A DNA stretch of 64,000 bases from Spirochaetota bacterium (GCA_017999915.1 JAGNKX010000001.1:434001-498000), one strand, 5' to 3'; positions 1-64,000 are shown, numbered from the stretch's first letter. The notes: generated by a model not told the origin, from the letters alone. Translations and numbers: made by a program.

Positions 1-407
1 TGTGGTTCCACATGGGTCCGAACATGCACCAGCGTGAGCGGGTCTATATAGGCACCATGACCGCGGAAGGCTTGAATCTGAAGGAACGGACCGGCAGATT
101 TCTTGTTAATCTCAGTACCGCTGAAGGTTCGAATAAGGCTATCGGCTCGATCGACGACTCTCTGCATAAGATCGCAAAACAGAGAGCCGACCTTGGCGCT
201 TACTACAACCGTCTCGAATTTGCTGCGAAAGGTTTAATGAGTGCCTATGAGAATATTCAAGCATCTGAAAGCCGTATCCGCGATGCTGACATGGCTGAGT
301 CGTTAACCGATCTGTCCAAGGATCAGATACTCGTTCAGAGTGGAACTGCCATGCTTGCTCAGGCAAACATGAAGACAAGGACAGTATTACAGCTTCTCGG
401 TGGTTAA
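1..407 (+). CDS. flaB: Flagellin FlaB, C-terminal part (partial, 5' end outside window)
   Basis: This is the core protein of the periplasmic flagellar filament. The reading frame is already open at the left edge (first full codon at base 3, reading WFHMGPN), so the N-terminal D0/D1 part lies outside the window. The visible part has the spirochaetal FlaB signature FHMGPN followed by [15 protein letters not shown]. It also has the conserved C-terminal flagellin helix: [11 protein letters not shown] near the middle, then [11 protein letters not shown] and a terminal LLGG. The central variable domain is absent, as is usual for spirochaete FlaB. A strong terminator follows 44 bases after the stop codon, so this is the last or only gene of its transcript. 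Identification is firm. Which flaB paralogue it is cannot be told from this fragment. Confidence 0.95.
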
Positions 408-450
408 TACAAAAATTAGATGAAACGCAAAAGGGAATACCACCAGGCGC

Positions 451-480
451 AAACCCGCTCGAAAGAGCGGGTTTTTTATT
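451..480 (+). terminator. Rho-independent terminator after flaB
   Basis: A perfect 10-bp stem (AAACCCGCTC paired with GAGCGGGTTT) closes on a GAAA tetraloop and runs into a T-rich tail (gttttttatt). It lies just after the flagellin stop codon. Confidence 0.92.
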
Positions 481-577
481 TACATGGAAACAGAGTCGTG
501 ATGACAATGGGAAGGAACGGTCTCTCTCAGAAGGGATAAGCTCTCAGGGATACGCGATTATTTAATAAAGGAATTGT

Positions 578-874
578 TCAGGCCAGGGCGTCGAAAAACG
601 AGCCGGGCTGGATGCCAGAGGTTGTTTTCCGGGAGATGCCCGCCGGGGAATACTCGTGATGGGAGCCGCTTTTCATCAGGGCCAGCATTTTGTCATGGTC
701 TTCCGGCGAAGGCTTGGAATAGGTGATATTCGATTCCGTCCTTCTCGTTACGCCGTGGATATTCTCAACGCGCCCGGCGTTGTACAGGGGCCAGACATAG
801 AACTTTTCTGATGCGATCCTGTTGTTCGCCATGCCGCTGAATCCGATTTCGGCCATGCCGGTGGAAATTCTCAT
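578..874 (-). CDS. Small protein of unknown function
   Basis: A protein of about 98 residues that I do not recognise. It has no signal peptide or membrane segment. It opens with MRISTGMAEIGF and ends with a PGSFFDALA tail, and is rich in polar residues and His (two adjacent His near residue 76). Start codons at 883 and 874 are both possible. Neither has a clear ribosome-binding site; 874 was chosen because the sequence from there looks protein-like. The gene converges on the flagellin gene and stands alone. Composition resembles the neighbours, so it is probably real, but no function can be assigned. Confidence 0.55.
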   Translation of the reverse strand: MRISTGMAEIGFSGMANNRIASEKFYVWPLYNAGRVENIHGVTRRTESNITYSKPSPEDHDKMLALMKSGSHHEYSPAGISRKTTSGIQPGSFFDALA

Positions 875-1064
875 AATTATCATATCGGCAGGATGACGAA
901 CATTCTTTAATCATCTTTACCCCTGTTCAGCTAAACTCACCGCGACTGAATGGGTCATAACCGGAATGACTCCGGCATATCTGCAGCCAGATGGCATCCG
1001 TCAAGCACCGGACAAGCGCCCTTGCATTTATCAAACCCGTCTCTCCGGCGTGTTCTGATGCTCG

Positions 1065-1958
1065 CTACATAATCCTTATCTCCGCGGCGCAGCGCGGGCA
1101 GGAACAGCCGCTTTTCCCAGCGGGAACTGAAAAGGCGTTGCCGCACCCGTCGCACCTGATCTCCGGCCGGTCAACGGCGACAAGGCTGCCGCAGGATTCG
1201 CAGATCATCCTCGCGGCGCCCTTCACCGCTCTGAGCTCTCCGCCGCAACCGCCGCAGTGCCTGACCTCACTGTCGCCCGGCTCCATTTCGATATACTCAT
1301 CCCTGATCCCGCCGAGATCCATGAGCTTATCCCTGTCCGCATCGTTGAGATAGGGGGCCCAGCTCTCCAGGAGAATTCCGTGGTTAATCTTCATCCCCAT
1401 GTCGCCGGTGATATTGTCCGGGTGTGTTCCCAGGAGTCCCTGTTTCGCGCATTCCTCGATGAGCGCCCATGAGAATTTCACCCAGGCATCGTACATCTTC
1501 CAGAAGGTCGCGGAAAAAACTCTTCCCGTTTCCGGATCATAGCGAAGCGCCGCCATGGCGCGGCTCGCATTTTTTTCCAGGTCCGCCATGCCGGGAGTGA
1601 AGGCCTGGATGGTGTACTGCTCGGCCATGTAGTTGATGATTGCTTCGCGGTAATCGGGATCGCCGATGCGCGGCGAATAGGAGGCGGGACAATCAGCCAC
1701 GTGGATGGCAAAGAGCTGTTTCTGGATAGAGCGGTATCGCTCACGGTCATGTTTTTTCAGGGCCTTTTTCATGCCGGGCATAAGCTTTTCATTCAGCTCC
1801 CGCCATGCCGGTCCCGGCATCTTCGATCCCGGAGTGGATATGGATTTTTGGTAATCCCAATCGGTATAGGTGCCGCAATAATCGCAGTAGATGTAGGCGG
1901 TGGCGTACCCTGCCACCTTGGGAGAGCCGCAGGCACGGCATTTGACCTTTTTAATCAT
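1065..1958 (-). CDS. Zinc-ribbon protein of unknown function
   Basis: A soluble protein of about 297 residues with several Cys pairs. One CxxC knuckle pair lies in the first 30 residues (CRACG then CDYCG). The C-terminal 70 residues hold three further pairs: CGGCGG and CESCG, then CDGCG, then CSCPRC. These look like two or three zinc ribbons flanking a helical middle that is rich in Trp, Tyr and charged residues. An upstream TTG (1985) would lengthen it, but the ATG at 1958 places the first zinc knuckle at the usual N-terminal position and has AGGAG 11 bases upstream. No enzymatic motif is visible. The arrangement suggests a protein- or nucleic-acid-binding adaptor, which is inference only. 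Confidence 0.8.
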   Translation of the reverse strand: MIKKVKCRACGSPKVAGYATAYIYCDYCGTYTDWDYQKSISTPGSKMPGPAWRELNEKLMPGMKKALKKHDRERYRSIQKQLFAIHVADCPASYSPRIGDPDYREAIINYMAEQYTIQAFTPGMADLEKNASRAMAALRYDPETGRVFSATFWKMYDAWVKFSWALIEECAKQGLLGTHPDNITGDMGMKINHGILLESWAPYLNDADRDKLMDLGGIRDEYIEMEPGDSEVRHCGGCGGELRAVKGAARMICESCGSLVAVDRPEIRCDGCGNAFSVPAGKSGCSCPRCAAEIRIM

Positions 1959-2391
1959 CAAGAGAGAAGCTCCTGTCTGATACAACCATATCCCTGTTAA
2001 CGAGCGGCTAATGTGTCAGGAAAAGCGTACCGCTTCCGGTAAAATTATTTGCTCCGGCACATGAATGGTGCATGGTTTCTCATTTAAGATACAACTTTTT
2101 TGTCCTGATGTCAAAAATCCAGGATCTCATTATTCTTAATCCAGTGGTCCCCTGGTCTTATGCCCAGCTGCAGGTTTTCCATGACGGGATCATAGCCAGC
2201 AGGTCATTAACGGTGATGGCCCTTTTTCTCTCAAGGGCGTATCCAGGACCACGGCTGCAAGCTACGGAGAGTGTTGTATCTCAAAATGTTTTGCTCACCC
2301 ACGATCAATAAAAAGTACTTGAAAAGAATCATGGCCAAAATCAACTGGATGCCATTCTATTAATAAAAGGAAATGGAGCCGGGGACCAGCC
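1959..2391. other. Intergenic region without a convincing gene
   Basis: About 430 bases between the divergent zinc-ribbon gene and the aconitase gene. It must carry both promoters, but no clear -35/-10 pair was found. A 79-codon open frame at 2072-2311 (+) has no ribosome-binding site and an unremarkable translation. It is not called as a gene. Confidence 0.5.
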
Positions 2392-4326
2392 ATGGGACAA
2401 TCAGTCTGTTACAAGATACTTCACGACCATATCATTGAAGGGACATTGGCGCCCGGCAATGAAATCGGCATTCGCATCGACCAGACCCTCACCCAGGACG
2501 CCACCGGGACCATGGCCTATCTCCAGTTCGAGGCCCTGGGTATTCCCAAGGTCAAGACCGAGGTTTCTGTATCCTATATCGACCATAACACCATCCAGAT
2601 GGGTTTCGAGAACGCCGACGACCACCTGTATCTCCAGACCATGAACGCAAACTACGGCATCTATCATTCCCGCGCCGGCAACGGCATCTGCCACCAGGTC
2701 CACCTGGAGCGCTTCGGCAGGCCCGGCGCCACCCTCCTCGGGTCCGACAGCCACACACCCACCGGCGGCGGCGTTTGTATGATAGCCATCGGCGCCGGCG
2801 GCCTCGACGTGGCGGTAGCCATGGGCGGCGGCCCCTTCTACCTGACGGCACCGAAGGTGGTCAATGTCCGTCTAACCGGGAAGCTCCGTCCCTGGGTGTC
2901 GGCCAAGGACGTGATACTCACCGTCCTCGGCATACTCACGACAAAGGGTAACGTCGGCACGGTCCTGGAATACACCGGCGAGGGCATCGCCACGCTTTCC
3001 GTTCCAGAGCGGGCCACCATCACCAACATGGGAGCGGAGCTCGGCGTGACAACCTCCCTCTTCCCCAGCGACGAGATAACCCGGCTGTTCTTAAATGCCC
3101 AGGAGCGGGGAGATTCGTGGCGGCAGATTCTTCCAGACCCGGACGCAGCCTACGACCGCGTCATCGACATAGACCTCTCCTCCGTGGAGCCGATGGCGGC
3201 CTGTCCCCACTCGCCGGACAATGTTAAAAAGATAGCGGAGCTGAAAGGGCTTCCCATCCACCAGGTGGCCATCGGCAGCTGCACCAACTCATCGTACAAG
3301 GACCTCATGACCGTGGCCCGGGTCCTTAAAGGCAAGAAGGTCGATCCGCGGACAAGCCTTATAGTCGCCCCCGGCTCCAGGCAGGTCTTCGAGATGATCG
3401 CCCGCAACGGGGCCCTTGCCGACATCATCGCCAGCGGCGCCCGCATCATGGAATCCTCCTGCGGCTTCTGCATCGGCGCCGGGCAGGCGCCCCCGACCGA
3501 CGGCGTGTCCCTCCGGACGAACAACAGGAACTTTGAGGGCCGTTCCGGAACGGCATCGGGCCAGATATACCTGGTGAGCCCGGAGACAGCCGCCCTGTCA
3601 GCACTAGCCGGGGTCCTGGTGAATCCCCGTGAATACCCGAAAGAAGAGTTTCCCTTTGTTTCCATGCCCGATCAATTCATCATCGACGATTCAATGATCC
3701 TTCCCCCGTCGGACACTAAGGGGAAGATCATCCGGGGGCCCAATATCGGCGAGCCTCCCTACACGTTGCCCCTCCCGGATGAACTGCAATGCGTCATCGG
3801 CCTTAAGGTGGGGGATAAAATAACCACCGATCATATCATGCCCGCCGGCCCCCGTTTGAAATACCGGTCCAATATTCCCGCCTATTCCCAGTTCGTATTT
3901 GAGAACGTCGACCCGGAATTCTCAAAACGGGCCTTTGCGGACAAGCAAAAGGGGCTGTTCACGGCCATCGCGGGAGGCGCCAGTTACGGCCAGGGATCGA
4001 GCCGCGAGCATGCAGCCATCTGCCCCATGTACCTGGGTGTCCGCCTGGTCATGGCGAAATCATTCGAGCGGATCCATTCGGACAACCTTATCAATTTCGG
4101 TATCATCCCCCTTGTGTTCAGGGACGCTGGCACCTACACGGCGATAAACGCCGGCGACAGCGTGACCATCCGCTCCCTCAGGTCTCTGGTCATGGAAGCG
4201 GAGACCATCCCGGTTGTCATCGGGGGGTCGGAATATCAGTTTACCCTGGCCCTGTCGCAGCGTCAGCGCTCCATCCTCCTTGAAGGGGGACTGCTGAACT
4301 ATACAAAGAAAAAATTCGGGGCATAG
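2392..4326 (+). CDS. acnA: Aconitate hydratase, Aquifex-type
   Basis: Interconverts citrate and isocitrate in the cytoplasmic TCA cycle. At 644 residues it matches the short Aquifex-type aconitase group rather than the ~890-residue AcnA of enterics. The three 4Fe-4S cluster cysteines are seen as C297 in GSCTNSS and C357/C360 in SSCGFC. Other aconitase motifs are LGSDSHTPTGGG (about residues 116-127) and, in the C-terminal swivel domain, GASYGQGSSREHAA. The ATG at 2392 has GGGGA about 7 bases upstream. The gene appears monocistronic: the next gene starts 88 bases later with no shared function. The cysteines and length exclude 3-isopropylmalate dehydratase LeuC, which has no fused swivel domain. 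Confidence 0.95.
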   Translation: MGQSVCYKILHDHIIEGTLAPGNEIGIRIDQTLTQDATGTMAYLQFEALGIPKVKTEVSVSYIDHNTIQMGFENADDHLYLQTMNANYGIYHSRAGNGICHQVHLERFGRPGATLLGSDSHTPTGGGVCMIAIGAGGLDVAVAMGGGPFYLTAPKVVNVRLTGKLRPWVSAKDVILTVLGILTTKGNVGTVLEYTGEGIATLSVPERATITNMGAELGVTTSLFPSDEITRLFLNAQERGDSWRQILPDPDAAYDRVIDIDLSSVEPMAACPHSPDNVKKIAELKGLPIHQVAIGSCTNSSYKDLMTVARVLKGKKVDPRTSLIVAPGSRQVFEMIARNGALADIIASGARIMESSCGFCIGAGQAPPTDGVSLRTNNRNFEGRSGTASGQIYLVSPETAALSALAGVLVNPREYPKEEFPFVSMPDQFIIDDSMILPPSDTKGKIIRGPNIGEPPYTLPLPDELQCVIGLKVGDKITTDHIMPAGPRLKYRSNIPAYSQFVFENVDPEFSKRAFADKQKGLFTAIAGGASYGQGSSREHAAICPMYLGVRLVMAKSFERIHSDNLINFGIIPLVFRDAGTYTAINAGDSVTIRSLRSLVMEAETIPVVIGGSEYQFTLALSQRQRSILLEGGLLNYTKKKFGA

Positions 4327-4414
4327 AGGCATCGCCGGAGGCTTTTCAATGTCCCGCAATCCAATACTTTAGCCTGGACCGGCGCCTGACGAAAGTCTAT
4401 GGAACAATCAACCA

Positions 4415-5101
4415 ATGAACTATTACGAAACAATCATCCTCTGCCAGCCCGATGGAGAGAAAAGCTGTTCCGCCTGCTGCGGTCTTTTCAATTTTTCCGA
4501 TATATCCCGTGAAAACCTGTCTCGCTTTCTGGAGAGCGGCGCAGCCCGGTCATCGGCATTCCTGTCATCGAGCGACATTACCGATCAGGGCGACGGCAGC
4601 GCCATAAGGGACACCACGTCATATATCTGCCCCCACCAGGGTCTCCTGTTCAACAAGCGTCCCGGATGCCTGCTCCATCCCCAGTACCGGAACGCTTCAT
4701 TGCGCCATAACTCTTTTTTCGGGGAGAAGATATGCGGCGGCTTTCTCTGCCCGGCCCATTCGATCATGACCACTGAGCAGAAAAAGACCTTCATCAGGCT
4801 TATAGACGACTGGTATCTCTACAGCATCGCCGTTATAGACCCGGAATCGGCCGTATGGATGCTTGACCTTCTCCGGCATCGCTACCCCATAGCCTTGCAA
4901 CGGGACGAGGTGGCCAAAAGGATTCTTTCCGGGATGATAGAGATCCACGCGCGGTATCTGAACGAAAGCCATGGCCCGGTCTTCTTTTATTCCGTGGCCG
5001 AATACGAGATCGGGAAAAAGAATATTTCCCTTGCCTGTGATTTCACCGACAAGGAACTGCAGGTACAGGAAATGATCGATGTGATTGAAAGCAACCTCTG
5101 A
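4415..5101 (+). CDS. Cysteine-rich protein, probably metal-binding
   Basis: A soluble 228-residue protein with a cluster of cysteines in the N-terminal half: CSACC (about residues 18-22), CPHQG, GCLLHP and CGGFLC. The CxxCC plus later Cys/His pairs recall the CxxCxxCC metal-chelating (YkgJ-like) proteins, which bind zinc or iron-sulphur clusters, but the match is loose. The C-terminal half is helical without motifs. The stop codon lies 3 bases from the convergent glpQ stop. No clear ribosome-binding site precedes the ATG. Function unknown; metal binding is inferred from the Cys pattern. Confidence 0.8.
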   Translation: MNYYETIILCQPDGEKSCSACCGLFNFSDISRENLSRFLESGAARSSAFLSSSDITDQGDGSAIRDTTSYICPHQGLLFNKRPGCLLHPQYRNASLRHNSFFGEKICGGFLCPAHSIMTTEQKKTFIRLIDDWYLYSIAVIDPESAVWMLDLLRHRYPIALQRDEVAKRILSGMIEIHARYLNESHGPVFFYSVAEYEIGKKNISLACDFTDKELQVQEMIDVIESNL

Positions 5102-5104
5102 TCG

Positions 5105-6067
5105 TCAGAGTCCTTTTTTCGCCAGAAACCGCAGGGCCCTGTCGGGGAAATCGGTAAAGATGCCGTCCACCTTCATTTCACATAAAAATATCTCCAGCAT
5201 TTCGTCAAAGGTTCCGGCGTAGGACGGCAGGGCATCGGCCCTAAACGTATAGGGATTCACCTCCAGGTTCCGCTCATGGGCCCATTCCACCAGGCGGGTA
5301 TATTCCGGCTTGGTTCCCTTCCCCCTGTCAATGACCACCTGGTTGACCCAGGGACCGATGAGGTCGGCATAGGTTGCCACCTCGTCCAGACCCTGCGGGG
5401 TCACCATGCGCTCATAGTCGACGCCGGGAGTCTCCTCCCAGGTCACATCGCCGATGAGCTGCACCATGGGAAGATCGCTCTTCAGCGTATCCCTCATGTA
5501 GCGGATGCAGTCAGGCTCGAAGCTCTGGATGACACACTTTGAAGTCCTGGAGCGGTATCCGAAGCGGTGGACGACATCGATCACCGCTTTTCCGATGTCC
5601 TTCCCCTCTTTTGTGTGATAGGCAGGTCCCTTAGGCTCGATATAGAACCCCACGTCCATGACCATGCTTTTATTAAGCCCCTGGATGAGGTCGATCTCCT
5701 CTTCCAGGGTGGGGATTTCAAAATGCACCCGGGAATCTGCCGGGAATCTGCCGGGATGGACCTCCCTGCCTGTCGCGGGGTCCACCCGCTCATGGAGGCG
5801 GAGCTTCTTGATCTCCTCAAGGGTGAAGTCTATTGCGTAGTGCAATCCATCCTTCCTCTTCCGGTCAGGGAAGAGCTCCGCGACGTTGGTCATGGCGTCC
5901 AGGTAGTGATCGTGGAACACGATGGGTACTTCATCCCTGGTGAGGAGGGCGTCCAGCTCCACGTAATCCGCTCCCATGCCGAAGGCCAGGGCCTTGCCGG
6001 CCATTGAATGCTCCGGGAGATAGCCGCAGGCTCCCCGGTGGGCGATGACTAAGGGTTTCTTATTCAT
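5105..6067 (-). CDS. glpQ: Glycerophosphodiester phosphodiesterase
   Basis: Hydrolyses glycerophosphodiesters to glycerol 3-phosphate and an alcohol. The TIM-barrel GDPD signature is clear: HRG at residues 10-12, E37 and D39 of VELDA for metal binding, and H52 in the FHDHYLD segment. The 320-residue length and the long insertion before IEPKGP fit the GlpQ branch. Unlike the secreted or lipidated GlpQ of Borrelia and relapsing-fever spirochaetes, this protein has no signal peptide or lipobox, so it is predicted cytoplasmic. It starts 36 bases after radA on the same strand and is probably co-transcribed with radA and the mce gene. TGAGAG precedes the ATG. Confidence 0.93.
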   Translation of the reverse strand: MNKKPLVIAHRGACGYLPEHSMAGKALAFGMGADYVELDALLTRDEVPIVFHDHYLDAMTNVAELFPDRKRKDGLHYAIDFTLEEIKKLRLHERVDPATGREVHPGRFPADSRVHFEIPTLEEEIDLIQGLNKSMVMDVGFYIEPKGPAYHTKEGKDIGKAVIDVVHRFGYRSRTSKCVIQSFEPDCIRYMRDTLKSDLPMVQLIGDVTWEETPGVDYERMVTPQGLDEVATYADLIGPWVNQVVIDRGKGTKPEYTRLVEWAHERNLEVNPYTFRADALPSYAGTFDEMLEIFLCEMKVDGIFTDFPDRALRFLAKKGL

Positions 6068-6103
6068 GGTATGCTCTCAGTCCTTTTGTAATAATGTCCG
6101 TTA

Positions 6104-7438
6104 TTATTCAAAGAGCCGGCCGATGGCGTCTTGTATCGTCCGTATGCCTATGATGGCTCCCTCAAAGCCAGCCGCCTTCGCCTCCGTCACTTCCGCCTCC
6201 GGCAGGATGAGGGTATCGAAGCCGGAATGCCTGAATTCCTGTATCCTCCGACCGCACAGCGAGACCGGCCGTATCTCCCCTGACAGGGATATCTCCCCGA
6301 GGAGCCCCACGCCATGGGGCACCGCTTTATTCTTGAAGCTCGAGGCAATGGACACAGCCACGGCCAGGTCCGCCGCCGTGTCGTTTATCTGGAAGCCGCC
6401 GGAAACGTTGATGAACACGTCGAAGGCGGCAAGCCTCAGCCCTGCGTGTTTTTCCAGCACCGCCGTGATGAGGATCAGCCGGTTCAGGTCAAAACCGTCG
6501 GCCATCCGGCGCGGATTGGGGAACGCAGACGAGGTCACGAGCGACTGGACCTCGAAGAGGATGATCCTGCTTCCCTCCGCCGCCGCTGACACGGAATTTC
6601 CCGGAGCCTGCGAGAGGTAGGGATTCAGGAATATCTTGTTCTTGTCTGTCACCTCCACCAGGCCGCGCTCCTCCATGCGGAAGAGGCCTATCTCGTTCAC
6701 CGACCCGAAACGGTTCTTGAAGGCACGGAGGACGCGGTAGTCCCGGGAAAAGTTCCCCTCAAAATAGAGGACCGTGTCCACCAGGTGCTCCAGGAGCTTC
6801 GGACCGGCTATGGCGCCCTCCTTGGTTATATGCCCGATGAGGATCAGGACCGCGTTCAGCCTCTTCGCAGCCTCGGCAAGGCGCGACGCCGATTCCCGTA
6901 TCTGGCTCACCGAGCCCTTGAGCCCCGGTATTTCGGACGAATACAGCGTCTGAATGGAATCGACGATGAGACACTGCGGCTTTTCCGCTTCGGCCAGGCC
7001 GATGATTTGTTCAACGCCGCAGGCGGTGGATAGTTTTATTGCCTCCGTGGGGCAGCCGATACGATCAGCCCTGAGGCGGATCTGCGCCGGCGACTCCTCG
7101 CCGGAAATGTACAAGGTCTTGAAGTATCCGGCCACCTGGAGCGCCAGGGTGGATTTGCCGATGCCCGGCTCCCCGCCGATGAGAATCACCGAGCCGGGCA
7201 CGATGCCGCCGCCGCACACCAGGTTGAATTCCCCGATCCCTGTCATGATACGGTGAACAGGACTGAATTCAACGCTGCCCAGGGATATCACATCGCCGGC
7301 AGGCGCTGTCTTGGCTGGTGCCGAAGGCTCAGACTCAACGATGGTGTTCCATTCGCCGCAGGCGGAGCATTTCCCCTGCCACTTGGGAAAATCCGTACCG
7401 CAGGTGGCGCATATGAAATATTTTCTGTTCCGGGCCAT
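6104..7438 (-). CDS. radA: DNA repair protein RadA/Sms
   Basis: A RecA-like ATPase that promotes branch migration of recombination intermediates. All hallmark elements are present in order: a four-Cys zinc finger (C10, C13, C24, C27), Walker A GEPGIGKST at 89-97, the RadA-specific KNRFG motif at 241-245, and a C-terminal Lon-protease-like domain. The 444-residue length is normal for the family. The ATG lies 3 bases after the stop of the upstream mce gene, which indicates translational coupling. Confidence 0.97.
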   Translation of the reverse strand: MARNRKYFICATCGTDFPKWQGKCSACGEWNTIVESEPSAPAKTAPAGDVISLGSVEFSPVHRIMTGIGEFNLVCGGGIVPGSVILIGGEPGIGKSTLALQVAGYFKTLYISGEESPAQIRLRADRIGCPTEAIKLSTACGVEQIIGLAEAEKPQCLIVDSIQTLYSSEIPGLKGSVSQIRESASRLAEAAKRLNAVLILIGHITKEGAIAGPKLLEHLVDTVLYFEGNFSRDYRVLRAFKNRFGSVNEIGLFRMEERGLVEVTDKNKIFLNPYLSQAPGNSVSAAAEGSRIILFEVQSLVTSSAFPNPRRMADGFDLNRLILITAVLEKHAGLRLAAFDVFINVSGGFQINDTAADLAVAVSIASSFKNKAVPHGVGLLGEISLSGEIRPVSLCGRRIQEFRHSGFDTLILPEAEVTEAKAAGFEGAIIGIRTIQDAIGRLFE

Positions 7439-7441
7439 TTT

Positions 7442-8317
7442 TTAGTTCTGGGTCCGGAAAAAGAGTTTCGACGGATCCTGCTTGAGCTGCCGGAAGAGGT
7501 CCTTGGCCGCGATGGATGCGTCGCGCAGGTTTACGTAGATGTCCTCCTCGTTCAGGAGCCGCCCCAGGGTGCCGCGGCCCTTCTCAATCCGGAAGACGAT
7601 CTTGTTGAGGTTAGTGGACGTTTCGGACAGGTTCCTGAGCGTGATGTTGATGTCGTCCTTGTTCTTGTCGGAAAGATCGGCCATGTTCTTTGAAAACCTG
7701 TTGATGTTCGCCATCATGATCTTTGACTGGAAATTCAGGTTGGCTATGGTCTCCTTCGCGGATATGATCGCCTGCCGTATGTCGTACTTGTTGTCGTCCG
7801 CGATCTTGTTAAGGTTTCCCACGAACTTCTTGGAATTCTGGAAAATCTCCGCCAGGACCTGGCCCCCGCTCTCGTCCTGCATGAAGGCCTGGAATGTCAT
7901 CATCATCTGGTCGAAGCTGGCCGGGTCCATGCCGTAGACCTTGTCCCCGTCCATGAGGAATTCCTCCACGTCGCTTGCAGGGGGGACGAAGACGTTGATA
8001 TACTTTTCTCCGATCAGCCCGGAGGTGAAAATGGCGAACTTGGTGTTTTTCACCAGGGAATACTTTTTTTCGATCCAGAGGGTCACCTCGGTTTTTTCAC
8101 CGGACTGCTTGATTGACTCGACATAGCCGATCTTAATCCCGCCGGCTATCTTGACCGGGGCGCTTATACGGAGATCATTCAGGAAGTTGAAATAGACCCG
8201 CAGGGTATACCCGGAGCGGGACACATTGATTTTCGCAAGGAGCGCCACCAAGATAATGAACAGGGTGAAGCTGATGGTTATCATCAGGCCAACCTTGGCT
8301 TCATTGTTGAGTTTCAT
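7442..8317 (-). CDS. MCE/MlaD-family lipid-transport protein
   Basis: An inner-membrane-anchored periplasmic protein with one N-terminal membrane helix (about residues 10-30). A single MCE domain (about 36-115) contains LRISAPVKIAGGIKIGYV and SGLIGEKYINV, and a long helical C-terminal region follows. MCE proteins form hexameric lipid shuttles between the membranes, usually with an MlaE permease and MlaF ATPase. Neither is next to this gene. GGAGG abuts the ATG at 8323 but sits 6 bases before the ATG at 8317, so the latter is taken as the start. First gene of the leftward mce-radA-glpQ run. Confidence 0.9.
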   Translation of the reverse strand: MKLNNEAKVGLMITISFTLFIILVALLAKINVSRSGYTLRVYFNFLNDLRISAPVKIAGGIKIGYVESIKQSGEKTEVTLWIEKKYSLVKNTKFAIFTSGLIGEKYINVFVPPASDVEEFLMDGDKVYGMDPASFDQMMMTFQAFMQDESGGQVLAEIFQNSKKFVGNLNKIADDNKYDIRQAIISAKETIANLNFQSKIMMANINRFSKNMADLSDKNKDDINITLRNLSETSTNLNKIVFRIEKGRGTLGRLLNEEDIYVNLRDASIAAKDLFRQLKQDPSKLFFRTQN

Positions 8318-8474
8318 ACGCATCCTCCGGAGAAGACGTGGTCATGGATGTCATCCCTACACATCCATTATTCCGACAAAATTTGCAACTATATTTCGAT
8401 ATAATATTCCTTCCGACAGCAATAGGTGCGCATGCACACCCGCCGGAGGGAGTATTCTGTTACGCATTTTTATG

Positions 8475-8503
8475 TTGACAAAGTTCCATCAAAAATTTAT
8501 GTG
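8475..8503 (+). promoter_or_regulatory. Candidate sigma-70 promoter for the 33-residue protein
   Basis: A consensus TTGACA (8475-8480) is followed after 17 bases by TATGTG (8498-8503), 24 bases before the GTG start. The -35 is perfect and the -10 is weak. Confidence 0.5.
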
Positions 8504-8527
8504 ATTAGAAAATTGAGGAGGTACTCC

Positions 8528-8629
8528 GTGGGAAAGCAATACAACGCCAGAGAAAAGCGCCAGAGGGCGAAGAAGCAGATCAAGAGAAAGAAAAAGCTCC
8601 TGAAGGAAAAACTGTCGAAAAAGGGTTAA
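8528..8629 (+). CDS. 33-residue highly basic small protein
   Basis: A GTG-initiated frame with a near-perfect AGGAGGT five bases upstream and a consensus-like promoter before it. The product begins MGKQYNAREKRQRAKKQ and ends KLSKKG. More than half the residues are Lys or Arg and there is no Cys or acidic cluster, which suggests RNA or ribosome binding, as for very small basic ribosomal proteins. I do not recognise a family. Its stop codon abuts the stop of the convergent gene at 8630. Codon use and the strong translation signals argue it is real. Function is inferred from charge only. Confidence 0.75.
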   Translation: MGKQYNAREKRQRAKKQIKRKKKLLKEKLSKKG

Positions 8630-8893
8630 TCACCGCTGTTTATAGAGCCGGTCATCTTTTTTCAATATTACCGTATCATTCTCGATTCTTTTTAATTCCA
8701 GACAAAAATTGACAAATTCATTGTATTCAATGGGCTGAAATGCCATTGCGTCAAAATGGATTTGTTTTTCCGCGTCCAGGACTATTGACCCGCTTTTTTT
8801 TGTGACAACGATCCTGCGGCTGCCGAACCTGTTTTTACCTCATGGGTCCTGGTCACTTCCTGGCTTATCAAAGATTTCATTCAATTTCGTCAT
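8630..8893 (-). pseudogene. Small gene interrupted by an in-frame TGA (or a one-base frameshift)
   Basis: An 88-codon frame starts with an ATG overlapping the stop codon of the upstream gene (ATGA, 8890-8893) and ends TGA at 8630-8632. Codon 18 (8840-8842) is TGA. The 69 codons after it read as convincing protein (for example RIVVTKKSGSIVLDAEK, then FVNFCLELKR). Alternatively, a second ATG at 8880 opens another frame (MKSLISQEVTRTHEVK) that would join the downstream frame if the A5 tract at 8832-8836 had one more A. So this is either a decayed gene, a real nonsense change, or a base-calling error. Last gene of the leftward envelope operon. Function unknown. Confidence 0.6.
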
Positions 8894-9351
8894 TCAATGA
8901 TAACCGCCCCTTTTTCGAAGAGGATATCCAGGATATAGGAGTCCCTTTTGGAATTAATAGGGGTATAGGCGATCAGCTGGCCCGAAAATTCGAGGTTCCT
9001 GTTCTCTGAGAGCATGGAGATCGATACCGCGCTGTCTATATAGACATGGTAGACAATTTTCACGTTCAGACGCTCAGCCTCGGGGTCGGTCAGGATGACA
9101 CGGTATTTTTTCTTGAGGCGCGTGGTTTTCTGTATCGATGTCACCAGTCCCCGGACCAGCACAATTGAGTTCATCCTGCTTTCAAGGAAGTCATCGCGCA
9201 GGATCGGGGCGGTGCGTTGAAATTCAGAAAAAAACTTCTTATCCAGCGGGAGCGCTTTCTGTTGTGGCGCCCCCTCCTCCGGGAAAAGCCTTATCGGCGC
9301 CATTGTCATCAGCAGAAGCGCGGAACATATCCGTAGAATATTCGCTGTCAT
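8890..9351 (-). CDS. Exported protein with OB-fold-like region
   Basis: A 153-residue protein with an N-terminal signal sequence (about residues 1-22, hydrophobic ICSALLLMTMAPI). The following segment, SIVLVRGLVTSIQKT...YRVILTD, has the alternating strand pattern of a small OB-fold of the tRNA_anti-like type seen in bacterial exported proteins. The resemblance is weak. It starts 12 bases after the htrA stop with AAGGCGGT upstream and overlaps the next gene by four bases, so it is co-transcribed. A periplasmic role with the neighbouring protease and amidase is inferred from position only. Confidence 0.75.
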   Translation of the reverse strand: MTANILRICSALLLMTMAPIRLFPEEGAPQQKALPLDKKFFSEFQRTAPILRDDFLESRMNSIVLVRGLVTSIQKTTRLKKKYRVILTDPEAERLNVKIVYHVYIDSAVSISMLSENRNLEFSGQLIAYTPINSKRDSYILDILFEKGAVIIE

Positions 9352-9363
9352 ATCGTACCGCCT

Positions 9364-10674
9364 TCAATCGGAAAGTTGTATTTCAAAAACTCGGGAATCC
9401 CTGTTCACAGTGATCCTTCCTATCCGTGAGCCGCCTTTATCGAATATTCTCATAAATGAATCCAGGGATGAGATTCTTTTGCCGTCCATTGAGAGAAGAA
9501 CATCGCCTTTTTTCAGGTTATAGAGAATGCTCTTCGGCGATACATCCGATATGACCACGCCGCCGGTCTGGGAATTCTCATCTATTTCAATGCCGTAGAG
9601 CATGAAGAGCCTGTTCATGGCGGTCCGTATTTTTTTATATACCGTCCGCTCCATCAGCATGAGGTTCACCTCCTCCATGCGACCGTTCCGGGACAGGGTA
9701 ATGTCGATGGTCGTTCCGACCGGTTTGTTCCCAACGGACCGAATGAGGCTCCCCAGGGTCGTTATTTTTTCCCCGTCCACTTCACGAATGATATCGCCGG
9801 TGAGAAGACCCGCCGATTCAGCGGGGGAATTCTTTATCACTGATACTATCTTGAGAAAGCTCTCCTCTTTCCCGATGCCGTTCCGTTTTTCCTTGACCAG
9901 GAATCCTATCCATCCGCGTCTGACCCTCCCATGCCGGATAAGCTCGCGGCACACCTGCTTAACCAGATTGGAAGGTATGGCGAAGCTTATCCCCTGGAAG
10001 CCGCCTGATTCGGAACGGATCGCCGTGTTGATGCCCACGAGCTTTCCTTTCAGATTGATGAGGGGCCCGCCGGAATTGCCCGGGTTGATGGACACATCAG
10101 TCTGAATAAAATCCTCAATGTCGGCAAACCCTATATTGTCCCTCCCCTTTGATGAAACAATGCCGCCGGTGATGGTCTGCCGGAGTCCGTAGGGATTGCC
10201 GATGGCCAGGACCCATTCCCCTTCACAGAGCCGGTTTGAATCATCGAAGAGGACCGGGCTCAACGGCACGGCATCTGGATGCCTTATTTTTAGAAGGGCA
10301 AGGTCGGTTTTCTGGTCGGCAAGATACAATTTTCCGTTCTCAAATCTATCCAGCTCCAACGGCACGCCGTCTTTTAAAAGAACCTGAAAATAGTCGCCCT
10401 TCATGACCACGTGATAATTGGTGACTATATACCCGCCCTCAATAATGGTTCCGGAGCCGTAGGCGATCTTTTTGAAATTCCCGTCTTTCCCGCCTGCTTT
10501 TCTTTCATATATGGAAATGCTCACCACGGAATTCTTGACCGAATCAGCCGCATTGATAAAAGGCCCGTTGAAAGTATCAGGCCCCGCCGCGCCGAGCAGC
10601 GTTACGACGCTAATGACCGACAACAGCGTCAAAATAGCTGGTGCCATCCGGCATGGTGTACTTTTTAAAATCAA
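9364..10674 (-). CDS. HtrA/DegP-like periplasmic serine protease
   Basis: A trypsin-like quality-control protease with an N-terminal signal or anchor helix. The catalytic triad is visible (numbered from the chosen start): H88 in TNYHVV, D124 in KTDLALL, S201 in NPGNSGGP. Two PDZ-like regions follow (about 255-340 and 370-430). The start is uncertain: the frame is open up to 10722, far inside the upstream amidase gene. A TTG at 10674 preceded by GGGGAAAGGAA gives a good signal peptide, and an ATG at 10647 is also possible. Either start makes the gene overlap the amidase coding region by 38-65 bases, so translation is probably coupled. Confidence 0.92.
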   Translation of the reverse strand: MILKSTPCRMAPAILTLLSVISVVTLLGAAGPDTFNGPFINAADSVKNSVVSISIYERKAGGKDGNFKKIAYGSGTIIEGGYIVTNYHVVMKGDYFQVLLKDGVPLELDRFENGKLYLADQKTDLALLKIRHPDAVPLSPVLFDDSNRLCEGEWVLAIGNPYGLRQTITGGIVSSKGRDNIGFADIEDFIQTDVSINPGNSGGPLINLKGKLVGINTAIRSESGGFQGISFAIPSNLVKQVCRELIRHGRVRRGWIGFLVKEKRNGIGKEESFLKIVSVIKNSPAESAGLLTGDIIREVDGEKITTLGSLIRSVGNKPVGTTIDITLSRNGRMEEVNLMLMERTVYKKIRTAMNRLFMLYGIEIDENSQTGGVVISDVSPKSILYNLKKGDVLLSMDGKRISSLDSFMRIFDKGGSRIGRITVNRDSRVFEIQLSD

Positions 10675-12034
10675 TTCCTTTCCCCTTGGGCGCATGCTTG
10701 TATTTTGTATCTCTCGGGGCAAGCCCGGTCAGCAGCGAGAATATCCCAACGGCGATTCCCTCCGCTATTTCATTCTGTTTTTTTGTCAGCAGAAGCCGGT
10801 CACGGCTCCTGTTCAGGTATCCCAGCTCGATGAACGCGTTGATGGCATTGACATGGAGCGGCATGATCCATACCGATATATAGCTCTTGCCGGGTTTTTG
10901 TGACCGATTATCGTCACCGTGAATATTGAGTGAATAGCATATGTAGCGGATGATTTCATAGGAAGCATAAGCGTTGTCGCCGCCGAAGCCTTCCTCTCCC
11001 CCGTCGCGCCGGTAATGCTCGTAGGAAGACCGCTCCCGGTCCCAGAACCTTCCTTCGGGGACAAAGTTATCAAAGGTCGGGGCATATCGGCTTGAGGGAA
11101 CGCGGTAGCGTGCCGCACGCTCCCATCCCGGGCTGTCCGCATAGGACCACCTGACCATGTTGTACCGGTACCCCTTGAAGCCGGAACGGTCTATTTCAAG
11201 GCTGTTCCGCAATGGATACCCGGTGAAATAAATCGACGTATCGTTCAGGAACCAGTCAAAATCGGAGCGGGTGTTTTCCTCAATGAACCATTCCCGGTAA
11301 CGGCTCTTCGTGTAAAACTTTTTACTCTCCTCCTCTTTCTTCAGGTAGGCAAGTCCTTTCCGGAGAAAGGAATAGGGCGGAGTGATGACCGGGTTCATGC
11401 CCTCGAAGTCCCGGGGCGCGTCTTTTGCCAGGTGGAGCGATACGACCAGGTGAGGCCTGACGGCATTGATGCGGGATATTCGACCCGGCTGCATTTCACC
11501 GAATATGTCAGGATAATCGAAAAGCCTGAAAAGAGCGTTCGGATCCTCCCGGTCATAGGCCTCTTCTTCGGATACCGAGCGTCCCCGGCTCATATAGGTC
11601 AGGATAGTGGCCTTTTGCGGCATTCCATCGGCATATCGCTCCAGGATGCGGTAGAATTTTTCCCTGTCTCCCCCCGGCGCAAGGAGCTTCAAGATCTTTT
11701 CCGTCTTTTTTGCGATGCTGTAAACGATTTCCCGTTCCTGTATGGACCCTCTGGAGGCGCCCTCCTTGAAATGATCAAGGAATCGCCGGTATACGGTGTC
11801 ATACCTGTCACCATGGACCGACATGAGTTTTCTTCCCACCCCGCCATGGCCCGGGTCAATAACGACCCTGAAAGTCGGGAATTCCTGTATGCTCGTCATG
11901 GCGGGCATCATGACAAAAAAAATGACAGCGACAGGAATCAACAACCATGGTTTGAGGAGCAGATTTACCGTGAAAAAGTAGCATTCAATAATATTATACT
12001 TGATGACTTCTATTTTTTTTCTGGGAACGGCCAT
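10610..12034 (-). CDS. N-acetylmuramoyl-L-alanine amidase (Amidase_3 type), membrane-anchored
   Basis: Cleaves the amide bond between muramic acid and the stem peptide of peptidoglycan. An N-terminal membrane helix (about residues 28-46) is followed by the AmiC-type zinc fold: H63 in VVIDPGHGG, a Glu near 100-102, H201 in VSLHLAKD, and the late glutamate in FIELGYLNR. At 474 residues it is longer than plain AmiC. The extra length is a charged, Tyr-rich insertion (about residues 205-375) between the second His and the final Glu, which suggests a spirochaete-specific regulatory or substrate-contact domain. First gene of the leftward operon with htrA. Confidence 0.9.
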   Translation of the reverse strand: MAVPRKKIEVIKYNIIECYFFTVNLLLKPWLLIPVAVIFFVMMPAMTSIQEFPTFRVVIDPGHGGVGRKLMSVHGDRYDTVYRRFLDHFKEGASRGSIQEREIVYSIAKKTEKILKLLAPGGDREKFYRILERYADGMPQKATILTYMSRGRSVSEEEAYDREDPNALFRLFDYPDIFGEMQPGRISRINAVRPHLVVSLHLAKDAPRDFEGMNPVITPPYSFLRKGLAYLKKEEESKKFYTKSRYREWFIEENTRSDFDWFLNDTSIYFTGYPLRNSLEIDRSGFKGYRYNMVRWSYADSPGWERAARYRVPSSRYAPTFDNFVPEGRFWDRERSSYEHYRRDGGEEGFGGDNAYASYEIIRYICYSLNIHGDDNRSQKPGKSYISVWIMPLHVNAINAFIELGYLNRSRDRLLLTKKQNEIAEGIAVGIFSLLTGLAPRDTKYKHAPKGKGIDFKKYTMPDGTSYFDAVVGH

Positions 12035-12203
12035 GCGCTCTTACTGTCTATATCTCAGAATTGATGGTGCAAATATTAAACCCGCTCGCTATAAATTCTA
12101 TTACAATTTATCCGGGGTTAACTATTTTTTAGAGGATTGTTCCCGGATATGGATAATTACCGCAATCGCTTGCGATCCTTCCGTAATCGGCATGTTCAAT
12201 TAA

Positions 12204-12234
12204 TAAAAAAAAGGGGACGAATCCCCTTTTTTTT
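12204..12234 (-). terminator. Rho-independent terminator of the 12257-13054 gene
   Basis: The stem AAGGGGA/TCCCCTT closes on a CGAA loop with runs of A and T on both sides, so it could work in both directions. It lies 22 bases beyond the stop of the leftward gene. Confidence 0.8.
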
Positions 12235-12256
12235 ATTTCTATGACAAAAATTCTGA

Positions 12257-13054
12257 TTACTTGGTTTTAGTCTCGGTCTTGGTCTCTTCTTTCTTTTCAG
12301 CGTAAAGCCTGTTTTTATTATCAGCCTTGGCGACTTTATATTTATCATGAATGCTCTTTTTCTCATTATCATCTTTCGCGAGAGATTCCAGGATCGCTAT
12401 GCCATAGGCCCTTGCCACGCGCATGTGATACACGGAACCGGCATAGGACCTGTTTTGTTTCGATGACTGGGCATCGTCAACCTGGCCGTAGGCAACCCTT
12501 AATCTCAAGTGGTTATTCTGGAGCTGTTCCGCTACGTCAGGATCGATGCGGGAACTGATATTCAGATGGAGAAGAAGAACCTTGCCGGCGCACTCATTGA
12601 GGAGCTCATCATTCTGCTTTTGATAGTCATCGATAACGAGCTTGAAAAGCTCATTGATCGCGGTCAGGTTTTTTTCCAGTTTGTCCCTGGCATAGATCAT
12701 GTTCCGCTTGTAGTACTGTTCGAGGCCTTCTTTATATCCGTTATATATTTCCTGATATTTTGTATCCCATCCTTTGCCTGAATTATTTTTTATCAGAACA
12801 TTCAGGAGGTATATGTCTTCAAGATTTCTCTTCATCAATTTTTCAACAATTTCATTGGCATGAAATTTTGCCAGATAATCGTCTTCAGGCCTGGTTGACT
12901 CATCAAAATCCTTGCTTCTGTACGATCCGTCGGGCATCTTTTTAATGCCGTCATCCTTCTTCTCCGCGGCTTTCTCCTGGGCGAACGCAAGAGAAAAAGC
13001 GAATACGCTTACTATAATAAGCGACATAACTTTGCAGCACCTTCTCATCGTCAT
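12257..13054 (-). CDS. Exported helical protein of unknown function
   Basis: A 265-residue protein with a typical signal peptide (MTMRRCCKV, a hydrophobic core, then LAFAQE) and no lipobox Cys at the cleavage site. The mature part is helical and charged, with a Lys/Glu/Thr-rich tail (about the last 20 residues). The segment around residue 190-220 reads YGQVDDAQSSKQNRSYAGSVYHMRVARAYG. GAGGAG lies 8 bases before the ATG at 13054, which is preferred to the upstream frame extension to 13078. It stands alone with its own terminator. No family recognised. Confidence 0.8.
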   Translation of the reverse strand: MTMRRCCKVMSLIIVSVFAFSLAFAQEKAAEKKDDGIKKMPDGSYRSKDFDESTRPEDDYLAKFHANEIVEKLMKRNLEDIYLLNVLIKNNSGKGWDTKYQEIYNGYKEGLEQYYKRNMIYARDKLEKNLTAINELFKLVIDDYQKQNDELLNECAGKVLLLHLNISSRIDPDVAEQLQNNHLRLRVAYGQVDDAQSSKQNRSYAGSVYHMRVARAYGIAILESLAKDDNEKKSIHDKYKVAKADNKNRLYAEKKEETKTETKTK

Positions 13055-13243
13055 AATATTTCTCCTCGTGAAAAACAATATTTATTCAAATTAAAAAAAC
13101 TAGTCTTTCTATCCTTATGGAAAAATTAATGATATGTTAATTTTCAAATTATAAATAATCAACACTTTTTTTATATATCGTACTATTTTCCTTTCTACTT
13201 AATCCTTTTATTCTAAAATATGCAATTCCGATAACTAATTATG

Positions 13244-14581
13244 TCACAACACCAGTATTATACGCACATCCATCGTATTGGTGTTAGTTGGTCCGGTCAC
13301 TATGAGATTCCCCACTTTCTCATGGAAATGGTATGAATCATTTGATGCGATGTATGTATTGATATCGATCCCCATTTTCCTCGATTGATCCAGCGTCAAG
13401 CCGTCTGCAACTGCTCCGGCAGCGTCCGTGGGGCCGTCGCTGCCGTCAGTGCCGACGCTGGCCATGGTGATCCGTTCCATTCCTTCTATAAACAATGCCG
13501 CGTGCATGGCAAACTCCATGTTCCTTCCGCCCAGGCCGTCGCCGTTAACCACGACCGTGGTTTCCCCTCCGCTTACAACGCACGCCGGAGCAGACACCGG
13601 ATTGGAGGATGCCGCGATCTCCCGGGCCACCCGGGAGTGCCAGAAAGCGGCGTCCCTCGTATCCCCTTCGATCATGGATGATAGAATGATGCTGTTATAG
13701 CCGCGGGCCACTGCCTCATCCCGCGCTGCCTGGAGGGCTATGATATTCGATGCCACGATGAGATTCGTAATATTTTTAAAAATCGGATCATCGGAACCGG
13801 GATTTTCCTCGATATCGCCCCGGACGCCCATTTGTATGCGGCCCAATACTGACGCCGGCACCTGATCATCGAGGCCGTAATTTTCAATTATCCCCAATGC
13901 ATCGCGGAACGTTGACCGGTCCGGCACAAAGGGGCCCGAAGCGATCACATCCATGTTGTCTCCAACCACGTCAGATATCATGAGGTTGATCACCGTGGCT
14001 CCCCCTGCCGCCCTCGCCAGATTGCCGCCCTTCACCAGAGACAGGTGCTTCCGCACCGTGTTGACTTCATGAATACCGGCGCCGCATTTGAGCAGGAGGG
14101 ACGTCGTTTCCCTTTTTTCCTCAAGGCTTATCGGCTCAGGGGGGAGCGGCAGGAGCGCCGAGCCGCCGCCCGATATAAGCGATATGATCAGATCATCCGC
14201 GGTTGCGCTGTTCAATAAATCCAGCACCTGTTTCGCCCCCTTTACCCCGTTGGCATCAGGCACGGGATGGGCTGCTTCGATGATTTTTATTTTTTGAAGT
14301 CTATCCGTATACCCGTATTTGACGCAAATGAGGCCCTCATCAAGGCGGTCACCGAGAAGTTCCTCAACTGCCCTGGCCATAGGCGCCGTTGCCTTGCCGG
14401 CGCCGGTCACTATGATACGGCGAAAACCGTCCAGATCGAATTCCTTCATAACCTGCTCCCCGGATAATAGCTGGAGCGTGTTATTCTTTCTCCTTACATG
14501 AGTATCTACCGCGGTCACCGGATTCACCGCTGCAATGGCAGCCTTATAAATGGCCGTCAAATCTTCTCTTGCCTTTGACAT
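13244..14581 (-). CDS. gckA: Glycerate 2-kinase (MOFRL family)
   Basis: Phosphorylates glycerate to 2-phosphoglycerate. Family features are the N-terminal GAGKATAPMA motif, the glycine-rich SLISGGGSALLPLP segment, and the late MOFRL domain with ETTVVVNGDGLGGRNMEFA and a DGSDGPTDAAGA motif. At 445 residues it is full length. These proteins were once annotated as hydroxypyruvate reductase TtuD; glycerate kinase activity is the established function. GGGGGA precedes the ATG by 7 bases. Isolated gene, so no pathway context is visible. Confidence 0.93.
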   Translation of the reverse strand: MSKAREDLTAIYKAAIAAVNPVTAVDTHVRRKNNTLQLLSGEQVMKEFDLDGFRRIIVTGAGKATAPMARAVEELLGDRLDEGLICVKYGYTDRLQKIKIIEAAHPVPDANGVKGAKQVLDLLNSATADDLIISLISGGGSALLPLPPEPISLEEKRETTSLLLKCGAGIHEVNTVRKHLSLVKGGNLARAAGGATVINLMISDVVGDNMDVIASGPFVPDRSTFRDALGIIENYGLDDQVPASVLGRIQMGVRGDIEENPGSDDPIFKNITNLIVASNIIALQAARDEAVARGYNSIILSSMIEGDTRDAAFWHSRVAREIAASSNPVSAPACVVSGGETTVVVNGDGLGGRNMEFAMHAALFIEGMERITMASVGTDGSDGPTDAAGAVADGLTLDQSRKMGIDINTYIASNDSYHFHEKVGNLIVTGPTNTNTMDVRIILVL

Positions 14582-14853
14582 TCAGTCATCCCCCATGACC
14601 CAATGGAGTTGGTTTTGGAACTATATGATTATTAATGATACCGCATCATTTCTGAAAAGTCAATAGTCTTATGCCCATCCCGTTTTTGTATTCTGAAAGA
14701 AAGCGGTATTGTTGCGTGCTCTCTTGAATACAACGATGTGAGATGATTCACTTAGTGGCATCAGCTCCGATCAAATTTCGTATAAGGGCTGTTACAAATC
14801 CATCCCTCTGTGAAACGGTGTGCTAGTACGGTGCCGTGCTTAAGGAAGCTAGT

Positions 14854-15312
14854 CTAATGCATTTCCTTGAAATAAAAATCGATGTCGAAGCCCCCGAATT
14901 TCGAGTTGAAGGAGAGGTTTATATTTTCATAGAGGGTCTTCATGGAAATCGGGTCATCGTTGAATTCCGGCGCGTTGAGTTTGATGTCATGCTTCAAAAA
15001 CTGCATCTGGTTGGCGAAGGTCCCGGTGATAAGGTTCGCCAGTTCGCCTGCCACGTCACCGTGGTACTTTCGGATCGTCTTCATGTCGTCGGAATTGATG
15101 AATTTCATGGTGATGAGGTCAAGGGTCTTCTTGGGAAGATTTATGATGATCTCTCCCTTCATGGTTCCGTTGATCTCAACGACCACCAGGGGGTCTTTGG
15201 TTTTAGACTGGGTTTCGAACACTTCCTCAACTGAGGCATCATCGAGAAAGTGCTTGAATATATGATTTACGGAACGAACCAGATATTTTGAGTACCTATC
15301 TGTATCAACCAT
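14854..15312 (-). CDS. cheX: CheX-like chemotaxis phosphatase
   Basis: CheX-family proteins dephosphorylate CheY-P; in spirochaetes CheX is the main CheY phosphatase. The CheX active-site ExxN helix is seen as E90 and N93 in GDVAGELANLITGTF, and the length (152 residues) and the beta-strand IKGE/IIINLP-like region agree. The ATG at 15312 has GAGGT about 7 bases upstream; the upstream GTG would overlap that site. No cheA or cheY lies nearby, so it may act on an unlinked flagellar chemotaxis system, consistent with flaB in this window. Confidence 0.85.
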   Translation of the reverse strand: MVDTDRYSKYLVRSVNHIFKHFLDDASVEEVFETQSKTKDPLVVVEINGTMKGEIIINLPKKTLDLITMKFINSDDMKTIRKYHGDVAGELANLITGTFANQMQFLKHDIKLNAPEFNDDPISMKTLYENINLSFNSKFGGFDIDFYFKEMH

Positions 15313-15556
15313 GAACACACCTCATAATAATGCGGATCGCCTTTTCTGTATGACGTATCCTTTGACCTGTTGAATAACTGTTCAACAATACTATCAAGTA
15401 CCCTCTGCCGGTGGCGGGTGCACGTGTCTGTCATTAATTAGTTATACAACAAGTCTATTCTTTATAGCGGAAAACATCCGTAGGAAAACATGTATATTCG
15501 GAAAAATTTTCTGTCAATAATTTTACATAATTATGTCACATAAAATCGCAACCATG

Positions 15557-15582
15557 AAAAACGCGCCCGGAGCGGACGCGTT
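15557..15582 (-). terminator. Terminator of alaS
   Basis: Reading leftward, AACGCG and CGCGTT enclose an inner TCCG/CGGG stem with a CTC loop, followed by TTTTT. It lies 30 bases beyond the alaS stop codon. Confidence 0.75.
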
Positions 15583-15611
15583 ATTAGCTCCCATGCATTT
15601 TGGGTTTGCGG

Positions 15612-18248
15612 TTATTTCCTGGCGACCATGTCCCGGGCAATGGCGACTGCTTTTGCAACCGCGTCGGCCAGACCCTCTGGCGATTTACCCCCCGCCTGGG
15701 CCATATCCTTGCGACCGCCGCCGCCGCCGCCCACCAGCTGCGCCGCTTCCTTTATGATCTTCCCGCAGTCTATCCCTTTTTTCACCGCATTGTTCGTCGC
15801 CGCGAACAAGAGCAGGGCCTTGTCGTTATTATTCGATCCGAAGAGGACAACGGCGTTCTGTTCCTTTTCCCTGATGGCGTCGGACAGGTTCCGCAGCTCT
15901 TCCGCTTCCATGCCATTGAAGGTCCGGGACACGATGGTCACGCCATCGAGCGATTCCGCGCTGGCCAGTATCGAGTCCAGGCCGGTCGACAGGGAATCCT
16001 TCTTAAGTTTTTCAAGTTCTTTTTCGAGCATCCTTGACCGCTTTACGATCTCATCGACCTTTTTTACAAGGGCCGATTCGGTGACGTTCACCAGATTGGC
16101 CAGGGCCGATACCGTTTCCTCCTGGCTATTGTACCGGTCGAGGACCCCCCTGAGGGTCGCTGCCTCGATGCGGCGCATGCCGGCTCCGGGCGAGGCCTCG
16201 CGGAGTATCTTGAAGAGACCGATCTGGCCGGTCACTGCCGCGTGGGTGCCTCCGCAGAGCTCCTTGCTGTAATCGCCGACGGACACGACCCTGACCGTGT
16301 CCTCGTATTTCTCGTCAAAGACGGCCATGGCGCCGGTCTTGACCGCATCCTGGTAGTTCATGACCGTCGTGGTTACGGGTATGTTTTCCCATATTTTCCG
16401 GTTCACCATTTCTTCAACTTTTTTCAGCTCGTCGCCGGTCAGGGCGTTAAAGTGAGAAAAATCAAAGCGCATCCTGTCAGGGGACACCAGGGATCCCGCC
16501 TGCTTCACATGGACACCCAGCACCGACCGGAGGGCGGCATGGAGGAGGTGCGTGACCGTGTGATTGGCCCGTATCAGGTTCCTGTTCACGATGTCATAGG
16601 CCGCGGTGACCCTATCACCCTTTTTAAATTCCCCTTTGACGACTTCACCGACATGGGTGGTCGTTTTATTGTTCTTCTTCGTGTCCTCGACCCGGAACAC
16701 CGCCCCGGTCAAGGATGTTATCAGGCCGATATCCCCCACCTGGCCTCCGGATTCGCCGTAGAAGGGGGTCTCCTGCAGCACCAAGAGTCCCCTGGAACCT
16801 TCACCAAGGCGGTCAATGGCGGCAGCGCCGTCATGGAGCAGCTCCACGGTCGTGGACACGGTCTCAGAGTCGTAACCCCGGAAGACTGTATCAGGAGCGG
16901 TTTTGCCGATCTCCTCGCAGGCTTCGTCAAGGCTGCCTGACGCGGCCTTCCAGCTCTGCTTACCCCTTTCACGCTGCTTTACCATCTCATCTTCATAGCC
17001 CTTGACGTCCACGTCAAGGCCGCGCTCCATTGCCATCTCCCTGGTCATCTCCAGGGGGAATCCGAAGGTGTCATGGAGGATGAACGCGTCGCTCCCCGAC
17101 ACTATTTTTTCCCTGTTTTTCGAGCAGGTCTTCATTATCTCTTCGAGGCGGTCCATGCCGTTCTCGAGGGTTTCCAGGAAGCGCCTCTCCTCGGATTCTA
17201 TGACCTTTTTCACATTGACCGAGGATTCCTTGATCTCGGGATAAAAGTCTCCCATGATGCCGACGATCGGATCTACCACGGCGTATATGAAGGGCTCCGC
17301 GATGCCGAGCTGGCGGGTGAAGCGCATGGCGCGCCGGAGGATGCGCCGCAGCACATAGCCCCTGCCGTCATTGGAGGGATAAACCCCATCCGACACGGCG
17401 AAGGTAATGGCCCTGGCGTGCTCGGCGATGATGTTCACCGGAACCTTTTTGTCGTCCCGGTAGTCGATCTTTGCCCGGTCGCATACGAATTTGGTGATGC
17501 TGATGAACTCGTCTGTCTCGAAGACCGAATCGACGTTCTGCACCAGCGCGGCCAGACGCTCAAGGCCCATGCCGGTATCGATACCGGGCCTGGGCAGGGG
17601 TTTCAGGTTCCCCGCCGCGTCCTGGTTGTACTGGTTGAAGACCAGGTTCCAGTATTCCAGGAAACGCTCGCACTCGCATCCTGGCTTGCAGTCCGGTTTG
17701 CCGCAGCCGTAGGCCTCGCCCCTGTCTATGTAGAGCTCGGAGCAGGGACCGCAGGCCCCGGTGTCCCCGGCGGGTCCCCAGAAGTTATCCGCCTTGCCGA
17801 GGCGCACGATTTTTTTCTCCGGTATGCCGATATTCTTGTTCCACAACGCGAATGCCTCGTCATCGTCCTGGTAGATGGACACCCAGATCCTGTCCGTGGG
17901 AAAGCCGATCACCTTCGTCGAATAATCCCAGGCAAACTCGATTGCTTCTTTTTTAAAATAATCGCCGAAGGAAAAGTTGCCGAGCATCTCGAAAAAGGTC
18001 AGGTGCCGCTTGGTTTTGCCGACGTTCTCCAGATCGCTGGTGCGGAGGCATTTCTGCACCGACGAGGCCCTGGTGTATTCCAGGTCCACCGTACCGGCGA
18101 ACATGGGCTTAAACTGGACCATGCCGGCCGTGGTGAAGAGGAGGGTCGGGTCATCCTTGGGGAGAAGGGAGCTGGAAGGGACGATCCGGTGACCCCGTTC
18201 CCGAAAAAAATCAATGAAGGACTTCCGCAGATCCATTACCGTAAGCAT
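15612..18248 (-). CDS. alaS: Alanyl-tRNA synthetase
   Basis: Charges tRNA-Ala. The full 878-residue architecture is present: class II catalytic core at the N-terminus (FTTAGMVQFKPMF, KRHLTFFEMLGNFSFGDYF), the tRNA-recognition and editing domains with zinc ligands in NHTVTHLLHAAL and CGGTH, and the C-terminal Gly-rich oligomerisation domain with GGGGGGRKDMAQAGG. Two start codons (18248 and 18236) are possible; the first has AGGCGGTG upstream. The long open frame on the opposite strand is a shadow. Own terminator downstream. Confidence 0.97.
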   Translation of the reverse strand: MLTVMDLRKSFIDFFRERGHRIVPSSSLLPKDDPTLLFTTAGMVQFKPMFAGTVDLEYTRASSVQKCLRTSDLENVGKTKRHLTFFEMLGNFSFGDYFKKEAIEFAWDYSTKVIGFPTDRIWVSIYQDDDEAFALWNKNIGIPEKKIVRLGKADNFWGPAGDTGACGPCSELYIDRGEAYGCGKPDCKPGCECERFLEYWNLVFNQYNQDAAGNLKPLPRPGIDTGMGLERLAALVQNVDSVFETDEFISITKFVCDRAKIDYRDDKKVPVNIIAEHARAITFAVSDGVYPSNDGRGYVLRRILRRAMRFTRQLGIAEPFIYAVVDPIVGIMGDFYPEIKESSVNVKKVIESEERRFLETLENGMDRLEEIMKTCSKNREKIVSGSDAFILHDTFGFPLEMTREMAMERGLDVDVKGYEDEMVKQRERGKQSWKAASGSLDEACEEIGKTAPDTVFRGYDSETVSTTVELLHDGAAAIDRLGEGSRGLLVLQETPFYGESGGQVGDIGLITSLTGAVFRVEDTKKNNKTTTHVGEVVKGEFKKGDRVTAAYDIVNRNLIRANHTVTHLLHAALRSVLGVHVKQAGSLVSPDRMRFDFSHFNALTGDELKKVEEMVNRKIWENIPVTTTVMNYQDAVKTGAMAVFDEKYEDTVRVVSVGDYSKELCGGTHAAVTGQIGLFKILREASPGAGMRRIEAATLRGVLDRYNSQEETVSALANLVNVTESALVKKVDEIVKRSRMLEKELEKLKKDSLSTGLDSILASAESLDGVTIVSRTFNGMEAEELRNLSDAIREKEQNAVVLFGSNNNDKALLLFAATNNAVKKGIDCGKIIKEAAQLVGGGGGGRKDMAQAGGKSPEGLADAVAKAVAIARDMVARK

Positions 18249-18421
18249 GTCGCACCGCCTGTTATGATCCTCTCAAAACGAGGTATTGTGGCAATTTCTA
18301 GGCACCCTGCCATATTTTTCAAGGAAATATTAATACCCCGGATAAACCATGAACGATATTCATTCACTAGTTTTGGAAAGTGACTTTACAAAATAGTGGC
18401 TCCGGGCAGATGATATCTGCC

Positions 18422-19144
18422 ATGCACCTGAAGCGTATAATATTACAGCCCGCTAACTATCCGACCAATGACCAGTATCCTTTTAACCTTGAGCTTTTCC
18501 GGGTCACTGATTCAATTGAATTTACAAAGCCCGTGGTATTTTTTGTGGGTGAAAACGGCAGCGGAAAATCGACCCTGCTCCGGGCCATAGCCACGAAATG
18601 CGGCATACACATATGGGAGGGAATGGAGCGGACCAGGGCACACTACAACAGGTATGAAAAGGACCTTCATAAATATATCAGCGCCGAGTGGGTGGACAAG
18701 CCGGTGCCGGGGTCATTCTTCGCGTCTGAGATATTCCGGAATTTTGCAGTGAACCTTGATGAATGGGCCTCCATGTCGCCTGCCACGCTGGAGTATTTCG
18801 GGGGAAAATCTCTTCTCGAGCAGTCCCACGGCCAGTGCCACATGTCTTTCTTTAAAAACCGATTCCAGATAAAGGGGCTCTATCTCCTGGACGAGCCGGA
18901 AAACGCCCTCTCCCCGAAACGGCAGATTGAGCTCTTGCAGCTCCTCGATCAGATGGGCCGGCTGGGTCATGCCCAGTTCATAATAGCGACCCATTCGCCG
19001 ATCCTCCTTGCCCTTCAGGGATCGGAGATATTCAGCTTTGACCGTGCCCCCATACATACGATCGATTATGAAGACACCGATCACTACCGCATCTACAAGT
19101 CCTTCATAAACGACAGGAAATCCATGTTCGAAGGACTGAAATGA
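18422..19144 (+). CDS. Predicted AAA ATPase (COG3910-like)
   Basis: A soluble ABC/SMC-type ATPase of about 240 residues. Walker A GENGSGKSTLL lies at about residues 44-54, Walker B is in LYLLDEPENALSP, and the switch His is in IIATHSPILL. These match the small stand-alone predicted ATPase family of COG3910. Cellular role is unknown. The start at 18422 (MHLKRIIL) matches the family; the frame is open to 18380 and no candidate has a good ribosome-binding site. It converges on the lipoprotein gene with 3 bases between stops. Confidence 0.85.
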   Translation: MHLKRIILQPANYPTNDQYPFNLELFRVTDSIEFTKPVVFFVGENGSGKSTLLRAIATKCGIHIWEGMERTRAHYNRYEKDLHKYISAEWVDKPVPGSFFASEIFRNFAVNLDEWASMSPATLEYFGGKSLLEQSHGQCHMSFFKNRFQIKGLYLLDEPENALSPKRQIELLQLLDQMGRLGHAQFIIATHSPILLALQGSEIFSFDRAPIHTIDYEDTDHYRIYKSFINDRKSMFEGLK

Positions 19145-19147
19145 AGG

Positions 19148-19672
19148 TTACCGTATAATAGCGTTAATCACCCCGTTTTCGATTGTAAGACAGTCGGTAG
19201 TGCCAGAACCGTTACACAGAACCCCTGAGAACGTAGCTTTCATGATTGTGCCGGTTCCGCTCCATGCTGAGATATTGAGCCTGAAGTCATTGTTTACCGT
19301 ATAATTTGCATTCATTGTATAGGCGGTATTCGCCCTTGTGTAGGAAAAGTAGCTTGTTGCGCTTTCCAGATACTCGGAACCTGCCGCCGGAGAGGTCAAT
19401 GAAATGGTTACCGTATGGATCCCCGCGGAGTCTGAGGCGGTAAAAACGCCGGTGTAGGCGTTGCCCGACGATGTCAATTCCGATGTCATATTCAGTACCT
19501 TAAATTCAGGGGCGGTCGATAATCCGCCGATTATGGCAAAGCTCATGTATGATGATGAAAAGCCGCTCGTCAAGGTGAACAGGCTTGTTGCGTCAATCTT
19601 GGACTCTTCATCCGTACAGCGTAAAACAATAACAGTCGAAAGACAGATCAAAATGCATAACAATTTTTTCAT
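19148..19672 (-). CDS. Lipoprotein of unknown function
   Basis: A 174-residue protein with a short signal (MKKLLCILICLSTVIVLRC). The Cys at residue 19 fits the relaxed spirochaetal lipobox, so lipidation is likely. The mature part is rich in Ser, Thr and Ala and predicted beta-rich, resembling an adhesin-like or Ig-like fold without recognisable motifs. Two late Cys (VLCNGSGTTDC) may form a disulphide. The ribosome-binding site GGGGGGAG is strong. Convergent with the ATPase gene. Confidence 0.8.
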   Translation of the reverse strand: MKKLLCILICLSTVIVLRCTDEESKIDATSLFTLTSGFSSSYMSFAIIGGLSTAPEFKVLNMTSELTSSGNAYTGVFTASDSAGIHTVTISLTSPAAGSEYLESATSYFSYTRANTAYTMNANYTVNNDFRLNISAWSGTGTIMKATFSGVLCNGSGTTDCLTIENGVINAIIR

Positions 19673-19866
19673 AACTCCCCCCCTTCACGCGCTGATGCAT
19701 GCATCATTAAAATAGTTAATTAATATAAGCAGGAAAACTGACTCGTCAGATTTTGCAATACTTACCTACGCATACCAGGATTACAAGAAAAAATGTAGTT
19801 AATAATGAAAAAAAGTCCGGTTAGACGGCGATCGACATTGGCAACCAATATGCTAGTGACCGATAA

Positions 19867-20496
19867 TCACTCCCTATCCTCATTCTCCTTGAGTATCCTT
19901 TCCGTCACGGTTCTCACCATTTCGGTGTCGAAACCCCTACTGTGAAGAAAATAAGAGAGCTTGGCGATGCTGTTTTTTTTATCCTTTACCGCCGCATACT
20001 TTTTTTGGGCAATGGCGTACAAGGCTTCAGGATCGGTGTGGATGGTTTCGGTTTCTTTAAGGGCATGGTTTATTATCTGCCGGGAAATCCCCTTCTTCTG
20101 CAATTCCCTCGCCAAAAGCTGCTTCCCCACCAGCTTTTTTCTTAGTTTATTTTCGATATATCGCGCGGCGTAATCCGCGTCATCAATATACCCGGCTCTC
20201 GTGATGGCGTTGACGATCTCGCGGATAATGTCACGGTCGAATTTTTTTTTACCCAGATACCTCTCCATTTCCAGCGCCGACCGTGGGCAGATGGCAAGGT
20301 AATTCAGCGCCATGGCTTTGCACCGGTAGCGCTGTGATTCAACTGACAACTGAGCATATTCCGTTGCGTCAATGGACCTTCCTGTCTCCAGACCGTACAG
20401 GCCGGTCACCGCGAGGGGTATTTTCAATAGCTCCCCGTTATCCAGTTCCAGGGTGACACAGTCATTGCCGTGCCTTATCTTACTGATTGTAATCAT
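19867..20496 (-). CDS. recX: Regulatory protein RecX
   Basis: RecX inhibits or modulates RecA filament activity. The sequence shows the RecX three-helix repeats: LNYLAICPRSALEMERYLGKK, then AGYIDDADYAARYIENKLR, then KLSYFLHSRGFDTEMVRTV. The 209-residue length is normal. recA is not adjacent. It is separated from the leftward rplM-rpsI transcript by a terminator, so it should have its own promoter. Confidence 0.9.
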   Translation of the reverse strand: MITISKIRHGNDCVTLELDNGELLKIPLAVTGLYGLETGRSIDATEYAQLSVESQRYRCKAMALNYLAICPRSALEMERYLGKKKFDRDIIREIVNAITRAGYIDDADYAARYIENKLRKKLVGKQLLARELQKKGISRQIINHALKETETIHTDPEALYAIAQKKYAAVKDKKNSIAKLSYFLHSRGFDTEMVRTVTERILKENEDRE

Positions 20497-20514
20497 CCAT
20501 TGACCTGTATAAAC

Positions 20515-20545
20515 AAAAAGAGGATGCTGCCGAGCATCCTCTTTT
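20515..20545 (-). terminator. Terminator of rplM-rpsI
   Basis: A perfect 14-bp stem (AAAAAGAGGATGCT paired with AGCATCCTCTTTTT) around a GCCG loop. It sits 21 bases beyond the rpsI stop. Confidence 0.93.
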
Positions 20546-20565
20546 TCGCAATATATCTGCTTGAA

Positions 20566-20955
20566 TTAACGTTTCGAGAACTGGAACCGCTTCCGCGCTT
20601 TTTTCTGTCCCGGCTTCTTCCGCTCAACTTCCCTGGAATCCCGGGTGAGAAACCCGCCTTCCCTGAGCTGCTTGCGCAGTTTTTCATCGGTCTGAACGAG
20701 GCACCGCGCGATACCCATCTTGACCGCCCCGGCCTGGCCGGACCAACCGCCGCCGTCTACGATGGCCAATACGTCGTATTTGCCGAGCAATCCCACGTGC
20801 TCCATGGGCTGGCGAACGATAAGCTCCAGCGTTTTCCGCCTGAAATACTCGCTTATTGGCTGTTTGTTGATCACCATGTTTCCGGAACCGGGGGCAAGCC
20901 AGACCCTGGCAACGGATGTTTTTCTTCTTCCGGTAGCATAATAACGGTTAGACAT
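20566..20955 (-). CDS. rpsI: Small ribosomal subunit protein uS9
   Basis: Ribosomal protein S9 of 129 residues. It opens with [20 protein letters not shown] and ends with the family's basic tail [12 protein letters not shown], which reaches the P-site tRNA. The start at 20955 has GAGGAG five bases upstream; an upstream frame extension to 20976 would overlap rplM and is rejected. It follows rplM by 10 bases, as in most bacteria. Confidence 0.98.
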
Positions 20956-20965
20956 AACGACTCCT

Positions 20966-21406
20966 CTATATATCAAGTGGTTCCGGTTTCTGAGCCTGGT
21001 GCGGATGCTCTGAGCCGGTATAAACTTTCAGGTTGCCGAAAATCTTTCGTCCCATCCTGCTTTTCGGGAGCATGAGCCGTACGGCATGTTCGATGACGAA
21101 TTCAGGCTGTTCCTTCCGGATCTTCTTGATGTTCACGAACTTTATGCCGCCGGGATACTGGGAATGCCTGAAGTATTCCTTATCCTCATCCTTGGAACCG
21201 GTCATGACGACCTTCTCGGCATTGATGATAATGACGTTGTCGCCCATGTCAAGATTGGGGGTGAAGGTCGGCTTGTTCTTTCCCCGCAGGATCTTGGCAA
21301 CCTCGGAGGCAAGCCTTCCGAGGATTTTGCCATTGGCGTCGATAATATACCATTTTTTGTCTATTTCAGACGCCTTCATGGAATATGTTTTTTGAATTCC
21401 TTTCAT
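20966..21406 (-). CDS. rplM: Large ribosomal subunit protein uL13
   Basis: Ribosomal protein L13, 146 residues, with the conserved [17 protein letters not shown] start, [12 protein letters not shown] in the middle, and the [20 protein letters not shown] motif near the end. First gene of the rplM-rpsI operon. A short N-terminal extension ([16 protein letters not shown]) is common in this family. Confidence 0.98.
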
Positions 21407-21475
21407 ATCAGTCTCGTACTGTTATAGTAAGATAATATTTTTCCGCAATCAGTAAAAATTAATCGGAAGGTTTAA

Positions 21476-21501
21476 ATTATATACAGCCCCTTTTCTGTCA
21501 A
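21476..21501 (-). promoter_or_regulatory. Candidate promoter of rplM-rpsI
   Basis: On the minus strand TTGACA (21501-21496) and TATAAT (21481-21476) are both consensus but only 14 bases apart. A TTATTG three bases earlier would give a 17-base spacer. About 70 bases before the rplM start. Confidence 0.45.
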
Positions 21502-21643
21502 TAAAAATTATTATTAATTTTGATATTAATTTGAATAGTTTCTTCTTAAATTTAATTATAATACATGATTTAAAGAACAGAATATAGCATCATACGGTCA
21601 AATCCATATACAATATGACGTATTCTGAATTCCTAAAAATAAT

Positions 21644-21673
21644 TTGACTATTTGAATAAATTCTTTTTATATT
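21644..21673 (+). promoter_or_regulatory. Candidate promoter of the FlgT/LPP20-like lipoprotein gene
   Basis: TTGACT (21644-21649) and TATATT (21668-21673), spaced 18 bases, in AT-rich DNA 38 bases before the ATG at 21711. The rest of the 304-base gap between the divergent genes is AT-rich without other features. Confidence 0.55.
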
Positions 21674-21710
21674 AACCATTGCACTCAATCACCATCAAAG
21701 GAGTAACCTG

Positions 21711-22970
21711 ATGAAAAAGGCCTTCATATTTATTTTTTGCTTTGTATTCCTGCTCGGATTTGTCTCCTGCGGGACGGCAAAAAACGTAAAAGACAACAAA
21801 TCGGACGATTTTTCAATGGATGAAAAATCCGAGAAGATGGCCCCCACCAGAGACAGGGCCGAAGGCGTTGCGGCCATATTTGATAACGACAAAGCCCTGG
21901 CCCGGGACCGCGCCATCAACGACGCCCGCAACAAGCTGGTCGAGAAGGTCATGGGCACCACGGTATCCGGGGAAAGCGCGGTGAAGGACTTTGAGCTCGT
22001 GAAAATGCTGATCGAGTCGAAATCGTACGGCCTGGTAAAAAAAGAGAAGATCGTCAGCGAAAAAGCTGAAAGCGACCTCTACCGTGTCGAGATTGAGGGC
22101 ACCGTCGAACCGGCTGTCGTCGAGGACGCCGTCGAGGACGCCCTGAACCGCTACGGCAAACCCAAATTCATGATCCTCATCAGCGAGACATTCGAGGGCA
22201 GAATGAACCAGCCCGGTTTCACCGAAACGGAAATTCTCATGCAGGAGCGCATGGGACAGGCCGGCTTCCAGTTCGTCGACATCCAGATCGTTCAGGACAT
22301 GATGAAACGCCAGTACGGACGCATGGCCAAGGCCATGAACGGCCAGGTCACTGAAGACGTCCAGAACATGCTGCTGAACGATGTCGGCGCCGAGGTCATC
22401 ATCATCGGCACCGCCCAGACCAAGGACCAGTCGCAGGCGCTGAGGGAATACTCTAAAAACATGAAATCCAAGTCGGCCATCGTGCGCCTGAAAGCGATCG
22501 ACGTCTACTCGGGCAGAATACTGGCCACGACCAGCAAGGACGCTCCGGGCGTTCACATCCAGTCCGATACCGCGTCGAAGAAGGCCATCGAGAACGTCAT
22601 CAAGAGGATCCTCGGCGGCAAGGATGAGGATACCGGAAAGTCGAAACCGGGTCCCTTCATGGACGACATTATCAAGCAGTTCGTCAAATCCGCCACCCAC
22701 CGCCAGATCAACATCTACCTGAGCGGTCTCGATTACAACGGAATGAGAAAATTCAGGGAAGAAGTATCGAACAGGATCCGCGGCGTCCAGCAGGTGCTGG
22801 AAAAAGGACGGATGGGCCAGGTAGCCCGGATCGAGATCTACTTTGCCGGGACCACCACGGAATTTGTCGACGAGCTCAAATCCAAGGCGAGCAAGCTCGG
22901 CTTTGATTTCGAGATCCCCGACACCTTCCCGAACAAGGTCACCATCCAGGCAAAACTCCTGAATAAATGA
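21711..22970 (+). CDS. Lipoprotein with LPP20/FlgT-like N-terminal domain
   Basis: A 419-residue protein with a signal peptide and lipobox Cys (LLGFVSCGT, Cys at about residue 20). The segment DRAEGVAAIFDNDKALARDR through AINDARNKLVEKVMGTTVSG is typical of the LPP20/FlgT_N fold, which is found in outer-membrane lipoproteins and in a flagellar basal-body T-ring protein. The later part (ILISETFEG..., then DVGAEVIIIGTAQTKD) resembles the curli-assembly/LpoB-like periplasmic fold. A flagellar role would suit a spirochaete but is inference. Flanked by its own promoter candidate and a strong terminator, so monocistronic. Confidence 0.85.
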   Translation: MKKAFIFIFCFVFLLGFVSCGTAKNVKDNKSDDFSMDEKSEKMAPTRDRAEGVAAIFDNDKALARDRAINDARNKLVEKVMGTTVSGESAVKDFELVKMLIESKSYGLVKKEKIVSEKAESDLYRVEIEGTVEPAVVEDAVEDALNRYGKPKFMILISETFEGRMNQPGFTETEILMQERMGQAGFQFVDIQIVQDMMKRQYGRMAKAMNGQVTEDVQNMLLNDVGAEVIIIGTAQTKDQSQALREYSKNMKSKSAIVRLKAIDVYSGRILATTSKDAPGVHIQSDTASKKAIENVIKRILGGKDEDTGKSKPGPFMDDIIKQFVKSATHRQINIYLSGLDYNGMRKFREEVSNRIRGVQQVLEKGRMGQVARIEIYFAGTTTEFVDELKSKASKLGFDFEIPDTFPNKVTIQAKLLNK

Positions 22971-22994
22971 TGCACGACAACATCATTGCTCAGC

Positions 22995-23026
22995 AAAAAA
23001 GGCCGTCAGATCGACGGCCTTTTTTA
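22995..23026 (+). terminator. Rho-independent terminator
   Basis: GGCCGTC/GACGGCC stem extended by an A-run and T-run, with an AGATC loop, 25 bases past the lipoprotein stop. Confidence 0.92.
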
Positions 23027-23235
23027 TTATCAAAACTGCTTTCGAACATATGCTGTCTCGAGGAACATCTTTGATGATTTATTGGTATTGGGATTTAAGT
23101 TATAATCTGAAAATTGTTGACATATTGACCTATAGATGGGAGAATTCATTAATAACAACCAGCGGTTCTCTCACCATGTCTTAGAACCTATCCGCCGGAT
23201 GCGCGGCGCATCAATTAACTATCGGGAGCATCCTT

Positions 23236-23769
23236 ATGAAAAAAAGAAAAAACTATCTGATAGACAAAAAGTTTCAGTTCCGCGCCACCTTTATCATTAT
23301 CGGCCTTTCAACCGCCATTATCTCTGTAATAATAATTTTCATCTCAATCATTGCTGTTTTCAATAACACAAAAATTAAAGAAATCATAGGCGCCGAGGAC
23401 AACATCGTGCAGTTTTTGGCCACGAAACCGGATAACGTTGACACCCGCTACTACAACGATGTGCTGAAAGACATCGCCAAAAAGCATAACACCAACACGA
23501 AAGACATGAACGATATCATCTTTAATAACCAGATTCTGCTCATGGTCACATTGCTGATAGCGCTGCTCGGTGAATGCCTGCTCTCCATGAAGCTCATCAG
23601 GTTGACCCACAGGATATCGGGACCCATTTATGTCATGAGCAATTATATACGGTCCATTATCGATGGCAAGAAACCCGAGATCCGCAATTTAAGAAAAGAC
23701 GACGAGCTCCAGGAATTCCACCGGCTGTTTAAAGAGATGGTTGACACAATGGAAAAGGGAAAAAAGTAA
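23236..23769 (+). CDS. Membrane protein with a HAMP-like domain and no output domain
   Basis: A 177-residue protein with two membrane helices (about residues 17-42 and 97-118) that flank a ~55-residue extracytoplasmic loop. It ends in a HAMP-like segment (ISGPIYVMSNYIRSI...KDDELQEF). HAMP domains normally pass a signal from membrane to a kinase, cyclase or methyl-accepting domain. Here the protein stops right after it, so it is either a stand-alone regulator or acts through a partner. GGGAG lies 7 bases before the ATG. The TPR gene starts 7 bases downstream, so the two form an operon. Confidence 0.82.
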   Translation: MKKRKNYLIDKKFQFRATFIIIGLSTAIISVIIIFISIIAVFNNTKIKEIIGAEDNIVQFLATKPDNVDTRYYNDVLKDIAKKHNTNTKDMNDIIFNNQILLMVTLLIALLGECLLSMKLIRLTHRISGPIYVMSNYIRSIIDGKKPEIRNLRKDDELQEFHRLFKEMVDTMEKGKK

Positions 23770-23776
23770 TATAACT

Positions 23777-24529
23777 ATGAACAAAACCATACCAATACTG
23801 GCAACAATCATCTTTATGACGGCCTCAGCTGCAACGGGTCCTTCTTTGAACGCCAAAACTGATCCAAACGTTCAAAAGATGTTCGACCGTGGCAAGGGAT
23901 ACTATATGAGCACCGATTATTCGATGGCGATCCATTATTTCAGGGGCGCCCTCGCCCTGGACCCGAAGCATTTTGATTCCCTGCATTACATGGGCGGCGC
24001 CCTTTATCATACCGGCGATTCTCAGGGCGCCATCGAATACTACACGAAAGCCCTCGAGGTAAATCCAAATTCATATTACACTTTCTATAAACGGGGCCAG
24101 ACCAAATACTATGAGAAAAGGGTGGCCGAGGCAGTGGATGATTACTCAAAGGCTCTGACGATAAAAAGGGATTTTTTGGAATCACTCTATGCCCGCGGGC
24201 TGGCCTATATCGACCTCGGGGAGCAGCAGAAGGCCATTGACGATTTTTTATTGTACCTCCTTGCCGATCCCGGCAACTACAAGGTCTGGTATCTAAAAGG
24301 GTTCGCCCTATACAAAAAAGGGGAAAAGGACGCTGCGTTGAAGGATTTTAACCGGGCCAAATCATTGTCGAGAACCCAGCTTCCCAATTACGCCGACGAT
24401 ATCAATCCTTTCTCGGTGCATTACAAGGAAAAGATTGCGGCCAAAGAAAAGAACAAGGAGAAACAGAAAGATTTCAAGAAGGAGGAAAAGGTTAAGGGTA
24501 AATCAGACGAGCGATCCAAGTCGTTTTGA
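23777..24529 (+). CDS. Exported TPR protein
   Basis: A 250-residue protein with an N-terminal signal sequence. About five tetratricopeptide repeats follow (roughly residues 30-200, for example AIHYFRGALALDPKHFDSL and AIEYYTKALEVNPNSYYTF). A Lys/Glu-rich tail closes the protein. TPRs serve protein-protein contact, so it is probably a periplasmic scaffold. The start at 23777 gives the signal peptide; the longer frame from 23741 overlaps the upstream gene. Its coupling to the HAMP-only membrane protein suggests the two work together. Confidence 0.85.
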   Translation: MNKTIPILATIIFMTASAATGPSLNAKTDPNVQKMFDRGKGYYMSTDYSMAIHYFRGALALDPKHFDSLHYMGGALYHTGDSQGAIEYYTKALEVNPNSYYTFYKRGQTKYYEKRVAEAVDDYSKALTIKRDFLESLYARGLAYIDLGEQQKAIDDFLLYLLADPGNYKVWYLKGFALYKKGEKDAALKDFNRAKSLSRTQLPNYADDINPFSVHYKEKIAAKEKNKEKQKDFKKEEKVKGKSDERSKSF

Positions 24530-24595
24530 TCAAATCCCTGCCGCCTCGACATCCCGGAGCAGAGCTCCTGGATGTGCGCACGCCGCGATGAATAA

Positions 24596-25924
24596 TCACT
24601 TCTTGCTGAAATATTTTTCAAGGAACGTGTCAGCGTCTGACGATGTAAGGGGCTTAGAAAAATAGTAGCCCTGGGCGTAATCGCATCCCCAGTTTTTTAG
24701 AAGTTCCACGTGGGACGGATCATCGGTCCCTTCCGCCACGACCTTGAGGCCCAGGTTATGGGCAAGGCTGATAACTGACCTGACGATGATCTCGCTCTGG
24801 TCATCTATGTGCATCCATTTAACAAAGGACTGGTCAATCTTGATCACATTCACCGGGAAGTGCATCAGATAGCTCAGTGATGAATACCCCGTGCCGAAAT
24901 CATCCATGTAGAGCATGAAATTCTTTGACCTGAATTCAAGCAGCGCGATATTGGCCGATTCCATATCGCTCATGAAGGCGCTTTCAGTGATCTCAAAGGC
25001 TATATCGGCGGGGTTGATATTGTATTTTTCCGTAATCTCGAAAACGCGTGCCGTCAGGTTCGGAAAAATGAACTGGCGCGGCGATATGTTCACATTGACC
25101 CGAAGCGGTGAATCAAGATTGAACTTTTCCTTCCATTCGTTAATCTGCCTGCATGTTTCTTCTACGATCCAGAGACCCAGAGGAAATATCAACGCAGACT
25201 CCTCGGCCACGACGATGAACCTGTCAGGCGTAATAACAGCGCCATTTTCATCGATCATTCTGATAAGAGCCTCAAATCCAGATATTTTATCATGTTCGAG
25301 AGACATCACTGGCTGGTAATAGAGCCTGAACATATTGTTTTCCAAAGCGGTCCAGAGCCTGGCTTCCAACTCCTTTTTTTCTTTGTTTACCTCGTGATCG
25401 TCATGATGCGGTAATACGACCTGATTTTCCGGGATCAAGTCCACGTCAAGCCTCTTCTGGCTCATGAGCTCCGACAGAAGCGAATTGATCTGTATCGATG
25501 AATCGTTATTCAGTATTACTTTCTTATGCTCTGACAGAAAGCGTATCGCCTCGTCGATATACTTAAAAAAGAAGTTTTTACCGAACGGCGACGTCATTAT
25601 GCCGGAGATAATATCATTGATCTGCAGGGAATAGGATTTTTCTGATAATGTCGTGTCAATAATTATCAATGGGAGTGAAAAATCATCCGCTATTTTAATT
25701 ATATTATCAAAAAGCTTGTCATTTTGAATATCGCCTCGAGGAGGAGCCGAGGTAATAATGTAATCCGGGAAAACCTTGATAATGCGATTATATGATTCAT
25801 CCATGGAGCAGAAATCCACGTAGTGACCCTGGGGCTCGATAATTGCCTCTATCTCCCTCTGCTTATCAGTGGGGAAGTTGACGGCCAGTATATTTAGTTT
25901 TATTCTGCCTGTACTTTCTTCCAT
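24596..25924 (-). CDS. Cyclic-di-GMP phosphodiesterase with degenerate receiver domain
   Basis: Hydrolyses the second messenger c-di-GMP. The C-terminal EAL domain (about residues 195-435) keeps the known metal and catalytic residues: E218 of EAL, N279, E311 of EITES, D341-D342 of DDFGTG, K362, E398 and Q418. It should be active. The first ~130 residues have the alternating strand-helix pattern of a CheY-like receiver, but the expected phospho-acceptor Asp after the third strand is missing (PDYIITSAPP). It is therefore a pseudo-receiver, likely a protein or ligand sensor. Converges on the TPR gene. Confidence 0.92.
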   Translation of the reverse strand: MEESTGRIKLNILAVNFPTDKQREIEAIIEPQGHYVDFCSMDESYNRIIKVFPDYIITSAPPRGDIQNDKLFDNIIKIADDFSLPLIIIDTTLSEKSYSLQINDIISGIMTSPFGKNFFFKYIDEAIRFLSEHKKVILNNDSSIQINSLLSELMSQKRLDVDLIPENQVVLPHHDDHEVNKEKKELEARLWTALENNMFRLYYQPVMSLEHDKISGFEALIRMIDENGAVITPDRFIVVAEESALIFPLGLWIVEETCRQINEWKEKFNLDSPLRVNVNISPRQFIFPNLTARVFEITEKYNINPADIAFEITESAFMSDMESANIALLEFRSKNFMLYMDDFGTGYSSLSYLMHFPVNVIKIDQSFVKWMHIDDQSEIIVRSVISLAHNLGLKVVAEGTDDPSHVELLKNWGCDYAQGYYFSKPLTSSDADTFLEKYFSKK

Positions 25925-25962
25925 AAATGGATTGCCTGGTATTTACCCCGATTAATGATGGG

Positions 25963-25993
25963 TTATATAATAAAGCCGGGGTTAATTCCCGGC
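25963..25993 (-). terminator. Terminator of the MORN-repeat gene
   Basis: Leftward GCCGGG/CCCGGC stem with a 7-base AT loop, followed by TTTATTATAT, 22 bases beyond the stop at 26016. Confidence 0.7.
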
Positions 25994-26015
25994 CGTATTG
26001 AACTCATCGTTCCCT

Positions 26016-26936
26016 TTATTTCTTCTTGATTATACAGACGCTCACCACCTCGCCGGTCGGTCCGTAGGGCTCCGGCTTTTTTGCGAAATATTTCTTGGCG
26101 GTATCATAGTTATACACCTGCGGACCGTCTTCCATTCCCTGGAGCGTGATCGTCAGGATTTTTCCCTCAAGCTTCCATGAAAGATTCCCGGTACGCTCTG
26201 TTTCGCTGCCTACTTTCTTGTAGGTGCCGATGCCTCCTGCGGCGAAGGTGAATGTCCATACCGGACTTTCCGTATACCTGGTATCGCCAGGATTGAGCAG
26301 ACAGTGCATCCGGTACTCTCCGCTCGGGGCCGGGACGCTAGAACCGGATTTGGCTTCCTCGGCCAGTTTGCCGCTTTTCCACGTTCCCTTGACGACCTTC
26401 TTATTGGCATAAGTCATGGTGCCTTCGCCATCCATCTGGTCGTTCTTCCACTGGCCGTTGTATGTATCCCCGGACTTCCATGTCATGGTGCCTTTGCCCT
26501 CTCGCTTTCCGTTTTTAAAGGCTCCTTCATATTTATCGCCGCTCTTCCATGTCATGGTTCCCATTTTATCCATCTGGCCGTTGGTCCACATGCCGGTATA
26601 CCTGGTGCCATTGGCGTAGGTCATGGTGCCGTAGGTGCTCATCCTGTTATCAAGAAAGGTGCCTTCATACTTGTCGCCATTGGGCCACGTCATGATACCG
26701 TTTCCCTTCATTTTCCCCCTGACCCACACTCCCTTATAAACAATTCCGTTCTTGTAGGTCATGGTCCCTTTGCCCTCCATGGTGCCGTTCTTAAACTGGC
26801 CATCATAGGTGTCACCGCTGGTCCAGGTCATGGTGCCGGTGCCGTTTTTACAATCCCCCTTGAGGCATTGCTGTGAAAAGACGTATTGCCCTGCACCAAT
26901 CATCAGCAGAACAGCAAAAATAGATAATTTTTTCAT
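26016..26936 (-). CDS. Exported MORN-repeat protein
   Basis: A 306-residue protein with a signal peptide (MKKLSIFAVLLMIGAG...VFSQQ). Seven MORN repeats of exactly 23 residues follow; the GTMT or equivalent motif recurs at residues 34, 57, 80, 103, 126, 149 and 172. A different C-terminal domain (about 210-306) ends in VSVCIIKKK. MORN repeats form elongated beta-meanders that bind lipids or proteins. The start at 26936 has GAGAGGG upstream; the frame is open to 27014 but without a start signal. Exported location and target are inferred. Confidence 0.9.
   Translation of the reverse strand: MKKLSIFAVLLMIGAGQYVFSQQCLKGDCKNGTGTMTWTSGDTYDGQFKNGTMEGKGTMTYKNGIVYKGVWVRGKMKGNGIMTWPNGDKYEGTFLDNRMSTYGTMTYANGTRYTGMWTNGQMDKMGTMTWKSGDKYEGAFKNGKREGKGTMTWKSGDTYNGQWKNDQMDGEGTMTYANKKVVKGTWKSGKLAEEAKSGSSVPAPSGEYRMHCLLNPGDTRYTESPVWTFTFAAGGIGTYKKVGSETERTGNLSWKLEGKILTITLQGMEDGPQVYNYDTAKKYFAKKPEPYGPTGEVVSVCIIKKK
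26355..26848 (-). repeat. Seven tandem 69-bp MORN-coding repeats
   Basis: Coding repeats with a 69-bp period (23 codons). The motif ACCATGACC/ATGGTGCC-like core recurs on the plus strand. Some units share strong DNA identity (for example TCCATGTCATGGT twice), which suggests recent unit duplication. Confidence 0.85.
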
Positions 26937-27234
26937 GCATCCCTCTCTTTGTTTTTTCTTAATTATAAACCGGTTAATCTTTTTTTCAAGCAGATTATTT
27001 TTCATGGAATGCAAGCCGATTGGCGGCTTCTATTATTAAAATTCTTCAATATAAACACAAAGACCTGTTTGGGGATATATAATATGGAACATGATAACAG
27101 GGAAAATCCCAAAAAGTGTATCTTATTTATATGCCCTTACAAGTCATTTGTATTTGACAAAAATCAATGGTACCCTTTTTCTCATGGCATAGAGAAGGCC
27201 TAGTGTTATTACCGATCTGTACCAGACAGGCACG

Positions 27235-27849
27235 ATGGACACCGCAAAATACACAATCACCGTCAATGATCTTGCCAGGAAATTCGGACGGCATGCCGTA
27301 TTTAAAAACATCAATCTGTCTGTTGAGACGGGACGGTCCCTCTGCATCACCGGGCCCAACGGATCAGGAAAATCGACCCTGCTGAGGATCCTCGCTGGGC
27401 TCCAGAATCCCACATCCGGGACCGTACTTCTTTCATCGGGCGGCCCCATCGAGAAAGCCCTCTGGATGGACCATATCGGCTATACCGGGCCGCTGGTCAA
27501 TCCCTATGATGAATTGACCGGCATTGAAAATCTCTCATTTGTTCTCAAAGATGGCGGCGCAGCACAGAAGGTCTCGTCGCTCCTCCTTCAATTCAAGCTG
27601 GACCTTCACGGCAATAAAAAAGTTAAGCATTATTCATCGGGCATGAAGCAGCGCCTCAAAATAATCCTGGCTATACTTAACGATCCCCCCATTCTCTTTT
27701 TAGACGAGGCTGGAACAAATCTCGATTCAGACGGGACATCGATACTTCATGGTTATCTCGAATCGGTCCGCACCTCGAAGATAATTATCCTCGCCACGAA
27801 CGACGCAGATGAAGAAAAACTGTGCAGCGGGGTGATCAGGCTTGGGTAA
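27235..27849 (+). CDS. ccmA: Heme exporter ATP-binding protein CcmA
   Basis: ABC ATPase of the cytochrome c maturation complex CcmABCD, which releases holo-CcmE from CcmC using ATP. The sequence shows Walker A GPNGSGKST (40-48), signature YSSGMKQRL (about 133-141) and Walker B LFLDE (154-158). The 204-residue length and the following ccmBCDEF genes fix the assignment. It overlaps ccmB by 8 bases. First gene of the six-gene operon. The start is preceded by a weak AGG; no clear promoter was found in the 300-base upstream gap. Confidence 0.93.
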   Translation: MDTAKYTITVNDLARKFGRHAVFKNINLSVETGRSLCITGPNGSGKSTLLRILAGLQNPTSGTVLLSSGGPIEKALWMDHIGYTGPLVNPYDELTGIENLSFVLKDGGAAQKVSSLLLQFKLDLHGNKKVKHYSSGMKQRLKIILAILNDPPILFLDEAGTNLDSDGTSILHGYLESVRTSKIIILATNDADEEKLCSGVIRLG

Positions 27850-28501
27850 GGATATACTTCGCAATCTACGTAAAGATTTCCTGATCGAGTTCAGGAGCAG
27901 GTTCGCTTTGAACATCGCCGTCTCCTTTGCCGCCATCGTGACCATCGCCATGAGCCTCACGGCCGGGGGTGTTCCCTTTCCGGTGCAGGTGCAGGCGATC
28001 CTCCTCTGGGTCGTCATCTTTTTCAGCGCCATGAACGGCCTCTCCCACATCTTCGTCCGCGAGGAAGACCAGTCGACGGCCTTATTTTTGCGGATCACGG
28101 TCCCGGCCGAATCCGTCTTCATATCCAAATTCATCTTCAACCAGCTATTCATGATGATCATTTTGGCGGTGGTGACACCCCTCTTTCTCTTCTTTTTGCA
28201 GGTGACGGTCATACACGCCCTTCACTTTGTATGCACGATAGCGATAGGGGGAATTTCCGTTGCAGCGGCTACCACAATACTGGCAGCCATGGTCGCAAAG
28301 GCGGGGGGGAAAGGGTCCCTGTTTACAATCATATCTTTTCCCATTCTCCTGCCGGTGCTCTGGGTCTCCATTTCATCGACGGCGGCGGCGCTGAGCGTCC
28401 CGGAGCCAGGGGGAAGGAACCTTCTTTTTTTGCTTGCTTTTTCCGGTTTCATTTCAGTTATATCCTTTCTACTATTCAGATTCGTCTGGATTGAAGATTG
28501 A
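27842..28501 (+). CDS. ccmB: Heme exporter membrane protein CcmB
   Basis: Six-helix permease subunit of CcmABCD. The 219-residue length and hydrophobic profile fit, as does the N-terminal DFLIEFRSRFALN segment before the first helix, a typical CcmB feature. Starts inside the ccmA stop region (8-base overlap; initiation codon TTG or GTG type). Confidence 0.9.
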   Translation: MGKDILRNLRKDFLIEFRSRFALNIAVSFAAIVTIAMSLTAGGVPFPVQVQAILLWVVIFFSAMNGLSHIFVREEDQSTALFLRITVPAESVFISKFIFNQLFMMIILAVVTPLFLFFLQVTVIHALHFVCTIAIGGISVAAATTILAAMVAKAGGKGSLFTIISFPILLPVLWVSISSTAAALSVPEPGGRNLLFLLAFSGFISVISFLLFRFVWIED

Positions 28502-28552
28502 TCATATTGATTATCATCCCGCAGCAAAGGGACACAGCGGAGATCCCGGGCA

Positions 28553-29236
28553 ATGAAAGTTTTAACCGCAGCATTGAAATCATTCTATATCCTGATGCCG
28601 GTCGCCATCGTGATGGCTTTCCTGTGGGCGCCCGCGGCTGAAATACTGGGTGATGCCAGCCGCATCATCTATTTCCACGTGCCCATAGCCTGGGTTTCGA
28701 TTCTGTCCTTTGTCGTGGCGGGACTGCTCTCCATCCTGTTTCTGGCCGACAGGGGCCGCCGGTTCTCCGGCCTTGATGAAAAAGCCCATAATTCAGCGAC
28801 AATAGGCCTGGCGTGCACCGTCATGACCGTCATAACCGGATCGATCTGGGCAAGGATCAGCTGGGGCGTTTTCTGGAACTGGGACCCCCGGGAGACATCC
28901 ATCGTGATAATCCTTCTTATTTACATCGCCTATTTCAGCATTCAGGGTGCCCTGGGCAGCAACGAGAACCGCGGAAGGATAGGCTCCGCCTATCTGATCC
29001 TGGCCATGATCACCCTGCCATTCTTTGCCTTCCTGGTGCCAAGGATCTACCCGTCCCTGCATCCGGACCCGATCATAAACGCCGACCGCACAATTTTTCT
29101 CGACGGCCGGATGCGCGCGACTTTGGCGGTCGCCATCGGTTCCTTTACCCTGTTATTTTGTCATATACTCTCTATCATGAATCGCATCACACGCATACAA
29201 CATCAGATTGAGGAAACCAGTCATGAGGCTGATTAA
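28553..29236 (+). CDS. ccmC: Heme handling protein CcmC
   Basis: Loads heme onto CcmE. The tryptophan-rich WWD signature is seen as WGVFWNWDPRETS (about residues 103-115). The two axial heme histidines are in YFHVPIAWVS (about residue 43) and SLHPDP (about residue 171). It has six membrane helices and 227 residues. It overlaps the next gene by 14 bases. Confidence 0.95.
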   Translation: MKVLTAALKSFYILMPVAIVMAFLWAPAAEILGDASRIIYFHVPIAWVSILSFVVAGLLSILFLADRGRRFSGLDEKAHNSATIGLACTVMTVITGSIWARISWGVFWNWDPRETSIVIILLIYIAYFSIQGALGSNENRGRIGSAYLILAMITLPFFAFLVPRIYPSLHPDPIINADRTIFLDGRMRATLAVAIGSFTLLFCHILSIMNRITRIQHQIEETSHEAD

Positions 29237-29531
29237 AAAAGGAGCGATCCTGCTCTGCATCGTATTATTGATCATCACTGTAAAGGGATTTCCCGGCGAT
29301 TCCGGAACGGATCGCTCTTCATCGTTCCTGCCCATGGATACGCTCTACGCCCAGGAACCCGTTACGTCCGATCAGATCCCTCGTGATAAAGATCAAAAAT
29401 CCGAGAATACGACAACGCTCTACCTGGTCATGGCTGTGATCCTTTTCATATGGCTCGGGCTGGCCCTTTTTCTGTTCAGACTGGACCGCAAAGTGGCACG
29501 GCTGGAACGGCAGACAAAAGACCTGAAGTGA
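29223..29531 (+). CDS. CcmD-like small membrane protein
   Basis: A 103-residue protein with an N-terminal hydrophobic helix and a second helix (LYLVMAVILFIWLGLALFLF) followed by a basic tail with RLDRKVARLERQTKDLK. Its placement between ccmC and ccmE and the late helix plus basic tail match CcmD. Most CcmD proteins are 50-70 residues, so the N-terminal half with its extra helix is an extension. GAGGAA lies 6 bases before the ATG inside the ccmC end. Confidence 0.75.
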   Translation: MRLIKKGAILLCIVLLIITVKGFPGDSGTDRSSSFLPMDTLYAQEPVTSDQIPRDKDQKSENTTTLYLVMAVILFIWLGLALFLFRLDRKVARLERQTKDLK

Positions 29532-29552
29532 ATCTCTTACCACCGAGGCGCC

Positions 29553-29927
29553 ATGAAATATCGAACAATCATACTTTTCATCGTGGGGCTGGCGTTCCTG
29601 GTCGCAGCCGTTTTCTTCGTCAGCGACGACATCCTGTCGCCCTACGTTCCATTCAAAGAGGCACAGGCCAGCGCGGAAAAATACGTCCAGATCATAGGTA
29701 AACTCGATAGATCGGTCCCGGTCAGCCACAGCGAGGGTGAATTTACTTTTACCGTTATTGACAGGGACGGGACCAGGATGCGGGTACTCCACCGGGGGAC
29801 CAAGCCGCAGAACTTCGAGCACGCGGAACAGATTGTCATGCTCGGCAGGTACAGGACAGACGGAAGCATCTTCGATGCGGACAAGGTCCTGGTGAAATGT
29901 CCGTCCAAATACAGGAGAAAAATGTAA
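29553..29927 (+). CDS. ccmE: Heme chaperone CcmE, cysteine variant
   Basis: Carries heme through the periplasm from CcmC to CcmF. It has one N-terminal membrane anchor and an OB-fold domain, 124 residues. In classical CcmE heme binds covalently to a His in a HxxxY motif. Here the matching position is Cys116 (codon 29898-29900 TGT) in a CPSKY, i.e. CxxxY, motif. This CxxxY type is established in archaea and some Deltaproteobacteria, where CcmH is absent. The genes around it lack ccmH, so this operon follows the variant System I. The stop is two bases before the ccmF ATG. Confidence 0.93.
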   Translation: MKYRTIILFIVGLAFLVAAVFFVSDDILSPYVPFKEAQASAEKYVQIIGKLDRSVPVSHSEGEFTFTVIDRDGTRMRVLHRGTKPQNFEHAEQIVMLGRYRTDGSIFDADKVLVKCPSKYRRKM

Positions 29928-29928
29928 C

Positions 29929-32109
29929 ATGAGCTCCAACGCGGGAAACATACTGATCATCCTGTCCCTGGCCTTATCCGTCGGTGCAACCATCGCCATG
30001 ATCCTATCCGCCGCAGGCAGGGTACGGTTCTCCAGGCCTGCCGCCATCCTCTACTGGATTACCGGTGCCGGCATTGCCCTTTCCGCGATCCTGCTCCTCT
30101 ACTACTTCATCGAATACGACTATCGCTTTGCCTATGTCTTTGACAATTCATCAAGAGACCTTCCCCTTGCCTACCGCATAGCTGCTTTCTGGGCCGGCAA
30201 GGAAGGCAGCTTTCTTCTCTGGCTCCTCTTTCTCAACCTGTTCGGATTCGTTATAATCCGGAAGAAGGGTCCCGAATCTGAAATCGTCGCGTCGGTCATG
30301 CTCCTCTCCCAGATATTCATACTGATCATTCTCCTTGTGGAAAGCCCCTTCACGTACATATGGGACAAATTCCCGGAAAGCATAAGCCCCGGCATGGCCC
30401 CCGGCGACGGCGCAGGGCTCAATCCCCTTCTCAAGGACCCGTGGATGGTGACTCACCCGCCTATCCTTTTTCTCGGCTATGCATCGTCTACGGTCATCTT
30501 CTCCTATGCGATCGCGGCCCTGGTGAAGAGGGAATACCGTTCATGGGTGTCAGCCTCCTACCCCTGGCTCCTTTTCAGTATGGTGACCCTGGGTGTAGGG
30601 ATTTTCCTGGGCGGCTACTGGGCCTACACGGTCCTCGGCTGGGGAGGCTACTGGGGATGGGACCCTGTCGAAAACTCATCCCTCATTCCGTGGCTCGTTT
30701 CCATCGCCCTGGTCCATGGCTTTGTCATACAGCGACGAAACAGGACCCTGGCGCGGACCAATATCATACTTGCCCTCGCATATTTTCTCACGGTATTTTA
30801 CAGCACCTGGCTTACGCGGAGCGGCGTGCTTTCCAATTTTTCCGTCCACTCCTTCGCGGCTTCGGAAGTGGCGACATTCCTCATGGTCTTTATGCTGGCA
30901 TACATAGCGGGAGCGGCAGTTATTTTCAGCCTCCGCGTTACAACCATTACAGGGGAAAAGCTGGATGCGCCTTTTCTTGATTGGAAGACCATGACCGTGT
31001 ACGGCATCATAGTCCTCATGGCTTACTCCATCATCATACTGGGGGGAACGTCGATGCCCCTTCTTTCCCAGCTGTTCATGGCTCGTCCCACCAATGTGAC
31101 GGCTTCTTTTTATAACAATTTCTCAATGCCCCTGGGAATCATAATGCTCGTGCTGATGGTTACAGCCACGACGATGATAGTAACGAAGGGAAATGGTATT
31201 CTGAAAAAGGAAACAATCATATCTTTTGCCGGCGCTCTCATCCTGGGCATCGCAATCAACTGGGGATTCACCGGGAGCGTCCCGGCCTATTTGTATTCCG
31301 TCCTGGCGATCTTTGTCATGGCGCAGTCCATTGCCGACATGTTGAAATCTAAATCCGCCGTAATCCTCCCATCCCGCCTGGCCCATATCGGCATCGGCCT
31401 TTTGATACTCGGCATAATAACGTCGAATTTCCATACCACATCGGTCCAGAAAAAACTGGACTACGGCACAAAGGCATCAGTTGATTCCATGGATATCACC
31501 TTTTCCGGGGTCACGGAAGAAAAAGAATCCCGTCTACGCTTTACCGTCCAAAGGGGCCAGCGGACTGACACTATTGAAACGGCCTATTATTTCCATGAAA
31601 AAACCCAGTCCATATACAAGGAGCCGTATATCTTCGCCGGTTTTTTCAATGATATCTATATCGCCCCGGAAAATTATGAAAACGGATCCGATGCCGTTAC
31701 GAATTTGATCATCGGCAAAGGCGAGGAAAAAAAATTCAGCGGAGTGACCGTCGGCTTTACCGGGTTCAGGACCGAGCATATGACATCGGGGGAGCCCTCA
31801 ACCTACGCCGATATTAAAGTAAACGGCATCCCCCTCTCTCCAGGCATTGTCTTCAGCCGCGGCGCCATGCATTCGCAGGACTGTCCGATCCCGGGCACCG
31901 ACCGGTCTGTTTCCCTCCGCGACATAGACGCGAACAGTAAAAAGATACTGCTCCATATAACACCGGGAAAAAACATAGCGGTGCCGGCCGATTCGGTCCT
32001 GATCACCGTCACCAGGAAGAGGCTCATCTGGCTGGTATGGCTGGGAACGATTTGTATCGCCTGCGGCGGAGGTTACGGGCTGATTCGATCGCTGCGAAGC
32101 AGAACATGA
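29929..32109 (+). CDS. ccmF: Cytochrome c heme lyase subunit CcmF
   Basis: A 726-residue multi-helix protein that attaches heme to apocytochrome c. The WWD heme-handling motif is visible as GWGGYWGWDPVE (about residues 235-247), and the surrounding helices and conserved His-rich loops match the family. The C-terminal periplasmic domain is present. Last gene of the ccm operon; ccmG, ccmH and ccmI are not found downstream. The next gene, on the opposite strand, is unrelated. Confidence 0.95.
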   Translation: MSSNAGNILIILSLALSVGATIAMILSAAGRVRFSRPAAILYWITGAGIALSAILLLYYFIEYDYRFAYVFDNSSRDLPLAYRIAAFWAGKEGSFLLWLLFLNLFGFVIIRKKGPESEIVASVMLLSQIFILIILLVESPFTYIWDKFPESISPGMAPGDGAGLNPLLKDPWMVTHPPILFLGYASSTVIFSYAIAALVKREYRSWVSASYPWLLFSMVTLGVGIFLGGYWAYTVLGWGGYWGWDPVENSSLIPWLVSIALVHGFVIQRRNRTLARTNIILALAYFLTVFYSTWLTRSGVLSNFSVHSFAASEVATFLMVFMLAYIAGAAVIFSLRVTTITGEKLDAPFLDWKTMTVYGIIVLMAYSIIILGGTSMPLLSQLFMARPTNVTASFYNNFSMPLGIIMLVLMVTATTMIVTKGNGILKKETIISFAGALILGIAINWGFTGSVPAYLYSVLAIFVMAQSIADMLKSKSAVILPSRLAHIGIGLLILGIITSNFHTTSVQKKLDYGTKASVDSMDITFSGVTEEKESRLRFTVQRGQRTDTIETAYYFHEKTQSIYKEPYIFAGFFNDIYIAPENYENGSDAVTNLIIGKGEEKKFSGVTVGFTGFRTEHMTSGEPSTYADIKVNGIPLSPGIVFSRGAMHSQDCPIPGTDRSVSLRDIDANSKKILLHITPGKNIAVPADSVLITVTRKRLIWLVWLGTICIACGGGYGLIRSLRSRT

Positions 32110-32119
32110 GGATATAGCA

Positions 32120-32476
32120 TTACAGGCTGTTTTCTTCCAGCATCTGCCGCAGGGCTTTTCGCATATTTTCTATTTCATCATTAAGCACGCTGAACGCTTC
32201 ATTAACCTTTTCAAGGTCATGGTTTTTCCCCATTTTTTCCAGCGTCAGGGCCGCGTTAAAGGCCTTTTCCGCCGAGAAGTTCGCCACCGCGCCCTTTATG
32301 GTATGAGATGTCTTGCCTATCTTCTCGGTATTTTTACTACTGATCGCTTCCTGCACGGCTGTCACAAGTTTCGGAGAATCCGACAGGAATAACTGCGCCA
32401 GTTCCTTGAAGAGCTCAAAATCACCGTCAAGACGCTCGCTTAAAGCTTTCTTATTGATATAATCTTCCGCTTTCAT
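32120..32476 (-). CDS. Histidine phosphotransfer (HPt) domain protein
   Basis: A 118-residue single-domain phosphorelay protein. The active His is H58 in SHTIKGAVANF, the standard HxxKGxxxNF motif, on a helical bundle. Such proteins relay phosphate between a hybrid kinase and a response regulator. GGGAGG lies 8 bases before the ATG at 32476, and the longer frame to 32521 has no such signal. No kinase or regulator is adjacent, so its partners are unlinked. Its stop is 10 bases from the convergent ccmF stop. Confidence 0.9.
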   Translation of the reverse strand: MKAEDYINKKALSERLDGDFELFKELAQLFLSDSPKLVTAVQEAISSKNTEKIGKTSHTIKGAVANFSAEKAFNAALTLEKMGKNHDLEKVNEAFSVLNDEIENMRKALRQMLEENSL

Positions 32477-32604
32477 CGGGCCAGCCTCCCTGCCACCGGC
32501 ACATGAGCCTACCGCTACCAAAAGTCTAATAATGCATTATCTTCACTGTTTCGATCAATATTGTCAAGATTTAAATGCAAATATCCGCCATCATAGATCG
32601 CAGA

Positions 32605-32662
32605 GCGCATAAAACATTATGCGACAGAATACCCCGTCCCGATGTATCGGGACGGGGGTATT
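32605..32662. repeat. Two adjacent hairpins, the second a long GC-rich palindrome
   Basis: The first is CGCATAA/TTATGCG (32606-32623) with a 4-base loop. The second pairs AATACCCCGTCCCGAT (32628-32643) with ATCGGGACGGGGGTATT (32646-32662), one base bulged and a 2-base loop. There is no T-run after it, so it is not a classic terminator. It resembles a dispersed palindromic (REP-type) element. It lies in the 324-base gap between the divergent HPt and nadK genes, which otherwise shows nothing clear. Confidence 0.7.
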
Positions 32663-32800
32663 TGTCACGAAAATTTTTAACAACGCTGTGCCTCTGTTCG
32701 TATACAGTAGAAGAGCGCCGGATTTGAGTGAACGAGGCACCTTTTTTAATTGACGGTCCCCGACTTGAGCCATAAAGTATCATGATTGGCGGTACCATTT

Positions 32801-33661
32801 ATGATACAGACAGCATCAATAAATTTTCGACCGGATGACGAGAGCTCACTTCCGCTCCTTGCGCAGCTCATAGAATTTCTTGAGGAGAAGCATATCAGGA
32901 TCCATCTGCCGGAATACGACATCATCCGCGGTGAATCATTTTATCGCCTGGCGGTGCCGCAGGACCAGTTCGTTCACGGCGCGGACCTGATCATCGTCAT
33001 CGGCGGGGACGGCACCTTTCTCCGCACAGCCCGACTTTTCTGCGGAACGGGGAAGCCGATATTCGGGATTAACAGGGGGCGCCTCGGGTTCCTGACAGAA
33101 TTCAGCCCCCAAGAATATCCGGTCCACCTGGAAAACGTCCTGAAGGGCCACTATTCCACGGTGGAACGGCTCGTTCTCGAGGTCGTCCTGCGACGGGACG
33201 GCATGGACCTGGTAAGCCAGTGCTTTCTCAATGACGCGGTGCTCCACAAGGGATCATTTTCGCGGCCCATACGCCTGGAGCTGCAGATCGACGGGTGCTT
33301 TTTCAGCTCATACACCGGGGACGGCCTCATCATCTCCACGCCCACCGGCTCAACGGCCTACGCCCTGTCCGCCGGCGGCCCCATCATAACCCCGACGGAA
33401 GCGAAAATTTTTCTGCTGATTCCCATCTGCCCTCACAGCCTTGCCATGCGGCCAATGATCATCCCTGCGACATCCGACTTCCGGGCGCGCATAGCGTCGG
33501 ATTACAAGAATTTATTATTGACAATTGACGGTCAGGAAGTAATTGGAATAGACGGAAAGGACGAGATTCTGATACGACAGTCCAATAAGAACATCAAGCT
33601 GATAACGCATCCGGAAAAAAATTACTATTCCATCCTGCGCGAAAAGCTCGGGTGGGGTTAG
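32801..33661 (+). CDS. nadK: NAD kinase
   Basis: Makes NADP from NAD and ATP or polyphosphate. Family motifs are GGDGTFLRT (residues 68-76, with the catalytic D70) and the diagnostic DGLIISTPTGSTAYALSAGGPI segment. The 286-residue length from the ATG at 32801 is normal. The frame is open to a TTG at 32786, which is less likely. The stop lies 20 bases before recN, so nadK-recN is probably one transcript, as in many bacteria. Confidence 0.95.
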   Translation: MIQTASINFRPDDESSLPLLAQLIEFLEEKHIRIHLPEYDIIRGESFYRLAVPQDQFVHGADLIIVIGGDGTFLRTARLFCGTGKPIFGINRGRLGFLTEFSPQEYPVHLENVLKGHYSTVERLVLEVVLRRDGMDLVSQCFLNDAVLHKGSFSRPIRLELQIDGCFFSSYTGDGLIISTPTGSTAYALSAGGPIITPTEAKIFLLIPICPHSLAMRPMIIPATSDFRARIASDYKNLLLTIDGQEVIGIDGKDEILIRQSNKNIKLITHPEKNYYSILREKLGWG

Positions 33662-33681
33662 TATACGGCGGGACCACGACA

Positions 33682-35403
33682 ATGCTCCTCGAGATGAGAA
33701 TAAAAAACTTTGTCATCATTGAAGATCTTGCCATCTCTTTCGGCAAAGGCCTCAATATCCTGACCGGCGAAACAGGCGCGGGAAAATCGATCCTCATAGA
33801 CGCGCTTTCGGGCATCCTGGGCGAAAAGATGACCACCGACATGATCAGGACCGGGTTCGAGAAAGCCAGCCTGGAGGCGGTGTTCGACATCTCCTCATCA
33901 CCCCAGGTACGGCAGGTCCTTGAGGAATCCGGCATCGACTGCGATGACGATTCCCTCATCCTTCGCCGGGAGCTCTATTCCAGCGGCAAGGGACGCTCCT
34001 TTGCCAATTCTGTGCAGGTGCCGGCTTCCAAGCTGAAGGAATGTTCCGAATACCTGATCGATATCCACGGCCAAAACGAGCACCAGAACATAGTCAAGGT
34101 TTCGCGGCACCGCGAGCTCCTGGACAGCTTCGGCGGCCTCGACGGCGACGTTTCACGGGTCCGGGCGATTCACGAGCGCCTCCAGAATCTGAAAGACCGT
34201 CTTAATTCCTTCGAAATCGACGAGCGCGAAAAGGCCCGCCGCATAGAGTACAACTCCTTCGCCATCAAAGAGATCGACGCCGCCGGATTGAAGATCGGGG
34301 AAGAGGAGGAGCTGAAAAACGAATCACTGCTCCTGGCAAACTCGGAAAAGCTGTTCAAGGAAATCAACACCTCCTCCCGCCTGATGGGCGGTGAGGGAGG
34401 CATCATATCGAAGCTGAAAACCGCGGATCAGAGCCTCTCCAGGGTCTCGGAATATGACCCGGAAATTGCGGGGACCCTTGACGCGATCAAGGAGGCCCTC
34501 TATTCCCTGGAAGACGCGTCCATCTTCCTGCGCGATTACGAAAAAAACATCGATTTTTCGCCGGAGCGGATCAACCAGGTGGAAGAGAGGCTTTCGCTCC
34601 TGTCAACGTTGAAGAAAAAATACGGGGACACCGTCCAGGACATTGTTAACTACGCTGAAAAGGCGCGCAAGGAGCTTGATGCGATCAATTCCGGCGACGA
34701 GGAAAAGGAGCGCCTGAAAAACGAATACCGCCTGGCGGTGAAGGATGCGAAGGAGACAGCCCTGGCACTGTCCGACCAGCGCAAGGAGGTGGCCCGCCGC
34801 CTTGAGGCAAAGGTCATGAAGGAGCTCGCTGACCTCGGCATGGCTGGGACCCAGTTCCGTGTTTCCATCCAGCGGGAAGCGAGCCCAGAGGGTGAAATCG
34901 AGGCAGACAACAAGCGCTATGCCCTCTATCCCCACGGCCTGGACCGGATCGAGTTTCTTCTTTCAGCCAACGCCGGCGAAGACCTGCGCCAGCTCCGTAA
35001 GGTCGCCTCGGGCGGCGAAATGTCGCGGATCATGCTTGCCATCAAGAACGTCATTCTCTCCGCCGATATCGTCGACAGCCTGGTTTTCGACGAGGTCGAT
35101 GCTGGCATCGGCGGAAAGGTCGCCGAGATCGTGGGCCGGAAACTGAAATCCCTGGCCGGGAACCGCCAGGTCCTCGTGGTGACCCACCTTCCCCAGATCG
35201 CCGCCATGTCCGACCGGCACTACACCGTGCAGAAAGGAAAGACCGGCGAGCGCGTCACCACACTGGTGAAGCAGCTCTCGGCCAAGGAAAAGATCAGGGA
35301 AGTAGCCCGGATGCTGGCAGGCGAAACGATCACCGACATATCCATGAAGCACGCTGAAGAAATGGTCCGCAATGCAGAAAAAATCCCCGCGCCCGGACGA
35401 TAG
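33682..35403 (+). CDS. recN: DNA repair protein RecN
   Basis: SMC-like ATPase that holds DNA ends during double-strand-break repair. Walker A is GETGAGKS (29-36); the coiled-coil middle runs about 155-400. The C-terminal half has the ABC signature KVASGGEMSRIMLAIK and Walker B in SLVFDEVDAGIGG, followed by VVTHLPQIAA. About 573 residues, normal. Starts at 33682 or 33694 (MRIKNF) are both possible. The last 32 bases overlap the next gene. Confidence 0.96.
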   Translation: MLLEMRIKNFVIIEDLAISFGKGLNILTGETGAGKSILIDALSGILGEKMTTDMIRTGFEKASLEAVFDISSSPQVRQVLEESGIDCDDDSLILRRELYSSGKGRSFANSVQVPASKLKECSEYLIDIHGQNEHQNIVKVSRHRELLDSFGGLDGDVSRVRAIHERLQNLKDRLNSFEIDEREKARRIEYNSFAIKEIDAAGLKIGEEEELKNESLLLANSEKLFKEINTSSRLMGGEGGIISKLKTADQSLSRVSEYDPEIAGTLDAIKEALYSLEDASIFLRDYEKNIDFSPERINQVEERLSLLSTLKKKYGDTVQDIVNYAEKARKELDAINSGDEEKERLKNEYRLAVKDAKETALALSDQRKEVARRLEAKVMKELADLGMAGTQFRVSIQREASPEGEIEADNKRYALYPHGLDRIEFLLSANAGEDLRQLRKVASGGEMSRIMLAIKNVILSADIVDSLVFDEVDAGIGGKVAEIVGRKLKSLAGNRQVLVVTHLPQIAAMSDRHYTVQKGKTGERVTTLVKQLSAKEKIREVARMLAGETITDISMKHAEEMVRNAEKIPAPGR

Positions 35404-35968
35404 GATCGACCTTTCACAGGCCCTTACCGCCGTCATCGCGGACATTGTCCGCCGCTGCGGACCCCTCGGCCATATCGATGTAAACAGGCTGCTCGTGTGC
35501 GTGGGATCCAACAGGGGCGGCCGTTATGGCGGCTTATACGGGAAGCTGATCCCCCTGCGTTTTAAGGACGGATCATCCCTTCTCAGATTCCGGGGCAGGA
35601 TTTACGCCCTTCCTGAAATAACCAGCAACGGCGCTTCCTGTCTCTATATCATCTACTTTTATATGCCCCGTTTTTTCGATCTTTCCTGGGAGGAGAAGCT
35701 CAGGGTGATTTTTCATGAACTCTATCATATCAGTCCCGAATTCGACGGGGATATACGCCGCATGGGAGCCGTTAAAGCCGCCCACGGGCATTCCAAAAAG
35801 CGCTACGATTCCCTCTTTGATTCCGAGCTGCAGATCTATAAAAACCATATCCAAGGGACTCCCCTCGTCGATTTTCTCAGCATGAAATCTCAGGACCTGT
35901 ACGCACGGTATCGCCGCGTTACCGCGGTCCGCATGAAGCATCCCCGCCCGATCATCATTAATTCCTAG
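35372..35968 (+). CDS. Putative zinc metallopeptidase
   Basis: A 198-residue soluble protein with an HExxH motif in IFHELYHISPEFDG, plus following acidic residues (EFDGD) as in small putative metallopeptidase domains. The region before it (YIIYFYMPRFFDLSWEEKL) is hydrophobic but not a clear membrane helix. The gene starts 32 bases inside recN, so translation is coupled. A protease function is inferred from the motif; substrate unknown. It may be a SprT/phage-type metallopeptidase relative. Confidence 0.75.
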   Translation: MQKKSPRPDDRIDLSQALTAVIADIVRRCGPLGHIDVNRLLVCVGSNRGGRYGGLYGKLIPLRFKDGSSLLRFRGRIYALPEITSNGASCLYIIYFYMPRFFDLSWEEKLRVIFHELYHISPEFDGDIRRMGAVKAAHGHSKKRYDSLFDSELQIYKNHIQGTPLVDFLSMKSQDLYARYRRVTAVRMKHPRPIIINS

Positions 35969-36012
35969 AATGACAAAAATAACTTGACATGAACGGCCCC
36001 TCAATGGCTTTG

Positions 36013-36046
36013 TTTCTATTCATAGAATCGTTTCTATCAATAGAAA
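36013..36046. promoter_or_regulatory. Two tandem palindromes, candidate operator of the TrpR-like repressor
   Basis: TTTCTAT-TC-ATAGAAT (36013-36028) and the perfect palindrome TTTCTAT-CA-ATAGAAA (36031-36046), with centres 18 bases apart. They lie 11 bases before the ATG of the TrpR-family gene. Tandem dyads at this position fit an autoregulatory operator. A TTGACA sits at 35984 but no fitting -10 was found. Confidence 0.65.
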
Positions 36047-36057
36047 CTATAGCAATC

Positions 36058-36369
36058 ATGACCAACAACAAACTGAGGGAAATAGCGTCCGCGCTGGCTG
36101 CTTCCGAGGACCGGGAACAGATCGAGTCATTTTTAAAAAGCATCCTCACCAGGAACGAGATCGATGAAATCTCCGCCCGGTGGGAGCTGGTGAAGCTGCT
36201 CGATGAAGGCATGAGCCAGAGAAAAATCGCCGACCGCCTCGGTATCAGCCTCTGCAAGATCACCAGGGGCTCACGGGAGCTTAAAAAGGCCCATTCCCCC
36301 TTCAGAGCCATGATTGAGCGGTACAAGGAAACCGCAAAAGAACCGCCTGGAAAAAAACAGGCGAATTAA
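36058..36369 (+). CDS. TrpR-family transcriptional repressor
   Basis: A 103-residue all-helical DNA-binding protein. The TrpR/YerC-type helix-turn-helix is at about residues 50-75 (GMSQRKIADRLGISLCKITRGSRELKK). This agrees with the family's recognition helix, and the N-terminal dimer helices (EQIESFLKSILTRNEI...ARWELVKLL) also match. In this family the repressor binds tryptophan and represses trp genes. Here trpB2 follows 15 bases after the stop, and tandem palindromes precede the start. A Trp-responsive autoregulated trpR-trpB2 unit is the likely reading; Trp binding is inferred. Confidence 0.88.
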   Translation: MTNNKLREIASALAASEDREQIESFLKSILTRNEIDEISARWELVKLLDEGMSQRKIADRLGISLCKITRGSRELKKAHSPFRAMIERYKETAKEPPGKKQAN

Positions 36370-36384
36370 TATAAGGAGTTTCCT

Positions 36385-37773
36385 ATGCAGAATAAAATTT
36401 TTCTCAACGAAAGCGAAATGCCGCGGAAATGGTACAATATCGCGGCCGACCTTCCGACCCCTCTTCAGCCGCCTCTGGGGCCTGATGGAAAGCCCGTTAC
36501 CCCCGACATGCTGGCCCCGGTATTTCCCATGAACCTGATCGAGCAGGAAGTGAGCCAGGAACGGTGGATCGATATACCGGAGGGAATCCTCGAGCTGCTG
36601 TACCGGTGGCGGCCTTCGCCGCTGCACCGCGCCTATCATCTTGAAAAGGCCCTGGGGACGCCGGCTCGCATCTACTATAAAAATGAGAGCGTATCGCCGG
36701 CGGGGAGCCACAAGCCCAATACGGCCGTGGCCCAGGCCTGGTACAACAAGCAGTTCGGCATTAAAAAGCTTACCACCGAAACAGGCGCCGGCCAGTGGGG
36801 AAGCGCCCTCTCCTTCGCCTGCTCCCTTATCGGCCTCGAGTGCAAGATCTTCATGGTTCGCATCAGCTTCGAGCAGAAGCCGATGCGCAAAACCATGATG
36901 CAGACCTGGGGCGGCACCTGTATCCCCAGCCCGAGCCCGGAAACCAAGGCGGGCCGGGACGTCCTGGCAAAGCATCCGGACACCCCCGGCAGCCTGGGTA
37001 TCGCCATCAGCGAGGCGGTCGAAGCCGCGGTATCCGATACCACCGGTCAGACCCGCTATTCCCTGGGCAGCGTCCTGAACCACGTGCTCCTTCACCAGAC
37101 CATAATCGGCCAGGAGGCGAAAATCCAGCTCCAAAAGGCCGGGGAAAAGAAGGTCGATATCGTTATCGGCTGCGCCGGCGGCGGCAGCAATTTCGCCGGT
37201 CTCGCCTTTCCCTTTGCCAGCGATAAGATAAACGGGGCGCAGATTGAGATAATCCCGGTGGAGCCTGCCTCTTGCCCCACCCTCACCAAGGGCCCCTTTA
37301 TCTATGACCATGGCGATATCGCGAAGATGACGCCGCTTTTGCCGATGCACTCCCTGGGCCACAGTTTCGTGCCCGATGCCATCCACGCCGGGGGCCTTCG
37401 CTATCACGGCATGGCGCCGCTCGTTTCAGCCGGCGTGGTGGAGGGACTCTTCAAACCCATGGCGCTGCAGCAAATCGAATGTTACAAGGCGGCCATGCTT
37501 TTCGCCAGAACCGAAGGAATTATCATCGCGCCGGAGACCAGCCACGCCGTCGCAGCCACAATCCGCAAGGCCAGGGAAGCAAAGGAAGAAGGCAAGGAAA
37601 AAGTGATCGTCTTCAACCTGAGCGGCCATGGACTGATGGACCTGTACGGCTATGACCTCTTTCTTCAAAATAAGCTGGTGGACCATGAGCTGCACCAGGA
37701 CGAAGTCAACGAGGCCCTGGCGGAGCTGAGCAATCTCCCCAAACCCTCGGCCGCAAAGACCGGTAAATGGTAA
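36385..37773 (+). CDS. trpB: Tryptophan synthase beta chain, TrpB2 type
   Basis: PLP enzyme that condenses indole and serine to tryptophan. Lys110 in [10 protein letters not shown] binds PLP, and the phosphate loop is [11 protein letters not shown]. The 462-residue length and the N-terminal extension ([19 protein letters not shown]) mark the TrpB2 class, which works without TrpA and may salvage indole. AAGGAG precedes the ATG by about 7 bases. No trpA or other trp gene is adjacent. Forms an operon with the TrpR-like regulator. Confidence 0.95.
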
Positions 37774-37780
37774 CAAATCC

Positions 37781-37819
37781 AACCAGGCATATTCGCACCC
37801 CCCGCGGATATGCCTGGTT
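37781..37819. repeat. Perfect 12-bp inverted repeat after trpB2, overlapping the next start codon
   Basis: AACCAGGCATAT (37781-37792) pairs with ATATGCCTGGTT (37808-37819) around a 15-base GC-rich loop. It follows the trpB2 stop by 7 bases but has no T-run, and the right arm contains the first ATG (37810) of the SGNH gene. It may act as a weak terminator or translational control. Confidence 0.7.
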
Positions 37820-38913
37820 ATAATACCCGAACGCCATCCGTGACAAAAAATTCTTCCATAAAAATACTGTCCCTTACTATATCGATAATGCTCCTCCTTT
37901 TCGGAGTAGTGGAACTTTCCTTACGTCTTTACCGGGCTTTTGATCCGGCCTTTATAATCACGCCCGATACGACCTATCTCCGTTACCGCGGCAGGCCCTG
38001 TTCCGAAGAGTTTAACGGGTTCAGGCTCAACTCCCGCGGCTACAAGGATATCGAATTCAGCGGACGGAAAAAGCCGGGTCACTACAGGCTAGTGGCCGTA
38101 GGGGATTCCCAGACCTATGGCGCCGTACCCTACGAGGACAGCTACATGAACCTCGTGGAGAAAAGGCTGCGTTCGGTCCATGGCAAATCAGAAATCCTCA
38201 ACCTGGGGATACCCCAAGCTGGCCCGGTGGACTATCTGTCGGTCCTGGCTGATGAAGGATTCAGCCTGAACCCCGACATGGTCATTATACATTTCAACAT
38301 ATTTGACGACTTCAAAAATGGAGGAAAGCGCTTCAGGCTGTATTCATATTCAGCCGCAGCTACATGGATTAATGGATACATCGCCCGCATTATTAAACCG
38401 AAGGGCGCGATTTTCGGCTCCGGACCATACAGGGAAGGATTTTCACTGAGGAGCGATGAAGCATACCTGCAGCTCCTCCTTGACGCCCATGGGATGGTAT
38501 TCAAAAAAAACAATGCCCGTTTCAACGATGATTTCAGGAGCTCATTTGATTTTATAACCAGGATAGACAGGGCCTGCAAAAAGAGAAATATAGCCCTGGC
38601 TGTTGTGATAATCCCGGCCGATCTCCAGCTCTATCCCCATCTTCAAAAAAAGGCATGGGCAGCCCTGAACGCATCAGAGGAGGATTTTGATTACAGAAAG
38701 CCGAACAGGATTCTTGCTGCCGAGTTAACGAAGCGCGGTATTCCTTACCTTGACCTGCTGGATTATTTTCTCCCGGAAATTAATAAATCTGGCAAGAGCG
38801 TCACCCAGGGAAACGATCCTCACTGGAACAGGTTCGGCAGCAGGATAGCAGCCGAGGCTGTCAGTCCCTGGCTTATCAGGCAGGTGAGTCTTCGTCTGCG
38901 CCCTGCGAAATGA
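37810..38913 (+). CDS. Membrane-anchored SGNH/GDSL hydrolase
   Basis: A 367-residue protein with one N-terminal membrane helix (about residues 18-36) and a SGNH hydrolase domain outside or on the membrane. Nucleophile S100 lies in AVGDSQTYG, and the Asp-His pair is in GNDPHWNRFG near the end. Related proteins deacetylate or acylate surface polysaccharides and lipids. The ATG at 37810 lies in a hairpin arm; a GTG at 37840 is an alternative start. No clear substrate from context. Confidence 0.85.
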   Translation: MPGYNTRTPSVTKNSSIKILSLTISIMLLLFGVVELSLRLYRAFDPAFIITPDTTYLRYRGRPCSEEFNGFRLNSRGYKDIEFSGRKKPGHYRLVAVGDSQTYGAVPYEDSYMNLVEKRLRSVHGKSEILNLGIPQAGPVDYLSVLADEGFSLNPDMVIIHFNIFDDFKNGGKRFRLYSYSAAATWINGYIARIIKPKGAIFGSGPYREGFSLRSDEAYLQLLLDAHGMVFKKNNARFNDDFRSSFDFITRIDRACKKRNIALAVVIIPADLQLYPHLQKKAWAALNASEEDFDYRKPNRILAAELTKRGIPYLDLLDYFLPEINKSGKSVTQGNDPHWNRFGSRIAAEAVSPWLIRQVSLRLRPAK

Positions 38914-38975
38914 TGGGCAAGCAGTTCTCCCTGTTCCTGCAGGCAAGGATCCCCATAGGACTTTTTGAGGCTCCC

Positions 38976-39251
38976 TTAGAACTGGTAATCCCCCCGGAGA
39001 GAGCCCGAGAAGTCGGATACATCAACAGTTTCTATATGGCCGTAAAAAGAGAAATTTTTTGGATTGGTCGTAAGATCCGAGATATATTGTCTCACCAGAT
39101 CCCCATCGTCAGTATTAAGAAGAACCCTGACAGAGCCGTCGGAGAGGTTGGATGCAGTGCCATGGATGCAATGGACGCGGGCATACTGGCTGCAGTAGGC
39201 TCTGCAGCAGACACCCTGAACCCTTCCATGGAGAATTATTTTTTTTGCCAT
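38976..39251 (-). CDS. acyP: Acylphosphatase, Cys-rich variant
   Basis: Hydrolyses acyl phosphates. The 91-residue protein has the family motif GRVQGVCCR with catalytic R17 and N35 in TASNLSDGSV. The usual hydrophobic residue (GVGFR or GVFFR) is replaced by Cys15-Cys16, and C20 and C28 follow, which is unusual. GGAG lies 9 bases before the ATG at 39251; the longer frame to 39356 is unlikely. Opposite strand to the SGNH gene. Confidence 0.9.
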   Translation of the reverse strand: MAKKIILHGRVQGVCCRAYCSQYARVHCIHGTASNLSDGSVRVLLNTDDGDLVRQYISDLTTNPKNFSFYGHIETVDVSDFSGSLRGDYQF

Positions 39252-39377
39252 ATCACACGACTCCACCGGCCCCTGCAACAGGGGCCTTGCAGTACTATAG
39301 TACATTGCCGGCGACACGGAAGCAAGAATTTTTATTACAAAGGCATCACAGGGCAATCTAAGTCATGATCCCGGGTA

Positions 39378-40784
39378 TCAAGCTTTTTCAACAGCAAGGG
39401 TTTCTTTTGTGCGATGCCGTTCGCTGGATTCCATGCGGGCAATATCTTTGAGATATTCACTGTTATTTTTCTTCCACCGGCGGTTTATGATCCTCGCATA
39501 CACGGCTATGCCCGCGGCGATCCAGTTCTTGCGCAGCATCTTTCTTACGATTTCAGACAGGGAATAAAACCGCTCGTGGCTGTATGTCTGCGCCCGCTGC
39601 AGGCCTTTCAATGAAAAATGCAGGGGCCGGTACACGACATGGTGTGCGTCATACATTGACCAGTCGGGAAATACGATGCGTTTTTCCACATGCTTGTAGA
39701 ACTCGGACCCGGGAAAAGGCGTCAACATGAGGAACTGCGCCGACGTCAGTTTCATCTTTTTTGCGTATTCCACGGTCATCTTGACCGAGTCCCACGTATC
39801 GCTGTCAAAGCCATGGACGAACATGCCATGGATATGTATGTTGAAGGAATGGATGATCCTGACGGCCTTTATGATATCGTCGACGGTCTGCTTCTTCTTC
39901 ATCTCTTTCAGGCTTTCGGGGTTGAACGATTCGAACCCGATGAACAGGGTGTGGCAGCCGCTCCGTTTCATGAGGTCCAGAAGCTCGAGGTCATTGACGA
40001 TATCCGCCCGCACCTGCGTGGACCACTTGAAGGTAAGCCCTTCGCGCAGCATGGCTTGCAGCAGCTCCTTGGCCCTTTTCCTGTTCGCGGCAAAATGATC
40101 ATCGTAAAAGAATATCATTTTCCCGAGGCCCCTGTAGCGCCTCAATTCATCGAGGATATGCTCCGTGGACCGGTATCGGTATTTTTTCCCGAACATACCC
40201 GTAACGGAACAGAACGAGCAATCGTAGGGGCACCCGCGCGACGTCTGCACCGGAAGCACTTTAAGCTTCGAGCCGTCTTTCATGAGGGAAAAATCAGAAA
40301 ACGGCAGCCGGTCGAGATCGTTCTCGAATTCACGCATCGGATTGTGCACGAAAAGATCGCCGTCCTTGTATGAAAGATTTGGCACCGATCGATAATCCCT
40401 GTCTGACTCCCAGGCATCGATGAACCGCATGAGAGGGATCTCTCCCTCACCCCGTATTACGAAATCAGCGTATTCAAGGGCCTCTTCGGGAAGAAAGGTC
40501 ACGTGGGGCCCCCCCATGATAACGGTGATTCCCATGCGGCGTATCGTATTGGCAACGCTATAAGAATTGATCGATGTGGGAGTAATGGTGGATATTCCCA
40601 CAATATCCGCGTCTGACAGCTCGTCATAATGTATCGAGGTCAGATCTTCGACGATTATTTGCGTATCCCAGCCGCGATTTTTCATCATCGTGGCCAGAAT
40701 GAAAATTCCGATTCTCGGCAGGGCAAATTGCGTGAAGATATGTTCTCCCGGCGGTTTAGGTTCAATAAACACGATTTTTTTCAT
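39378..40784 (-). CDS. B12-binding domain radical SAM enzyme
   Basis: A 468-residue class-B-type radical SAM protein. The N-terminal ~130 residues form a cobalamin-binding Rossmann-like domain (GISTITPTSINSY, IMGGPHVTFLPEEAL). The 4Fe-4S motif is C185, C189, C192 in SRGCPYDCSFC. Such enzymes methylate unactivated carbons or do ring rearrangements in lipid or tetrapyrrole metabolism (BchE, HpnP/HpnR-like groups). The exact substrate is unknown; the sequence around FCSVTGMFGKKYRYRS is of the lipid-modification type. Stands alone. Confidence 0.88.
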   Translation of the reverse strand: MKKIVFIEPKPPGEHIFTQFALPRIGIFILATMMKNRGWDTQIIVEDLTSIHYDELSDADIVGISTITPTSINSYSVANTIRRMGITVIMGGPHVTFLPEEALEYADFVIRGEGEIPLMRFIDAWESDRDYRSVPNLSYKDGDLFVHNPMREFENDLDRLPFSDFSLMKDGSKLKVLPVQTSRGCPYDCSFCSVTGMFGKKYRYRSTEHILDELRRYRGLGKMIFFYDDHFAANRKRAKELLQAMLREGLTFKWSTQVRADIVNDLELLDLMKRSGCHTLFIGFESFNPESLKEMKKKQTVDDIIKAVRIIHSFNIHIHGMFVHGFDSDTWDSVKMTVEYAKKMKLTSAQFLMLTPFPGSEFYKHVEKRIVFPDWSMYDAHHVVYRPLHFSLKGLQRAQTYSHERFYSLSEIVRKMLRKNWIAAGIAVYARIINRRWKKNNSEYLKDIARMESSERHRTKETLAVEKA

Positions 40785-40875
40785 TGAAATTTCCTGTATA
40801 TGGATATGATAAAAAAGACAGAAGTAAAGATTTATTGTTGCATCTTTTTTTTGATAAACAATAAAAATGATCTAA

Positions 40876-41316
40876 ATGAAAATGTCATTAATAAAATCAT
40901 GCCCTCGTAAAAGAATTGTTGCGATTGGATATATTCTTTCCGGTGCAGTACCGGCATTATTGTGCGCAATTATTCTGTCATGCTCATTTCTGAATTATAA
41001 GAAAAGTTCATGGGAAGGGATCCATGACGGCACCCTCCGCGTTTTCGTTCACTATAATTACATTGACGGCATTGACGGGAAAATCAATCGCGCCACCGAT
41101 GATGTCTTGCTTGATACCGGCAGGATCAGGGCTGAAACCATTCTGGTGAGCTACCTGCGCATCCGCGGTGCCGGTTTTGAACAAGCCGCTGCCTGCCAGC
41201 GTCTTCTTCCCGGCATCCTCTCCGGTGGAATAATCCGCCATAAGTTCTGTCGCGATGATTACTGCGCCGCCTATATTGACTTTACCGTGAATGATTTTCT
41301 CAAGGCAGCAGATTGA
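40876..41316 (+). CDS. Probable lipoprotein of unknown function
   Basis: A 146-residue protein with an N-terminal hydrophobic stretch and a spirochaete-like lipobox (CAIILSCSF). The mature part has three further Cys late (HKFCRDDYC), possibly a disulphide, and ends with FTVNDFLKAAD. No family recognised. A clear ribosome-binding site is lacking. It precedes the methyltransferase gene by about 45 bases. Confidence 0.65.
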   Translation: MKMSLIKSCPRKRIVAIGYILSGAVPALLCAIILSCSFLNYKKSSWEGIHDGTLRVFVHYNYIDGIDGKINRATDDVLLDTGRIRAETILVSYLRIRGAGFEQAAACQRLLPGILSGGIIRHKFCRDDYCAAYIDFTVNDFLKAAD

Positions 41317-41360
41317 ATTGCTGAACCGGCCCATGCCTATGAAGAGGTTTGCAACTCCCT

Positions 41361-42191
41361 ATGACTGATCCCGCGCACTTTCTTGTGAAAACCGGGGATG
41401 GTTCGTACACCCTCTACCTCCCTGAGTATGACGAGCATATGCATTCACTATCCGGGGCCTACGAGGAAGCACTGCTGAAGCATGTGCGCCCCTCCGGGAT
41501 CCTTGGCCTGAATAAATCCGCTCTGCAGGTCCTCGATGTCGGCTTCGGCCTCGGGTATAACACCCTTGCATTGCTTGCCGAACTGGAGCGGGCCGGATAC
41601 CTGGGCGTCGTCACTGTTTTCTCCCTCGAACGGGACCGATCATTGGCCGCCGCGTTGGCATCCATCACGTTTGATGATGATCGGGGCCGGCTCTATACCG
41701 CGCTGCAGAAGGCCTACATCGGGGGATCATCAACCGCCGGGAGCGCCTCGATTTCCGTTCTTTTCGGCGATGCCCGGGAGAACGTCAGGCCCCTGCCCGA
41801 TGAAGCCTTTGACGCGGTGTTCTTCGACCCCTTTTCACCCTCTCGGAATCCGGAGCTCTGGTCCGTGGATTTCTTCAGGCAGATATACCGGACAATGAAC
41901 GATCAGGCCGTGCTCACAACCTATTCCAGCGCTCCGCAGGTCCGCTCCGCCCTTCTCGAAGCCGGCTTTCTCATCGGCAGGGGACCCTCTGTGGGGGGCA
42001 AACGCGAGGGAACCATTGCTTCAAAAAGCAATATAATACCGGAGATAACCGCGCACGACATGGCCCTTCTCATGGCCAACAAGCGTGCTGTTCCCTACCG
42101 TGATCCTGAACTTTCCGCTGACAGGGAGACAATTCGTGGCAGGCGCAGTGATGAGATGAAGCAGTTTCATTCTGAGATCAATGATCAGTAA
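41361..42191 (+). CDS. MnmD-like tRNA methyltransferase (MnmC N-terminal domain type)
   Basis: A SAM-dependent methyltransferase of about 276 residues. SAM-binding glycine motif DVGFGLGYNTLAL (about residues 55-67) and the catalytic FFDPFSPSRNPELWS motif match the MnmC N-terminal (DUF752) domain. That domain makes the methylaminomethyl group of mnm5-(2-thio)U34 in tRNA. It lacks the C-terminal FAD oxidase, as in MnmD of many bacteria. mnmE, which starts the same modification, lies 2 kb away. Start at ATG 41361 preferred over a TTG at 41349. Confidence 0.85.
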   Translation: MTDPAHFLVKTGDGSYTLYLPEYDEHMHSLSGAYEEALLKHVRPSGILGLNKSALQVLDVGFGLGYNTLALLAELERAGYLGVVTVFSLERDRSLAAALASITFDDDRGRLYTALQKAYIGGSSTAGSASISVLFGDARENVRPLPDEAFDAVFFDPFSPSRNPELWSVDFFRQIYRTMNDQAVLTTYSSAPQVRSALLEAGFLIGRGPSVGGKREGTIASKSNIIPEITAHDMALLMANKRAVPYRDPELSADRETIRGRRSDEMKQFHSEINDQ

Positions 42192-42230
42192 AATAAACAG
42201 CGGAATATTGATCCCGCGGCGAAGATTGTA

Positions 42231-44036
42231 TTATAGCATATCATCGAGCTCTTCGAGGATCGACTTGCCCGATTTCTTTTCTGTTTTATCCTTGTCAGGG
42301 GATTCCTCTTTCTTCGATTCGCTCTTCATCTGCTCCAGCTCTTCCTTCCTGAATTCCAGATTTCCCGAGAGGTCCCCCTCCTGGCTCAGACGATAGGCGA
42401 AGGCAAGGGCGAAACAGTAAATGATATAAATGGCTTCGAAGATTTTCTTCCCATGGATCTTTTTCTCGCCTTCAATGGCGGGGTCAAAGAGGAGTTCTTC
42501 CTGGGGATTTTCAATGTATATCTGGTGACTGTCCATGTCCTCGAGGAGCATCTGCAGCTCCTGGACTATTTCCAGCATGTACCCATGTACAACTGACAAG
42601 GCGTTTTTGCCCAGGGTTTTCTTCTTTGTTTCCAGCGCTTCGATGCGCTTGGTGAATTCGATATACTGTGTGCTGCCCGCTGGCTTCTCATTCCTCGATT
42701 TTTCGTAATTGGCGAGCTCCTCCGCATATTCACGGAGGCTGTCGCTGCTCTTTCTCATCTTGTCGTAGAGTGTATTCAGTTTCGCCCTGAAATCGATTTT
42801 CGTGCGTGCGATAATATCGGTCCTGAACTTGATCTTGTTGGTCGTTAAAATGAAGGAATATTCCTTGTCAAACTCGTTAAAGAGCAGGTAGGTAATGAAA
42901 ACCTTGTCGCCGTCGCTCACATGCTCGAAGAGCCGCTGCCGGTCATATTCCTTCCTGAGCTTCGCCATGTCCAGCATCGACATCATTTCAAGACCCTGAC
43001 GTATAGCGTTCAGCCGTCCTTTATCGGCCTCGTTCTCCTCTTCTCCCTCTTCCTGTTTTTTGTTCGCGGCTGCTTCTTCCTGGACTTCGGCCACTTCATC
43101 AAAATACTGCGCCAGCTGCCTGTTTCCCGGTTTTTCAGCCTCTCCTATGCCCAGAATGCTCTCGATATCAGTATCATACAGTTCATAATACCGCCCCTGG
43201 TACAGGCAGAAAAGAAGGTGAAGCCGCGGCAAAAATTTATGGAACGTGATGAATAGATCGTTCCGTATCCTTCTTCTCATGGATGAGTAGGAATCGCCGG
43301 TCGTATCGCTCGATTTCCCATAATAATCGATGGCGCGTTCGAAGGCTGATTGAACGGAATTCTCAAAAGGATTGAGCACAAGGAGTTTTTTATACAGCAG
43401 CAGGATCTGTTCTTTCAGCTCCAGGGTCTTTTTCTGCAATTGGGGGAAATTGACATATTGTTCCGTTATCTGATCGGCGACTATTTTGTCGAAGAGGTTG
43501 CCGATCATCTCAATGAGCTCGAAATAAAGAGGTTTCATGCCATCGAGTTTTGCTGTTATGTTCCTGCCAACGGCGGGATTTTTCCTGAAAATTTCCAGGT
43601 ACAGTATCTGGACATCCATCAGGGCCGGCTTGTAAATATTATTGAATTTCTTGAAGAACTTGTTGTTGAAATAATACCCATTGAAACCGGCGATGCCAAG
43701 GAACTTGAGCTTGAAACGGAGCTTCAGTCTCCCCATGAGAAGATCCAGAGCTCCGACTTCACTTCCCGATGCCGGTTTCTTTGCGGCTGTTTTTTTTGTT
43801 TCAACTGGCGCGGCCTTTTCTTGTTTTACTCTCTTGTTTGATGGCCGGGTTTCAACCCGTTTTAAGAACTGCTTCTGTTTTTCCCGATCAATGGTCAGGC
43901 GTGTCTGGACCTTTTTCTCCTTGACGACCTTGCCGCCGCTCTCCACGAATTTATCGAAGAGATTTTTCCTTGTCTGTTCATCAAGCCTGGAAACGCCGAT
44001 ATTCTCTTTCGTTTTGTCGATTTTTCCTTTATCCAT
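42231..44036 (-). CDS. Large helical protein of unknown function downstream of mnmE
   Basis: A ~601-residue cytoplasmic protein, charged and helical, with no membrane segment or motif. It has a basic N-terminal stretch (about 40-95) and acidic, Glu-rich linkers (around 330-345 and the C-terminus). Predicted coiled coils lie around 430-500. It follows mnmE in the rpmH-mnmE cluster, separated by about 165 bases. Such large unknown proteins recur in spirochaetes, but I cannot name a family. The start at 44036 (MDKGKIDK) lacks a good ribosome-binding site; the frame is open to 44093. Confidence 0.8.
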   Translation of the reverse strand: MDKGKIDKTKENIGVSRLDEQTRKNLFDKFVESGGKVVKEKKVQTRLTIDREKQKQFLKRVETRPSNKRVKQEKAAPVETKKTAAKKPASGSEVGALDLLMGRLKLRFKLKFLGIAGFNGYYFNNKFFKKFNNIYKPALMDVQILYLEIFRKNPAVGRNITAKLDGMKPLYFELIEMIGNLFDKIVADQITEQYVNFPQLQKKTLELKEQILLLYKKLLVLNPFENSVQSAFERAIDYYGKSSDTTGDSYSSMRRRIRNDLFITFHKFLPRLHLLFCLYQGRYYELYDTDIESILGIGEAEKPGNRQLAQYFDEVAEVQEEAAANKKQEEGEEENEADKGRLNAIRQGLEMMSMLDMAKLRKEYDRQRLFEHVSDGDKVFITYLLFNEFDKEYSFILTTNKIKFRTDIIARTKIDFRAKLNTLYDKMRKSSDSLREYAEELANYEKSRNEKPAGSTQYIEFTKRIEALETKKKTLGKNALSVVHGYMLEIVQELQMLLEDMDSHQIYIENPQEELLFDPAIEGEKKIHGKKIFEAIYIIYCFALAFAYRLSQEGDLSGNLEFRKEELEQMKSESKKEESPDKDKTEKKSGKSILEELDDML

Positions 44037-44202
44037 ACTATTTGACCGAACCGGGTTGAATGGGAAATGTTGAGATGTATTAAAGTACATCATAAAAGTA
44101 ATAAGAAATTATGATCAATCAAAATTTCTTTTTTCCGCCAAAACGACCGTTATCCTTCCAGGGCAGTCGCCTTTTAACATCCGTTAAGGCTGCGCCGTGA
44201 CA

Positions 44203-45558
44203 TTATTTCCCTATGCAGAATCTGCTGAAAATGGAATCAAGAATATTATCAGGGGTGATTTCACCGGTAATGTCAGCAAGGATATCCATCAGAGATTGAA
44301 GCTCGAAAGCGATTATTTCGCCGGGAGCACGGGACGCAACAAGGTCTGATACTTTCTCCGAAGATGAAAGGGCATTCTTCAAGAGGCCGATGATACGCAT
44401 GTCCGCAATGAAGGAATTCTCTACTTGAACAAAGTCATTTTTGATTCTCCTCGACAGGGCCTCCATCAAATCCTGCAGGCCTGCTCCGGTCACAGCTGAA
44501 AACAGCACCGTATCTTCCTGAAGCATTTCTTTGATGGAGGCAATATCATCGGCGCCGGCGACATCGGTTTTATTAATAAGGATGATCCTTTTTTTCTCCT
44601 TCGTTTTTTCCAGTATATTGCGGTCCGCATCGTTTATACCCGCACGGGCGTCAAGAACCAGAATGATAAAGGGCGACGATTCGATTTTCCTGTGGCTCAG
44701 GTCAATCCCCATTTTTTCGATCTCATCGCCCGGCGTGTCTATGCCTGCCGTGTCGACCAGGTTAACGTGCATGCCGCATATCTGGAAGGGCTCCCGGATG
44801 ATATCCCGCGTCGTTCCCGGAATGCTCGAGACGATGGCCCGCTCCTGGTTCAGGAGGAGGTTCAGGATGCTCGATTTTCCCACATTGGGCTTGCCGGTGA
44901 TCGTAATGTCAATGCCGTGGCTCAACTGCTCCCCCATGACGCACCGGTCCAGGAGATCCCGGATCAAATCCCTGATCCTCCCTGAAGCCGCAAGGGCCTC
45001 TTCAGCCGTGATGACTTCAATTTCCTGGTCGGAAAAGTCTATGCCCGCTTCGATATCCGCCTTGAATCCGGTTATGCTCTCCCTGATTTTTTGAATGACA
45101 TCCCTCAGGGACCCGTGCATCTGCCGGAGGGACGTTTCAATCTCCCATTCGCTTTTCGCGGTGATGATATGGTTGATGGCTTCCGCTTCGGTGAGATCGA
45201 TCTTGCCGTTCAGGTATGCCCGACGGGTGAATTCGCCCGGCTGGGCCAGCCTAATGCCGCTGCCGTTGAGGAGCATGATGATCTTTTTTACGATGAGCTG
45301 ATTGCCGTGGCAGAAAATCTCCGCCATCTCCTCGCCGGTATAGCTCCGGGGCGCGGGATAATTCACGATGATCACATCATCGATCTGTCCGTCGCGATCC
45401 GTCAGGCTCCCGTAATGGGCGTAGCGCGGCTTCAGGTCTCCGGCAGCGGTGAAATGCGAAGCGATGGCCCTGTGCGTGTCAGGGCCGCTTATTCGTATGA
45501 TCGCGATTGAAGAATTTACAGGAGGGGTCGCCGGAGCACAGATGGTGTCTTCAGTCAT
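44203..45558 (-). CDS. mnmE: tRNA modification GTPase MnmE
   Basis: With MnmG, modifies U34 of tRNAs. The N-terminal folate-binding domain is followed by a G domain with TGKPNVGKSS (221-230) and its switch motifs. The C-terminal catalytic motif CIGK ends the protein at 448-451. 451 residues. It follows jag by 9 bases, so co-transcribed. Confidence 0.97.
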   Translation of the reverse strand: MTEDTICAPATPPVNSSIAIIRISGPDTHRAIASHFTAAGDLKPRYAHYGSLTDRDGQIDDVIIVNYPAPRSYTGEEMAEIFCHGNQLIVKKIIMLLNGSGIRLAQPGEFTRRAYLNGKIDLTEAEAINHIITAKSEWEIETSLRQMHGSLRDVIQKIRESITGFKADIEAGIDFSDQEIEVITAEEALAASGRIRDLIRDLLDRCVMGEQLSHGIDITITGKPNVGKSSILNLLLNQERAIVSSIPGTTRDIIREPFQICGMHVNLVDTAGIDTPGDEIEKMGIDLSHRKIESSPFIILVLDARAGINDADRNILEKTKEKKRIILINKTDVAGADDIASIKEMLQEDTVLFSAVTGAGLQDLMEALSRRIKNDFVQVENSFIADMRIIGLLKNALSSSEKVSDLVASRAPGEIIAFELQSLMDILADITGEITPDNILDSIFSRFCIGK

Positions 45559-45567
45559 GGTTCCCGG

Positions 45568-46206
45568 TCATTGCTTCGGTATGATGGTCACTTTCCGGTA
45601 AATGCCCTGTCCTTCGCTCTTGGTCGTGACCCGGCTGTCGTTTTGAAGGGTCAGGTGTATCAGGCGCCGCTCGAAGGGATTCATCGGCTCCAGGGTCCAT
45701 GGTTTCCCCGATTTTATCACCTTGAAGGCGATGTCCTTGGACATTTTCCTGAGGGCCCGCTCCCGCTTGGCCCGGTACGATTCTATGTCCAGTATGATTT
45801 TCTTATCGCTGCCGGTCTTATGGTTGACGATAAGGTTCACCATGAATTGCAGGGACTCCAGCGTTTTCCCTTTCCGTCCGATGACCAGACCAGAGCTGTT
45901 CTTGCTTTCAAGCTCAATATACACCTTTGACTCGCCTTCCTTGACATCGGATATTCTGCAGTCAAGCTCCATCTTGCTGAAGATATTCCCGATGACGTCC
46001 CTGATGGCATCGGCGATATCCTTGGTGTCTATATTATAATACAGCCTGATCTTGGCCGGCCTGGAAACCCCGAAACCGAAAATGCCGCTCTTTCCTTCAT
46101 CGATGACTTCTATATTGATTTTTGAGGAATCGGTGATCCCCAATTCCGCAATGGCTTTTTTTGTCGCGTCGTCAACGGTCCGTCCTTCCACTTCTATAAC
46201 TTTCAT
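45568..46206 (-). CDS. jag: RNA-binding protein Jag/KhpB
   Basis: A protein with an N-terminal Jag domain (KVIEVEGRTVDDATKKA), a KH domain with the GRKGKTL loop (LVIGRKGKTLESLQ), and an R3H domain with MNPFERRLIHLTL. Binds RNA and controls cell-envelope processes in other bacteria. AGGAGG is 7 bases before the ATG at 46206. Sits between yidC and mnmE as usual. 212 residues. Confidence 0.95.
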   Translation of the reverse strand: MKVIEVEGRTVDDATKKAIAELGITDSSKINIEVIDEGKSGIFGFGVSRPAKIRLYYNIDTKDIADAIRDVIGNIFSKMELDCRISDVKEGESKVYIELESKNSSGLVIGRKGKTLESLQFMVNLIVNHKTGSDKKIILDIESYRAKRERALRKMSKDIAFKVIKSGKPWTLEPMNPFERRLIHLTLQNDSRVTTKSEGQGIYRKVTIIPKQ

Positions 46207-46316
46207 CATTGACCTCCTAATTGAGTAAGAACTCTATCTATTTTTATTCGTTACAGTTAATAGCCGAATCGTCGCCCCTTATCGTCCGCCTCTGCGGGAT
46301 ATCCATGACATCCGGA

Positions 46317-46336
46317 TAAAAACGGGGCGACGCCCC
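46317..46336 (-). terminator. Possible attenuator between yidC and jag
   Basis: Leftward GGGGC-GTC-GCCCC stem followed by GTTTTT, just past the yidC stop. Short stem, so termination would be partial. Confidence 0.45.
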
Positions 46337-46339
46337 CCA

Positions 46340-47998
46340 TCAGCTTGCCTTCTCCATTTGTGAACGCTTATTGATGATCAGCTGATGTGCTATCTGAAAA
46401 ATATTCTGCAGGGCCCAGTAGAGGACGAGACCCGAAGGCATGCTCCAGAATATGAAAATGAAGATCAGCGGCATCATCATCATCATCATTTTCTGCTGGC
46501 CCCCGGTATCGACCGTGCTCAGCTTCGACTGGAAAAATGTCGAAACGGTCATGATAATGGGCAGAATGTTCAGGTTGAACCCGGATATGGTAAGCACCGT
46601 ATCGGGCATCGACAGGTCTTTCATCCAGAAGATGAAGGGTGCCTGCCAGAGGTCGATCGAATCGATGAGGGCGCTGTAGAGGGCGAAGAAGAACGGCATC
46701 TGCAGAAGAAGCGGCAGGCAGCCGCCCATGGGGTTGACCTTGTTCTCGCGGTAGAGCTTCATCATCTCTTTCTGCATCTGGTCCGGCTTGTCCTTGTACT
46801 TCGCCTTCAGCTCATTCAGCTTCGGCGTGAGCTGCTGCATTTTTTTCATCGATTCCGTTGATTTGATGGTCAGCGGCATGAACACGACCTTGGTCAGGAT
46901 CGAGAAGATGACCAGGGCCCATCCCAGGTTGCCGATAAGTTTGTTGATCGAGATGAGGCACCAGATGACAAAGTCCCTGATCGGCTCGATGAGGGAGTTC
47001 ACATCGGCGGCGTCCACGATCGCCTTGTCGAAGGATGCGAGCTTTTTCTTTTCTTTCTCGCCCAGATATACCTTGAAGGATTTCTTGATCTCTTTCCCCG
47101 GTTCGAGTTTATTGAGGCCGATATACATGCCGGTACGGAAGCCGGCATCTTTACGGTTATCATGAATGACGCTTTTTCCGGCCCCGTCTTCCGGGATCAT
47201 GATAAGGAGAAAATACCTGCTCATGATGCCGGCCCAGTTTATCGCTCCCGTCTCTTTTACAAGGGCATCGCCGCCGGAGGAGGATCCACATCCCAGGAAA
47301 AAGCCCCCGCCCCCCTTGTCGGCTTTTTTAAAGCTGCCGCCGATCGAGTACACGCTCATGAGCCTGTTGTAGGTGTTGGTGTAGTCCAGGGTCGGGCCCA
47401 GGATCTCAGCCGGGGAAACCATGGCTGATCCGTTCCTGAAGGCTATTTCATTTTTCCCGTTGTTTTTCAGCCGGTATTCTATTTTAAATCCGTACCCGTC
47501 GTTCTGGAACAGGTATGTTTTTTCTATGCGGACCGGATTGCCGTCCATCTGGATATCGGTAAAAAAAGTTATCCTGTTGCCGTCCTCGCGGACCAACCAG
47601 AGCGCGTTGCTCAGATTATTGCCCTTAACAAACTCGTCGTCATTGAAGCTCATGGAAAAATCAAGGGCTCCCCTGGCGTTGAAGGGATTCTTTTTCACAA
47701 TCAGATCGATATTGCGCTCCAGATAGGTGCACCCTGTGATGGCGGCGCCCTTTGTCGAGAGGGTCATTGCGTATTTCTTGGTCTTTACTGATATATCTTT
47801 CTCGGCTCCCTTGTTCCCGGTGGCGACAATGTTCATCGCACCCTCGGTTTTCCCGGTTTTCTCCCCTTCTATTGCCTTGGCGGATTCCGTTTTGACAGCC
47901 TCAGGTTTTTTCGCCGGTTTGTCAGGCTTGAAGAAAATAAAATAGCCTCCCCATATCACTGCTATCAGCAAGATGGCGATAATATTCTTTTTATCCAT
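46340..47998 (-). CDS. yidC: Membrane protein insertase YidC
   Basis: Inserts and folds inner-membrane proteins, alone or with SecYEG. The Gram-negative type is seen: N-terminal helix (NIIAILLIAVIWGGYFIFF), a long periplasmic domain to about residue 340, then five membrane helices with LGWALVIFSILTKVVFMPLT and GGCLPLLLQMPFFFALYSAL. About 552 residues. Start at 47998 with GGA 8 bases upstream. Confidence 0.97.
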   Translation of the reverse strand: MDKKNIIAILLIAVIWGGYFIFFKPDKPAKKPEAVKTESAKAIEGEKTGKTEGAMNIVATGNKGAEKDISVKTKKYAMTLSTKGAAITGCTYLERNIDLIVKKNPFNARGALDFSMSFNDDEFVKGNNLSNALWLVREDGNRITFFTDIQMDGNPVRIEKTYLFQNDGYGFKIEYRLKNNGKNEIAFRNGSAMVSPAEILGPTLDYTNTYNRLMSVYSIGGSFKKADKGGGGFFLGCGSSSGGDALVKETGAINWAGIMSRYFLLIMIPEDGAGKSVIHDNRKDAGFRTGMYIGLNKLEPGKEIKKSFKVYLGEKEKKKLASFDKAIVDAADVNSLIEPIRDFVIWCLISINKLIGNLGWALVIFSILTKVVFMPLTIKSTESMKKMQQLTPKLNELKAKYKDKPDQMQKEMMKLYRENKVNPMGGCLPLLLQMPFFFALYSALIDSIDLWQAPFIFWMKDLSMPDTVLTISGFNLNILPIIMTVSTFFQSKLSTVDTGGQQKMMMMMMPLIFIFIFWSMPSGLVLYWALQNIFQIAHQLIINKRSQMEKAS

Positions 47999-48120
47999 GG
48001 TCATTATCCTTTTTCAATTGATTGATGGGCGAGAATCCACAGGCCGTTACGGGCCCCGCGTATCATTCCGTTACAGGAATATGGTCCGGCATTGATTCTT
48101 CAGGAGGGCTGGGTACGTAT

Positions 48121-48366
48121 TTATTTAAAGAAATGAAACGTTTCAGGGACAGGGTCAAAGCCCCCTTCATTCAACGGGTGGCATCGGAGAATTCTACGCG
48201 CTGACAGATAAGAGCCTTTGACCGGGCCATGCTTTGTTATCGCATCTATTGCGTAGGCAGAGCATGACGGATAGAACCTGCAGGACCGGGGTAATATCGG
48301 GGATATAAAAGCTCGATAGACACTAATCATTAATATAATGATATTTGAGAATAATGTTCGCACCAT
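48121..48366 (-). CDS. yidD: Membrane insertion efficiency factor YidD
   Basis: A 81-residue protein with the family signature [17 protein letters not shown] and RRILRCHP; the N-terminal helix precedes it. ATG at 48366 lies one base after the rnpA stop. YidD helps YidC insert proteins. Normal length. Confidence 0.95.
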
Positions 48367-48367
48367 A

Positions 48368-48772
48368 TTATACGGATTTATGCGCATTAGTGTTAAGCAA
48401 TCCCGCCCTTGTAAATAGTGTAATGATAATCCGTTTCTGGTCTTCAAACGTATAATTACTAAAATCACTATCGATCCTGATTATTATGAAAAAACCTTCC
48501 TTAAAATCGCTCAATAACTCGGTGCAGATCGCGCGTATTCTTCTTTTAGCCTTGTTCCTGATATGTGACTTCCCAAATGATCGTGTCAGTGCTATTGCGA
48601 TTTTTATATTCTTGATTCTATGTAATCCGTTGCCGCTGTTTTCAGGTTTCACATCTTCACGTATTTTGGATTTGAGAGTATATACCCGAATACCCGTGTC
48701 CTGTATTCTTCTGCCTTTGAGATAAACGTCCTTAAATAAATTCCTTCCTTTTAAAGAATAAATGCTCTTCAC
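48368..48772 (-). CDS. rnpA: Ribonuclease P protein component
   Basis: Protein subunit of RNase P, which matures tRNA 5' ends. The conserved RNA-binding stretch is seen as [18 protein letters not shown] (RNR-type motif) and the N-terminal [11 protein letters not shown]. 134 residues. Slightly long in the middle. Follows rpmH by 8 bases. Confidence 0.93.
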
Positions 48773-48780
48773 GATAATTA

Positions 48781-48939
48781 TTATTTCGGTAACCGCCGCT
48801 CGTCTGAAACCGTCAATTTATACCGCCCTTTGGCCCTTCTTTTGCTCAAAACTTCACGTCCCTCGGCGGTGCTCATGCGCGACCGGAATCCATGCTTCCT
48901 GTACTTTTTTACTGTGCTCGGCTGAAATGTCCTTTTCAT
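48781..48939 (-). CDS. rpmH: Large ribosomal subunit protein bL34
   Basis: Ribosomal protein L34, 52 residues, reading [20 protein letters not shown] and later [23 protein letters not shown] lies 7 bases before the ATG at 48939. Too short for many gene callers but unambiguous. First gene of the leftward cluster. dnaA is not on its other side, unlike many bacteria. Confidence 0.98.
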
Positions 48940-49013
48940 AATGATTCACCTCGTATATATAAACATCAGTTACATTCTATTTTAGGAAAGCTGATCAGAA
49001 AATAGTGAATGTA

Positions 49014-49042
49014 CTATTTTAAAAAGAATCCCTTTTTGTCAA
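49014..49042 (-). promoter_or_regulatory. Candidate promoter of the rpmH cluster
   Basis: On the minus strand TTGACA (49042-49037) is followed by AAATAG at 17 bases or TAAAAT at 15. It lies about 80 bases before rpmH in a 311-base AT-rich gap. Confidence 0.6.
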
Positions 49043-49177
49043 TAAGATTAATAAAAAAACTAAGTCAGAACTACATCTGATATCTCTGTTCAGTTCTCTT
49101 CTTTCACTTCTTTTAAAGTATCTTTCTTGTTCATTCTGTTACAAAGTTTCCAATTCTAATGTGACATAAAATTTTGA

Positions 49178-49205
49178 TTGACAAATAATTTGCAGTGTAT
49201 ATTTT
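49178..49205 (+). promoter_or_regulatory. Candidate promoter of the SpiroCoCo gene
   Basis: TTGACA (49178-49183), 16 bases, TATTTT (49200-49205), 45 bases before the ATG. Opposite in direction to the rpmH promoter in the same gap. No DnaA boxes seen in this gap. Confidence 0.6.
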
Positions 49206-49250
49206 TTTTACCTGTAAACCCATTTACGAATCAACATCGGAGTCAGTATC

Positions 49251-51392
49251 ATGATTGTTAACATCATAACCTGTGTGGTCTGCCTGGCCATGTTAATCCT
49301 TTTCAGGAAGCTGGACAGGACAAACATCAAGATGGCAAAACTCCGGAGATACTCCTCCCGTCTCTTTGATGAATTCAAAAATCTTGCTGAGACCGAAAAC
49401 CGCCGCTTTAACGATGCCACCATCGAAATGGACATCATGCTCAAGAAATCAAGCGGCCTGGCGAAAATAATCAATTCTTCCGTCAAGGAGATAGAGGCGA
49501 AGCTCCAGGGACTCGACATTGAGAAAACAAATCTTAAAAAAGTGGAAGATGACATAAGGATCATATCCCAATCAGCCCGTGACGTCAACAAGCAGATCGA
49601 ATTCATCGCCGGCGCCAAGGAAAGCTTCGCCGAACTGTCCCTCAACATGAATTACCTGAAGGATTCGATCAAGGACCTGAAAGGCGAAAGCGCCGATATT
49701 CTTCAGAATTTCAGCACCCGCCTCAAGGAGCGGTCCCGGGAACTGACCGCCGAATTCACCGACCAGATGAACAAGCTCCGCGAATCAATCGAGAACAAGG
49801 AGGACATCCTCGTCAACAACAGCCGCCAGAAGCTCATAGACCTGACTGAATCCTTCGAGCGGGCCATTGCCGACATGGACCAGCGCGTGACCGACACCGG
49901 CGAGATTCTTCTGCAGAATTTCAAGGTGAGAATCGACGGTGTGGCCAAGTCGGTGGAAGGGGCCTCCAATCTCCAGAACCAGATCGAGGTTCTGAAGATC
50001 AACCTGACCGATCTTGAAGGCAAGGTCTTCTCCGACATCAAGGAGCGCAGCGCCGCCGTGGAGAATGAAATCCAGAATTCCATCAAGGTCCTCTACAACA
50101 AGGTCAGCACGGTCGAAATCAACATGAACGACTCAAAATCGAAATTGATAAAGTCCTTCGAAAGCGAGGTCGACAAGGTGCGGAACGAGCTGGACAACCT
50201 GAGCATTCACGCCATAACCAAGCGCGACGAGATCGTCCAGGCTTCACGGCGCGAGGCGGAAGATATCAAGAAAGTAATAAACAATTTCGAAGAGCGCTTC
50301 ATGGAATTCGAGACAAAGATAATCAACACCGCCGACGCCAAGAACAATGAACTGCGCAAAAGCGGCGAACAGATTAAAGAAGAGTTTGACACCATGGAGA
50401 AACGTCTTGGCGACATCAAATCGGAAATACTCAATTACGAGGACCAGAACAAGATATTCACGAAGACCGAGACCCTCATGCGGGACGTCGATGCCGCAGT
50501 GGACAAATTGAACCGCATGCTCCAGGAATCCCAGAAAGAAGCCCTGCACCTGGAGAAGTTCTTTGCCGACATGGACCACATCAAAGAGCTTTCGAAGGAT
50601 TTCGACCGCGAGATACGGACCTACCAGAACAAGAAGGAAAAGCTCGCAGACATCGAAAGCGAAATACGGACCCTCCAGGACATGAGCGACAACGCCATGG
50701 AAAAGACGGCGGCCTTCCATGACCAGTTCAGTAAAATCGACGCGGTCAGCTCCAAGATTGACGCCCTTGTTGAAAGCTACGCCGGCCTTGAGGCAAGGAT
50801 ACGGGAGCTCCATGAATACGAGGACGTTATAACGCGGAACCTGGATTCCGTGAACAAGGCCGATATCCTGATCCAGTCGGTCGAGGGCAAAATCAACGCC
50901 TTCCAGAAGGTCGTTGACAAATCGGAAAAGAGGGTCGACAAGATCAACCAGAACATTCGCGGGGTCGAGGAGAACCTGCTCATCCTCAAAACCCGCGAAA
51001 CCGACGTCAAGGAGATCAAGGACAAGTTCAACGAGCTGGACGGCCTCTCGGAAATCATGGAGGTCCGCGTGAAGCAGATCCAGGCCATGTTCAGCAAGGT
51101 TGAAAAGCTCCGCGACGAGATCAGCACCACCGACAACAGGCTCCAGGAGCTTTTCAGCGAAACGGACAAGAAGATGCGTCAGTTCGCCGATTTCATCCAG
51201 GCGGTCGACAATAACAATCCGATCCTGAAACAGGTCAAGGGAAATCCTTCGGGGCCGAAAAACATCAATGATAACGTCATACGCACGGTCCGCGACCTGT
51301 CCAACAAGGGATGGACCTCCGATGAAATATCGCGCAAGCTCATGATGGACGAAAATGCCGTGAGATTGATCATAAACACGACTTCTCTCTAG
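49251..51392 (+). CDS. SpiroCoCo-type coiled-coil protein
   Basis: A 713-residue protein with an N-terminal membrane helix (residues 1-18) and an almost continuous coiled coil to about residue 650. A short C-terminal domain with GWTSDEISRKLMMDENAVRL resembles a helix-turn-helix. This layout fits the spirochaete-specific SpiroCoCo family. Role is likely structural, perhaps in the cell-body cytoskeleton or membrane organisation, but is unproven. Own promoter and terminator. Confidence 0.85.
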   Translation: MIVNIITCVVCLAMLILFRKLDRTNIKMAKLRRYSSRLFDEFKNLAETENRRFNDATIEMDIMLKKSSGLAKIINSSVKEIEAKLQGLDIEKTNLKKVEDDIRIISQSARDVNKQIEFIAGAKESFAELSLNMNYLKDSIKDLKGESADILQNFSTRLKERSRELTAEFTDQMNKLRESIENKEDILVNNSRQKLIDLTESFERAIADMDQRVTDTGEILLQNFKVRIDGVAKSVEGASNLQNQIEVLKINLTDLEGKVFSDIKERSAAVENEIQNSIKVLYNKVSTVEINMNDSKSKLIKSFESEVDKVRNELDNLSIHAITKRDEIVQASRREAEDIKKVINNFEERFMEFETKIINTADAKNNELRKSGEQIKEEFDTMEKRLGDIKSEILNYEDQNKIFTKTETLMRDVDAAVDKLNRMLQESQKEALHLEKFFADMDHIKELSKDFDREIRTYQNKKEKLADIESEIRTLQDMSDNAMEKTAAFHDQFSKIDAVSSKIDALVESYAGLEARIRELHEYEDVITRNLDSVNKADILIQSVEGKINAFQKVVDKSEKRVDKINQNIRGVEENLLILKTRETDVKEIKDKFNELDGLSEIMEVRVKQIQAMFSKVEKLRDEISTTDNRLQELFSETDKKMRQFADFIQAVDNNNPILKQVKGNPSGPKNINDNVIRTVRDLSNKGWTSDEISRKLMMDENAVRLIINTTSL

Positions 51393-51431
51393 ACGAATAA
51401 GTTGTTTTCCTATTGAACACCGGGGGCAAAC

Positions 51432-51466
51432 GAGAAGCCCGTCCTTCGTAAGGGACGGGCTTTTCG
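51432..51466 (+). terminator. Rho-independent terminator after the coiled-coil gene
   Basis: AAGCCCGTCC/GGACGGGCTT stem around TTCGTAAG, followed by TTTTCG, 40 bases past the stop. Confidence 0.9.
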
Positions 51467-51503
51467 TCATAGATCATCATACTGCATTGCAGCATTTTTA
51501 TTG

Positions 51504-52040
51504 TTAATTGCCCATCATTTTCTTTTCAACTTCCTTAATTATCTGGGCATCGGTCTGTTTCTTCCTGAGGACGATGCGGAACTTGATGTACATGTTATTG
51601 GGCTGTATGGTTTTCTTCGGGAATTTAAAGGTCCACCGCTGGAGATCATCCAGGATGAGATTGTCCAATTCTATCAGGTTCAAGGGCTTGTAGGGCCGCA
51701 CTTTCATCAGGGTGCCACGATCGGGGAAGAGGGAAATGTGATACATCCCTTCCCGGTACTCGTCGATTTTATCGTATTTCCTTATTTCATCGCAGATATA
51801 CTTGTCGCCGCCGGGGTCCTTGTCCCGCTCAATTGTATCCTGATGGTCCGTCTGTACCACGGTATACTTGTTGGACATGATAAGGACCCGGAAGGTTTCC
51901 TTGTTGTCTCCCTTTTCAAACGGCGCATCCAGAAACCGCTTGTTGGCTGATTCAAGTTTTCTCTCCTCTGTGCTTGTACAGGAAAGCATTATTGCCAGGC
52001 CCGGAATTAAAAGACTGATAATCGCTCGACTCTTTTTCAT
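51504..52040 (-). CDS. Lipoprotein of unknown function
   Basis: A 178-residue protein with a signal sequence and lipobox Cys (IMLSCTSTEE, near residue 21 from 52040). The mature part has many charged residues and a Lys/Arg/Tyr-rich middle. No family recognised. The start at 52040 (MKKSRAIISLL) fits the signal; an extension to 52061 is open. Stands alone. Confidence 0.78.
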   Translation of the reverse strand: MKKSRAIISLLIPGLAIMLSCTSTEERKLESANKRFLDAPFEKGDNKETFRVLIMSNKYTVVQTDHQDTIERDKDPGGDKYICDEIRKYDKIDEYREGMYHISLFPDRGTLMKVRPYKPLNLIELDNLILDDLQRWTFKFPKKTIQPNNMYIKFRIVLRKKQTDAQIIKEVEKKMMGN

Positions 52041-52404
52041 GTATACTATCTCAATCCTCATAAAATGATAAACGAAGCCACATGGCTATACCGGCATTGG
52101 AATGCAACCATTATTTAAAATACAAAGAATTATGAATATATCGAAAAAAATATTTCAATTTATAATAAAAAATTTTTCTTCATATTATTAAATAGGGATT
52201 CCCATTAACATAAGATAAATCGACTCTATTCCATCCAGAAATTATGTGTATTTGTCCATTGTTGTATAGTATGATGCTCCTACCCTGGATATTGTGTCGT
52301 GCTATTATAAAATAATCTTTACGTTTATCGTCAATCATGAATGTAATGGTGTTCGGGTTCCACTAATGTCGCTCGAATTTCCTATAACCGCGAGGTGACT
52401 CACC
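52041..52404. other. AT-rich intergenic region
   Basis: About 360 bases between divergent small genes with no convincing ORF, repeat or promoter pair recognised. Confidence 0.5.
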
Positions 52405-52707
52405 ATGACGTTTCTCATGCTTGCCGTCTTGACATTTCTGGTCGTTCTGGTTTTCAAAAAATATAAATCTGTAGCTTCAGTCATAATAACCATTCTGTTG
52501 GCATTCATGATCACAACAGCGGTCCTGGTCGCAGGATTGTACAGCCTTGACGGCAATCAGTTCTTCAATTTCTTCAATTCAACCATCGGACGCGATGAAT
52601 TATATCATCTCATGGCGGCATGGTATGGGGCGGATATTTTCTGCTCGGTGTTGATAGTCAGAAATCATATCGCGTATCGTAAGGTAAACTCACCGCAGCA
52701 TAAATGA
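52405..52707 (+). CDS. Small membrane protein of unknown function
   Basis: A 100-residue protein with two strong membrane helices at the N-terminus (about 3-17 and 22-46) and a possible third near residue 65-85. Function unknown. GAGGTG 7 bases before the ATG supports it. Its stop lies 32 bases from the convergent protease gene. Confidence 0.65.
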   Translation: MTFLMLAVLTFLVVLVFKKYKSVASVIITILLAFMITTAVLVAGLYSLDGNQFFNFFNSTIGRDELYHLMAAWYGADIFCSVLIVRNHIAYRKVNSPQHK

Positions 52708-52739
52708 TCATACGTGTGTCTCTAATGGGGGAATCATCG

Positions 52740-53687
52740 CTACAGAAAATTCACCGGCACCGGGACAAAGGTGACGATGAGTATAATCATGCAGAGCCAG
52801 CCGATAGCTTTTTCCACCGGGGTCAGCGGCGTCTCCACCGGTATTTCCGGATGGGCGACCATGAGGAAGAGGAGCGTCAATACAATCCACACAACCCAGC
52901 CCTGCCATATAAAGGAAAGTACGCACAGACCAGCCAGGGAGAGCCACCCGAATATTTTCTGTTTTTTCCCGATCAGGGCATAGAGGATATGGCTTCCGTC
53001 AAGCTGGCCGATCGGCATCAGGTTAAGGCTGGTTATGAGAAAACCTATCCACCCGGCCCAGGCATAGGGCGACAGGTAGATATCATGGCCGGCGGGAATC
53101 GATCCGTGAATAAGCTTCACAAAAAATGCAAACAACAATGAATCTCCGAAAACGGGCATCATCATATCGCCCTTGACGACAGGGAGGGGCTTGATATCGG
53201 ACAGATAGATTCCGCCGATCACCGCCCCAAGGCTCAGGATAAAACCTGGCAGCGGCCCCATCGCCCCGATGTAGAACAGGGCCCGCCGGTTTGGGATGGG
53301 CGATCGTGTCTTTATAACAGCCCCCATGGTGCCGATGATGGATGGGAATGGAATAAAATAGGGAAGGGTTGCGTCCACGCCGAACTTGCGGGCGGCACAA
53401 TAATGGCCGAATTCATGAAACAGGAGTATGGCTATGAGCGTGGCCGAATAGGGAAGCCCGCTGATAAAGGCGTCCACCATGGATTCGCTATCCGAAGCAC
53501 CGGCGAAGGTGGTGCTGAAAAAGGTTATAATAAAAAGCAGTATATTGATAATGGGCTTGTTCCGTGCCTTCGGCCGCTCAAGGGGGAGATCCGGGGTCCG
53601 GTAATGGGGCCGCTGACCCGTATTGAGCCGCTTAAGATAATTTTGCCCCCATACCCTGATTGATTGTATCATCTTCATAATGGACAT
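52740..53687 (-). CDS. Site-2-protease-like membrane metalloprotease (M50)
   Basis: An intramembrane zinc protease. HEFGH lies at about residues 91-95 within a helix and NLMPIGQLDG near 222-231 supplies the third zinc ligand, as in the S2P family. About six membrane helices. Proteases of this type cleave regulators such as anti-sigma factors; a target here is not evident, and no PDZ domain is present. Start at ATG 53687. Confidence 0.9.
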   Translation of the reverse strand: MSIMKMIQSIRVWGQNYLKRLNTGQRPHYRTPDLPLERPKARNKPIINILLFIITFFSTTFAGASDSESMVDAFISGLPYSATLIAILLFHEFGHYCAARKFGVDATLPYFIPFPSIIGTMGAVIKTRSPIPNRRALFYIGAMGPLPGFILSLGAVIGGIYLSDIKPLPVVKGDMMMPVFGDSLLFAFFVKLIHGSIPAGHDIYLSPYAWAGWIGFLITSLNLMPIGQLDGSHILYALIGKKQKIFGWLSLAGLCVLSFIWQGWVVWIVLTLLFLMVAHPEIPVETPLTPVEKAIGWLCMIILIVTFVPVPVNFL

Positions 53688-53734
53688 CACCGGTCAATTG
53701 TGTCTCTGCAACGTGATTCATACCGGGCAGGAAG

Positions 53735-54940
53735 TCATTCCGCTATCCTGCTGTATACCGAGATTTTTTTTCGTATGTATTCAGGCGAGTATTCATTGGC
53801 CAGAGATCCCCTGGCGTCAAGAAGATTCCGGTACAGCGCTATGATCTCCTTGGCGGTTTTAGCCAGTTCAATATTTTTGCTTTTCACCGTTGTTACGCTG
53901 GTGACGAACAACTTTTTCAGATACAGCGATATAAAGCGATTGCCGTCTGGCGAAAATATGACGTCTTCCCCTTCAAGCCCGATTGTTATGTTTTCAAGAT
54001 GCCTCACGTCATAGGCATGGATGACCTGATCCTGAAGGAACGATATCATTTTGGGAAATACCGAAAATTGGATGTTCGTGTTCAGGGAATTTCCGAGCAG
54101 TTCCGTCGACCTCTGTGTCGTCGTGTCATAAAGATGCACCGAAAAATTGCCTGCATACCCTTTCCGGTAGACCAGCAGTGCGTTATCGACCCAGTACAGT
54201 TCGCTCGCGGAAGTCATTCCGGGAATGCGCCACGACCTTCCCGAGGAGATCACTTTGCCCTGATAGGCGCCGCCGCTCCCGCTCGCCACGACAATCTTTT
54301 TTCGGTTCGGCGACAGCACTGCGATCACCGGGGAGCCGGCCTGAATGATATCAGCGTACTCCTTCCGGTAAAGCACAATGACCTTCCTCCCTGATTCCGG
54401 AAAATACTCCGCGATACCGTCTTTCGTTTCCACCAAAATGGTATTGCCGCCCGGAGCCACGGAAAAATCGAGAAAGGGGTAGGTCGATTCAAGGGTGACC
54501 GCCGATTTTGCCGATAGGTCCAGGACCTGCGTTTCACCCCGCGGCATGGAATTCTCTCCTTCAACCAGCCGCTTGATAAAGAGATATCTCCCGCTGGCGC
54601 TGTTCTTAAAGGCGGTGATGGTCCCCTGTATCCTGAATAATTCAATGGTCCTGCGTGATGCTCTGTTGAAAGAATAGATGACGTTGAGCCGGGGTAATTC
54701 CTTGACATAGAGAATACTGTTACCGTCTCCCCAGCAGGAGAAGATCACGTCACGGTCGATGAACTGGGAGCCAGCCTTCTGGTACGCCTCGACCTTCTTT
54801 TCAATGAGCCTGGCGTACAGGTTCGAATCCCCGTTGATATACAGGGAATCAAGGTTGATATCACGGGCGTGCAGGGACGACGACAGACAGGTTGCTATAA
54901 TGACACAGGATATATATGCTCTGAAAATAAAATGTTTCAC
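53735..54940 (-). CDS. Exported beta-propeller-like protein
   Basis: A 401-residue protein with a signal peptide (about residues 1-25). It is rich in beta-strand motifs like those in WD40/TolB-type propellers (for example FSVAPGGNTILVETKDGIAEYF, and IFSPDGNRFISLYL near the end). Repeat units are only loosely seen. It starts 3 bases after the LysM lipoprotein gene, so the two are co-transcribed. Periplasmic, role unknown. Confidence 0.75.
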   Translation of the reverse strand: MKHFIFRAYISCVIIATCLSSSLHARDINLDSLYINGDSNLYARLIEKKVEAYQKAGSQFIDRDVIFSCWGDGNSILYVKELPRLNVIYSFNRASRRTIELFRIQGTITAFKNSASGRYLFIKRLVEGENSMPRGETQVLDLSAKSAVTLESTYPFLDFSVAPGGNTILVETKDGIAEYFPESGRKVIVLYRKEYADIIQAGSPVIAVLSPNRKKIVVASGSGGAYQGKVISSGRSWRIPGMTSASELYWVDNALLVYRKGYAGNFSVHLYDTTTQRSTELLGNSLNTNIQFSVFPKMISFLQDQVIHAYDVRHLENITIGLEGEDVIFSPDGNRFISLYLKKLFVTSVTTVKSKNIELAKTAKEIIALYRNLLDARGSLANEYSPEYIRKKISVYSRIAE

Positions 54941-54943
54941 AAA

Positions 54944-56455
54944 CTATTCTTTTACTTCCTCATCAACTGTTTCCTTCGGGACATCGTCGGTTTTTTCCTT
55001 TTCAGGCTCTTTAGTCCCGGAAGTCTCTTTCTCTGATGTTTTTTCTTCAGATGTCTCTTTCTCCGGCACCTCTTTTTTTTCCGGGATTTCAGGTATTACA
55101 AACTTCTGGCCCGGGAATATAAGATCCGGGTCCTTGATCTGGTCCTTGTTGGCCATGTAGATCAACGGCCACAGCTTGGCGTTCCTGTATACCTTGTGGG
55201 CTATCCTCCACAGGCAATCGCGTTTTTTCTTGTTGTAGACGACCTTATATATCGCTTTTCCCTCCAGTTTCTGCAAAAATCCCTTATGCTTTGATGCATC
55301 CTTTTCGCCGGCAATGCCGAGAGAATAGAGGAGCGATTCCGCTTCGTTGTATTTTGAAATGCTTTCCTTGTAGGAGCCTCCCTCGAAAAGTTTGTTGCCG
55401 TCCGATATCATTGTCGCCGCGCTATCGGTCTGATCTTTATACTGGTTCTTGGTGTCCCGCGTGCGGGTTTCATCGAGAAGCTTTTCAACGGACCTGGCCT
55501 TGTCCTGGGCGATACCCTTTATGGTCTTCTCTTTAGCTATGGTCAGGGAACTTTCGGCATCGGCTATCTTTTTGTTGGCCTCATCGGTCTTGTCCTGGTC
55601 AAGGAGGGAATCCGCCTCATTGAGAGCGGCAACAACGACTTCGATGTCCTCTCCCGCAAATTCAGATCCCCGCTCTTTTTTCAGGGCATCAACCTCTTTG
55701 CGCAATTGTGTTATCCGTTCCTTTGACGAAAGTTTCAGCACCGCGACCTGGACTTTTTTTACGGCCTTCTCTGATTCCGCGATGAGGGGAACCGCTTCCT
55801 TGACGTTGTTCTGGGCAATAAGGGTGCCGGCCTTGTCGCAATTGGCCCCTGCAGCTGCCAGGTCCTGCTTCTGCTGGTCGGATAGGTTCTTTGAGTTGAG
55901 TTCTTCTATCTCTTTTTTTATTCCGCCGATAGTTTCATTCAGCTGAGGCACTTTCGCGAGACACAGTTCTTTCGTTTCTTTTCCCAGGGCCACCGCGTCC
56001 TTTGCCTTCTGGAAGGCTTCCCACAATTTTTGATCGCCCTTGAGCTTTTCAGATTCTATGATGGCGTTGCCCGTCTGGGCATATTTCTCGGATGCGAACT
56101 GTTCGGCGTTCAGCGCTTCCGATTCCTTGTACAGCGTTTTCGCCTCGACTAAAGTATCATCGGTAATCTTCGGCAGCGAGGTCTGTATGGCCAGATCCGC
56201 AAAGTTTGCAGATTCAATGGCGGCCTTCTTGGCGTTGCTCCCTTTTTTGTCGACCATGGAATCATGGCTGAGCTTCAGCTGTTCCGTTGCTTTCGCGTAA
56301 TTGTCAGGATCATATTTCTCGGCATTGACCTGGCGGGCCTTTTCAATGGTGGTCCTGGCCTTCACCATTTCCTTAATCGGGACTTCAACATCGCACGATA
56401 CAAAAAATATCGTTATGCATGACAGGATGAGTATGTTCAATTTGTGAGCTGCCAT
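54944..56455 (-). CDS. LysM-domain lipoprotein
   Basis: A 503-residue lipoprotein (signal with lipobox FFVSCDV, Cys at residue 21). A long helical region of repeat-like segments (about 30-400) is followed by a LysM peptidoglycan-binding domain (about 405-455: DCLWRIAHKVYRNAKLWPLI, then DLIFPGQKFVIP). The tail is extremely Glu/Lys/Thr-rich. It would bridge outer membrane and cell wall in the periplasm. First gene of a two-gene operon. Confidence 0.9.
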   Translation of the reverse strand: MAAHKLNILILSCITIFFVSCDVEVPIKEMVKARTTIEKARQVNAEKYDPDNYAKATEQLKLSHDSMVDKKGSNAKKAAIESANFADLAIQTSLPKITDDTLVEAKTLYKESEALNAEQFASEKYAQTGNAIIESEKLKGDQKLWEAFQKAKDAVALGKETKELCLAKVPQLNETIGGIKKEIEELNSKNLSDQQKQDLAAAGANCDKAGTLIAQNNVKEAVPLIAESEKAVKKVQVAVLKLSSKERITQLRKEVDALKKERGSEFAGEDIEVVVAALNEADSLLDQDKTDEANKKIADAESSLTIAKEKTIKGIAQDKARSVEKLLDETRTRDTKNQYKDQTDSAATMISDGNKLFEGGSYKESISKYNEAESLLYSLGIAGEKDASKHKGFLQKLEGKAIYKVVYNKKKRDCLWRIAHKVYRNAKLWPLIYMANKDQIKDPDLIFPGQKFVIPEIPEKKEVPEKETSEEKTSEKETSGTKEPEKEKTDDVPKETVDEEVKE

Positions 56456-56574
56456 AGAACCCTCTCAAAGATTTGATTATACTGTCCTTATAACGCTTTT
56501 ATTTTTTCATGTCAATGCTTTTCTCGGTTACGGACCTCATCGCGGTCCTGAATTCATGACGCGGAAAATGATCA

Positions 56575-56602
56575 TTGACAAATAATGATCCCTATCCATA
56601 AT
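56575..56602 (+). promoter_or_regulatory. Candidate promoter of gmd
   Basis: TTGACA (56575-56580), 16 bases, CATAAT (56597-56602), 73 bases before the gmd start. Confidence 0.65.
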
Positions 56603-56674
56603 CTGGATCAGTCTCATTAAAAGAGCCATAGCATTACAATTACGTTTTTTATTTGTCACGAGGTATTTTATAAT

Positions 56675-57700
56675 ATGTCAAAAACCGCATTTATCACTGG
56701 AATCACAGGCCAGGACGGCGCCTATCTTGCCGAACTGCTGCTGAAAAAAGGATATAAAGTCTATGGAGGATATCGTCGGACCAGTTCCCCTAATTTCTGG
56801 AGAATCGAGGAACTCAATATTAAAAACGATGTTGAGCTCATGGAAGTGGACATCCTCGACACCGGCAACTTGATTCGAACATTCGACAAGATTAAGCCGG
56901 AAGAAGTTTACAATCTGGCGGCCCAGAGCTTCGTGGCAGTATCCTTTGAGAAGCCCGTATTGACCGGGGAAATAACAGCCATCGGCGTAACGCGGGTCCT
57001 TGAAGCGATCAGGATCGTCGATCCGAAGATAAAATTCTACCAGGCCTCCAGCTCGGAGATGTTCGGGCTGGTGCAGGAAATTCCGCAGAAGGAAACCACA
57101 CCTTTTTATCCGAAAAGCCCCTATGCCACGGCCAAGCTGTACGGCCACTGGCTCACGATAAACTACCGCGAGTCATACAACATCTTCGGCTGCTCCGGGA
57201 TCCTTTTCAACCATGAGTCCCCCCTCCGCGGAATAGAATTTGTAACGAGAAAAGTAAGCGACGCCATCGCCCGGATCAAGCTCGGGAAGCAGGATTCTTT
57301 CGAAATAGGCAACATGGACGCCAAGCGCGACTGGGGTTTCGCAAAGGAATATGTCGAAGGAATGTGGCTGATGCTGCAACAGCCGAAACCGAAGGATTAC
57401 ATACTCGCCACCAATGAAAATCATTCGGTCCGCGAGTTCATAGAACACGCCTTTAATCACGTCGGAATCACCATCGAGTGGAAGGGGTCCGGTGTCAATG
57501 AAAAGGGCCTTGATGCAAAGACCGGCAAGACATTGGTCCAGATCAATCCCAAATATTTCCGCCCCGGCGAAGTTGACCAGCTCCTCGGAGATTATTCGCT
57601 GGCTAAAAAAGAGCTCGGCTGGGAGCCTAAGGTCAAATTTAAAGAATTAGTGCAGATCATGGTCCAGTGTGACCTTGAACGGGTACAGCAATCCCGATAA
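56675..57700 (+). CDS. gmd: GDP-mannose 4,6-dehydratase
   Basis: Turns GDP-D-mannose into GDP-4-keto-6-deoxymannose. Rossmann [14 protein letters not shown] at 9-22, the SSSEMFG segment (125-131) and catalytic Y150 and K154 in [12 protein letters not shown] are all present. 341 residues, normal. Followed 34 bases later by rmd, so the pathway leads to GDP-D-rhamnose rather than GDP-fucose. Confidence 0.95.
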
Positions 57701-57733
57701 ATTGCCACGGTTATGGGTACCTCGCCTGTAACA

Positions 57734-58630
57734 ATGAGTAAAACCATGAACATTGTTATTACCGGCATCAATGGTTTTGTTGGAACAATACTGCGGCGCA
57801 TGCTGGAGGAAAAGGGATATCGCGTCTCCGGAATTGATATCCGCAGCAATGACGAGAATGTTCACGCCGTTGATATTACCGACCATGAAGCGGTATTACA
57901 GAGTATCCAAAAGCTTGCCCCTGATTTTATTTTTCATCTTGCCGCAATATCCAGGGTTGATTACGCGAACCCGTCGCAGCTGTATTCGATTAATGTGACC
58001 GGCACCCTGAACCTTCTTACCGCAGCGTCGCACCTGTCGACAAAACCGCGTTTCCTCCTGGTAAGCTCTTCGCAAATCTACGGTATTGTTGAAGAAGCAA
58101 GCCAGCCTATTTCAGAAAAGTCCCCGATAAACCCGGTCAATCACTATGGAGCGAGCAAGGCATCGGCGGAACACCTGGTCAAGGTATTCCACCATGAATA
58201 TGGCATCCCTACAACGATCGTCAGGCCCTTCAACCATATCGGGCGCGGTCAGGATCCGCATTTCGTGATACCCAAAATAGTCAAATCAATTAAGGATAAA
58301 AAAAGCAGCATCCAACTGGGCAATCTCAATGTCATGAGGGACTTCCTGGACGTACGTGATGTGTGCGACGCCTATATCCGCATCATGGAAGACTTTAAAG
58401 ACGGCAGCATTTTCAATATCGCCAGCGGAACGGCCTATAAAATAGCCGACCTGGTATTGATGATCCAGGAGATAGCGCATATCAAGCTGAATATTGAGCA
58501 TTCAGATTCATTATTCCGCAAAAAAGAGATTGTAAAATCCATAGGTGACAGTTCATTTTTCAAAAAACAGTATAACTGGCAGCCGGTCTACAGCATTCGG
58601 GACAGTCTCGAGTGGATGATATCGGAATAG
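57734..58630 (+). CDS. rmd: GDP-4-keto-6-deoxymannose reductase (Rmd-like)
   Basis: A SDR-family sugar-nucleotide reductase or epimerase of about 298 residues. NAD(P) motif ITGINGFVG near the start and catalytic YGASK (HYGASKASAEH) are seen. Together with gmd it would give GDP-D-rhamnose. Other NDP-sugar epimerases look alike, so the exact product is inferred from the neighbour. Starts at 57713, 57734 or 57746 are possible. Confidence 0.82.
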   Translation: MSKTMNIVITGINGFVGTILRRMLEEKGYRVSGIDIRSNDENVHAVDITDHEAVLQSIQKLAPDFIFHLAAISRVDYANPSQLYSINVTGTLNLLTAASHLSTKPRFLLVSSSQIYGIVEEASQPISEKSPINPVNHYGASKASAEHLVKVFHHEYGIPTTIVRPFNHIGRGQDPHFVIPKIVKSIKDKKSSIQLGNLNVMRDFLDVRDVCDAYIRIMEDFKDGSIFNIASGTAYKIADLVLMIQEIAHIKLNIEHSDSLFRKKEIVKSIGDSSFFKKQYNWQPVYSIRDSLEWMISE

Positions 58631-58701
58631 TATCTCGCGGGAATCCAACGAGGAACACTTTCTTTTATCCTCTTAATTGAACGCCAAATAATTTTTTTGT
58701 C

Positions 58702-58729
58702 TTGACTATATTTAAAATACGACTATACG
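58702..58729 (+). promoter_or_regulatory. Candidate promoter of the first MBOAT gene
   Basis: TTGACT (58702-58707), 16 bases, TATACG (58724-58729), about 95 bases before the ATG, in the AT-rich gap after rmd. Confidence 0.5.
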
Positions 58730-58823
58730 TTGCACCCCAGCTAAATCGGCAATAATATTCTTGACGATAAAGTCAAACAATGCCAATGATGCATCTTTAA
58801 ATTCATAATGAACGATATGCGGT

Positions 58824-60389
58824 ATGCTGTTTAACTCAATTGACTTTTTCATATTTCTTCCTGTTGTTCTCCTGGTGTATTTCCTTCTGGCCCACAAATG
58901 GAGATGGATATGGCTCCTGGTTACCAGCTGCTTCTTCTTCGGCTATTTTTACTATTCCACCTATGTCGCGGGAAAAACTCATTTTTATTACTATATAATC
59001 ATCGCTTTTTCGATCCTTTCTGTCATACTGGTCGAGTATTACCTTGCCATTCTCATCGATAAGAACAGGACATCTAGAGCAAGAAACGGAAAGTTATTAA
59101 TGGTCGCCGGCATTATCTTTCCCCTTATTCTTCTCTTCATGTTTAAATATTTTAATTTTTTCAGCCAGACCATCTCGCAGATTGCGTCATTTCTCAGGTT
59201 GAACTATCCGGCGCAGGTGTTGAACATTCTCGTCCCGGTGGGCATTTCGTATTACACCTTCCACAGCATCAGCTATATCATTGATGTGTACCGGGGAGAA
59301 AAACCGGAACGCCATCTTGGCATATTCTCCCTTTATTTTCTATTTTTCCCGAAGATCGTCGCCGGTCCCATCGAGCGGGCGGGCAGACTCATCCCGCAGT
59401 TCAGGGAAGAGCATCCCTTTGATTATCAGAATTTTACCGACGGCCTCAAGCTGATGGCATGGGGTTTCTTTAAGAAAATCGTCATAGCCGACCGGGCGGC
59501 GATCGTAGCCAACGAAGTCTTCAACAACCCCCACGGCTATCACGGCATATACCTGATCATAGCTTGCTTCTGCTTCATTTTCCAGGTCTATTGCGATTTC
59601 GCTGGATATTCTGACCTGGCCGTCGGCATTGCCCAGCTCATGGGCATCAGGCTGACGGAAAACTTCAAGCGCCCGTACCTGTCCACCTCCATATCCGATC
59701 TCTGGCGGCGATGGCATATTACACTTATAGCATGGCTGAGGGATTACATCTATATTCCCCTGGGCGGGAAGCGGGTTGCCCGGTGGCGGTGGCAATATAA
59801 CATCATGGTGATCTTCCTGGTAAGCGGCATCTGGCACGGCGCCAACTGGACCTTCATCATATGGGCCAGCATGAACGGCTTCTATCAGCTCTTTTCAATT
59901 TGGACGGAAACCATCAGGAACCGCTTCAACAGCCTCATCGGCCTCACGCGGGTGCCGCGGTTCCATAAAGCGTTGAAAATATTCACGACATTTTTATTAT
60001 TCACCTTTGCAGGAATCTTCTTCAGGGCCAATACCACCTCTGACGGCTTTTACATCATCACCCATCTCCATGTCGGATTCGGCGAACTATTCAAAATTAT
60101 TTCCGCCCTTGACTATGAGAAGCTCAAATTATTCCTGGTTATCCAGAATAAGGTGACCTTCCTCGGATTCGCCAAGCCGGCCTTTCTTCCGGAAATGGCC
60201 ACCCTTGCCGTTACGCTTATCGCCTGGTTCTCAGTGGAGCTTATCCAGGAAAACAGCAAGGAGCGCCTGCGTGTTGTCATATCCCGCAAGCCGTGGTATT
60301 TCCGCTGGCTGTTGTACTTCGGCATGCTCTTTATGCTGGTATTTTTCGGCGTTTTCGCCAATCAGCAATTCATATATTTTAAGTTTTAG
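58824..60389 (+). CDS. MBOAT-family O-acyltransferase, copy 1
   Basis: A 521-residue multi-helix membrane protein of the AlgI/PatA/DltB family that moves acyl groups across the membrane for polysaccharide or peptidoglycan O-acetylation. Catalytic H338 in SGIWHGANW and the upstream H298 in WRRWHIT are seen, along with the family's FFPKIVAGPIERAG and GYSDLAVGIA motifs. It is followed 12 bases later by a SGNH-like gene, and the pair is repeated downstream. Substrate is likely the polysaccharide made by the nearby gmd/rmd products. Confidence 0.93.
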   Translation: MLFNSIDFFIFLPVVLLVYFLLAHKWRWIWLLVTSCFFFGYFYYSTYVAGKTHFYYYIIIAFSILSVILVEYYLAILIDKNRTSRARNGKLLMVAGIIFPLILLFMFKYFNFFSQTISQIASFLRLNYPAQVLNILVPVGISYYTFHSISYIIDVYRGEKPERHLGIFSLYFLFFPKIVAGPIERAGRLIPQFREEHPFDYQNFTDGLKLMAWGFFKKIVIADRAAIVANEVFNNPHGYHGIYLIIACFCFIFQVYCDFAGYSDLAVGIAQLMGIRLTENFKRPYLSTSISDLWRRWHITLIAWLRDYIYIPLGGKRVARWRWQYNIMVIFLVSGIWHGANWTFIIWASMNGFYQLFSIWTETIRNRFNSLIGLTRVPRFHKALKIFTTFLLFTFAGIFFRANTTSDGFYIITHLHVGFGELFKIISALDYEKLKLFLVIQNKVTFLGFAKPAFLPEMATLAVTLIAWFSVELIQENSKERLRVVISRKPWYFRWLLYFGMLFMLVFFGVFANQQFIYFKF

Positions 60390-60401
60390 GCTTCGCACAC
60401 T

Positions 60402-61346
60402 ATGGTAAAGCTGCTAGGAAAAATAATCATCTGCTTCATCCTCATGGGCGCGACCATTGCCCTGATCTGGATCATCCCGGGGACCCATCCCCATGATCTT
60501 GCCGCGCTCCTGAACAAGAAAGAAATGCTGAAGACAAAGGAGCATCCGCGCATGATTTTCGTCGGCGGGAGCAGCGTGCTCTCCCTTAAAAGCGAGGCAA
60601 TTGCGCAGGAACTGCACTATAATATCATCGACATGAGTTCCTGGGGAGGCATGGGAACCGCGGAAATAATCGAGGAAATAAAGCCGTATATCAAGCCGGC
60701 CGATGTCATCGTCATTACAATGGAATACGGCACCATACTGGACAAGAATTTCTATACCTACATACATACGAATGATGAAGCCAAAAAATTCCTGTTCCTC
60801 ATGTCCCCGGGACGCCATATCACGGAGTACCTGAGGCGTGGCGAGGCCTTCAATCTTTTCAAGCTCATGCATGAGCTGGCACAGATGAAGACAAAATCCT
60901 TTCTCCTGAAAATAGTCACGTTCCGGTTCTCGCGCCTTTTCGATATAGGGTTTCCCGGCTTTCAGGATGATTTCAACGCCAACGGCGATCGGAACAAACC
61001 CTATATGATTTTCAGGCCCCTCGGAGACAGCACCACCAATTTCAGCGACCCCGACTGGGAAAAACTCGCCTTTCTCAACGATTTCTTCGATTTTGCGTCG
61101 CAGCGCAAGGCCAGGGTCTTTTTTTATTTTTCCCACTTCCCGGAGCATAAATACAGGGAAAACGAAAAGTTCATCGACGCCTATTATCAGTTGATGAAGA
61201 AATCATTCAAAGGCACATTGTTGAATAAACCCTCTGATTTTGTCTACCCGGAGGATTATTTCGCCGATACCATTTATCATCTGAATGATAAAGGTGAATC
61301 CATCAGAACGCCTGAAATGATAAAATTGCTCAGGAAAGCATTATAA
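60402..61346 (+). CDS. SGNH-hydrolase-like protein, copy 1
   Basis: A 314-residue protein with an N-terminal membrane helix (about 5-25). A GGSS nucleophile-type motif (FVGGSSVLSL, Ser57/58) and an Asp-xxx-His near the end (FADTIYHLND) fit the SGNH/AlgX-AlgJ-like partner of MBOAT enzymes, which completes acyl transfer to the glycan. About 31 residues after the start it has HDLAALLNKK, also found in the second copy. Extracytoplasmic. Confidence 0.85.
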   Translation: MVKLLGKIIICFILMGATIALIWIIPGTHPHDLAALLNKKEMLKTKEHPRMIFVGGSSVLSLKSEAIAQELHYNIIDMSSWGGMGTAEIIEEIKPYIKPADVIVITMEYGTILDKNFYTYIHTNDEAKKFLFLMSPGRHITEYLRRGEAFNLFKLMHELAQMKTKSFLLKIVTFRFSRLFDIGFPGFQDDFNANGDRNKPYMIFRPLGDSTTNFSDPDWEKLAFLNDFFDFASQRKARVFFYFSHFPEHKYRENEKFIDAYYQLMKKSFKGTLLNKPSDFVYPEDYFADTIYHLNDKGESIRTPEMIKLLRKAL

Positions 61347-61461
61347 GCAAATCCGCACAATCACCACTGATTGTTATCTCCTGGGCATGTGACGTGCTCT
61401 TTGTCAATATATAGGTTCCTGTTTTACCACATCCTGATTCGAATGTTAATTGTTTTATGCT

Positions 61462-62976
61462 ATGCAATTCAACACCATCGAATATCTATTTTTTTTGCCT
61501 GTCGCAGTTATCGCATACTACCTGATCCCCTACGCATGGCGGTGGCTCTGGCTTATTGCAGTCTCTTTTTATTTCCTCTCCTTCAATCCCTGGTTTATCA
61601 TTCCTCTAGCGGTAGTTGCCGGTATTGAATACACCATTGCCCTGAGGATATCCGGATGTAACATCGATAATAAGCACAAACGGATGGTGCTTCTAATCAT
61701 TGGAATCATAACACCCCTGGCTCTCTTATGTATGTTTAAATACATACCGATCTTTTACAAGGCCCTGTTCCAGGCTGCATGGTTCATTCATATCCATTAT
61801 CCGGCTGCGATCGCCGATTTCATCGTGCCCCTCGGCATCTCCTATTATACGCTGCAATGTCTCTGTTACATCATTGAAGTTCACAGGGGCTCCATCCTCC
61901 CCGAAAAACACTTGGGCATATTTATCCTCTATATGATGTTTTTCCCGAAATTCGCCGCCGGACCCATCGAACGGCCCGGCTTCATCGCCCAGTTCCATGA
62001 ACGCCATGACCCTGATTATGAAGCCATTACCGGGGGCATCAAGATCTTCGCCTGGGGCCTTTTCAAAAAAACGGTCATAGCCGACCGAGTCGCCATAGTG
62101 GTCAATGAAGTATACGGCCGCCCCGGCCATTACCACGGCATTTATTTCCTCCTCGCCACGTTCTTCTTTGCGGTACAGCTCTATTCCGATTTTTCCGGAT
62201 ACACCGACATGGCCCGCGGATCGGCCCGTATATTCGGTTTCAGGCTGATGGAGAATTTCAAGCTTCCCTACGGGGCCGGCTCGATCGCCGAATTCTGGAG
62301 AAGATGGCATATATCCCTCTCTACATGGTTTCGGGATTATCTCTATATTCCTCTCGGAGGCAACCGTGTCCCCAGGGTGCGCCATTCGGTCAATATCATG
62401 ACGACCTTTCTCGCAAGCGGTCTTTGGCATGGAGCGAACGGGACCTTCGTTGCCTGGGGAGCTCTCCATGGCGCCTTTGTCGTCACCGGCTTATGGACAG
62501 ATCCCCTTCGAGAGCGTCTGGCCGGGATAGCAGGGCTTAAAAGGCTGCCACAGTGCCGAAAAGCATTGCGAGTAATAGCAACAGGGACCCTGGTCCTTTT
62601 TGCCTGGGTCCTTTTCAGATCCGGCACCCTCTCCGAAGCCATCAATATATATTCCAGCATTTTCTCCGGCCTGGCAGATATCATCACCTCAGTTGCGGCT
62701 GCGGACACGGCGCGGCTGAAATCGATCACTGATATAGCCAGGGGAAACCAGATACTCGGATTTTCAAGGGAAACATACCGGCCGGAGATGGTCATTACGG
62801 TCTTTTCGATACTTGCGCTCTGGCTGTTCAATACTCTCCATAAGCATGGTGACGTGTGGGAAATCCTTTCACGGAAATCCCGGTTTGTGCGCTGGTCTTT
62901 CTATTTTTTTATAGCAGCAGGGATTTTATTTTTCGGCATGTTCACAAAGGATCAATTTATTTATTTCAGGTTCTGA
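61462..62976 (+). CDS. MBOAT-family O-acyltransferase, copy 2
   Basis: A 504-residue paralogue of the gene at 58824. Catalytic H323 is in SGLWHGANG and H283 in WRRWHISL; FFPKFAAGPIERPG and GYTDMARGSA match copy 1. The sequences differ throughout, so this is an old duplication or independent acquisition, not a recent copy. Start at ATG 61462; a TTG at 61450 is open. Followed 71 bases later by its own SGNH partner. Confidence 0.93.
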   Translation: MQFNTIEYLFFLPVAVIAYYLIPYAWRWLWLIAVSFYFLSFNPWFIIPLAVVAGIEYTIALRISGCNIDNKHKRMVLLIIGIITPLALLCMFKYIPIFYKALFQAAWFIHIHYPAAIADFIVPLGISYYTLQCLCYIIEVHRGSILPEKHLGIFILYMMFFPKFAAGPIERPGFIAQFHERHDPDYEAITGGIKIFAWGLFKKTVIADRVAIVVNEVYGRPGHYHGIYFLLATFFFAVQLYSDFSGYTDMARGSARIFGFRLMENFKLPYGAGSIAEFWRRWHISLSTWFRDYLYIPLGGNRVPRVRHSVNIMTTFLASGLWHGANGTFVAWGALHGAFVVTGLWTDPLRERLAGIAGLKRLPQCRKALRVIATGTLVLFAWVLFRSGTLSEAINIYSSIFSGLADIITSVAAADTARLKSITDIARGNQILGFSRETYRPEMVITVFSILALWLFNTLHKHGDVWEILSRKSRFVRWSFYFFIAAGILFFGMFTKDQFIYFRF

Positions 62977-63047
62977 TAGTGCGGATCTTTCATCATTTAT
63001 CGCTCAAGGTTAAACTGGATAAAACATTGAGAGTCCTCCTCCATATC

Positions 63048-64000
63048 ATGCAGAAAGGAATTATCATGTTCCTGCTTTTAGCGCTCTGCACGCTCATTGT
63101 CTGGTCAGTTCCCGGAGACTACAACCATGACCTGGCTGCTCTCGTGAACAAGCGTGATATGCTGAATTCGGCAAAATCCCCGAGAATAATCTTTATCGGC
63201 GGAAGCAACCTGATAACCCTTGACAGCGCTCGACTGGAGCTTGAATTGAAAAAAACCGGGAACAACTACTATTCAGTCATCAACATGGGTCTCTGGGGCG
63301 GCTTAAGCATGGAACGGTATCTGGATGAATTGAAGCCCTATCTTGCTCCGGGCGATATTGTCGTTATTTGCCAGGAATATGGCACGCTGCTTAGCTCAAA
63401 TTTTTTCAAATATATCAGAGAGAATGAGGAAGCAAATGAATTCTTTTTTCTTATGAAATCGCGGAGAAGTATAGTAACCGACTGGCAGCTTGTCGACATC
63501 GCCGATGATATTAAATACATCATCCTTCTCAATCAGTTGAAGATTAAAACATACCTGCACGTGCTCATAGACGATAATTTCGCTCACATCTTCACCGGCG
63601 GTTTCTACCGTTACGCAGACAATTACACTATCCATGGCGACAGAAAGAAATCCTTCAAGATCATGAGACCCCTGGGAGAACAGGGCGCCCGGTTTGAGGA
63701 GCCGGATGCAAAGAACCTTCTCTATCTAAAGAATTTTGCCTGTTATGGTCGAGCCCGTAACATCAGGGTATTTTTTTCATTTCCTCCCTTTCCCGAGAGA
63801 GAGTACAGCCTTAATAAAGCTCGCATTGATTCTCTTGTCCATGTCATCGGCCAAGACCTGGGCATGGTCATCCTGACCATGCCGGGAACAACGGTGTATC
63901 CGGAAACATGTTTTGCAGACACGGTCAATCACCTGCAATCCCGTTGTGAAAGGATGAGGACAGCTGCACTGATTAAGCAATTGAGGATTCACATGACCCT
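63048..64000 (+). CDS. SGNH-hydrolase-like protein, copy 2 (partial, 3' end outside window)
   Basis: The frame is open to the right edge without a stop. It is homologous to the gene at 60402: NHDLAALVNKRDML matches HDLAALLNKKEML, IFIGGSNLITL matches FVGGSSVLSL, and CFADTVNHLQ matches YFADTIYHLN. One N-terminal membrane helix. Start is uncertain: ATG 63048 fits the paralogue length, ATG 63066 has AAGGA six bases upstream, and the frame is open to GTG 62979. Partner of the second MBOAT gene. Confidence 0.85.
   Translation, partial: MQKGIIMFLLLALCTLIVWSVPGDYNHDLAALVNKRDMLNSAKSPRIIFIGGSNLITLDSARLELELKKTGNNYYSVINMGLWGGLSMERYLDELKPYLAPGDIVVICQEYGTLLSSNFFKYIRENEEANEFFFLMKSRRSIVTDWQLVDIADDIKYIILLNQLKIKTYLHVLIDDNFAHIFTGGFYRYADNYTIHGDRKKSFKIMRPLGEQGARFEEPDAKNLLYLKNFACYGRARNIRVFFSFPPFPEREYSLNKARIDSLVHVIGQDLGMVILTMPGTTVYPETCFADTVNHLQSRCERMRTAALIKQLRIHMT

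Follow-up and report, generated by a model that had tools for sequence, protein, structure and literature searches.

A System I* cytochrome c maturation operon with Cys-type CcmE and no detectable CcmH in an order of Spirochaetota

The ccm operon at positions 27235 to 32109 (+ strand) of the window (the whole 64,000-nucleotide stretch of DNA analyzed) is very probably a complete System I* cytochrome c maturation set, vertically inherited within its Spirochaetota order. The operon encodes CcmA to CcmF, with a Cys at the haem column of CcmE and the catalytic residues of CcmF in place, and the genome contains DsbD and cytochrome substrates, no detectable CcmH, and no CcmG over the cut-off. The earlier note, which took the set for a variant System I in a likely spirochaete, was right on both counts: the variant is System I*, described from 2006 to 2011 (Cys-type CcmE, commonly but not necessarily without CcmH), and the genome (5.46 Mb, 99% complete) belongs to Spirochaetota. 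System I* is what this order, and many other phyla too, normally inherit, and its presence in a spirochaete widens the taxonomic range of an already known system. The one possibly new point is a second periplasmic beta domain in CcmF, present in lineages where CcmH was not found.

Annotation and Pfam analysis of the window place six genes in the sequence ccmA-B-C-D-E-F (Table 1). Pfam matches of CcmB, CcmC, CcmD_alt, CcmE, and CcmF are all above curated cut-offs, and CcmA is the expected ABC ATPase. For ccmD, the sequence favors an ATG at 29223 over a TTG at 29208 as the most likely start. The neighboring genes are unrelated: one for a MORN-repeat protein precedes the operon, and those for an Hpt-domain protein and NAD kinase follow it. 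Within the order, the arrangement A-B-C-(D)-E-F is nearly constant in 40 loci, ccmA is the conserved first gene in 40/41 loci, and, leaving aside CcmD, which is short and detected poorly, the genes conserved at the operon across the 41 loci are A, B, C, E, and F alone. An extra operon gene standing in for CcmH was considered and rejected, as other recurrent matches in the 41 loci came from housekeeping genes, e.g., smpB, or from reading frames shadowing the ccm genes. An apparent ccmE-ccmF fusion in one locus (L069) was likewise dismissed as an assembly gap of Ns. A search of viral contigs returned no relative.

Table 1. Features of the ccm operon, in window coordinates
Feature	Position	Strand	Description and evidence
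ccmA	27235..27849	+	ATPase of CcmABCD haem-handling ABC complex; Pfam ABC_tran 5.4e-26; TIGR01189 6.8e-32, below curated cut-off
ccmB	27842..28501	+	Membrane subunit; TTG start; overlaps ccmA; PF03379 E = 2.2e-16
ccmC	28553..29236	+	WWD-domain haem-handling subunit; PF01578 (Cytochrom_C_asm) 1.2e-24; TIGR01191 4.8e-31, below cut-off
ccmD (CcmD_alt type)	29223..29531	+	PF20077 1.4e-9; TIGR04391 28.2 bits, cut-off 24
ccmE, haem chaperone, Cys type	29553..29927	+	PF03100 3.1e-15, above cut-off
CPSKY haem-binding motif of CcmE (Cys116, Tyr120)	29898..29912	+	Alignment with E. coli CcmE
ccmF, cytochrome c synthetase, 726 aa	29929..32109	+	PF01578 N-terminal part 1.8e-32; PF16327 (CcmF_C) 5.5e-18
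CcmF periplasmic beta domain 1, residues 504-586	31438..31686	+	Profile d1: window E 1e-26, E. coli 1.3e-5
CcmF periplasmic beta domain 2 (duplicate), residues 591-700	31699..32028	+	hhalign of halves; model; CcsBA match

The haem-binding His of classical System I is absent from the CcmE of the window, which has the CxxxY Cys of System I* (CPSKY, residues 116 to 120). The earlier note had placed Cys116 where classical CcmE has its His, and the alignment that it called for agrees: Cys116 (KCPSKY) shares a column exactly with His130 of E. coli MG1655 (KHDENY), Tyr120 falls in the column of the motif Tyr, and no His occupies the haem column. The closest solved CcmE structure is 2KCT, from Desulfovibrio vulgaris, as a weak match (E 0.047). 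CcmE was found in 82 of 393 sampled Spirochaetota genomes, including 41 of the 46 in the order of the window, and every copy readable at the haem column (81/81; the remaining one sits in an assembly gap) has a Cys. The motif is CPSKY or CPSRY in the order and almost always CASKY, CASRY, or CTSKY elsewhere in the phylum; CPSKY is the commonest Cys-type motif overall (25/36) (Stevens et al. 2011, PMC3601427). The Cys is essential in Methanosarcina CcmE (PMC9084895). Haem is bound covalently through the Cys of Desulfovibrio System I* CcmE (PMC3601427, citing Goddard 2010), whereas D. vulgaris CcmE has been reported as a non-covalent haem binder (PMC3884852), and the Cys-haem bond is thus not uniform in System I*.

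The earlier note had also described the operon as lacking ccmH and ccmG, and the absence extends genome-wide for CcmH, with 0 matches to PF03918 or to a profile built from seven spirochaete CcmH sequences, and for CcmG, with none above cut-off and just three sub-threshold thioredoxin-like matches to TIGR00385. ResB (PF05140), the marker of System II, has no match in the genome. Across the order, the 39 CcmE-bearing genomes searched with PF03918 yielded no CcmH, and the spirochaete profile found none in all 46 genomes, that of the window included. PF03918 alone overlooks several divergent spirochaete CcmH genes, e.g., beside ccmF in family f34; the spirochaete profile recovers the f34 genes, which lie outside its training set, at E 1e-20 to 1e-30, and its negative result in the order is therefore meaningful. 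Outside the order, 25 of the 41 CcmE-bearing Spirochaetota have CcmH by PF03918, and the spirochaete profile adds five more, at the ccm locus downstream of ccmF, giving at least 30/41. Because all 81 readable CcmE are of Cys type while at least 30 of these 41 genomes keep CcmH, a Cys-type CcmE and the absence of CcmH count as two distinct traits in Spirochaetota, and the linkage of CcmH loss to the His-to-Cys switch, which the earlier note gave as established for archaea and some Deltaproteobacteria, does not hold in this phylum. The picture agrees with the retention of CcmH in approximately one-third of Cys-type systems (Stevens et al. 2011, PMC3601427). Leptospira interrogans CcmH has served as a query before (PMC4429474).

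It is improbable that the operon is a canonical system in disguise, in which a divergent CcmH or a CcmG/TlpA-like thioredoxin encoded elsewhere supplies the CcmH function. The miss of f34 CcmH genes by PF03918 lends this some credit, as does an exported TlpA-like thioredoxin (SYCRPC) encoded in the genome (C21:65851), and a CcmH may be too divergent for both profiles. Nevertheless, the profile able to find the f34 genes finds none in the order, the operon has no further conserved gene, and the TlpA-like protein, present in 21/46 genomes of the order, is too patchy for a dedicated partner and was rejected as such. More improbable still is recent acquisition of the operon by a spirochaete from an archaeon or deltaproteobacterium. 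A common CcmF origin for the order and the other spirochaetes is indeed rejected (AU p 1e-4), which makes it likely that one spirochaete lineage took part, as recipient or donor, in an old transfer. Recent acquisition, however, is at odds with the occurrence of CcmE in 41/46 genomes of the order, with the near-constant gene arrangement, and with CcmF trees in which the CcmF of the order forms one clade (support 99 to 100). Nor is the operon a sporadic transfer; the earlier note had suggested transfer or an old origin. In addition, the ANME-2 CcmF lies across the main split of the tree, and none of the 80 best CcmF matches is deltaproteobacterial. The archaeal grouping of CcmF that the earlier note raised is not seen either, the CcmF of the window standing apart from the single ANME-2 sequence that represents Archaea in the tree.

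The relationships that do emerge cross phyla. When GTDB genomes were scanned with the CcmF alignment, the best 80 loci came, besides spirochaetes, mainly from Ignavibacteriota, Bacteroidota, Negativicutes, Rhodothermota, Armatimonadota, and Acidobacteriota, and where the haem column of CcmE was readable in these loci, it was always of Cys type. Among these 80 best matches, the closest CcmF outside the phylum is from Calditrichota, with near relatives also in Ignavibacteriota, Bacteroidota, Acidobacteriota, Armatimonadota, and Negativicutes. The clade of the order is nested in a 49-row multi-phylum group that is split, with support of 100, from other spirochaetes, Planctomycetota, ANME-2, and E. 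coli. A single origin of all spirochaete CcmF is excluded by the AU test given above, and Spirochaetota therefore contain two CcmF lineages, both with Cys-type CcmE. Among 50 named-relative genomes, PF03918 detected CcmH over the cut-off in one, that of the ANME-2 archaeon, which lies outside the clade; this negative is weaker than that in the order, because PF03918 misses divergent CcmH.

In CcmF, H176, H263, H307, and H486, which in this family ligate the b-haem and the attachment-site haem, are invariant over 43 relatives, as is the WWD segment GGYWGWDPVEN. The AlphaFold model (pLDDT 92.8) has the CcmF structure 6ZMQ as its top Foldseek match (E 2.6e-22), and the sequence match to 6ZMQ ends at residue 583. 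Residues 503 to 700 are modelled as an all-beta module (pLDDT 95.5), the two halves of which are related to each other (hhalign E 1.8e-7, probability 94%). The CcmF proteins of E. coli and ANME-2 share beta domain 1. Beta domain 2 is present in 111 of the 113 full-length CcmF records of the clade (five being duplicate records) and was not convincingly found in CcmF of E. coli, ANME-2, Planctomycetota, or other spirochaetes, where family f10 gave a short local match only. In structure, the beta module most resembles the CcsBA periplasmic domain (7S9Y, Z 10.1, rmsd 2.5 over 83 residues; 7S9Z, Z 7.7), described as a beta cap over the active-site haem (PMC10663686). In Foldseek, the module had no match at E 0.001 or better, and CcsBA ranked first at E 0.002 to 0.004.

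These observations invite the proposal that beta domain 2 replaces the apocytochrome-binding part of CcmH and renders CcmF more self-sufficient, comparable to CcsBA, a reading that we consider unlikely. In its fuller form, equally doubtful, the CcmF lineage of the order and at least 12 other phyla would have duplicated its beta domain into a CcsBA-like two-part cap, the duplicate taking over substrate handling from CcmH. The tandem duplication itself, its near-universal presence in the clade and apparent absence from the groups compared, the confinement of PF03918 CcmH to ANME-2 among the 50 named genomes, and the resemblance of the module to the CcsBA domain all point in this direction. The domain, however, follows one tree split, which may be a single historical coincidence. 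A genome of the same order (G170, locus L066; a binned assembly that could be in error) encodes a CcmF in which domain 2 is reduced to a short linker, and no CcmH was found there; a strict requirement for the domain was accordingly rejected. Loops of similar length without the duplicate (231 to 251 in f34) occur alongside CcmH. Loop length was for a time a candidate marker of CcmH absence, as f34 at first seemed both long-looped and CcmH-less, and was abandoned when the better profile located a CcmH gene immediately downstream of ccmF in several genomes of f34; a long loop alone is thus no marker. Furthermore, CcmH also supplies thiols, which a beta domain 2 without conserved Cys would not. 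Since domain 2 and CcmH absence coincide on one split, functional replacement is offered as a hypothesis rather than a result.

The genome encodes a full-length DsbD with an N-terminal lipobox, a DsbD_TM domain, and a C-terminal thioredoxin motif (WCPNC), and DsbD_TM occurs in 43/46 genomes of the order. DsbD is not specific to the Ccm pathway, as it occurs too in G057 and G146, genomes of the order where CcmE was not found. The earlier note had treated the reduction of apocytochromes without CcmG and CcmH as a blank, which was an overstatement given this probable reductant route. Potential substrates are plentiful: the genome contains 26 closely spaced CXXCH pairs, compared with 0 in a reversed control. 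These pairs lie in exported proteins with 3 to 12 haems, which include class III, c7-like, and octahaem-type cytochromes.

By analogy with Desulfovibrio and Methanosarcina (PMC3601427, PMC9084895), Cys116 would be the carrier of haem, and CcmF would attach the haem with no CcmH involved. CcmABCD is expected to put haem on this Cys at the outer face of the inner membrane, after which CcmE would hand it to CcmF. CcmF would reduce the haem via its own b-haem and, needing neither CcmH nor CcmG, join it to the CXXCH motifs of exported cytochromes. DsbD, either by itself or together with general thioredoxins of the periplasm, probably maintains the apocytochrome thiols in the reduced state.

CcmE-bearing Spirochaetota have, as a rule, the Cys type of the protein, and the separation of the Cys switch from CcmH absence matters for models of haem release from CcmE. 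Residues 591 to 700 of CcmF are a concrete, deletable part that might help to explain how some synthetases work without CcmH, a question left by the System I* literature. If functional replacement by beta domain 2 were true, the duplicate would be a compensatory feature such as earlier bioinformatic studies of System I* sought without success.

Compared with known systems, the operon is separated from System II (ResBC/CcsBA) by the lack of ResB in the genome. It shares homologous CcmABCDEF in the same order with the classical System I of E. coli, together with the CcmF His ligands and WWD segment, whereas E. coli has CcmE His130, CcmG, CcmH, and a single periplasmic beta domain in CcmF. The streamlined Ccm of Methanosarcina acetivorans (PMC9084895) likewise has a CXXXY CcmE and no CcmH, but this archaeal system lacks CcmD and has CcmF split into F1 and F2, whereas CcmD is present here and CcmF is one protein. 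The System I* of Desulfovibrio desulfuricans and D. vulgaris (Allen 2006; Goddard 2010; reviewed in PMC3601427) shares with the operon a CxxxY Cys CcmE, the presence of CcmD, and the lack of CcmH and CcmG; in E. coli, the Desulfovibrio system matures cytochromes with neither CcmH nor CcmG (PMC3601427, citing Goddard 2010). The present host differs in being a spirochaete, and the operon shows no CcmI, a protein reported to be helpful in System I*. The CcmF proteins of Ignavibacteriota, Calditrichota, Bacteroidota, Armatimonadota, and Negativicutes are only ~28 to 33% identical to that of the window, and several of their loci, unlike that of the window, adjoin multihaem cytochrome genes. Nevertheless, the Ccm systems of these five phyla have no PF03918 CcmH over the cut-off and fall on the same side of the CcmF tree, and they share with the spirochaete operon both a CPSKY CcmE adjoining ccmF and the second beta domain of CcmF.

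In spirochaete family f34, which lies outside the order of the window, divergent CcmH genes with the motif CQCGCH or CGCGCH lie 3' of ccmF; they were not reported by the search of genomes G176 and G187 with PF03918, the Pfam CcmH profile. Within the order, a CcmF (L066) carries a short linker in place of the second periplasmic beta domain, and in family f2 a gene for a five-CXXCH cytochrome adjoins the ccm operon (L053, L054, L056, L061, L063, and L071), that of L053 being cytochrome c554-like by Pfam. The gene for an AhpC/TSA-family protein (L198; contig C22 in the window's own genome) is interrupted in frame by a TGA codon at the U of a U-P-Y-C site, which makes its product a probable selenoprotein.

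Positions of features in relatives, named genomes, and the window's own genome
Feature	Position	Context
Divergent CcmH, f34	L087:4941-5486	downstream of ccmF
Divergent CcmH, f34	L091:10800-11348	downstream of ccmF
Divergent CcmH, f34	L084:4426-5160	downstream of ccmF
CcmF with linker	L066:5657-7627	
AhpC/TSA-family protein	L198:1420-2022; C22:66820-67182	
Motif-less CcmE-like protein	L109:6448-6792	upstream of ccmF
Motif-less CcmE-like protein	L110:7490-7855	upstream of ccmF
Motif-less CcmE-like protein	L115:7642-7995	upstream of ccmF, after normal CPSKY CcmE
Motif-less CcmE-like protein	L141:7482-7940	upstream of ccmF, after normal CPSKY CcmE
Haloarchaeal plasmid CcmE	L242:10105-10479	
Haloarchaeal plasmid CcmE	L245:249-704	

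CcmE-like proteins lacking the haem-binding motif precede ccmF in bins of Bacteroidetes, Ignavibacteria, and Armatimonadetes. The plasmid-borne CcmE of two haloarchaea (L242 and L245) ends in RAHEGE, without Cys or the motif Tyr. CcmF is long in both (800 and 778 amino acids), and in neither did a domain profile search detect the second beta domain. Archaeal CcmE is stated to be Cys-type in almost all cases, a norm from which these two Cys-less haloarchaeal proteins differ.
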